DNA of 34,582 bases from Burkholderiales bacterium (GTDB lineage: Bacteria > Pseudomonadota > Gammaproteobacteria > Burkholderiales > UBA11063). Location: contig JAIEPY010000096.1 of the NCBI GenBank assembly GCA_019748155.1, positions 1-34,582 of the forward strand, given 5' to 3'. The notes beneath the pieces are model-generated. The model made no database searches, was not told the DNA's origin, and worked only from the letters and a program-made list of their open reading frames with translations. Below are positions 1 through 34,582 of this stretch, in pieces. Position numbers and translations under genes: made by a program. Position 1 is the first letter of the stretch; the number at the start of each line of letters is the position of its first letter.

Positions 1-72
1 ATCTTTCTGATCTTTCTGATCTTTCTGATCTTTCTGATCTTTCTGATCTTTCTGATCTTTCTGATCTTTCTG
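1..72. repeat. 9-bp tandem repeat, eight perfect copies at the window edge
   Basis: Eight identical head-to-tail copies of ATCTTTCTG fill positions 1-72, followed by a partial unit (ATCTT). Read on the minus strand they are in frame with the TPR gene and encode eight Gln-Lys-Asp triplets (residues 147-170). Because the unit is a multiple of three, copy-number changes would lengthen or shorten the protein without shifting its frame. The array reaches base 1, so its true length is unknown. Confidence 0.95.
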
Positions 73-510
73 ATCTTGTTTATTTTGTTGTTCTTGCTGT
101 TGCTTTAATTTTTTGACCAATTCACGATTATGCTCGGCATCCGGAAAATTTTTTTGTATCTCCAGTGCTTTGGTATAAGCATCAATGGCTTCTTGATATT
201 TCTGTGTTTGAGCTAAGGTATTACCCTGATTGTACCAACCATTGGCAGTTTTATCCTGCTTAAACATCTCTAAAGCCTGATCATATTTTTTATCACGATA
301 ATAGGCAACAGCTTTCCAATGATTATCGCTAAATTTAGCTGCTGCCTCGCTATTTTTTTGCTGCTCCAATAATCTTGCCGCTTGTTGATTCTGATTAAAC
401 CATAAATCTTGGAAACTAAAGGCAAAAGCAGTATTAGATAGCATCAAGCCAAGCACGACACAAGTTCCGCGCAGCACCGTACGACATGGTATAAATTTTG
501 ACTTTAACAT
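1..510 (-). CDS. TPR protein of the Bat operon (BatC-like), C-terminus outside window
   Basis: Translating the minus strand from the ATG at 510-508 gives 170 open codons that run off the left edge. Residues 1-30 look like a signal peptide ending in Asn-Thr-Ala-Phe-Ala, so the protein is probably exported. Residues about 60-133 contain TPR-like helices, with a clear repeat around Gly-Trp-Tyr-Asn-Gln-Gly-Asn and a following Ala-Tyr-Thr-Lys-Ala-Leu helix. A Gln/Lys-rich segment and eight QKD triplets follow. The start codon overlaps the batB stop by 7 nt, indicating translational coupling. In Bat operons a TPR protein commonly follows the two VWA proteins, and a BatD-like gene often comes next, outside this window. 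The assignment as the TPR partner rests on domain type and gene order; its molecular role is not established by the sequence. Confidence 0.85.
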   Translation of the reverse strand, partial: MLKSKFIPCRTVLRGTCVVLGLMLSNTAFAFSFQDLWFNQNQQAARLLEQQKNSEAAAKFSDNHWKAVAYYRDKKYDQALEMFKQDKTANGWYNQGNTLAQTQKYQEAIDAYTKALEIQKNFPDAEHNRELVKKLKQQQEQQNKQDQKDQKDQKDQKDQKDQKDQKDQKD

Positions 511-1511
511 AATTTCTCCAACCATCCTCTACGCGCTAATAATGCAAACAAAATCAATGCTCCCCAAATCAAATAATCACCACAATCTTGCCATAAACTT
601 TCGGTTTGCGACTCGGCTGAGGCTTTAGCATCAAGCTCATTTAAGGTAGCCACTTTTAGTAAACTATCTACATCGCTATTATCGCCTTTGAATGCCACAT
701 ATTCACCACTGCCAGTTTTTGCCAGATTTTCTAAACCGCTAACATCAAGATGCGCCAAACTCACATTACCATTAGCATCCGTGGCAAAATTACCATCATT
801 CCCCCTCGCAGGCGTTCCCTCCCTAGTTCCAATGGCTAAAACAGAAGTCACAAATCCTTGCTTAACTAGATTACTCGCCTCAGTCAATGCACTGGCAGAC
901 GGTGAACTATCGGTAATCAGAATAATCTCGCCACGGGTTGCTCCAGACTGTTTAAAAAGTTCGCCTGCTTTAGCTAGTCCTGCAGCAATATCTGAGCCCT
1001 GCACCGGAACAATATTTGAATCAAGCACCGGTACCATTGAAGCAATAGTATTGCTATCCGCGGTCAATGGTGAGACCACAAATGCGCTACTTGAAAAAAC
1101 CACCATTCCGGTTTGCCCTTCTTTTATCGCATGGAGTAAATCAAGAACTTTATATTTAGCTCTTTGCATCCGTGAAGGCGTAATATCCGTCGCATTCATT
1201 GATTGCGAAACATCTAGTACAATGACCCGGGCAATATTTTTCTGATAAACTGGTGCAGCATAACGCGACCAACTAGGTCCGCTTAGCGCAAACACGCTAA
1301 AAAACCAAGCAAGCCCAAGTAGTGCGATCAACCATATTGAACGAGCTGAAGGAGAACTTACTAAAATATGCTCAAGCAAATGCGGATCACAATGTTCTTT
1401 CCAGCTATTATTAGTAACTTGAGATTTTTTGTGCCACAAAACGGCAATCAAGAGTGCTGGAATTAATGCCAGCCACCACCATGGACGTATAAAATGAAAT
1501 GTTCCTAACAT
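504..1511 (-). CDS. batB: VWA-domain membrane protein, BatB-like
   Basis: A 335-residue protein with an N-terminal membrane segment (about 10-26), a second near 58-77, a von Willebrand factor A domain (about 95-290), and a C-terminal membrane helix (about 313-327). The metal-ion-dependent adhesion site is visible as Asp-Val-Ser-Gln-Ser at 100-104 and Thr-Asp at 200-201. The usual Thr-Asp-Gly is Thr-Asp-Ser here. The domain should face the periplasm between the membrane helices. It begins 1 nt after the stop of batA and overlaps the TPR gene, so the three are almost certainly co-transcribed. The family is linked to envelope stress or aerotolerance in a few bacteria, but the direct biochemical role is unknown. 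The BatA/BatB naming follows gene order and is less certain than the domain call. Confidence 0.87.
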   Translation of the reverse strand: MLGTFHFIRPWWWLALIPALLIAVLWHKKSQVTNNSWKEHCDPHLLEHILVSSPSARSIWLIALLGLAWFFSVFALSGPSWSRYAAPVYQKNIARVIVLDVSQSMNATDITPSRMQRAKYKVLDLLHAIKEGQTGMVVFSSSAFVVSPLTADSNTIASMVPVLDSNIVPVQGSDIAAGLAKAGELFKQSGATRGEIILITDSSPSASALTEASNLVKQGFVTSVLAIGTREGTPARGNDGNFATDANGNVSLAHLDVSGLENLAKTGSGEYVAFKGDNSDVDSLLKVATLNELDAKASAESQTESLWQDCGDYLIWGALILFALLARRGWLEKLC

Positions 1512-1512
1512 T

Positions 1513-2508
1513 TTATCTTCTCCATATTCTAATAATCATTAACAAAAAGCTTAATCCCAGCGCCACCCCAAGAGTCCACGGATAAAGCGGTGTTACTGGA
1601 CGAATGGTAATTGCATCCGATTTAACTGGTTCAAGCTGATTAATTCGCGCATAAATATCAGATAGCGCCGCACCGTCTTCAGCACGAAAAAATTCACCAC
1701 CTGTAATTTGGGCAATCTGTTTAAGACTATCAATATCTAAATCACTGGAAGGATTAACAATCTGGGTACCAAAAATCCCCGGCACTGCCATTTGGCTGGC
1801 ACCAAGTCCAATCGTATAAATTTTAATATGTTCTTGCGCCGCAAGTTTAGCTGCAGCCAGAGGTTGCATTACGCCAGCATTATTCCCACCATCGGTAAGT
1901 AATACCAATGCTTTACTATCACCGGAATAATTCAAAAATTGTTTAACTGATAAACCAATCGCATCACCGATTGCCGTTTGTGGTCCGGCTATTCCCAAAG
2001 TTGCATCATTTAACATCTGCCCAACGGTCTTACGATCAAATGTCAATGGCGTTTGCAGATATGGTCGCGAACCAAACAAAATCAGACCTAAGCGATCACC
2101 GCTGCGACCGCTGATAAACTGATTAGCGACTCGTTTGACAACATCAATCCGGGTTTCAGTTTGACCACTACTGGTTTGCATATCTGGAGTTTGCATACTA
2201 CCAGATAAATCAATTGCCATCAATAAATCGCGTCCACTTTGCGGAAGCGTCAGTGGTTTCCCCAGCCACTGTATCCCAGTACCAGAAATCACCATTAAAA
2301 TCCAAATCAGTAAAGCAAGATATTTTAACGAGGAAAGTGCTTTAGGTTTCCCAGAGCTATCGCCATGAGCAAAAGTTTGTTGCAGCTGGGTAAAAAAGGG
2401 AACTTTTAACGCCGAAGACTGCTCATTTTTAACCGAGGGAAACAAATAACGCACAATAAATGGCAAAAATATTGCCAAAAAAACCCATGGATAAGCAACT
2501 TGAATCAT
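1513..2508 (-). CDS. batA: VWA-domain membrane protein, BatA-like
   Basis: A protein of 331 residues if started at the ATG at 2508, which overlaps the upstream TGA as ATGA. An in-frame start seven codons earlier is possible but lies within the DUF4381 gene, and an AAGGA sequence sits about 10 nt before the chosen ATG. There are hydrophobic segments near residues 6-20 and 64-77, a VWA domain with an intact MIDAS (Asp-Leu-Ser-Gly-Ser about 100-104, Thr-Asp-Gly-Gly about 205-208), and a C-terminal membrane helix. This is the canonical BatA layout of an inner-membrane protein with a periplasmic metal-binding VWA domain. It sits between DUF4381 and batB with 4-nt overlap and 1-nt spacing respectively. 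Its partner is probably BatB, by analogy with the family. Confidence 0.88.
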   Translation of the reverse strand: MIQVAYPWVFLAIFLPFIVRYLFPSVKNEQSSALKVPFFTQLQQTFAHGDSSGKPKALSSLKYLALLIWILMVISGTGIQWLGKPLTLPQSGRDLLMAIDLSGSMQTPDMQTSSGQTETRIDVVKRVANQFISGRSGDRLGLILFGSRPYLQTPLTFDRKTVGQMLNDATLGIAGPQTAIGDAIGLSVKQFLNYSGDSKALVLLTDGGNNAGVMQPLAAAKLAAQEHIKIYTIGLGASQMAVPGIFGTQIVNPSSDLDIDSLKQIAQITGGEFFRAEDGAALSDIYARINQLEPVKSDAITIRPVTPLYPWTLGVALGLSFLLMIIRIWRR

Positions 2509-2981
2509 AGCATCACCGTCCTTAACCAATTTTTAACTACACCCAAAAGTTCTTGTGGATTTTCCAAAGACTGCCGTTTATAAACATCGAGTAAAACTCG
2601 TCCAGTCCCAGTGGTAAATTCAGTTGTTTTACCACTACGATCCAAAAACTGCAACCATTTTTCACCAAATAAATTTTGGGGATGCAATTCGCTAAATTTC
2701 TCGCGGGCAACACGTTTCAGTAAAATCGAAATCTCTGGGAGAACCTCTTCTCTTGCCTCAGGCTCCGAAGCTTGTGCTTTAGCTTCAATCTGTGCTAGCA
2801 AAGCCAAAACCTGTTTTAATTTATATTGTTTACTTGCACGGCGTAACTGCCATAAAATAAGCAAAACTACCATCACAAGCATAATTGCCAGCACAATATA
2901 CCATCCCGGTGCAAGAGGAAACACGGAGACAGGTGCTGGCAAATGAATATCTTTTAAATCTGCTAAACTATTATTTTCCAC
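2505..2981 (-). CDS. DUF4381 family membrane protein
   Basis: A 158-residue protein with a short proline-rich N-terminus (Leu-Pro-Ala-Pro), one strong membrane helix at about 28-45, and a basic, helical cytoplasmic remainder containing an arginine/lysine stretch right after the helix. This matches DUF4381 proteins, which sit between DUF58 and the VWA genes in proteobacterial MoxR operons. Function is unknown. Its start lies 11 nt inside the end of the DUF58 gene and its stop overlaps the batA start, so translation of the block is coupled. Confidence 0.82.
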   Translation of the reverse strand: MENNSLADLKDIHLPAPVSVFPLAPGWYIVLAIMLVMVVLLILWQLRRASKQYKLKQVLALLAQIEAKAQASEPEAREEVLPEISILLKRVAREKFSELHPQNLFGEKWLQFLDRSGKTTEFTTGTGRVLLDVYKRQSLENPQELLGVVKNWLRTVML

Positions 2982-3867
2982 TTCTATTTACTCCAGCTTT
3001 TAATACTGCTGCCAAATCATCATTAGTTGCCAGTGTCATAAATTGCATCCGATTTTGCCGTGATAAATTACGCAAGTGATCTACTCGTTTGGCAAAAGGT
3101 TCTGCATAACGTTCTTTAGTTTGCAAAGTATCACCAATTTCCAAACGTGCACTACCATTATCCGTAAAGCTAAATATCCCCCGATCAGGCAAACTAGCCT
3201 CAAGCGGATCATAAACCAGCAAGTTAATTAACTCACATTTATGAGCAATCAGCCGTAGATACTCTTCAGCTTCGCTGGTTAAACTACAAAAATCACTTAA
3301 GACAATCACGGTACTACCGGACTGGATCTGGCGCAAAATAAATTGCAGAGAATTTGCCAAACCACCTTGCTGACGATTTTTCCGCGGGTACGTCAACAGA
3401 TTGAAGACATCCAATAAAGACTGGCGACTGCGCCGTGGCTTAATATACTCAGCCCCTAGCTCATCAAAAACGACTCCACCAACTTGTTGATGCTGTGCCA
3501 ATGCCGCCCAACCCAAAAGAGCTGCAATTCGTGCTGCAATAACGCTTTTAAAAGCAACTTTAGTAGCAAAACGCATTGAGGATGACTGATCTATCAATAG
3601 GTAAACCGAGCGTTCCCGTTCTTCATGATAAACCTTAGTATACGCTTTACCAGATCTGGCAGTTAGTGGCCAATGAATCAAGCGAATATCATCACCTGCC
3701 TGATAACGCCGGACTTCGTCGAAATCCATCCCACGTCCGCGCGCATGTGAAGCATTGATACCATTGGTTGCCGAATTGACTTTATTGGGGTTAAAGAGCT
3801 GTAATTCAGCTGCGCAATAACGCATCGCCAAAAGCTCATTAATTTCCGTATTAATGCCTTTAGTCAT
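2971..3867 (-). CDS. DUF58 domain protein of the MoxR operon
   Basis: A 298-residue soluble protein. The DUF58 signature is visible around residues 43-80: Arg-Gly-Arg-Gly-Met-Asp-Phe-Asp-Glu, then Tyr-Gln-Ala-Gly-Asp-Asp-Ile-Arg, then Ile-His-Trp. A VWA-like fold with Asp-Gln-Ser-Ser-Ser follows at about 92-96. DUF58 proteins are nearly always encoded next to MoxR ATPases and are thought to work with them in assembling or remodelling a target complex; the mechanism is not known. It lies 45 nt downstream of moxR and overlaps the DUF4381 gene by 11 nt. Confidence 0.88.
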   Translation of the reverse strand: MTKGINTEINELLAMRYCAAELQLFNPNKVNSATNGINASHARGRGMDFDEVRRYQAGDDIRLIHWPLTARSGKAYTKVYHEERERSVYLLIDQSSSMRFATKVAFKSVIAARIAALLGWAALAQHQQVGGVVFDELGAEYIKPRRSRQSLLDVFNLLTYPRKNRQQGGLANSLQFILRQIQSGSTVIVLSDFCSLTSEAEEYLRLIAHKCELINLLVYDPLEASLPDRGIFSFTDNGSARLEIGDTLQTKERYAEPFAKRVDHLRNLSRQNRMQFMTLATNDDLAAVLKAGVNRSGK

Positions 3868-3912
3868 AATTTCTCATTCACTATACTTATCTATTGATTA
3901 AAGATGATGTGC

Positions 3913-4869
3913 CTATGGAATAGGAACTACATTGAGAATTTTGTCAATGATTTGATCACTATTGATACCTTCAACCTCAGCTTCAAAGGTAAGTAAAATC
4001 CGATGGCGGAGCACTTCATGAATCATCACATGGATATCGTGCGGCGTAACATAATCACGACCTTCCAACCACGCATGAGCACGGGCTGTTCGCTCTAACG
4101 CAATCGTTCCGCGTGGACTAGCACCAAAACTGATCCATTTAGCTAGTTCTGCCTGGTATTTTTGTGGATAACGGGTTGCCATAATCAATTGAATAATGTA
4201 TTCTTCCAAAGCATGGCTTAAATGAATATTAGCTAATTGCTGCTGAGCCGCAAAAATTGCTTCTTGCGTAATGCGTGGACGATTAACATCTGCAACTTGA
4301 TTGTTTACACGATTAAGCGCCAAAATTTGTGCCTCTGCAGCTGCATCAGGATAAGCAATTTTAACATGCAGCATGAAACGATCTAGTTGCGCTTCAGGTA
4401 AGGGATAAGTACCCTCTTGCTCAATCGGATTTTGCGTTGCCATAACCAAAAATAACTGTGGCAATGGATAGGTTTGTTTACCCACTGTGATCTGTTTCTC
4501 ACCCATCGCTTCAAGTAGCGCTGACTGCACTTTAGCTGGTGCACGATTAATTTCATCGGCTAACAAAAAATTATGAAATAACGGACCAGATTGGAATTGG
4601 AAGGTATGTTGCTCAGGAATATAAACATCAGTACCAGTCAAATCTGCCGGCAACAAGTCAGGCGTAAATTGAACGCGGTGATAAGAGCAATCAATACAAG
4701 AAGATAAAGTTTTAATCGCGGTAGTTTTGGCAAGCCCCGGTGCACCCTCAACTAAGAGATGTCCCGATGATAATAATGCGATAAGTAGGCGCTTGGTTAG
4801 TTCGGATTGCCCAACCACCCGGCTATTTAGATAATTAAGTAATTGTTGAAACTGTTCGTGTTCGGTCAT
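3913..4869 (-). CDS. moxR: MoxR-family AAA+ ATPase
   Basis: A 318-residue AAA+ ATPase. Walker A is Gly-Ala-Pro-Gly-Leu-Ala-Lys-Thr at 42-49, Walker B is Leu-Leu-Ala-Asp-Glu at 102-106, the sensor-1 Thr-Gln-Asn is at 145-147, an Arg-finger region (Glu-Ala-Gln-Leu-Asp-Arg-Phe) is at 159-165, and a sensor-2 Ser-Pro-Arg-Gly-Thr lies near residue 250. These features and the length fit the MoxR/RavA group of ATP-driven chaperone-like proteins. It is the first gene of the Bat operon. GGAGGA lies three bases upstream of the ATG and a sigma-70-type promoter lies about 120 nt upstream. The likely substrates are the VWA proteins encoded downstream, inferred from gene linkage. Confidence 0.92.
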   Translation of the reverse strand: MTEHEQFQQLLNYLNSRVVGQSELTKRLLIALLSSGHLLVEGAPGLAKTTAIKTLSSCIDCSYHRVQFTPDLLPADLTGTDVYIPEQHTFQFQSGPLFHNFLLADEINRAPAKVQSALLEAMGEKQITVGKQTYPLPQLFLVMATQNPIEQEGTYPLPEAQLDRFMLHVKIAYPDAAAEAQILALNRVNNQVADVNRPRITQEAIFAAQQQLANIHLSHALEEYIIQLIMATRYPQKYQAELAKWISFGASPRGTIALERTARAHAWLEGRDYVTPHDIHVMIHEVLRHRILLTFEAEVEGINSDQIIDKILNVVPIP

Positions 4870-4985
4870 AAATCCTCCAGCATTTTAAAAAACCAGTAAA
4901 GGTTACTCCTTGTATTAAGCTAATTTTCGTCTGAAAGTCAAAATATATGCATCTCACCCAGACGCTCTTATCTTAAACGTTGGTT

Positions 4986-5014
4986 ATTGTAACATATCAT
5001 TTTTTAAAAATCAA
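4986..5014 (-). promoter_or_regulatory. sigma-70-type promoter of the moxR/bat operon
   Basis: Read on the minus strand: TTGATT (-35, 5014-5009), a 17-nt spacer, then TACAAT (-10, 4991-4986). The -10 is also preceded by TG plus one base, the extended -10 form. Transcription would begin about 110 nt upstream of the moxR ATG. Confidence 0.72.
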
Positions 5015-5361
5015 GGCTCTAATTTACACCGCAAGCGACATAAAAGATAATATACTGATATTAAACAATAAATAATATTATAAACTGTATAAATTAGCAT
5101 TTAATACAATTCAAATATCTTCAAAATGCTTAGCTTGCGTGCTCTAGCATTTAGCTTAAAGAACAAAAAAACATAACTAAAACTCTAAAATATTTGACTT
5201 TTTGCAAATTATTAACAATTAAAATATAAATTATCAGCTGAATAATTTTGCGTAAGTTGTGCGGAACTGCTTTCAAGACCTAATCCGCTAAAATCAATGG
5301 TTAAAATATATACAGGCATTTCCTTTTAATTAATTATGTCGTACTTTATTTATTCTCAAAT
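4992..5361. other. AT-rich intergenic region between moxR and the thioesterase gene
   Basis: Beyond the moxR promoter this stretch is very AT-rich with no convincing gene. It holds a 7-bp inverted repeat (AAATGCT at 5124-5130, AGCATTT at 5146-5152, 15-nt loop) without a T-tract. It also holds a 35-codon minus-strand ORF (5319-5212) preceded by an AAAGG too close to its ATG to be a good ribosome-binding site. It may carry the 3' end of the thioesterase transcript, but no clear terminator is seen. Confidence 0.6.
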
Positions 5362-5778
5362 TTAATCCGCAATGTTAGTCTTAAAGGCATCAATAACACC
5401 TTGGGGTATTTCTGTTGCCCTAGCTGTTTTAAGATCTACATATACCCATAGAGTCTCTGCTGTGACAACTATTGTATTATCATGCTCCCTAATTATTCGA
5501 TATGCTCTAGTTGATTTCTTAGCATGCATATTCTTTATCCATGTTTCTACAATTAACTTTTCACCAAGATATGCTGGTGCTAGGTAATCAACTTCATGTC
5601 TGCGCACCACAAAGCATGCTCCGCTAGCGAGATATTTTTCTAAAGTTAGCCCACATGCACTTGAATGTGCTCCTGCGGACTCCATTAGCCATCTGATGTA
5701 AATTTCATTATTAACGTGCTTTAATGCGTCAATATGGTCATTATTAACCGTAATAGAATAGTTGAATATATGTGTCAT
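5362..5778 (-). CDS. hot-dog fold acyl-CoA thioesterase (4HBT family)
   Basis: A 138-residue protein, the normal length for single-domain 4-hydroxybenzoyl-CoA thioesterase / YbgC-type enzymes. The N-terminal signature is present: an Asp at residue 17 in the catalytic position, followed four residues later by His-Val-Asn-Asn and then a Tyr (residues 21-27). The strand containing Ala-Pro-Ala-Tyr-Leu-Gly-Glu (about 67-73) also fits. It probably hydrolyses an acyl-CoA or aryl-CoA thioester in the cytoplasm; the substrate cannot be read from sequence. It is transcribed alone, divergently from the alpha/beta hydrolase, and the two may share regulatory DNA. Confidence 0.87.
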   Translation of the reverse strand: MTHIFNYSITVNNDHIDALKHVNNEIYIRWLMESAGAHSSACGLTLEKYLASGACFVVRRHEVDYLAPAYLGEKLIVETWIKNMHAKKSTRAYRIIREHDNTIVVTAETLWVYVDLKTARATEIPQGVIDAFKTNIAD

Positions 5779-5832
5779 GTATTAGTTCCAAAATTTTAAT
5801 AGCTGCAATCTGCAAAATGCGTTATATTGATA

Positions 5833-5957
5833 TAATACTAAAAGTATAAAAGATCAATTATATTATACTTCTAATTTTATTGCAGATGAATGAAAGTTTA
5901 AAGTTTAATAATTTATCGCTAATTTTATTTATGATATAATCTTTTAAATACTTTTAC
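5833..5957. promoter_or_regulatory. cluster of ATACT/AGTAT motifs between divergent genes
   Basis: The 194-bp divergent spacer carries ATACT-AAA-AGTAT (5835-5847). Overlapping it is a perfect 8-bp inverted repeat, AAGTATAA (5842-5849) and TTATACTT (5863-5870), with a 13-bp gap. A further half-site-like AATACTTTTAC lies at 5947-5957, just after the extended -10 of the hydrolase. Such repeated, symmetric motifs beside a promoter suggest an operator. The region is so AT-rich that chance palindromes are possible. Confidence 0.35.
5932..5940 (+). promoter_or_regulatory. extended -10 promoter of the alpha/beta hydrolase gene
   Basis: TGATATAAT (TG, one base, then perfect TATAAT) ends 32 nt before the ATG at 5973. 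The -35 position 17 bp upstream (TTTATC) is weak, which is common for extended -10 promoters. AAAGG lies about 6 nt before the start codon. Confidence 0.55.
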
Positions 5958-5972
5958 TCTCAAAAGGTACGG

Positions 5973-6806
5973 ATGACTATTCATAAAAATTATATATTTA
6001 CCACTCATGGAGCTAGATTACAAAAAATCTCTGGTCAAAATACGGCAGCAAGTTCAAATTACCTATTTATTCCCTGCCCCGGTCTTAGTTCAGAATCATT
6101 GATAGATTTAGTACTTATTTTGGATGGGAAAATAGATGCTTGCTTATGGCTAATGGATCATCCTAATGATGGGGATAATCTGAATCCCAATTATGATTTC
6201 GCCAACTGGAGTCAATCAATAATTGAAGCCATAACAATATTAGATAAACCTATTGTAGTTGCTCACTCTACATCAGGGATGATGCTACAAAGTATTCCAG
6301 AATTAGAGCATATTGCATCAGGAATGGTATTGATTGCCAGTGCACCAGACATGAGCTGGAAAGATACATTTATTAGCTATATGCAACAAAATTTAACCGC
6401 TGAATTAAAATTAGCCGCACAAGCACACTCAATACATCCCAAGAACGAGAGCTTACGTGAATTATTATTGGCGGCAATTCAATTTTCATTTGAACCTTCT
6501 AGCTTTAATGCGGCACGTAAAATGATTGGAAAATTACTCGTTAACCATAAAGTTGCTGAATACTCAGATCTAAACTTTGATCCGATATACAAAGCCAAAT
6601 TTGTTCCAAATTCTTTGGCAACATTAATTATTAATGGCGAACTGGACAAAATTATACCATCGCGGGTATATATAGATAAGCAGAAATACATCAGAGATAA
6701 TATATTGATTAAACAGATAAGTGGCGCTTCTCATTACCCATGGTTTGAGAAGCCCGATGCTGTTCTAAATGCTTTTATTGAATTCAAAAGCAAATTTTAC
6801 GCGTAA
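5973..6806 (+). CDS. alpha/beta hydrolase
   Basis: A 277-residue protein without signal peptide. The nucleophile elbow reads Ala-His-Ser-Thr-Ser-Gly at 97-102 (Ser99), replacing the common Gly-His-Ser-x-Gly-Gly. The acid is probably Asp225 within Asn-Gly-Glu-Leu-Asp, and the base His254 within Gly-Ala-Ser-His-Tyr-Pro-Trp. Strand-turn spacing and length match soluble esterases and hydrolases of this fold. The substrate is unknown. Divergence from an acyl thioesterase suggests, weakly, a role with acyl or ester compounds. An AAAGG ribosome-binding site supports the start. Confidence 0.82.
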   Translation: MTIHKNYIFTTHGARLQKISGQNTAASSNYLFIPCPGLSSESLIDLVLILDGKIDACLWLMDHPNDGDNLNPNYDFANWSQSIIEAITILDKPIVVAHSTSGMMLQSIPELEHIASGMVLIASAPDMSWKDTFISYMQQNLTAELKLAAQAHSIHPKNESLRELLLAAIQFSFEPSSFNAARKMIGKLLVNHKVAEYSDLNFDPIYKAKFVPNSLATLIINGELDKIIPSRVYIDKQKYIRDNILIKQISGASHYPWFEKPDAVLNAFIEFKSKFYA

Positions 6807-6937
6807 AATGTTATTTTACTCGGTCTCGCTATCTTTGAGCAGTTTATAATACCTTGCTTGCCAATTTCAGTGTTTCTCACCACTATTGAGCTATCCTTAA
6901 AACCCTTTATTCTGAGCTCATTAAGATGCGTTTATCA

Positions 6938-6946
6938 TGTTACAAT
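6938..6946 (+). promoter_or_regulatory. candidate extended -10 promoter of the gsp operon
   Basis: TGTTACAAT (TG-T-TACAAT) lies 95 nt upstream of the gspC ATG. No good -35 is seen at 17 bp. The motif is identical to the TGTTACAAT at the moxR promoter. Confidence 0.4.
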
Positions 6947-6987
6947 ACTAGAAACTAGCATCATTTGCATGCCATATGTGGTAGAAT

Positions 6988-7032
6988 TTGTGGTTTAGAC
7001 TATATTTAATTTACCGAAGCAAGAAACCACAA
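6988..7032 (+). promoter_or_regulatory. inverted repeat in the gspC leader
   Basis: A perfect 9-bp inverted repeat (TTGTGGTTT at 6988-6996, AAACCACAA at 7024-7032) encloses a 27-nt loop and ends 9 nt before the gspC start codon. No strong Shine-Dalgarno sequence is visible there, so the structure could influence translation initiation, or act as an operator. Role inferred only from position. Confidence 0.35.
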
Positions 7033-7041
7033 GTAAACAAA

Positions 7042-7725
7042 ATGAAAAATATCAATGTAAATCAAACAATTCGCGCACTAAGCATCACTCTTAGGTTCGC
7101 GACCATAGTTGCTACGGCATCACTACTGGCTAGAATTTGTTGGTGGGCCATGAATCCACTGGGGTATGACACTGTCGACTCAATTGCAAACTCCTATGTA
7201 AAACCAGATATAGTTGCTCAAGACATTACTAACCGGGCTCCATTTGGAGTTGTTACTGTAGAAAAAGCACCAGTACCAACTATTGCTGACAAGCTAAAGG
7301 TAGTTGGAGTTTATGCCGCAGGTCCCAAAAATAGTATTGCCTTTATACAAATTGACGGTAAAAACTCAATTGCCGCAATCGGAGAAAGTGTTATGGATGC
7401 AACTGTTAAGGCAATTAATTCAGACGGCATAGTGCTAGTCGAAAAAGGTCAGAGCGTAACGATTAACATATCTTCTGCCTCAGGAAATAATGCCAACACT
7501 CCAGGTACATCGACAAATGGAGGAGATCATTCAACCTCAACCGCTAATAGCTATATACCACAAACAAATAGTGCAAATAATAATCAATCCAGTCCTAGTG
7601 CTCAGAATACCAGCCCGAGTGCCTCTACCCCACCAGCAGCAGGACAAGATGATGACTCAATAGCCGATAAACGCCGAAAAATGATTGAAGCATTCCAAAA
7701 ACAAAACTCAACCAACGGTGACTAA
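7042..7725 (+). CDS. gspC: type II secretion system protein C (GspC-like)
   Basis: A protein of 227 residues from the ATG at 7042; an upstream TTG in frame (6988) lies in a leader inverted repeat and is less likely. It has a short cytoplasmic N-terminus, one membrane helix (about 16-36), and a periplasmic homology region (about 70-145) with the typical pattern Leu-Lys-Val-Val-Gly-Val-Tyr, Ala-Phe-Ile, and Ile-Gly-Glu. A long Ser/Asn/Thr-rich tail and a basic C-terminal helix follow. A C-terminal PDZ or coiled coil, found in many GspC proteins, is not evident. GspC links the inner-membrane platform to the GspD secretin. It is the first gene of gspC-D-E-F, 42 nt ahead of gspD. Confidence 0.82.
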   Translation: MKNINVNQTIRALSITLRFATIVATASLLARICWWAMNPLGYDTVDSIANSYVKPDIVAQDITNRAPFGVVTVEKAPVPTIADKLKVVGVYAAGPKNSIAFIQIDGKNSIAAIGESVMDATVKAINSDGIVLVEKGQSVTINISSASGNNANTPGTSTNGGDHSTSTANSYIPQTNSANNNQSSPSAQNTSPSASTPPAAGQDDDSIADKRRKMIEAFQKQNSTNGD

Positions 7726-7767
7726 ACAAAACGATAACTATATTTTAATGCTTATGCAAGGACTTTT

Positions 7768-10254
7768 ATGAACTTAAAGCTTAAACAACTATGTCTAACA
7801 CTTTGCGGATTATCTATGATTAATCTGAGTTTTGCTGTTAATACATCATTAGGACAATCATCAGGAACATCCTCTAGCACAAATACGATATCCAATAGCC
7901 AAACTGCGGATGACAAAGTAGTGCTAAATTTTGAAAATGCAGATATTCAGACGGTAATTAAAGCGATCAGTAAATTATCCGGGAAAAATTTTGTAGTTGA
8001 CCCACGAGTTAAGGGTACCGTAAATATAGTTTCAGAAAAGCCAGTAACTAAAGCAGAAAGCTATAAAGTACTGGAGTCAGCATTAAGAATGCAAGGATTT
8101 GCCACAGTTGAAGCAGACGGTGTAATTAAAGTATTACCAGAGACCGATGCCCGTACTTATGGGATGAAAACTGATAGTCAGGTTAGCAGTAATCATAGTC
8201 CTGGCGATCAATTGATTACCAAAATATTTACCATTGATAATGGATCAGCAACACAACTGGCTAACGCATTACGTCCAATGATTTCTCCTAATAATGCGAT
8301 TTCGGTATATCCCAATAGTAACTCACTTGTTGTAACAGATTATGCCTCGAACATGACGCGAATTACTAAGATTATTACTGACCTTAAAGTTACTCAAGCT
8401 ACCCGAGTTCAGCCAGCTACGGTTAAGTTAAAATATGCAACGGCGGCTGATGTGGCACAAACCCTGCAAAATTATCTTGGGGGCGGCAGCAGCTCAAGTG
8501 GCGGTGGCGCTTCTAGTGGTGGAGGTGGTAATAATGATAATGGAGCGGCTGCCACAATAACAATTGACCCTGGTTCAAACTCAATAATTATCACTTCAAC
8601 AGTCGCATCAAGAATTGAAGACTTGAAAAAGCTAGCAATCTCATTAGATAATCAGTCCGCTAATTCAAATAACAACCTACACGTTGTCTATCTTAAAAAT
8701 GCTGACGCAGCTCACGTAGCAGAAGTATTACGAATAATTGCCTCTGGGCAAGACAACCCTGACCTAACTGCTTCAGCCGCGAATCGGGCTCTATCGGATA
8801 CCAGCTCAGTTTTCCAAGGTAGCGGTGGTGGGGGAAGTGGTGGATCAACGCCTTTTGGTGGTGGTAGTGCCAATACAAGCAGTAAATCAAGTTCAAACAG
8901 AAGCGGCGGCGGTGGCGGTGGTTCTTCAACTAATAATGATAAAAATGCACCTAAAGTGCTAATCCAAGCGGAACCAACCACCAATTCCTTAATTATTCAA
9001 GCACCGGAGCAAGTTTATCGTAATTTGCGCATGGTTGTAACTTTACTTGACGTTCGCCGCGTTCAGATCATGATTGAAGCACTGGTGGCCTCTGTGAATA
9101 CTAGTGAACAAGGCACCTTTGGAATTCAGTGGATTGGTGGTGCGGGGAATAATAATCTAGGTGTCGGAGTCGTATCTAACTATGCCGGAAACGGCAGTAG
9201 CGCGAGTAGCTTGATCACCTCAGGGATGGCAATTGCGCAAGGGGCAAGTGGTAGTGGCGGCGGTGCAGGTGGTGTATCAATTCCAGGTGAGGTTTATGTA
9301 GGTCTGGTTACCGGAACCACCACGATTGGTGGGCAAACTGTACCCACTATTTCTACTCTTGCAGATATGTTGGCCTCCAATAGCGCGAACAATATCTTGG
9401 GACGTCCGACGTTACTTACTATGGATAATGAAGAAGCAGAAATTTTCGTTGGGCAAAACATTGGTATCCCAACTGGTTCATTCCAAAATAGCGCCGCTGC
9501 GCCAGGTAGTATCTCCAGTACAGTACAGCGTCAGGATGTCGGAACTATTTTAAGAATTAAGCCCCTAATTACACAAAATGGTACGATTCAACTAACAGTC
9601 TATGAAGAAGATTCCCAAACCGATACAACAGGAATGACCGCTGCTTTATTAACCACCAATGGACCAAATATTAATAAACGTAGTATAAAAACCCAAATTG
9701 TCGTCGATGACGGACAAATTATTGCGCTTGGTGGAATGACGCAAGATATAGTTCAACTACAAAACTCAGGTGTTCCGGTATTAAGCTCTATACCTTACTT
9801 AGGATGGCTATTTAGCTGGCAAAACCGGGTTCATAACAAGAATAACTTGGTGCTGTTTTTACGTCCGGTAGTGATTCGTAATCAAGAGGGTTACAAAGCA
9901 CTTACTAATCAACGCTATAGTTATATGATGGATCAACAAAATACGATTCAAGCCAAAGGAAATATCTTGTTCCCACAAATTGATGCCGTTAATTTGGAAA
10001 ATCAGGTTCCTTATGATAATCAGGTTCCAAGTCAAAATACTGCAACGCCGAGTGAACCAATTGTGGATTTAACCTCCACGGCAGTAAAATCAGGTAAAAC
10101 ACCACTAATAAGTAATGCACCTATTGGTAAAGTACTTAATCAGCCGAAAAATTCTGCTTCAGTAATTCAGCCCGCTAGTGGAAATAATGCTTCATCGAAT
10201 GCTCGAGTAATCCAAAACTCACCAAATAGCATCTCGATTTATAACAATAATTAG
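7768..10254 (+). CDS. gspD: type II secretion system secretin GspD
   Basis: An 828-residue outer-membrane secretin with a signal peptide (1 to about 23, ending Leu-Ser-Phe-Ala) and no lipobox. The N0 domain is at about 48-125 (Asp-Ile-Gln-Thr-Val-Ile). N1 to N3 follow at about 145-435, then the secretin domain at about 440-700 with the conserved Val-Pro-Val-Leu-Ser-Ser-Ile-Pro-Tyr-Leu-Gly block near its end. Two Gly/Ser-rich insertions interrupt N2 (about 236-256) and N3 (about 350-392). The C-terminal 120 residues are low-complexity and polar, the place where an S-domain would bind a pilotin, but no match can be claimed. AAGGAC precedes the start. It forms the outer-membrane channel of the T2SS. 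Confidence 0.95.
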   Translation: MNLKLKQLCLTLCGLSMINLSFAVNTSLGQSSGTSSSTNTISNSQTADDKVVLNFENADIQTVIKAISKLSGKNFVVDPRVKGTVNIVSEKPVTKAESYKVLESALRMQGFATVEADGVIKVLPETDARTYGMKTDSQVSSNHSPGDQLITKIFTIDNGSATQLANALRPMISPNNAISVYPNSNSLVVTDYASNMTRITKIITDLKVTQATRVQPATVKLKYATAADVAQTLQNYLGGGSSSSGGGASSGGGGNNDNGAAATITIDPGSNSIIITSTVASRIEDLKKLAISLDNQSANSNNNLHVVYLKNADAAHVAEVLRIIASGQDNPDLTASAANRALSDTSSVFQGSGGGGSGGSTPFGGGSANTSSKSSSNRSGGGGGGSSTNNDKNAPKVLIQAEPTTNSLIIQAPEQVYRNLRMVVTLLDVRRVQIMIEALVASVNTSEQGTFGIQWIGGAGNNNLGVGVVSNYAGNGSSASSLITSGMAIAQGASGSGGGAGGVSIPGEVYVGLVTGTTTIGGQTVPTISTLADMLASNSANNILGRPTLLTMDNEEAEIFVGQNIGIPTGSFQNSAAAPGSISSTVQRQDVGTILRIKPLITQNGTIQLTVYEEDSQTDTTGMTAALLTTNGPNINKRSIKTQIVVDDGQIIALGGMTQDIVQLQNSGVPVLSSIPYLGWLFSWQNRVHNKNNLVLFLRPVVIRNQEGYKALTNQRYSYMMDQQNTIQAKGNILFPQIDAVNLENQVPYDNQVPSQNTATPSEPIVDLTSTAVKSGKTPLISNAPIGKVLNQPKNSASVIQPASGNNASSNARVIQNSPNSISIYNNN

Positions 10255-10265
10255 TATAGAGTATC

Positions 10266-11759
10266 ATGGAACAACTAAAGTTTTCTCCCAATAAATATTC
10301 GCGTAGGATTCCCTATACCTACGCGCGAAGTAACAAAGTCTGTATTTATGCGGCAGATGCTGAATTTGTGCACATTGCAACTTCGGTTAACCTCAATCCA
10401 TTAGTAATTACTGAGATCAAACGCAAGGTAAATCAGCCGCTTAAGATCGAACGGATTGAGGAAAAACTCTTTGATGCGATTATTGCCGAAGCCTATTCGA
10501 GTGCAAATGCGGCGGCCGTAGTCGATGATATTCAGGATGATATTGATATTTCAGATTTGATGCAAAATCTGCAAAAAACTGAGGATTTATTGGAGTCAGA
10601 GAACGATGCACCAGTAATTAAAATTATCAATGCCTTTTTGACTCAAGCAGTAAAAGAGGATGCATCGGATGTCCATCTTGATGCTTATGAACATACTTCA
10701 TTAGTACGCTTTCGCCGTGATGGTGTACTACACAAGATTATTGATGTAAATCGTGGACTACATGCTGCATTAGTTTCGCGGATTAAAATTATGGCGCAAC
10801 TGGATATTGCTGAAAAACGTTTACCACAAGATGGACGGATTGCCCTGCGGCTTGCTGGTCGTGAGGTTGATTTACGGGTTTCAACCATTCCAACTGGTCA
10901 CGGTGAACGAATTGTAATGCGTTTACTGGATAAAAATAAAGAGCGTTTGCAACTTGAAACACTCGGTATGGCACCAGATACTTTAGCTAAAATTGATAAA
11001 CTAATTTCTCGTCCACATGGAATTTTTTTGGTTACAGGTCCAACAGGTTCTGGTAAATCAACAACCTTATACGCTGCGTTAGCTCGGATTGATTCCAATG
11101 CACTCAATATCATGACGGTAGAAGATCCGGTTGAGTATGATATTACCGGGATTAGTCAAACTCAGGTAAACGCTAAAATTGACATGACTTTTGCCCGAGC
11201 TCTTCGTTCAATCTTACGTCAGGATCCTGATGTAGTGATGATTGGGGAGATTCGTGATTTGGAAACCGCCGAAATCGCAGTTCAATCAAGTTTGACCGGG
11301 CATTTGGTATTAGCAACGCTCCATACCAATTCAGCATCATCGACTGTAACGCGAATGATAGACATGGGTGTTGAATCATTCCTGCTTTCTTCAACTCTGA
11401 TTGGAATTTTGGCGCAACGTTTGATTCGCCTATTATGCCCAAGATGTAAAGAAGAGAATACCTCAATGGATGCAGAAACTCGCGCCCAATATGAAATTCC
11501 TGATGATATAAAAATTTATAAAGCCGTTGGCTGTGATTATTGCAGCGGAACTGGTTATAAAGGGCGTACTGGTATCCATGAATTATTGGTGATTGATGAA
11601 GAAGTTCAACGCCTAATTCATACTAATGCATCTGAAACTGAAATTGAAAAGTATGCGATTAAAAAACTTGGTATGCGAACCTTACGCATGGACGGTTTAC
11701 GTTGGCTTCGAGATGGTAAAACAACAATTGAAGAGATTATCTCAATTACTAAAGAATAA
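10266..11759 (+). CDS. gspE: type II secretion system ATPase GspE
   Basis: A 497-residue secretion ATPase. Walker A is Gly-Pro-Thr-Gly-Ser-Gly-Lys-Ser-Thr at 258-266, the Asp box Val-Glu-Asp-Pro-Val-Glu is at 285-290, Walker B is Met-Ile-Gly-Glu-Ile-Arg-Asp at 325-331, and the His box Leu-His-Thr is at 352-354. A GspE-type zinc site has Cys391, Cys394, Cys423 and Cys426. The N-terminal domain (1-110) should bind the GspL platform protein. It hydrolyses ATP in the cytoplasm to drive pseudopilus assembly. It starts 11 nt after gspD and is followed 5 nt later by gspF. The tetracysteine motif favours GspE or PilB over a PilT-type motor, and the neighbouring gspC and gspD settle it as T2SS. Confidence 0.94.
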   Translation: MEQLKFSPNKYSRRIPYTYARSNKVCIYAADAEFVHIATSVNLNPLVITEIKRKVNQPLKIERIEEKLFDAIIAEAYSSANAAAVVDDIQDDIDISDLMQNLQKTEDLLESENDAPVIKIINAFLTQAVKEDASDVHLDAYEHTSLVRFRRDGVLHKIIDVNRGLHAALVSRIKIMAQLDIAEKRLPQDGRIALRLAGREVDLRVSTIPTGHGERIVMRLLDKNKERLQLETLGMAPDTLAKIDKLISRPHGIFLVTGPTGSGKSTTLYAALARIDSNALNIMTVEDPVEYDITGISQTQVNAKIDMTFARALRSILRQDPDVVMIGEIRDLETAEIAVQSSLTGHLVLATLHTNSASSTVTRMIDMGVESFLLSSTLIGILAQRLIRLLCPRCKEENTSMDAETRAQYEIPDDIKIYKAVGCDYCSGTGYKGRTGIHELLVIDEEVQRLIHTNASETEIEKYAIKKLGMRTLRMDGLRWLRDGKTTIEEIISITKE

Positions 11760-11764
11760 TATAT

Positions 11765-12982
11765 ATGCAAACATTTAACTATAAGGCACTGACTAAAGCA
11801 GGTAAAGATAAAATTGGCGTGATTCAAGCAGAGACCGCTAAACAAGCTCGGCAATTATTACGTGCTCAGGGTTTAATGGTCACCAATATTGAATCAGAAA
11901 AAGATCGTAAAGCCAAAACTTCAAAAGATGTAACCTTTAAGAAAAAAGCAATCTCATCACTTGAGCTATCACTAATTACACGTCAGTTTGCGATTTTACT
12001 TAATTCCGGGATGTCGGTAGAACAAACACTATCCGCACTTTCGGATCAATTAGAAAGCCATGAACAAAAAGCAATTATGAGTGGCGTACGTAGTGAAGTC
12101 CTTGGTGGGCGTTCATTAGCTGCCTCACTCAGAATGTACCCTAAAGTATTCCCGCCAGTTTATTGTAGCTTAATCAACGCTGGTGAACAATCGGGTAGCT
12201 TGGGTAACGTAATGACTAAACTAGCTGATTATAGCGATAAAACGCGCGAGTTAACCAGTAAAATCATGATGGCACTACTCTACCCGATTATTGTCTGTAT
12301 CGTTGCAACTTTGGTAATTGTTGCATTATTGGTCTTCGTCGTTCCGCAGGTGGTAAAAGTATTTGAAGCATCGAAACAAACCCTGCCGCTCATTACGCGA
12401 GGAATGATCGCGAGTAGTAATGGTTTGCGCCATTATGGTATCTATATGTTGATTGTAATCGTATTGATGGTCGTCGGATTTACCAGGTCGCTAAAAAAGC
12501 CTGAAAATAGGATTAAATTTCACCGTAAGTTATTAAATCTACCCATAGCCGGTAAACTTTTAGTTAATATTGATATCGCGCGCTTTACTAATACTCTATC
12601 CATGCTCTTAGCCAGTGGTGTGCCGATGCTCAACGCATTGGAAGCAAGTCGGGATACGCTGAGTAACTTCATGCTTAAAAACGCCGTGGATCGTGCGGTA
12701 ATAATGGTTCGTGAAGGGGTTGGCTTAGCCGTGGCGCTCAATGCCCAGAGTGCCTTTCCTCCTGTGGTAATTCATCTGATCGCCAGTGGCGAAAAATCAG
12801 GTAATCTTGATCACTTGCTAGAACAAGCTGGTAGCCATCAAGAACTAGAATTAACCCATCGTAGCCAACTCTTAACCGGGATACTTGAACCAGCTTTGAT
12901 TGTATTCATGGGTGCAGTGGTAATGCTGATTGTAATTGGTATTATGTTACCGATCCTGAATATGAATAAAATGGTTAATTAA
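11765..12982 (+). CDS. gspF: type II secretion system inner-membrane protein GspF
   Basis: A 405-residue protein with the usual GspF length and layout: a small N-terminal domain (Phe-Asn-Tyr-Lys-Ala-Leu-Thr), two homologous cytoplasmic helical domains, and three membrane segments (about 165-195, 218-238 and 372-398). The paired motifs Phe-Pro-Pro-Val-Tyr-Cys-Ser-Leu-Ile and Phe-Pro-Pro-Val-Val-Ile-His-Leu-Ile, each followed by Gly-Glu and Ser-Gly, mark the internal duplication. It is the platform protein coupling GspE to the pseudopilus. It is the last gene of the cluster; a strong terminator follows within 30 nt. Confidence 0.94.
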   Translation: MQTFNYKALTKAGKDKIGVIQAETAKQARQLLRAQGLMVTNIESEKDRKAKTSKDVTFKKKAISSLELSLITRQFAILLNSGMSVEQTLSALSDQLESHEQKAIMSGVRSEVLGGRSLAASLRMYPKVFPPVYCSLINAGEQSGSLGNVMTKLADYSDKTRELTSKIMMALLYPIIVCIVATLVIVALLVFVVPQVVKVFEASKQTLPLITRGMIASSNGLRHYGIYMLIVIVLMVVGFTRSLKKPENRIKFHRKLLNLPIAGKLLVNIDIARFTNTLSMLLASGVPMLNALEASRDTLSNFMLKNAVDRAVIMVREGVGLAVALNAQSAFPPVVIHLIASGEKSGNLDHLLEQAGSHQELELTHRSQLLTGILEPALIVFMGAVVMLIVIGIMLPILNMNKMVN

Positions 12983-13010
12983 TTTTAACTCGGTCATCAA
13001 CAAATTAAAT

Positions 13011-13041
13011 TGCCACACAAATTATGTGTGGCATTGTTTTA
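13011..13041 (+). terminator. Rho-independent terminator after gspF
   Basis: A perfect 9-bp stem (TGCCACACA at 13011-13019, TGTGTGGCA at 13025-13033) with a 5-nt AATTA loop, then TTGTTTT. It closes the gspCDEF operon. Confidence 0.88.
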
Positions 13042-13107
13042 AGTTTTGAAATTAAAGCCCTTAGAAATAACCATATTTATAATGTAGTTAAACAAAGGAA
13101 GTCGATC

Positions 13108-14022
13108 ATGATTGATAATTTTTTAAATAAGCAGCTGATTTGCCTTGATTTAAAGTCAAGCAACAAAGCAGAGGTTTTTGCAGAATTAGTTGACTTGTTA
13201 GTCAAAAATGGTAACGTTAGCAATAAAGAGCAATTTCTCGCTGATGTTAATGCACGCGAAGCAGTTAGTAATACTGGCTTTGAAGAAGGCGTTGCTTTTC
13301 CTCATGCCAAAAGTACTGCGGTAGCCACACCTGGCGTAGCTGTTGGAATTAGCCGAAGCGGAATTGATTATGGCGCTGATGATGGCGAATACTCTAAGCT
13401 CTTTTTTATGATTGCCTCACCGGAAGGTAGTACTAATTTGCATGTAGAGTTGCTGGCGAAAATTTCAAATAAACTAATTGAGCATGGTTTTATCAATAAA
13501 ATTATGGCGGCGACAACAACAGATGAGGCGCTCGAGCTCCTTATGGAGCAAAAAAAAGCTAAAGAAGTCCAAACCAGTACGAGTAAAGGTTTTATTATTG
13601 GTGTCACGGGTTGCCCAACTGGAGTAGCGCATACCTATTTAGCGGCTGAAGCTCTGGAAATCGGCGCGGCTAATTTGGGTTACACCATCAAAGTTGAAAC
13701 CAATGGCTCTGTTGGAGTGAAAAACTCCCCCAGCCAAGAGGAAATAGCTAAAGCAGATGCAATTATCGTCAGCTGTGATACTCAAGTTGATATGACGCGC
13801 TTTGCAGGTAAAAGACTAATTAAAACTGGCGTAAAAGCTCCAATCAAAAATGCAGAAAAATTAATTCAGGAAGCATTAGAAGCACCATTGTTTCAAGCGC
13901 AAGCTTCAGCAAAATCACAAAAACAAGATAAGAAAAACACGGAAAATGGTAGTCTTTATACCTACCTGATGAATGGTGTATCTTATATGATTCCATTTGA
14001 GGTTATTTTGTCCGTTGGATAG
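13108..14022 (+). CDS. PTS fructose-type EIIA-EIIB, 5' part of a disrupted EIIABC gene
   Basis: Begins at the ATG at 13108, preceded by AAGGA at 8-nt spacing; an earlier in-frame ATG at 13024 lies inside the gspF terminator. Residues 1-150 are a complete EIIA(Fru) domain with the phosphorylatable His66 in Phe-Pro-His-Ala-Lys. Residues 160-260 are an EIIB(Fru) domain with Cys169 in Gly-Val-Thr-Gly-Cys-Pro-Thr-Gly-Val-Ala-His-Thr. The reading frame enters EIIC (Gly-Val-Ser-Tyr-Met-Ile-Pro-Phe) and then meets TAG after 305 residues. EIIA and EIIB could still fold and accept phosphate, but there is no membrane transporter. No fruK, ptsH or ptsI is nearby. The gene is best viewed as a decayed fructose-type permease. 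Confidence 0.85.
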   Translation: MIDNFLNKQLICLDLKSSNKAEVFAELVDLLVKNGNVSNKEQFLADVNAREAVSNTGFEEGVAFPHAKSTAVATPGVAVGISRSGIDYGADDGEYSKLFFMIASPEGSTNLHVELLAKISNKLIEHGFINKIMAATTTDEALELLMEQKKAKEVQTSTSKGFIIGVTGCPTGVAHTYLAAEALEIGAANLGYTIKVETNGSVGVKNSPSQEEIAKADAIIVSCDTQVDMTRFAGKRLIKTGVKAPIKNAEKLIQEALEAPLFQAQASAKSQKQDKKNTENGSLYTYLMNGVSYMIPFEVILSVG

Positions 14023-14738
14023 CTAATCTCAAATATCACAAAATGTTACGTCCATTAGTACCAATCTTGATTGCGCCAATTAGTGGCACATTATTTATTG
14101 CTGCAGTGTTTATCTTTGTAATCGGCGCACCAATTGCCAGTTTAATGGTATTTTTAAATCATACCCTACAGGAAATGAGTACCGGTAATGCGATATTATT
14201 GGGTATCGTACTGGGTGGTATGACCGGTTTTGATATGGGCGGACCATTCAATAAAGTCGCATTCCTCTTCTCAATTGGTATGATTGCCAATGGTCAAACT
14301 CAGTTCATGGGTGCAATGGCATGTGCGATTCCGGTTGCGCCATTAGGCATGGCATTATCAACCCTAATCGGTAGAAAAATGAATCTCTTTAGCGAAGCTG
14401 AGCTTGAAGCAGGTAAGGCTGCCGGAGCCATGGGTCTAGTGGGTATTTCTGAGGGCGCGATTCCTTTTGCGGCACAAGACCCATTTTCGGTAATTCCGGC
14501 AAATATCATCGGCAGTATGCTTGCATCAGTAATGGCATTTAGTTTTGGTGTAACTGACAGCGTAGCGCATGGCGGACCAATCGTTGCCCTGCTTGGTGCA
14601 ATGAATAAACCATTGATCGCGATTATTTGTATGCTTTGTGGAGCTGTTACAACTGCGTTAATTGCGATAATTTTGAAAAAATTCTTTACCAAAAAAGCAC
14701 AAGCTAACAAAGCTTCTCATGCTTTGAATAATGCTTAA
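14001..14738 (+). pseudogene. PTS fructose EIIC remnant, out of frame with EIIAB
   Basis: In the frame used by an ATG at 14043, residues homologous to EIIC can be read back from that ATG to about 14001 (Gly-Tyr-Phe-Val-Arg-Trp), just past a TGA in that frame at 13998. Downstream is the C-terminal half of EIIC, including Phe-Asp-Met-Gly-Gly-Pro and Glu-Gly-Ala-Ile-Pro-Phe-Ala-Ala. The EIIAB frame ends 4 residues past Met-Ile-Pro-Phe-Glu. Roughly the first 80-100 residues of a normal EIIC, with its first membrane helices, are therefore absent at the junction near 13996-14003, and the frames do not match. Deletion plus frameshift makes transport activity very unlikely. The intact 231-codon stretch suggests recent decay. 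Confidence 0.85.
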
Positions 14739-14749
14739 TCTTTCTTAAA

Positions 14750-14772
14750 CAGGATGGGGTTTCCCCGTCCTG
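14750..14772. terminator. hairpin between convergent PTS and HAD genes
   Basis: CAGGATGGGG (14750-14759) pairs with CCCCGTCCTG (14763-14772) around a TTT loop, with one G-U pair in ten. It lies 12 nt after the PTS stop. No long T-tract follows on either strand, so its termination strength is uncertain, but its position between convergent genes fits a two-way terminator. Confidence 0.65.
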
Positions 14773-14809
14773 CCCGCAAAATTAAACTGACTCATCACGA
14801 TGATAAGCG

Positions 14810-15574
14810 CTATAGTAATTCTTTTAATACCCGCGCGACATCGTAGGGACTTTCAAGCTCATAATCTGCAGCTACATCAGGTAGCAGATCGCCAACTTTG
14901 ATCTTAATTATCTGGCTTAATTCGGGATGTGTAAGTACAGGCAAATCATTGAAATCATTAAAAACAAAGGCGGTTTCAGATGGTGATACTCCAAGCATGG
15001 CTAAGACATCTAGCACTGCAGAACCTTTGTGCACTCCAGCGGTGGTGACATCAATATAGCTATCATTTTGCGTCCAGTTCACTCCAGGTAAATCAATATT
15101 GTGCTTAACCCGCACGGATAATTTTGCTGGCTTAATTTCATCAAACCACGCAACAAATTCGCTTAAACTCGCGGTAGTTCTTAGAACCATAATCTGTTCT
15201 TGCCAGTACTCAAGATTATTTGAGTACATAAATCCGCCACCCTCATCTACTGAGTAAAACAAATAATGCAGCGCATCTAAATCAACAACTTTAAGAAAAT
15301 GTTCAATTTCATGGGCTTGCAAATGGCTGACTTGCAAACAATCCCCATTCAAATTTACAACCCGTGCACCACCTTCAATAATTTGTGGTGCTTCAGGATT
15401 CAATAATTCTACCATTGGACTTTTTAAGACATTGCACAAGCTACGACCAGTTGCCATTATCCAATGAACGTGTTGGTTTTGTTGAATTAATTCACCCAAT
15501 TCATCCGGTAAAATATTAGGACTGATGATAGTTGAGCCATCTTTATCCATTATTACCGCTTTAATTAAACCCAT
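14810..15574 (-). CDS. HAD-superfamily phosphatase (Cof / type IIB-like)
   Basis: A 254-residue protein. HAD motif I is Asp10-Lys-Asp12-Gly-Ser-Thr, with Ser in place of the usual Thr. Motif II is Met-Ala-Thr-Gly-Arg-Ser near 40-45. The motif IV pair is Phe-Asn-Asp-Phe-Asn-Asp in the C-terminal quarter. An inserted cap between motifs II and III fits type IIB (Cof-like) enzymes that remove phosphate from sugar or cofactor phosphates. The substrate is unknown. GAAGGG lies upstream of the ATG at a rather long spacing. It is separated from the next upstream gene (HAD-IA) by 86 nt and may be expressed alone. Confidence 0.8.
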   Translation of the reverse strand: MGLIKAVIMDKDGSTIISPNILPDELGELIQQNQHVHWIMATGRSLCNVLKSPMVELLNPEAPQIIEGGARVVNLNGDCLQVSHLQAHEIEHFLKVVDLDALHYLFYSVDEGGGFMYSNNLEYWQEQIMVLRTTASLSEFVAWFDEIKPAKLSVRVKHNIDLPGVNWTQNDSYIDVTTAGVHKGSAVLDVLAMLGVSPSETAFVFNDFNDLPVLTHPELSQIIKIKVGDLLPDVAADYELESPYDVARVLKELL

Positions 15575-15660
15575 TTATTAAAGTTACCCTTCTATACTTA
15601 TCGTCTTTAAAACTTGAGATTTTGTCACAGCTCAAAAAAGATTCATCATCGATATAATAT

Positions 15661-16293
15661 TTATTGAATTTCGGGATCAGATTTAGGCAACTGTAAAAAA
15701 TCACTCAAATCATCAATCGCCTGTTGAAAATTAATCACTTTAATACCATGAATCCCCAATGACTTAGCCACCGCAACATTGATTTTATTATCATCGAGAA
15801 AAATACAGTTAGTCGCAGCTAAAGAATGCTTATCTAACAAAAATTGATAAATTTCAGGATCGGGCTTCGCCAATTTAACCTGTGATGAAATAATAATATC
15901 ATCAAAAAGATGCCAGAATTTATGCTCTTCAAATAAGGACTGAAAAATTGAGCTTGGCATATTACTTAAAGCGTAAACATTATATCCCAACTCTTTTAGC
16001 TGCCCAATCAAAGCAATCATTTCAGGAATCGGACGCAAAGCAATAGCAACATTCTGCAACAAAGCTTCAATTGCCGTAATTGAACAATCGACATTTAGCG
16101 CCATTTGTTCTTTTAATTCTTTGGTTGAGAGCATCCCTTGATCATAAGCCTGCCACTCACGCGAAAGAAAGGTTTTTGCCATCATCGCTTCCATGTTTGA
16201 AACACTGAAAACACTGCGTAAAATATGCTCAGGTTGCCACTCTAAAACCACATTACCAATATCAAAAATTACATTTTTCACTGCTTGCGTCAT
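15661..16293 (-). CDS. HAD-superfamily phosphatase, subfamily IA (YihX-like)
   Basis: A protein of 210 residues from the ATG at 16293; an in-frame GTG three codons earlier would overlap the AGGAG that serves this ATG at 8-nt spacing. Motif I is Phe-Asp-Ile-Gly-Asn-Val-Val, motif II Leu-Ser-Asn-Met-Pro near residues 115-119, the Lys of motif III is in Val-Lys-Leu-Ala-Lys-Pro-Asp, and motif IV is Leu-Asp-Asp-Asn. The sequence resembles YihX, an alpha-D-glucose-1-phosphate phosphatase, but the substrate is not proven. It sits 48 nt downstream of parB and may be the last gene of that operon. Confidence 0.82.
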   Translation of the reverse strand: MTQAVKNVIFDIGNVVLEWQPEHILRSVFSVSNMEAMMAKTFLSREWQAYDQGMLSTKELKEQMALNVDCSITAIEALLQNVAIALRPIPEMIALIGQLKELGYNVYALSNMPSSIFQSLFEEHKFWHLFDDIIISSQVKLAKPDPEIYQFLLDKHSLAATNCIFLDDNKINVAVAKSLGIHGIKVINFQQAIDDLSDFLQLPKSDPEIQ

Positions 16294-16341
16294 TTTGCAC
16301 ACTCCTAATTAGTTTACACACATAACATCGCCAAGCTATTA

Positions 16342-17238
16342 TTAGCGTAAGCGCTCCAAAAAGCCTTCCAACTCATCAACTGAACTATAATTAATCGTGA
16401 TTTTACCGTGTCCGCCACGATTATGCTTAATCCCAACTAGCATACCAATTTTATCCGCAATACTTTCTTCCAAGCGTGAAATATCCGGGTCTTTGCGGAC
16501 TATTTTAATATTATCTGCACCATATTTTAGTTCGTGCAAGATTTTAGCAACTTTGTTTTCTACCTCTGCGGTGGTTAATTTCTTGGCAATAATTTCTTCT
16601 GCCAACGATAATTGATTTTCCTCGGAAAGTGGCAACAACGCACGAGCGTGGCCCATATCAAGCTTACGCTCCAATAACATATCTAATACCGGTGTAGTTA
16701 GGTTTAGTAAGCGCAGCGTATTAGAAATATTACTTCTTGACTTACCAGTTACCTGTGCCAATGCTTCATGGGTTAAACCAAACTCATCAATCAGCCGGCG
16801 ATAGCCTTGCGCTTCCTCGACAATATTTAAATCTTTACGCTGAATATTTTCAATCAACGAAACGGCTAAAGCCTCTTCATCGCTAAATTCACGAATAATC
16901 GCTGGAATACTCTCAAGACCTGCAATTTGCGACGCACGGAAACGACGCTCTCCAGCAATCAGCTCATAGTGTTCCGGCGCAATTTTCCGTAGTACAACTG
17001 GTTGAATCACGCCATTATGACGAATTGAATCCGCTAATTCTTGCAATTCTACTTCATCAAATACTTTCCGTGGTTGGTATTTACCTGCTTGAATTTTAGT
17101 TAATGAGATGTCACTAAGCTGATTTATTAATTCCGCTCTATCCCCAGAATTGTTCTCTAAGCTATTTGTGTCCAAATTAATTTTTGATGCGGATAATAAC
17201 GCATCTAAGCCCTTACCCAAGCCTGTTAATTTTGCCAT
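16342..17238 (-). CDS. parB: chromosome-partitioning protein ParB
   Basis: A protein of 298 residues from the ATG at 17238, which begins the conserved N-terminus Gly-Leu-Gly-Lys-Gly-Leu-Asp-Ala-Leu-Leu; a start nine codons earlier is possible. The ParB/Srx CTP-binding box Gly-Glu-Arg-Arg-Phe-Arg-Ala is visible, followed by Glu-Asn-Ile-Gln-Arg and a helix-turn-helix (Thr-His-Glu-Ala-Leu-Ala-Gln-Val-Thr-Gly). The C-terminus ends in a dimerisation-like Leu-Glu-Gly-Phe-Leu-Glu. It binds parS and spreads as a clamp to segregate the origin region. It follows parA by 32 nt. No perfect parS site was seen in the window. Confidence 0.94.
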   Translation of the reverse strand: MAKLTGLGKGLDALLSASKINLDTNSLENNSGDRAELINQLSDISLTKIQAGKYQPRKVFDEVELQELADSIRHNGVIQPVVLRKIAPEHYELIAGERRFRASQIAGLESIPAIIREFSDEEALAVSLIENIQRKDLNIVEEAQGYRRLIDEFGLTHEALAQVTGKSRSNISNTLRLLNLTTPVLDMLLERKLDMGHARALLPLSEENQLSLAEEIIAKKLTTAEVENKVAKILHELKYGADNIKIVRKDPDISRLEESIADKIGMLVGIKHNRGGHGKITINYSSVDELEGFLERLR

Positions 17239-17270
17239 TTGTTCTAACCACCATAAATAAAACATTTTTA

Positions 17271-18050
17271 TTATTCAACATTCATCTCACGCAGCCGCTT
17301 CAATAGCTCACGCGCCATCCTAATATATGCTTGTGAACCAACCGCCTCAACATCTAAAGCAACTGCCGACGTGCCATAACTTGGTGCCTCAGCTAATCTC
17401 ACGGTACGTGGAATTGAAACATAAAATACCTTATCATCAAAGTACTCTACCAGCTGCGCAGATACCTGCAATGCCAAATTATTGCGTTTGTCATACATCG
17501 TACGCAAAATCCCCAAGAGCACAAGCTCTGGATTTAGTTTAGCTTTCATTAATTTAATGGTGTTTAGCAAATCAGTTAATCCTTCCAGTGCATAATATTC
17601 ACACTGAATCGGAACTAAAACATAATCCGCAGCACTCAAAGCATTTAGCGTTAACAAACTTAACGATGGCGGACAGTCGATTAAGATTAAATCATATTTC
17701 TCTTTCACCTTGTGCAAGGCTTGTTTCAAACGAAATTCACGTTCTGCCAAATCAACTAGCTCAATCTCTGCACCAGCCAGATTACGATTAGATGGCAGCA
17801 AATCAAATTTACAGCTCTCAGACTTTACAATCGCATCTTCCAACGCTACATTATTGATTAAAACATCATAGATGCTCTGTTTCAAATTATTTTTGTCAAC
17901 TCCGGCACCAGTAGTAGCATTGGCTTGTGGATCGATATCAATCACCAAAACTTTTTTACGACTTTGGACTAAGGCAGTCGCCAGATTAACAACCGTGGTG
18001 GTTTTTCCAACCCCACCCTTCTGATTAACTATAACTATTACATTTTTCAT
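17271..18050 (-). CDS. parA: chromosome-partitioning ATPase ParA (Soj)
   Basis: A protein of 259 residues from the ATG at 18050, whose ATGA overlaps the rsmG stop; an in-frame start 23 codons upstream lies inside rsmG and is rejected. The deviant Walker A motif Lys-Gly-Gly-Val-Gly-Lys-Thr-Thr is at 11-18, Walker A' is Val-Ile-Asp-Ile-Asp-Pro-Gln-Ala, and Walker B is Leu-Ile-Asp-Cys-Pro-Pro. There is no N-terminal helix-turn-helix, matching chromosomal Soj-type ParA rather than most plasmid forms. It drives origin segregation together with ParB. The rsmG-parA-parB order is the common chromosomal arrangement. Confidence 0.95.
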   Translation of the reverse strand: MKNVIVIVNQKGGVGKTTTVVNLATALVQSRKKVLVIDIDPQANATTGAGVDKNNLKQSIYDVLINNVALEDAIVKSESCKFDLLPSNRNLAGAEIELVDLAEREFRLKQALHKVKEKYDLILIDCPPSLSLLTLNALSAADYVLVPIQCEYYALEGLTDLLNTIKLMKAKLNPELVLLGILRTMYDKRNNLALQVSAQLVEYFDDKVFYVSIPRTVRLAEAPSYGTSAVALDVEAVGSQAYIRMARELLKRLREMNVE

Positions 18051-18676
18051 GCACGTTTCATCTCTATCAAAAATCGTTTGGCATCTAAATACGGAACTTT
18101 TAACTCTATTTGGCTGCATTCAAATCCGCTAATCTCTTTCATTTCGCTAAGTCCACGCTCTGCCTTCATTGCTAAATAACAACCGTTTTCGGCAAGCAAG
18201 TGCTCTGTTAACTGAATAAATAAAGCTAAATCAGCAAATGCCCGTGAGGTAATAACTGTAAATAATTTATCTGGGGTATATGATTCAACGCGTTTACAAA
18301 CTACATTTAGATTATTAAGTCCAAGTTCAATTTTCACCTGCTGTAAAAAAGTACTTTTTTTATTATTACTATCCAAAACGGTAATCTGTACATCTGATAG
18401 CACTATCGCTAAAATAACACCCGGCACGCCCATCCCGCTACCAACATCAAGCACTCGGGCATCTGCCGGAATATGTGCAACCAAGCTCAAACCATCAAGC
18501 AAATGCTGAATAATCAAATCACGAGGATTGGTAATTGCCGTCAAACTATACACTTTATTCCAACGTAATAAAATATCTTTATACGCGACTAACTGCTTTA
18601 ATTGGCTCGCTGTAACCCTCAATCCCAGCTGCGTAATTCCATCAACTAATAATTCGCATAATTGATTATCATTCAT
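18047..18676 (-). CDS. rsmG: 16S rRNA (guanine527-N7)-methyltransferase RsmG (GidB)
   Basis: A 209-residue protein, the standard RsmG length. The SAM-binding motif Val-Leu-Asp-Val-Gly-Ser-Gly-Met-Gly-Val-Pro-Gly is at 75-86, followed by Val-Leu-Asp-Ser-Asn-Asn-Lys-Lys, and Ser-Arg-Ala-Phe-Ala is near residue 145. It methylates N7 of G527 of 16S rRNA. The start ATG overlaps the stop of the upstream HAD gene (TAATG), and its TGA overlaps the parA start. It usually follows mnmG (gidA), which is absent here. Confidence 0.95.
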   Translation of the reverse strand: MNDNQLCELLVDGITQLGLRVTASQLKQLVAYKDILLRWNKVYSLTAITNPRDLIIQHLLDGLSLVAHIPADARVLDVGSGMGVPGVILAIVLSDVQITVLDSNNKKSTFLQQVKIELGLNNLNVVCKRVESYTPDKLFTVITSRAFADLALFIQLTEHLLAENGCYLAMKAERGLSEMKEISGFECSQIELKVPYLDAKRFLIEMKRA

Positions 18677-19314
18677 TAACGACCGCTCCAGCGCTCAACA
18701 CTATCCCCACTGACATAAAACGGTTCATTGGCATAATCAAACAAAGCATAATCGCCCGCAGAATTGCCATAAGCATAGCTATAGCTAAAAGATAGATGAT
18801 TTTCAGCCAAAAATTGTTTAATCCGTGTTACCTTTTCTCTGCCATAACAGTTATGTGTTTGCAAACGCCCAGTCACTCGATTGCGCTTATCAATATCAAT
18901 CTCGGTTGCAATCACATAATCTAATTTATGCAGCCGCGCCCAATAGCGTAAATAAATGCCTAAATTAGCACTTACCAGAACCAAAGTATGACCATGCTCA
19001 CGGTGCCACTCTAATTTCGAATAAACTGCAGGCTTAAGGTATTTATTTAAACGGGTGAGTGCAAAATTCTTGGCTTTTTGTTCGAGAACATAGCTTTTCA
19101 TTCCGGCGATAACGCGCTGCAAGGTGAGTTGTTTAGCTTGCTCATTATTGATAAGCCGTAAAGTATAACGAATCACTATTGGTAATAAACTAGGTACGCA
19201 ACTTAGAAAACGCCAAATCCCCACCGCATAAATCAAAAATGGAAGCAGCGTATCTCGACTGGATAGTGTGCCATCGAAATCAAAATATGCGACAATTTGT
19301 CGTCCTTCCTGCAT
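18676..19314 (-). CDS. HAD-superfamily phosphatase, subfamily IB (PgpC-like)
   Basis: A protein of 212 residues starting at the ATG at 19314, one base after the prfA stop; the longer in-frame start lies inside prfA. Motif I is Phe-Asp-Phe-Asp-Gly-Thr-Leu, then Leu-Val-Ser-Ala-Asn near residue 105, and a late Gly-Asn-Ser-Ala-Gly-Asp motif. A hydrophobic stretch at about 25-55 could associate with the membrane. The overall pattern (Asp-Thr-Leu-Leu-Pro-Phe-Leu) resembles phosphatidylglycerophosphatase C and related HAD-IB enzymes; the PgpC function is a suggestion only. It sits where prmC often follows prfA. Confidence 0.82.
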   Translation of the reverse strand: MQEGRQIVAYFDFDGTLSSRDTLLPFLIYAVGIWRFLSCVPSLLPIVIRYTLRLINNEQAKQLTLQRVIAGMKSYVLEQKAKNFALTRLNKYLKPAVYSKLEWHREHGHTLVLVSANLGIYLRYWARLHKLDYVIATEIDIDKRNRVTGRLQTHNCYGREKVTRIKQFLAENHLSFSYSYAYGNSAGDYALFDYANEPFYVSGDSVERWSGR

Positions 19315-19315
19315 C

Positions 19316-20395
19316 TTAGCGATCTCCCATACTTGCCAGCAATTCAGCCTGATGTTCAGCAATTAATGAATTCGTTAACTCATCCAAATCACCATCCATT
19401 ATATACTCAAGTTTATATAAGGTTAAATTAATCCGATGATCCGACATCCGTCCTTGTGGGAAGTTATAGGTTCTAATCCGCTCAGAGCGATCTCCCGAAC
19501 CAACCAAACTCTTACGCTGAGCTGATTCTTTGGCTTGCTGCTCACGAATTTGCACATCTTTAATCCGAGTAGCTAACAATGATAATGCCCGCGCTTTATT
19601 TTTATGTTGCGAACGATCATCTTGGCACTCAACCACAATCCCTGTTGGTAAATGAGTAACCCGAATTGCTGAATCAGTCTTATTAATATGCTGACCTCCA
19701 GCACCGGAAGCACGGAAAGTATCAACTCTCAGTTCAGATGGATTAATTTCAACCTCGGCAACCTCATCCGCTTCAGGCATAATTGCAACTGTACAAGCTG
19801 AAGTATGTACCCGACCTTGCGACTCGGTAGCGGGAACCCGTTGTACCCGATGCGCACCAGATTCAAATTTCAAGCGTGAATAAACCCCGCTGCCCATGAT
19901 TTTAGCCACGATCTCTTTATAGCCTCCAACGTCAGACTCCGCAGAAGAGACTACCTCAACTTGCCAGCCCATACGCTCGGCATAACGCGAATACATCCGA
20001 AATAAATCACCCGAAAATAACGCCGACTCATCACCACCAGTACCCGCGCGAATTTCCAAATAGACGTTTTTATCATCATTCGCATCTTTAGGTAACAATA
20101 GCTTCTGTAAATCTAGCTCAAGTTCTTCGATTTTAGTTTTTGCTGCTGCCAATTCGCTTTGGGCAAACTCTTTCATCTCCGGATCAGATAACAATAATTC
20201 TGCAGTTTCCAGATCTTCAGCACATTTAGTATATTCAGCAAACTTTTCCACTACTGGAGTTAGCTCCGCATACTCACGATTTAAACGAGTGAACTCATTC
20301 ATATCGTTAGTTATTTCTGGCTGAGATAATAAGCTGGATAATTCTTTCTGACGCTCACCTAATATCGTTAATTTATCAATAACACTTTGCTTCAT
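19316..20395 (-). CDS. prfA: peptide chain release factor 1
   Basis: A 359-residue protein, the usual RF1 length. The stop-codon-recognition motif Pro-Ala-Thr (188-190) identifies RF1 rather than RF2, and Gly-Gly-Gln at 233-235 is the hydrolysis motif that enters the peptidyl-transferase centre. The N-terminal coiled-coil region is intact. It recognises UAA and UAG. It begins 9 nt after the hemA stop and ends 1 nt before the HAD-IB gene. hemA-prfA is a conserved pair, but the RF methyltransferase prmC is missing from its usual third place. Confidence 0.97.
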
Positions 20396-20404
20396 TAAAT
20401 ACCT

Positions 20405-21649
20405 CTAAACTTCCAAACTATATAAATGCCCCAGCAAATTAACTAAATCATCTTGCTGATGTCCGTTACTGGCACATATATTTACCGTTGGATTATGTAA
20501 TAAACGATTGGTAAGCTGGACCGATAATTGCTTTAACACCTCACTCGGTGACTCACCATTTAATAACTGTTTTTCTGCTGCTGCCAAGCTCTCTAATCGA
20601 ATCGACTCTGCTTGCTCACGTAACTTACGAATCAGCGGTGCAAAACCACGTTTACGCAACCATGAGTGATAATCTTCCAATTTAGCAGCTATAATTCCTT
20701 CCGCTTCTACTGCGGCAAATTTACGCTTTTCAAGTCCAACATCAACTAATTTGGCAATATCATCGACGGTAAAAAGATGAATATTGGCATACTGTTTTAG
20801 TCCGCGTTCAACCAGTAATGGCATTGATAAATCAATAATTAGCTTAGCTTTATTTTGAATAATATCTTGCTGCATCATTGCTTCAGTTAACAGCGGAGAA
20901 TTATTCGCACAACAAATAACCACTGTAGCATAATCATTTATCACTTCAGCTAGGTTAGCCAGCGAATCAACTGAGGCTCCAATCTTTGCTGCAACCAAAC
21001 CAGCATTAGCAACGCTACGATTAATTACTAATTTATCACCTAAATCCAGATAAACAAAATGCGGCGCAATTTGTTGCATCATTTGCCCGGCACCAATAAA
21101 CAGTATATTACGATTAGGTAGTTTATCTAAATACGCCGCTACATAATCAACAACCGCGTGCCCCATCGAAATAGCGACATTATTAATCGCGGTATGATTA
21201 CGAACCTCTTTTTCAACTGCTAAAGCCATTTGAAATAAGCCCGCCAAATTACTACCCAGCGCAGAATGCTCATGGGCAATATCCATCGCTGATTTTACCT
21301 GAGCAACAATCTCGGTTTCACCAAGTACCATTGACTCTAAGCCTGAAATTACCCGAAAAAGATGATGCGCACACTCCTGCCCCTGATACACATAACTATG
21401 CTGACGAATCGTCCGCGGGCAGACATTATGCATATCACACAAAGCGTTAATCACAAAATTGATATCATTGGCAATACAGTATAGCTCAGTCCGATTGCAA
21501 GTCGAGAGTAAGACGACTTCTTTGACAATCCCGGAATTAATAAAACGTTTTAAAACTAACGGAACTTCTTCACTAGCAAAAGCCAAGCGATCACGTAGTT
21601 CAAAATCTGCGGTTTGATAATTCAAACCAAAAACTAAAGGTTGTAACAT
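20405..21649 (-). CDS. hemA: glutamyl-tRNA reductase HemA
   Basis: A 414-residue protein with catalytic Cys51 in Leu-Leu-Ser-Thr-Cys-Asn-Arg-Thr-Glu, the Gly-Glu-Thr-Glu-Ile motif, an NADPH-binding Gly-Ala-Gly-Gln-Met-Met near residue 185, and a C-terminal helical dimerisation domain. It reduces glutamyl-tRNA(Glu) to glutamate-1-semialdehyde, the first committed step of the C5 tetrapyrrole pathway. That route, rather than ALA synthase, indicates a proteobacterium outside the alpha class. It is the first gene of the hemA-prfA-HAD-rsmG-parA-parB series; no clear promoter could be assigned upstream. Confidence 0.97.
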   Translation of the reverse strand: MLQPLVFGLNYQTADFELRDRLAFASEEVPLVLKRFINSGIVKEVVLLSTCNRTELYCIANDINFVINALCDMHNVCPRTIRQHSYVYQGQECAHHLFRVISGLESMVLGETEIVAQVKSAMDIAHEHSALGSNLAGLFQMALAVEKEVRNHTAINNVAISMGHAVVDYVAAYLDKLPNRNILFIGAGQMMQQIAPHFVYLDLGDKLVINRSVANAGLVAAKIGASVDSLANLAEVINDYATVVICCANNSPLLTEAMMQQDIIQNKAKLIIDLSMPLLVERGLKQYANIHLFTVDDIAKLVDVGLEKRKFAAVEAEGIIAAKLEDYHSWLRKRGFAPLIRKLREQAESIRLESLAAAEKQLLNGESPSEVLKQLSVQLTNRLLHNPTVNICASNGHQQDDLVNLLGHLYSLEV

Positions 21650-21677
21650 AAAATTCTTATTTGTAAATTATTTCAAT

Positions 21678-21832
21678 TACTGGAATATAAGGCTACTTAT
21701 TAGGTTTAATGTAAGTACTTATACTCTAAAATTTGTAACTATTGGAATATGAAGCAAGAGTTAGGCGCAATGCGACGAAGTGTACATAAGAAGTACATAA
21801 GGAGCATTGCAACGACACTATTGCAAAATAGT
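21678..21832. repeat. cluster of short repeats and hairpins between tolC and hemA
   Basis: The 191-bp spacer holds several repeats: imperfect copies of TACTGGAATATAAGG and TATTGGAATATGAAG (about 21678-21692 and 21739-21753); an 11-bp near-perfect tandem, GTACATAAGAA then GTACATAAGGA (21782-21803); an inverted repeat GCAATGC (21767-21773) and GCATTGC (21804-21810) flanking that tandem; and a small hairpin ACTATT-GCAA-AATAGT (21817-21832). There is no T-tract, so it is not a standard terminator. It may be a dispersed intergenic repeat element; genome-wide copies cannot be judged here. Confidence 0.6.
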
Positions 21833-21840
21833 CCGAACAG

Positions 21841-23190
21841 TTACGGTTTAATATTGGTATTAATATCTTGAATAAACTTATCATTAATACTACCATCTAA
21901 ATAGCGCAGTTGAATTCGCGCCATAAGATACTGATAGCGTGACTGTTGATAAGTTTGAAAAGTTTGATAATAGTTCTTCTGTGAATTTACTAGATCCACA
22001 CTATTACGTACCCCAACCTGATAACCTAACTGATCCGAATCCAGCTTAGTTTTAGCAGATTTAAGTGCTGTTTGCTGCGCTTTAACTAAGCTAACACCAT
22101 TAAGCACCTGCCAGTAACTATTACGAATATTTTGATCCGTTTGTCGCTCAACACTCACCAATTGCTGCTGAGAGGCAACATAGGTAGCACGTGCTTGACG
22201 AACCCCTGCATTAACACTACCACCAGAATAAATCGGCACGTTTAACTGCAGACCTATCCCACCATTAGAGTAACTAGATAATGGAGTTCCCGGTACACTA
22301 GTTAATTGTTGTACTTGTGCTGGTGTTGCATTAGTATTATCCAAACCTCCAGTATCCTGATACTGATAAGTTCCATTCACATTCAAAGTCGGTAAGTGTC
22401 CAGAGATTGCAATATGAACATCTTGGTTTGCCATCGCAACTTGCGTCAGTGATACCTTGATGTTTAGATTACCCGACTCCCCCATCTGTGACCATTTATC
22501 TGCGCTTTGTGGGTTTGGAGGAACTAATTTAAGATCATCCACTACAGACTGAATTTTCTCAGGATCTAAACCAGTTATATTTTGAAAAATATTTTTCTTA
22601 TAAATCAAATCGTTGGTCGCTTGAATTTCCTGTGCTGCAGAAGAATCATAGCCAGCTTGCGCATCATTCACATCGGCAATCGTAACGGTTCCGACTTCAA
22701 ATGATTTTTTGGCTTGATTCATTTGCTTCTCAAGGGCTTCCTTAGTCTTTGTGATGGATAGCAACGTATCCTGTGCATAAAGAACATCCACATACGCCTG
22801 AGCAACCGTAACCAATAATTGTTGTTTAGCATTTTCAAGCTGTAAATTACCAATCTGTGCAGAGTATTGACCTTTAGAGAAGGTTGAGAACTTACTCCAG
22901 TCAAAAACTACTTGCGTCAACTGAGCAGAATAAACTGGCTGATGATAGTAAGCTTCAATTCCACCTTGATTAAAGTAATTTTCAGAAAGACTTGCTGAAC
23001 CACTAATTTGCGGAAGTAACTTGCCCAATGCGATATTCTTTTGCTCTATCGTGGCATCACTGCTTGCAATTTGTTGTAAATATGTTGCATTATAGCTTAA
23101 GGCTTGCTGATAAGCATAGGACAAATCATAGGCAAATGCAGCTGAGTTAATGCATCCACTTAGCAATAGAACACTTAATATTTTTTTCAT
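21841..23190 (-). CDS. tolC: TolC-family outer-membrane efflux protein
   Basis: A 449-residue protein with a 20-residue signal peptide (cleavage after Ala-Phe-Ala likely) and the duplicated coiled-coil/beta-strand architecture of TolC (Gln-Ala-Leu near the start; the second half begins near Tyr-Arg/Val-Gly-Val-Arg). Cys13 within Leu-Ser-Gly-Cys resembles a lipobox, so lipidation cannot be excluded, though the Ala-Phe-Ala site fits better. It forms the outer-membrane and periplasmic exit duct for RND pumps. Its ATG overlaps the RND stop (ATGA), indicating coupled translation. It is the last gene of a two-gene operon. Confidence 0.92.
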   Translation of the reverse strand: MKKILSVLLLSGCINSAAFAYDLSYAYQQALSYNATYLQQIASSDATIEQKNIALGKLLPQISGSASLSENYFNQGGIEAYYHQPVYSAQLTQVVFDWSKFSTFSKGQYSAQIGNLQLENAKQQLLVTVAQAYVDVLYAQDTLLSITKTKEALEKQMNQAKKSFEVGTVTIADVNDAQAGYDSSAAQEIQATNDLIYKKNIFQNITGLDPEKIQSVVDDLKLVPPNPQSADKWSQMGESGNLNIKVSLTQVAMANQDVHIAISGHLPTLNVNGTYQYQDTGGLDNTNATPAQVQQLTSVPGTPLSSYSNGGIGLQLNVPIYSGGSVNAGVRQARATYVASQQQLVSVERQTDQNIRNSYWQVLNGVSLVKAQQTALKSAKTKLDSDQLGYQVGVRNSVDLVNSQKNYYQTFQTYQQSRYQYLMARIQLRYLDGSINDKFIQDINTNIKP

Positions 23191-26100
23191 AGCTTAACTT
23201 CCTTTTCCTGAGGTTTAGTGACCTTAAATGCCCAAGCATATAAGGCCGGAAGGAATATCAATGTTAATAAAGTCGCAACGAATAAGCCACCCATTACCGC
23301 TACTGCCATTGGTCCCCAGAATGCACTGCTAATCAAAGGTATCATTCCCAAAATAGCAGCAGCTGCTGTTAGCATGATCGGTCTAAAACGACGTACTACT
23401 GACATTTTTACAGCTTCATATGGCGCCTCACCTTTTTTGATATCACTTTCAATTTGGTCAATTAAAATTACTGAGTTACGCATAATAATCCCAAGTAATG
23501 CAATTACGCCCAATAACGCCACAAAACCAAATGGAGCATTTAGCATAATTAATGATAACGTTACACCAATCATGCCAAGTGGCGCAGTTGCTAACACTAG
23601 CAATGAACGCTTAAAACTATTTAACTGCAACATTAATAAAGTAAGCACGATTAAGAACATCACCGGATATAATGCAGCAATTGGTGCACTGGCTTTTTGT
23701 GATGACTCAACTCCACCACCCATTTCAATATGATAGCCAAGAGGCAAGGTTTTTTCCAATTCTTTTAATTTTGGATAAATTTTACTTGCTATATCATTGC
23801 CTTGCACACCATCAACAACATCAGCGCGAACAGTGATTGCCGGTACACGACTTCGGCGATATTTCAGACTTGGCTCGGTAATAAAGATTGCTTTAGCAAT
23901 TTGTCCGACCGGAACAAACGCATTACTTGCCGTCTGAATCATTAGGTTACTTAAGTCACTCGGCTGAGTTCTTTCTGACTTATTAAGTTCCGCAACAACC
24001 GGAATATACTCGTCTTTATCCAGATAATAAGTCATCGTTGACCCAGAGAGCAAGGTATTTAGCTGCTGCTCTAAATCACTGGAAGAAAGACCAATTTCCT
24101 GAGCTTTATTTTGATTAACCTCAAGTCGAATTGATTTTAGATCATCACCCCAATTATTATTAACATTTTTAGTATATGGGTTTTGTCTTATAATACTTTC
24201 AACTTGTTCAGAAATACCCAATAGTTCCTTATTGTCAGTTCCTGAGATCCTAAATTGAATAGGATAGCCAACCGGAGGACCTAACTCCATTAATTTTACT
24301 TTATGTCTAACATCAGGATATTTGGTCGATAAAATTTGGTCTAATTTTTTTGCAACTATTTCGCGGTCTTTACCACCTTTGCTCATAATCAAAAGTTGGG
24401 CAAAGTTGGTGTTTTCTTGTTGCACATCTAACGATAAAACAAATCTAGGCGCCCCAACACCGATAAATGTTGTAACTGCTTCAATACCACTTTCTTTTAA
24501 CGCTAATTTTTCAAAGCTACTAGCTTGTGATTCTGTATTATAGATTGATGATGAATATGGCAACCACATATCAACCAAAATTTCCGGTCGATCTGATGCC
24601 GGGAAAAACTGTTGTGCCACAAATAGGCGAAATATCACTAACGATAGTACAAATATTCCAACCGTACCCAATACTACAGTTTTTTTAAATTGAAGCACCA
24701 AATCTAAAAAGGCTTTAAATTTGTTATATAATTTGCTATCAAATATATCTTTGCCAGCATGAGCCGCTGCAATTTTCCGATACTTTTCAACTGGTAAAAG
24801 ATGAAACCCCAAGTATGGAGTAAAGATTACGGCAACAAACCATGAGACTATTAATGAAATAGCAACCACAGAGAATAATGAAAAAACATATTCGCCAGTC
24901 GTTGAGCTATTTAATCCGACAGGTAAAAACCCCGCAACCGTAATTAACGTTCCAGACAGCATTGGGAATGCAGTTGAAGTGTAAGCATACGTTGCAGCGT
25001 CAAACTTATCCATCCCCTCTTCCAGCTTCTGCACCATCATCTCAACTGCAATAATCGCATCATCGACCAAGAGCCCAAGTGAAATGATTAATGCACCGAG
25101 TGAAATACGTTGTAAATCAATTCCCAGCAATAGCATAATGATAAATGTAACAGACAACACCAATGGAATGGTAATCGCAACAACAATACCAGTTCTAAAG
25201 CCTAAACTTACAAAACTAACCACTAAGACGATCAATACCGCCTCAATCAAACTCTCAACAAATTCTTCAATCGCTTTGTTTACCACATGTGGCTGATCTG
25301 AAACTACATATTCATTTATACCAACTGGTATTTTATCTTTAATACTCTTATATTTATCAACAATCTTCTGACCACTACCAATAATATCGGCGTTATCTTT
25401 TAACACTATACCAAGAAGAATTACCGGTTGTCCATTATAATGAACTTTATTTGTTGGAGGGTCAACAAATTGGCGCTTGATATCCGCAATATCACCGAGT
25501 CTAAAAATCTTACCATTGGCAGCAATTGGTAAACTTCTGACTTCCTCAAGATTTTCAAAATTACCAGTTACCCGTACCTGAATTTCATCACCCGTGGTAT
25601 TAAAACTCCCGGCTGAATTAACTGCATTTTGATTCTGAATCGCACTTAACACCTGAGTTAAACTAACACCTAAGGTTGATAATTTACTACTATTAATATT
25701 AACCGTAATTTGCTCAGGCTGAGTTCCAATTAAATCAATTTTTTTCACACCATCAACAGAAAGCAACTCGCGTTTAACACCTTCAATAACGCGGCGTAGC
25801 TCTTCAAAATTATAACCACTCGCCTGAAATGCAAATATATTACTATAAGTATCTCCAAACTCATCATTGAATGCAGGACCAATTACTCCAGGCGGTAGAG
25901 TCGATTTCATATCGCTAATTTTTTTACGAACCTGATACCAGGAATCAGTTACATCACGTCCTCGAATAGTATCTCCCAATTCAACGGTAATAATCGCTGA
26001 ACCAGGTCTAATTTGCGACGAAGTATTATCTAAAGTAGAAAGCTCCAAAAGCTTCTTCTCAATTTTATCGACTACCTGATCTTCCATCTGCTGTTCGGTT

Positions 26101-26276
26101 GCACCCGGCCACTGAACAGTAATCACCATAGACTTAATCGTAAAATTAGGATCTTCGCGTTGATTTAGATGAGTATAACTATAAAAACCAGCGATAAATA
26201 GTAAAACTAAAAAGTATTTAATTAATGGCTGATTCTTTAAAGCCCATTCTGAAAGATTTATATCCTTAAGCGACAT
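23187..26276 (-). CDS. RND efflux pump inner-membrane permease
   Basis: A protein of 1029 residues from the ATG at 26276, with AGAGG about 10 nt upstream; an in-frame GTG three codons earlier has poorer spacing. Twelve membrane helices and two large periplasmic loops are arranged as in AcrB-type pumps. The TM4 proton-relay pair Asp-Asp is present in Gly-Leu-Leu-Val-Asp-Asp-Ala-Ile, and the N-terminal motif Arg-Glu-Asp-Pro-Asn-Phe resembles the TriC-like branch. It exports drugs, solvents or metabolites using the proton gradient. It needs a periplasmic adaptor, but none is encoded with it. The substrate cannot be predicted. Confidence 0.93.
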   Translation of the reverse strand: MSLKDINLSEWALKNQPLIKYFLVLLFIAGFYSYTHLNQREDPNFTIKSMVITVQWPGATEQQMEDQVVDKIEKKLLELSTLDNTSSQIRPGSAIITVELGDTIRGRDVTDSWYQVRKKISDMKSTLPPGVIGPAFNDEFGDTYSNIFAFQASGYNFEELRRVIEGVKRELLSVDGVKKIDLIGTQPEQITVNINSSKLSTLGVSLTQVLSAIQNQNAVNSAGSFNTTGDEIQVRVTGNFENLEEVRSLPIAANGKIFRLGDIADIKRQFVDPPTNKVHYNGQPVILLGIVLKDNADIIGSGQKIVDKYKSIKDKIPVGINEYVVSDQPHVVNKAIEEFVESLIEAVLIVLVVSFVSLGFRTGIVVAITIPLVLSVTFIIMLLLGIDLQRISLGALIISLGLLVDDAIIAVEMMVQKLEEGMDKFDAATYAYTSTAFPMLSGTLITVAGFLPVGLNSSTTGEYVFSLFSVVAISLIVSWFVAVIFTPYLGFHLLPVEKYRKIAAAHAGKDIFDSKLYNKFKAFLDLVLQFKKTVVLGTVGIFVLSLVIFRLFVAQQFFPASDRPEILVDMWLPYSSSIYNTESQASSFEKLALKESGIEAVTTFIGVGAPRFVLSLDVQQENTNFAQLLIMSKGGKDREIVAKKLDQILSTKYPDVRHKVKLMELGPPVGYPIQFRISGTDNKELLGISEQVESIIRQNPYTKNVNNNWGDDLKSIRLEVNQNKAQEIGLSSSDLEQQLNTLLSGSTMTYYLDKDEYIPVVAELNKSERTQPSDLSNLMIQTASNAFVPVGQIAKAIFITEPSLKYRRSRVPAITVRADVVDGVQGNDIASKIYPKLKELEKTLPLGYHIEMGGGVESSQKASAPIAALYPVMFLIVLTLLMLQLNSFKRSLLVLATAPLGMIGVTLSLIMLNAPFGFVALLGVIALLGIIMRNSVILIDQIESDIKKGEAPYEAVKMSVVRRFRPIMLTAAAAILGMIPLISSAFWGPMAVAVMGGLFVATLLTLIFLPALYAWAFKVTKPQEKEVKL

Positions 26277-26317
26277 ATACAGCACTACCTCTATAATTCA
26301 ACATAAATAAAGCGTAT

Positions 26318-26326
26318 ATTATAACA
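26318..26326 (-). promoter_or_regulatory. extended -10 promoter of the RND-tolC operon
   Basis: On the minus strand this reads TGTTATAAT (TG-T-TATAAT), about 42 nt upstream of the permease ATG. The -35 match at 17 bp is poor, consistent with an extended -10 promoter. The 250-bp spacer also holds the divergent slt promoter region, where a TATAAT at 26466-26471 is the best plus-strand candidate. Confidence 0.5.
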
Positions 26327-26535
26327 GATAACACCTCCATATTAATGCTTAAGTTTTGTACTAAAATCCATACTAAATACGCAACTAAAAGACAAAGCTG
26401 AGTAAAAGATGCTAATTTGAGCGGAAATTTAATAACTAGTATATTCTAAGGACTTCCAAATACGGTATAATTAGGTATAGACTTTGGCTATGGGTTTTAA
26501 AGTGTAACGGATTGCTATAACTTAACGAGGAACAG

Positions 26536-28422
26536 ATGAAAAGAATAAAGGCGCTAGGATGGTTAATCATTTACTTACCGTTGGTAAATGCCAGTAATAC
26601 CATTGCCTGGTCAAGTGCAAACCAAGCTTATAATCAGGGAAACCTTGCAGTCCTGTCTCAACTTAGTCAAACATACCCAAATGATACTGTTATTACATAC
26701 CTGAATGCCGCAGCTAACTTAAGTAGAACTAATCCTACGGCAGCACTAGAATTTGTTCAAAATAACTCCACTGATTTTTTCCGGACCGACTTAAATCACC
26801 AATTACTTAGTTACTATTTTAATAATCAAGCTTGGGATAGTTACCTAAACATATATATGCAAATGGAATCCAGTCAAGTTAACACCAATGAAACCTGTGG
26901 CTACGATATCGCAAACTTTGCGCTAAATAAACACCAAGCAATTCAGAGTGATTTTAACTATTTTCTTGCCAACAAAATGCCACTGTGGTGCATCTCTCTA
27001 ATCGCTTCAAAACTCAATAATAAGAGTTTAGACAAAAAACTTCTAACTCCATTTTTATATAATCTGATAAACAATGATCAAACCTTTCAATTCAATCAAT
27101 TAGCTGATGATTTAAACTATAGCAAAGTAAACTTCTCATCTGGAAACTCCGCAAATAAATACCAAACTGTATATCGGATTTCAAACTTAGCCGTAAAAGA
27201 CCCCGAGCAGGCGTATAATGAAATAGCTAAAGCAAATGTAGACCAATCTACCAAAGAATATTTATATAATCAAATAGCTGCTAATTTGGCTATCAAACAA
27301 TACTTCCAAGGCGCATTAGCTGCGATTGAAAAGGGTAATAATGACTTTCTTTCTGATGATGAATACGAATGGCGGGTACGAACTTATCTAGCCGTAAGCA
27401 ACTGGAGCCAGGTTTATGCAACAATTAACGCGATGCCTACAAAACTACAAAACAAAAGTGCTTGGTTATACTGGAAGGCTTATGCTGCAGGAAAGTTAGG
27501 GCAAAAAACCACAGCTCAGGAAACATTACAAAAAATACCTGTTAACTATAACTATTATTCACTATTAGCACAATCTGAATTACGAGCACCTTTAAACCCA
27601 CAAAACACGCCATCCCAAAAGAGGATAAATTCTTCAGAAGACACCAAAGACATTCAACTTTCTTTTGACTTATATCAAGTTGGTAAACAGATTAATAGCA
27701 ACAATTTTGTCCGCTTAGCAACGCAGAGTTTAAAATATATTATCAGCTCTGCCAATGATAGTGATATTGCAGCTATTAGTAAAAAAGCCATGGACTTAGG
27801 CTGGACTGAAATGAGTATCTATGCCGCAAATAACCTTACACAACAAGATGCTAGCCTTAGTTTCCCATTAATGTTTAGTCAGCAATATAAGAAGTATAGT
27901 CAAAGCAATGGTATTGACATGAGTTTCTCAATGGCAATTACCCGGCAGGAAAGTCGTTTCAATCGTAACGCACTGGCTTTTGATGGTGGCGTTGGGCTAA
28001 TGCAAATTATGCCGACAACAGCATCATACATTGCCAAAAAAACAGGCTCAGATAACTGCTATAAAAATTACGAATGTAATATTAAATTTGGTTCGTGGTA
28101 TCTCGGACATCTTAGCAACAAGTTTGGCAATAATTTAATATATGCCAGTGCTGGCTATAATGCTGGACCAGCTCGCGCTCACCGCTGGCAACAGGCATTT
28201 CAAAATATGGATAATAGGGTTCAGATTGAATTGATTCCTTTTAAAATTACCCGTGATTATGTCCAAAAAGTTTTAACGAATAAAGTAGTTTACGATGCCA
28301 GATTAAATAATAGCCCCAAAGTGGATATATTAAAGTATCTTAATCAAATAAATAAGCAAGATCGCACTTTTATTGTTGATGATGATAATAACTCCGGTGA
28401 TTCAAGTGGTCAAAACCAGTAA
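26536..28422 (+). CDS. slt: soluble lytic murein transglycosylase (Slt70-like)
   Basis: A 628-residue protein, close to the about 645 of E. coli Slt70. An N-terminal signal peptide (about 1-24) is followed by a long alpha-helical superhelix and a C-terminal SLT domain (about 460-600). Catalytic Glu472 lies in Thr-Arg-Gln-Glu-Ser-Arg-Phe, followed by Gly-Leu-Met-Gln-Ile-Met-Pro and then Tyr-Asn-Ala-Gly. It cleaves peptidoglycan glycan strands in the periplasm to make 1,6-anhydro products. GAGG precedes the start. cca begins 4 nt after its stop, so the two are probably co-transcribed. Confidence 0.95.
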   Translation: MKRIKALGWLIIYLPLVNASNTIAWSSANQAYNQGNLAVLSQLSQTYPNDTVITYLNAAANLSRTNPTAALEFVQNNSTDFFRTDLNHQLLSYYFNNQAWDSYLNIYMQMESSQVNTNETCGYDIANFALNKHQAIQSDFNYFLANKMPLWCISLIASKLNNKSLDKKLLTPFLYNLINNDQTFQFNQLADDLNYSKVNFSSGNSANKYQTVYRISNLAVKDPEQAYNEIAKANVDQSTKEYLYNQIAANLAIKQYFQGALAAIEKGNNDFLSDDEYEWRVRTYLAVSNWSQVYATINAMPTKLQNKSAWLYWKAYAAGKLGQKTTAQETLQKIPVNYNYYSLLAQSELRAPLNPQNTPSQKRINSSEDTKDIQLSFDLYQVGKQINSNNFVRLATQSLKYIISSANDSDIAAISKKAMDLGWTEMSIYAANNLTQQDASLSFPLMFSQQYKKYSQSNGIDMSFSMAITRQESRFNRNALAFDGGVGLMQIMPTTASYIAKKTGSDNCYKNYECNIKFGSWYLGHLSNKFGNNLIYASAGYNAGPARAHRWQQAFQNMDNRVQIELIPFKITRDYVQKVLTNKVVYDARLNNSPKVDILKYLNQINKQDRTFIVDDDNNSGDSSGQNQ

Positions 28423-28426
28423 GCAA

Positions 28427-29545
28427 ATGACTATATACCGCGTTGGTGGATATGTCCGGGATAAATTACTTGGGCTAAAACCCTATGATTGCGACTATGT
28501 TGTGACAGGAAGTTCGCCTGAAAAAATGCTGCAACTGGGCTATACTCAGGTAGGTAGAAGCTTTCCCGTCTTTCTGCACCCAACAACTAGGGAAGAATAC
28601 GCTCTGGCAAGAACTGAGAAAAAAATTTCTTCTGGGCACACCGGGTTTAGTACCGACAGTAGTAGCAATGTGACTCTTGAGCAAGATTTATCTAGGCGGG
28701 ATATTACAATCAATGCAATCGCGGAAGATATGAATGGGGGGATAATTGATCCATTTAATGGGGTACAAGACCTGCGAGCTCACATCATTCGCCACGTCTC
28801 AGCCGCATTTAGTGAAGATCCGCTACGTATTTTAAGAGTAGCACGCTTTGCCGCTAGGTTTAACTTTAAAATTGCCGATGAAACGTTAGAGCTATTAACT
28901 GCCATGGGCATTAACCAAGATGGATTAGCCCTAAGCCGTGAACGAATTTTAAATGAATTAGATAAAGCACTCAGTTATCAATACACCTCGCGCTTTTTTA
29001 AAGTATTAATTGTAACAAAAAACCTCGCGGTGTTCTTTCCTACACTCGCCAAAGCAATTGAATGTGAAGATAAGCAAAATCAATTTATTTCTACTTTGGA
29101 GCAACTTAAAAATACTAAAACTAAATATTTAGTTTTGGCGTACACTTTGGCTGCCAACAATTTTAAAACAAATGAAAACGAATTTTCTATTGACAAAAAA
29201 AAACTCACTTTAATGAAACACGCAAGCTTAATTTTCGCATTTTTAGCACAGCAGTCACCCAATCAATCAAATGATGAGCAAATTCTGAATTTACTAAAAA
29301 AAAGTAATGCCCTGCGAGATCAGAAAAGCTTTTTACAATTATTGCAATTACTGGCTGAATTACCATATTACACAAATGATCACGCTCGCTTAATCTTAAG
29401 TTTATTAGAAGAATTATCACTCATGCTAATCCAACTTAATTTCTCTGATCTTGCAAATTCACCAGCAGGTCAAACCGTACAACAAGCGGTTCAGGCTCGA
29501 CAACTATCCACAATTAATCAAATTAGGACAAATTATGGCATCTAA
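28427..29545 (+). CDS. cca: CCA-adding tRNA nucleotidyltransferase
   Basis: A protein of 372 residues from the ATG at 28427, which begins the conserved Ile-Tyr-Arg-Val-Gly-Gly-Tyr-Val-Arg-Asp motif; an upstream in-frame start lies within slt. The catalytic aspartates are Asp21 and Asp23. The class II motifs Arg-Arg-Asp-Ile-Thr-Ile-Asn-Ala and Asp-Pro-Leu-Arg-Ile-Leu-Arg are present. No HD phosphohydrolase motif is visible at the C-terminus, unlike the E. coli enzyme. It adds or repairs the 3' CCA of tRNAs. It is coupled to slt and overlaps the following TRIC gene by 11 nt. Confidence 0.94.
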   Translation: MTIYRVGGYVRDKLLGLKPYDCDYVVTGSSPEKMLQLGYTQVGRSFPVFLHPTTREEYALARTEKKISSGHTGFSTDSSSNVTLEQDLSRRDITINAIAEDMNGGIIDPFNGVQDLRAHIIRHVSAAFSEDPLRILRVARFAARFNFKIADETLELLTAMGINQDGLALSRERILNELDKALSYQYTSRFFKVLIVTKNLAVFFPTLAKAIECEDKQNQFISTLEQLKNTKTKYLVLAYTLAANNFKTNENEFSIDKKKLTLMKHASLIFAFLAQQSPNQSNDEQILNLLKKSNALRDQKSFLQLLQLLAELPYYTNDHARLILSLLEELSLMLIQLNFSDLANSPAGQTVQQAVQARQLSTINQIRTNYGI

Positions 29546-30182
29546 TACTTATATTGGACACATCAGCTTATTATTAGACATACTGCTTATTATTGGCGTA
29601 ATTGCTTGCTCAATAAGTGGATGCTTAAGAGCAATTGACTCCAAGATGGACATAACTGGAGCCCTCCTCTTAGCTTTTGTAATCTCTAATGCGGGTGGAA
29701 CTTTCCGCGATTTGATCTTAGGCACGACCGTTTTTTGGATAAATAACCACCTTTATGTCTGGTTAAGCCTTGGGGTTGGCGCAATTACCTATGTAATATT
29801 TTACTTCAACCCAAAACTTCTAGCTAATCGCAGACTAACACAACTGGTTCTTCTATCTGATGCTATTGGATTGGCAGTATTTTGTTTAGCTGGTGTTGAA
29901 AAATCATACATAATGGGGCAAAATTTTTATATCGCAATTATTTTAGGTATTTGGACCGCAGTAGGTGGTGGTGTAATTGCAGATGTTATAGCAAATCGCG
30001 TACCATTGGTATTTTCCAGCGAGCTATACATTACAGTATCCTTTCTTGGTGCAATTTTGTATATTTTACTATCTGGATTTATGTTACAAGAGCTCGCTGG
30101 TTTTATCTCGGTAATGTTTATGGTTACGCTAAGAATGATGAGTGTAAAATATCATTGGAAACTACCTATTATCAATGCTTAA
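29535..30182 (+). CDS. TRIC-family (UPF0126) cation channel
   Basis: A protein of 215 residues from the ATG at 29535, with AGGAC at 6-nt spacing; the longer frame upstream lies inside cca. Seven hydrophobic helices include the two repeated signature regions: Asn-Ala-Gly-Gly-Thr-Phe-Arg-Asp in the first half and Ala-Val-Gly-Gly-Gly-Val-Ile-Ala-Asp-Val in the second. This is the two-repeat layout of the UPF0126/YicG family, prokaryotic relatives of trimeric intracellular cation channels. It probably passes K+ or Na+ across the inner membrane; transport of another small molecule remains possible. Confidence 0.9.
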   Translation: MASNTYIGHISLLLDILLIIGVIACSISGCLRAIDSKMDITGALLLAFVISNAGGTFRDLILGTTVFWINNHLYVWLSLGVGAITYVIFYFNPKLLANRRLTQLVLLSDAIGLAVFCLAGVEKSYIMGQNFYIAIILGIWTAVGGGVIADVIANRVPLVFSSELYITVSFLGAILYILLSGFMLQELAGFISVMFMVTLRMMSVKYHWKLPIINA

Positions 30183-30280
30183 AACGAATTTTGCAGTAAA
30201 ATGTAGGATTTATGCACAGCTTTTTTATTAAATTAAATCAATGGATTAAATGTTTTATAAAAAAATTTATAAAATTGAAT

Positions 30281-30309
30281 TTGACAGCATTAGCAGGCTT
30301 TGGTATAAC
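30281..30309 (+). promoter_or_regulatory. sigma-70 promoter of the HU gene
   Basis: A perfect -35 TTGACA (30281-30286), exactly 17 nt of spacer, then TATAAC (30304-30309). Transcription would begin near 30316, about 38 nt before the HU start. GGAG lies 6 nt upstream of the ATG. This is the strongest promoter match in the window, as expected for an abundant protein. Confidence 0.88.
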
Positions 30310-30353
30310 TACGTCTGTATATACTAAATTTAATCTATTTCTTGGAGCTTTTT

Positions 30354-30632
30354 ATGAATAAGGCAGAATTAATTGAGGCTATTGCTACTAGTGCAGATAT
30401 CTCTAAGGTTAAAGCAGGCGAAGCTGTTGATGCATTTGTAACAAGCGTTACTGCTGCGTTAAAAAAAGGTGAAACGGTAACTTTGGTTGGTTTTGGATCA
30501 TTCTCTACTGCAGAACGTGCTGCACGTGTTGGTCGCAATCCTAAAACAGGTAAAGAGATTAAAATCTCTGCAACAGTTACACCTAAATTTAAACCAGGTA
30601 AATCACTGAAAGAAGCTGTAGCAAAAAAATAA
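30354..30632 (+). CDS. hup: DNA-binding protein HU
   Basis: A protein of 92 residues from the ATG at 30354 with GGAG just upstream. The family hallmark begins Met-Asn-Lys-Ala-Glu-Leu-Ile, and the Gly-Arg-Asn-Pro-Lys-Thr-Gly arm sits near residues 60-66. The Phe-Gly-Ser-Phe turn and a lysine-rich C-terminus are present. The sequence is closer to HU than to IHF. It binds and bends DNA as a dimer and compacts the nucleoid. It is a single-gene unit with its own strong promoter and terminator. Confidence 0.96.
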
Positions 30633-30644
30633 TCATGCGCTTTG

Positions 30645-30677
30645 AAAAAGATGCTGCCTTATACAGCATCTTTTTTT
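30645..30677 (+). terminator. Rho-independent terminator of the HU gene
   Basis: AAAAAGATGCTG (30645-30656) pairs fully with CAGCATC plus T's (30664-30675) around a 7-nt loop. The seven-T run at 30671-30677 forms part of the stem and the tail. It is a textbook intrinsic terminator 12 nt after the stop codon. Confidence 0.92.
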
Positions 30678-30707
30678 ATTTTCATTTCCTTAGATTCACA
30701 ATAAATT

Positions 30708-31235
30708 ATGATAAATAAACAAACTCCCATTCTCCTAATATTCGCTTTATCTTTTACCATCACCTCATGTTCTACTACTGGTGGCAGTTCAAGCTATGGT
30801 CGCACCCATAAAGGCACTAGTAAAAAGTCAAGTGTTCCTAAAGTGCCACCTAAGGTTATGCCTGGTGGCAGTGGCGATAATTGGCGCTATTTAGGCAGTA
30901 GTGATGATAGATTGATTACTAGTGAAATAAATGAGTCAAGTATCACTAGCGGTAAAATTAATAAATTTCAAGATCGTAAAACTGTTGTTGATCAAAATAA
31001 GTTTAATTATCAAAACTTAACGCCAAAGTACAAATATAATTTATCATGGTGGCGGATTGATTGTTCACAAAAACAATATCTCATAGATTCAAGTAGCATT
31101 TATGACGTGTATGGTAATCTAATAAAAAACTATTCCTTTAGTGGTAGCAATTGGAGCGAAATAAGTAATGCTTCAATTGCAGAGCAGCAATATAATTATA
31201 TATGCAAAGGAATTGGGCGTAATATTGGTTATTAG
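30708..31235 (+). CDS. putative lipoprotein with surface-adhesin-E-like domain
   Basis: A 175-residue protein. The N-terminus has a short hydrophobic stretch ending in Ile-Thr-Ser-Cys (Cys21), a plausible lipobox, so the protein is probably an outer-membrane lipoprotein. A basic Gly/Ser/Pro-rich linker follows to about residue 55. The C-terminal region (about 105-175) shows Trp-Trp-Arg-Ile-Asp-Cys, then Tyr-Gly-Asn, then Trp-Ser-Glu-Ile, and a final Cys. This pattern resembles the adhesin-E (protein E) domain of Haemophilus and relatives, in which two cysteines can form a disulphide. This similarity is from memory and should be tested. No clear Shine-Dalgarno sequence precedes it. It converges with lnt. 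Confidence 0.72.
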   Translation: MINKQTPILLIFALSFTITSCSTTGGSSSYGRTHKGTSKKSSVPKVPPKVMPGGSGDNWRYLGSSDDRLITSEINESSITSGKINKFQDRKTVVDQNKFNYQNLTPKYKYNLSWWRIDCSQKQYLIDSSSIYDVYGNLIKNYSFSGSNWSEISNASIAEQQYNYICKGIGRNIGY

Positions 31236-31236
31236 C

Positions 31237-31286
31237 AAGCAAACAAAAAGCTAGAATTTTATATGTTCTAGCTAGATTTGTTGCTT
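31237..31286. terminator. long bidirectional hairpin between lipoprotein gene and lnt
   Basis: The inner stem AGCTAGAA (31249-31256) and TTCTAGCT (31266-31273) has a 9-nt loop. An outer stem, AAGCAAACAAA (31237-31247) with TTTGTTGCTT (31277-31286), has one bulge. On the minus strand the inner stem is followed by TTTTTGTTTG, a good terminator for the ybeY-corC-lnt transcript. It also ends the lipoprotein transcript. Confidence 0.82.
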
Positions 31287-31356
31287 AAGCTTGCACAAAT
31301 TTAATTGTATTATATGGTATATAATTTATTCACTTAGTTAGTGAAAACATCAAGAG

Positions 31357-32907
31357 TTAACTGCGTCTATAAAAAGTAATCATTCTGCTTATAGCAGCTA
31401 AAATTAGCAGTAATAATACTCCACAAATAATTGGGTAATTGGTATAGTGCTGGTATGGAGTCGTACCAATTCTACCTTGAACGTAATCAATTAAAACTCC
31501 AGACTCATAATCAGGTAAGCGTGACTGAATTTCACCATTTGGTTTAATAATTGCACTGCTGCCAGTATTAGTTGACTGAATGAAGTAACGCTGATTCTCT
31601 AATGCACGCGCTTGCGAGAGCTGTAGATGCTCATCTTTGGCATGAGTATTACCAAACCATACCAAATCACTAATATTTGCCATAATTGTAGAATTAGACG
31701 CGCGATTAACCAGTTCATTGGCAAAGCCATTTTCATAACAAATATTAAACGCTATCTTTTGACTAGCTAAAACAAATGGGGCTTGATCAAGTTTGCCAGC
31801 ACTAAAGCCCACCATCGGTAATCCAAATAAGCGATACAAACCACCCCAAATGCTCGCTAATGGAGTAAATTCACCGAATGGTACTAAATGTGTTTTCGCA
31901 TAGTAAGGATGCCCTGGCTTACTCACATCAACTGCAGCGCTAGCATAGTCACCAGCATCATTAATAATTTGCGGCATGCCAATCACTAGTTCAGCACCAT
32001 TTTCCCTAGCTAAGGCGGTGATATCATTTAAATAATATGCTGGCAGATTACTCTCAAAAATAGGAAAAGCTGTTTCTGGTAAGATAATTAAATCGGCTTT
32101 AGTGCGAGCAATGACTTTAGCATACATATCCAAATTGCGTAAAAATTTACGACTATCCCACTTCGTCTCCTGGTCAATATTACCTTGTATAAGTGCAACT
32201 TTAATCTGACGCCCATACGGCTCAGTATATTGCTTGTTGTTCAAGCTATAACCAATAAGCGCTAACAGCATAAAATAGACAATAGACAGACGCTGTGCCC
32301 GGGTAATTTGCGGAGCATTACCTAATAAATTTTGACGCTTACGGATGACAACAAATAAAAAACCAATAACACTTAAACTAATCCAAGATACGCCATAAAT
32401 ACCGAGTATCGGGAAATAGCCAGTTAGTAAGGTATTGCTAACTTGCGAATAGCCAATATCACACCATGGGAAACCAGTCAACACCCAGCCGCGCAACCAC
32501 TCACCAAGCACCCAACAGCTAGGAAATATAAATAAATAGTTAATTTCTGTAGATTTAGTTCGAACATAACTAAAAAGAAGGAATGAAAAAACAATAAAGA
32601 ATGCCATTACGCCTGAGAAAGCTAATTGAGAAATTATAGCAACTACAATTCCCGTTTGAATAATATAGTTTAAGGAATAAAAAATCCAATAAAGTTGAGC
32701 GGTAAAATATCCCATACCAAAGCAGGCGACACCCAGATAAAGATAGCGTTTTTTCCCTTGAACTAGTAGTTCTTCATAAACCCACAATAAGATTAACAAT
32801 GAAATAATTATAAAAATACTTTTATGAAACGGTGCAAAAGCAAGCATACTAAGGATACCGGCTAGAAATAGCCATAAAGGTGCTAATTTAGGAGAGATAT
32901 TATTCAT
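31357..32907 (-). CDS. lnt: apolipoprotein N-acyltransferase
   Basis: A 516-residue protein of usual Lnt length. Several membrane helices in the first 220 residues are followed by a periplasmic nitrilase-like domain with the catalytic triad Glu278 (Leu-Pro-Glu-Thr), Lys338 (Ala-Lys-Thr-His), and Cys390 (Ile-Cys-Tyr-Glu-Asn). A final membrane helix lies at about 492-510. It transfers an acyl chain from phospholipid to the N-terminal cysteine of lipoproteins, the last step of lipoprotein maturation before Lol sorting. It overlaps the corC stop by 8 nt, so translation is coupled. Confidence 0.96.
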   Translation of the reverse strand: MNNISPKLAPLWLFLAGILSMLAFAPFHKSIFIIISLLILLWVYEELLVQGKKRYLYLGVACFGMGYFTAQLYWIFYSLNYIIQTGIVVAIISQLAFSGVMAFFIVFSFLLFSYVRTKSTEINYLFIFPSCWVLGEWLRGWVLTGFPWCDIGYSQVSNTLLTGYFPILGIYGVSWISLSVIGFLFVVIRKRQNLLGNAPQITRAQRLSIVYFMLLALIGYSLNNKQYTEPYGRQIKVALIQGNIDQETKWDSRKFLRNLDMYAKVIARTKADLIILPETAFPIFESNLPAYYLNDITALARENGAELVIGMPQIINDAGDYASAAVDVSKPGHPYYAKTHLVPFGEFTPLASIWGGLYRLFGLPMVGFSAGKLDQAPFVLASQKIAFNICYENGFANELVNRASNSTIMANISDLVWFGNTHAKDEHLQLSQARALENQRYFIQSTNTGSSAIIKPNGEIQSRLPDYESGVLIDYVQGRIGTTPYQHYTNYPIICGVLLLLILAAISRMITFYRRS

Positions 32908-33724
32908 TGATTTCTGGCATTTTTTTTATTGTTAATGAACTTATTTTACGACTATCAGATTGTATAATTTCAACCTCATAACCATTAATCATAAAGATTT
33001 CGCCGCTTTGCGGTATTTTGCTTAAATATTTACAAATATACCCACCAACACTTTCAACCTTATCATCCGCCCAAGTTGAAGATGTTGCATGATTAAACTG
33101 CTCAAGACCACAAAAACCTTTAACACGATATACATTAGCTTGCAATTCTACAACACCATGCTCTTCACCATCAATAGCATCGTGCTCATCATCAATTTCA
33201 CCAATTATTTGCTCAACAATCATTTCCAGAGTGACAATTCCAGCAACATTGGTAAATTCATCCACCACCACAGCTAAATGTGAGTGGCGTACACGCATTT
33301 CATAGAGTAAAGCATCAATTGGCTTAATATCTGGTACAAAAAATGGCTGACGAAGTAAAGAATGAAGATCAAACTCACTTGGATTTAGAATATATTGAAC
33401 AATATCTTTACTATGAAAGATTCCTAGCACATCATTAATATTATCACCAACAACTGGAAATCGTGAATGACCGGTAGAAATAATTAATTTTAATATTTCA
33501 TCAACCGAACTATCTAATTTAATAATATCAACTTCATGACGAGGTAATAAAATATCTTTAGCCCGCATATCACCAAATTGTAATACCGCTTCTAGCAATG
33601 GTAAACTATCGCGATCAAAGACTCCAATTTTGGCAGCCTCCTCTAAGACACTTACTAGCTCTCTACGCGTACTTACCTGATGACTAAATAATTGCTGCAA
33701 TATTTTACTATTAAATAATTTCAT
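32900..33724 (-). CDS. corC: CBS-domain protein CorC
   Basis: A 274-residue protein of CorC/YbeX length. There are two CBS motifs (about 55-165, with Gly-His-Ser-Arg-Phe-Pro-Val and Ser-His-Leu-Ala-Val-Val), then a C-terminal CorC/HlyC domain ending in Val-Glu-Ser-Val-Gly-Gly-Tyr-Ile. There is no transmembrane DUF21 domain, so it is soluble. Family members are linked to Mg2+/Co2+ efflux and ribosome-related stress. ybeY-corC-lnt is a conserved gammaproteobacterial and betaproteobacterial block. Confidence 0.93.
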   Translation of the reverse strand: MKLFNSKILQQLFSHQVSTRRELVSVLEEAAKIGVFDRDSLPLLEAVLQFGDMRAKDILLPRHEVDIIKLDSSVDEILKLIISTGHSRFPVVGDNINDVLGIFHSKDIVQYILNPSEFDLHSLLRQPFFVPDIKPIDALLYEMRVRHSHLAVVVDEFTNVAGIVTLEMIVEQIIGEIDDEHDAIDGEEHGVVELQANVYRVKGFCGLEQFNHATSSTWADDKVESVGGYICKYLSKIPQSGEIFMINGYEVEIIQSDSRKISSLTIKKMPEINE

Positions 33725-33748
33725 TATTACCCCAAAACGGTCTTAAAC

Positions 33749-34195
33749 CTACAAATATGGATTCTCAAAACCAATTTTTTGCAACAAATTAATTTCAATT
33801 GACTCCATCATCTCAGCATCATTTTCATCAACATGATCATATCCTTGCAAATGCAATGCTCCATGAACTAACATATGTGCGTAATGCGCTAAAATTGGTT
33901 TGGATTGCTCCAATGCTTCACGAACAATAACCTCATCACATAAAATAAGCTCACCACTTAAGAGACCAAACTCATCACGTGTACTGGCATATTCAAGTGA
34001 AATTACGTTAGTCGGCTTATTTATGCCACGATATTCGTAGTTAAGTTCTTGTGATTGCTCTTCGCTGACAAATGAAATACTCAGAATAACTGTAGCATAT
34101 TTTTTTTGCAAGCTTTTACGCAGCCATTTATCAATTTGAGATCGAGCTGGCTGATGAGCAAGAACTTTATCACGTATAAGATTAAATTTTAACAT
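33749..34195 (-). CDS. ybeY: endoribonuclease YbeY
   Basis: A protein of 148 residues from the ATG at 34195. A longer in-frame start at 34330 would lie inside the tRNA-Leu gene and is rejected. The zinc-binding His-Gly-Ala-Leu-His-Leu-Gln-Gly-Tyr-Asp-His has His111, His115 and His121. Thr-Asn-Val-Ile-Ser about 62-66 is also typical. It is a metal-dependent RNase acting in 16S rRNA 3'-end maturation and ribosome quality control. The usual upstream neighbour ybeZ (PhoH) is missing; tRNA-Leu lies 96 nt upstream in the same direction. Confidence 0.95.
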   Translation of the reverse strand: MLKFNLIRDKVLAHQPARSQIDKWLRKSLQKKYATVILSISFVSEEQSQELNYEYRGINKPTNVISLEYASTRDEFGLLSGELILCDEVIVREALEQSKPILAHYAHMLVHGALHLQGYDHVDENDAEMMESIEINLLQKIGFENPYL

Positions 34196-34291
34196 AATTA
34201 GATAATATAGAAGTTTGAAACACTGGAAATAAAACCTATGACAAACAATAATGTGAAGGCAAAAAGCCAGAAGAACAGGAAAAAGAGTAGA

Positions 34292-34380
34292 TGGTGCCGC
34301 GGGCCGGAATCGAACCGGCACGGGAATCACTTCCCGAGGGATTTTAAGTCCCTTGCGTCTACCAGTTTCGCCACCGCGGC
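34292..34380 (-). tRNA. tRNA-Leu (UAA)
   Basis: An 89-nt gene including encoded CCA (34294-34292). The acceptor stem GCCGCGG / CCGCGGC is perfect, the anticodon loop reads CUUAAAA, giving UAA, and a long type-II variable arm is present. The T-arm is GGTTCGATTCC. Confidence 0.97.
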
Positions 34381-34407
34381 AATGTTAGACACCATCTTTA
34401 GATTTTG

Positions 34408-34481
34408 TGGAGGCGGGGGTCGGAATCGAACCGGCGTCCACGGCTTTGCAGGCCGCTGCATAACCACTCTGCCACCCCGCC
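34408..34481 (-). tRNA. tRNA-Cys (GCA)
   Basis: A 74-nt gene with encoded CCA. The acceptor stem GGCGGGG / CCCCGCC is followed by U as discriminator base, the identity base for Cys. The anticodon loop CUGCAAA gives GCA. Confidence 0.97.
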
Positions 34482-34510
34482 ACACATACGGGCGCACTTG
34501 TGCATCATAG

Positions 34511-34582
34511 TGGAGCGGGAGACGAGACTCGAACTCGCGACCCCAACCTTGGCAAGGTTGTGCTCTACCAACTGAGCTACTC
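34511..34582 (-). tRNA. tRNA-Gly (GCC), 5' end cut by window edge
   Basis: 72 nt are present with encoded CCA and discriminator U. The anticodon loop UUGCCAA gives GCC. The acceptor 3' strand CTCCCGC implies a 5' GCGGGAG, of which only GAG lies inside the window, so about four bases are missing. The order Gly-Cys-Leu matches E. coli glyW-cysT-leuZ. Confidence 0.93.

Follow-up and report, generated by a model that had tools for sequence, protein, structure and literature searches.

The closest described system is ManP (VC1826) of Vibrio cholerae, a mannose/fructose EIIABC permease with fructose-family EIIA, EIIB and EIIC in one chain, as in the gene considered here (PMC9392796). According to the available part of that source, VC1826 carries both mannose and fructose and shares an operon with an isomerase gene (VC1827), with VC1825 as activator. 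A homologue at the Vibrio locus L034 lies between an AraC-type and a ManA-like gene (named by eye), just as VC1826 lies between VC1825 and VC1827 in that description (PMC9392796). VC1826 was grouped with the L034 gene because of this shared arrangement, and the grouping thus rests on gene order, not on sequence. Broken genes of this kind have been described in Streptococcus thermophilus LMD-9, in which PTS genes including a fructose EIIA and two EIIABC are truncated pseudogenes; the available text reports a nearly identical pseudogene set in three strains and wide gene decay (PMC3231929), whereas the present case concerns one gene in one genome. Among the titles listed by literature searches on Aquella oligotrophica, on VC1826 and mannose, and on broken or split EIIAB or ManP genes, none refers to a broken PTS gene of Aquella, and the words phosphotransferase, fructose and pseudogene are absent from the available text of PMC6612550.

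The window (the whole stretch of DNA analysed, 34,582 nucleotides from a Burkholderiales bacterium) contains a ManP-like EIIA-EIIB-EIIC permease gene that, as assembled, has lost an internal segment of EIIC together with its reading frame. Unlike ManP, this copy lacks residues 298–394, is split, and has no ManA-like gene beside it by eye. The EIIA-EIIB part (13108–14022, forward strand) is 304 residues long: it runs through Met-Ile-Pro-Phe (residues 294–297), continues for seven out-of-frame residues that form a post-deletion tail, and stops at 14020–14022. The ATG at 13108 was taken as the start because the protein of the congener G022 (see below) begins there; the longest open frame would begin at the ATG at 13024. 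As the initial annotation had stated, both domains are complete. PF00359 (E = 2.8e-35) and PF02302 (E = 3e-18) match, TIGR00848 scores 125.7 bits against a cut-off of 103.5 and TIGR00829 scores 102.1 bits against 76.85, and alignment with homologues shows that the active residues His66 of EIIA and Cys169 of EIIB are both retained. There is no complete EIIC in frame with EIIB: only positions 138–345 of the 346 in TIGR01427 are left, in a different frame, although the remnant, at 166.3 bits, still exceeds the cut-off of 157.55. The EIIC remainder (14001–14738, forward strand) resumes at the equivalent of residue 395, bearing out the jump to another frame after Met-Ile-Pro-Phe that had been noticed initially, and extends to residue 639 of the intact protein, uninterrupted until the stop at 14736–14738. 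A TGA in the remnant's frame lies directly 5' of it (13998–14000). The first ATG of this frame is at 14043, and no Shine-Dalgarno-like sequence was seen ahead of it by eye.

Upstream of the EIIAB start, a TATAAT (13078–13083) followed by AAAGGAAG (13094–13101) was picked out by eye on the forward strand, while a promoter scan returned no site at 13078–13101. A terminator-like hairpin (13011–13033, forward strand) was found by scanning between gspF and the EIIAB gene; six such hairpins were observed in the scanned stretch, compared with 1.5 expected. The genes directly upstream (7768–12982) belong to a type II secretion system (Pfam: secretin, T2SSE, T2SSF), and the region downstream of gspF looks different, by eye, in G022 and G016.

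The EIIC remnant was used to search 41 genomes, comprising that of the organism itself (G000), 22 from the same genus and 18 from other families of the order. Matches were found in five, G000 included. The best non-self match, in G022, belongs to a permease of 639 residues in a single frame, so that an intact allele does exist in a relative. Compared with this gene, the window copy is shorter by a net 289 bp (1 modulo 3), or about 97 residues (298–394), within the 80–100 residues estimated in the initial annotation, and the alignment maps the junction to 14000–14008, anywhere within which the join can be placed at no more than one mismatch from the best. Both flanks are 87% identical to the G022 gene in DNA alignments of 927 and 827 columns, and chance resemblance was dismissed for this reason. 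At the protein level, the EIIC remnant is identical to G022 residues 395–639 in 231 of 246 columns, counting the stop. In a further congener, G013, a contig ends inside the gene, and the sequence from residue 376 onward is unbroken, so the distal part of the missing segment is present. The distant matches, in G003 and G031, have 47% and 38% identity, respectively; in G003, EIIC and EIIB are in separate frames. None of the other examined genomes with a close homologue showed the split arrangement; conservation of this arrangement in relatives is what the initial annotation had named as evidence against its own reading. When the whole intact protein was used as a query in G000, only residues 1–300 and 390–639 were matched, both at the window locus, and the rest of the assembly yielded no match to the missing segment. 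As assembled, the gene thus fits a pseudogene formed by internal deletion, with a disabling change relative to the intact G022 orthologue and intact copies in the examined relatives.

The missing segment was also followed in a wider set of homologues, made up of the 80 best among 158 relatives; with G022 itself set apart, 79 remain. These homologues, from Vibrio, Photobacterium, Enterovibrio, Aeromonas and others, are 68–72% identical to the G022 permease. All 79 have the segment, with residues at no fewer than 80 of the 94 aligned positions (301–394). Identity across this set reaches 95% or more at 66 of the 94, which indicates that these positions matter for function. The intact protein has eight hydrophobic 19-residue stretches (hydropathy of at least 1.5), three of which, beginning at 294, 336 and 384, are missing or truncated in the window copy.

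We consider it most probable (about 83%) that a single internal 289 bp deletion inactivated a ManP-like EIIABC gene, an ordinary case of pseudogenization. The event would have occurred in the lineage of this species, which is represented by one genome and probably belongs to Aquella. Since the deletion would remove or cut three of the eight predicted hydrophobic stretches and shift the frame, transport of the sugar by this route was probably lost, in agreement with the initial annotation. The sugar would be mannose and/or fructose. The EIIAB half would remain translatable into a protein ending in a short hydrophobic tail, which, if expressed, might in principle accept phosphate from HPr; its own channel would be broken, and the EIIC remnant is probably either not made or not working. 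If the deletion is real, one sugar-uptake route has been lost in one Aquella species, with EI, HPr and other permeases remaining, a result of local use for growth-substrate prediction and of no wider surprise.

The initial annotation described the loss as recent. Neither the EIIAB nor the EIIC fragment contains an internal stop. Where the window and G022 differ, at 34 residues, the homologues more often side with G022 in 15 cases and with the window in 15, the remaining four being ties. Relative to G022, EIIAB has a dN/dS of 0.042 and the EIIC part one of 0.075, compared with 0.010 for gspF and 0.055 and 0.035 for two neighbouring HAD-type genes. Among these five values, that of the EIIC part is the highest, in part because its dS is the lowest (0.46, against 0.73–0.85 for the others). 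Neither the residue differences nor dN/dS to G022 thus gave a clear sign of relaxed selection in either fragment. This pattern would be expected of a young break. With no visible decay, the deletion would be either young relative to the split from G022 or an artefact of assembly, and the undecayed fragments fit both equally.

We therefore considered the possibility that the organism itself carries an intact gene and that the gap reflects an assembly, chimera or consensus error. Besides the undecayed fragments, the draft state of the genome (136 contigs) and the lack of collinearity with G022 to the left of about 13078 are compatible with such an error. Collinearity breaks within 13035–13078: window 11558–13035 (gspF) and 1–1175 match G022 contig C49, in an order differing from that of the window, and the window from 13078 on (the permease gene and what follows) matches G022 contig C1. 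About 5 kb that separate the permease gene from the HAD gene in G022 are absent from the window at that place. However, the three neighbouring genes show 86–88% identity to G022 over their length, and the larger reading frames of the window look whole by eye. Assemblers merge repeats at word lengths far above a few bases, and the ends of the deletion, read in G022, share only few consecutive bases, far below such lengths. An error of this kind is thus unlikely, and we infer that the deletion is a biological event.

A different explanation is that the split gene is functional, with EIIAB deliberately retained, either as a free phosphoryl acceptor or to pair with another EIIC. His66 and Cys169 are retained, dN/dS is low, and the genome encodes both EI and HPr, with three matches to PF00381 (HPr) and two to PF05524 (EI), so a lone EIIAB could be phosphorylated. 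A free, phosphorylatable EIIAB is therefore possible in this genome. There are also four other EIIC genes matched by PF02378, the window remnant not among them (G022 has six, its intact orthologue included). These four score 122 to 284 bits, against 60 bits for the intact ManP-like EIIC of G022, and thus look like a separate permease branch, which counts against this explanation. A young pseudogene would show the same signs of retention, and the split arrangement is confined to this genome among those examined that have a close homologue. Purposeful retention thus appears very improbable, and we give equally little credence to the more specific proposal that the deletion produced a stand-alone EIIAB phosphocarrier, retained as a phosphate sink or as a regulator tied to the general PTS. 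The two frames overlap over 14001–14022, where a ribosomal frameshift could fuse them into a shortened permease, but the product would still be short of about 97 residues, of which many are strongly conserved, and no aligned homologue is so shortened; we regard this as scarcely credible. Pseudogenization by one internal deletion accordingly remains the preferred reading.

The name fructose permease, used in the initial annotation, holds at the level of the family but not for the specific sugar. For the intact G022 protein, the NCBIfam fructose domain models exceed their cut-offs, and no equivalog model does; the best of the latter, for a 2-O-mannosyl-D-glycerate permease, scores 403 bits, below its cut-off of 763. 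The label is best read as a family-level one, since the arrangement of the Vibrio homologue is that of a mannose transporter that accepts fructose too. A genome search that had been proposed for ptsH, ptsI and fruK succeeded for the first two, EI and HPr being present as described above, while the 1-phosphofructokinase model had nothing over its cut-off in 12 genomes (G000 and 11 congeners), with weaker matches in all 12. Fructose as a certain substrate was set aside on this ground. Mannose as a certain substrate was set aside as well, type I ManA not having been found in G000 or G022. A Vibrio ManA-like protein used as a query had no match in either of these two genomes, and weak partial matches in three of the 12. 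PF01238, representing type I ManA, matched none of four genomes, though this model matched only two of 14 genomes used as controls. A match to PF01050 occurs in all four genomes, including G000, where it lies in a 483-residue frame, and G022. No mannose-6-phosphate isomerase gene in the Vibrio arrangement was seen by eye alongside either the window or the G022 copy. The sugar stays uncertain because neither a 1-phosphofructokinase above the cut-off nor a type I mannose-6-phosphate isomerase was found in G000 or G022. For the type strain, the available text of PMC6612550 records a negative result for D-mannose in one test and its utilization in another.

The general PTS genes of G000 lie on two contigs. 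On C135, an 838-residue protein with HPr and EI domains, an EIIC gene, HPr (89 residues) and EI (581 residues) follow each other in a row, in a compact cluster (4187–10900) that also includes, by eye, a small EIIA-like protein of 130 residues between the EIIC gene and HPr. The third HPr is on C136, behind an EIIA_2 match and EIIB-like and EIIC-like frames, the latter two recognized by eye. In the same region (C136, 3875–8439), the HPr gene is followed by aquaporin-like and then glycerol-kinase-like genes, both named by eye.
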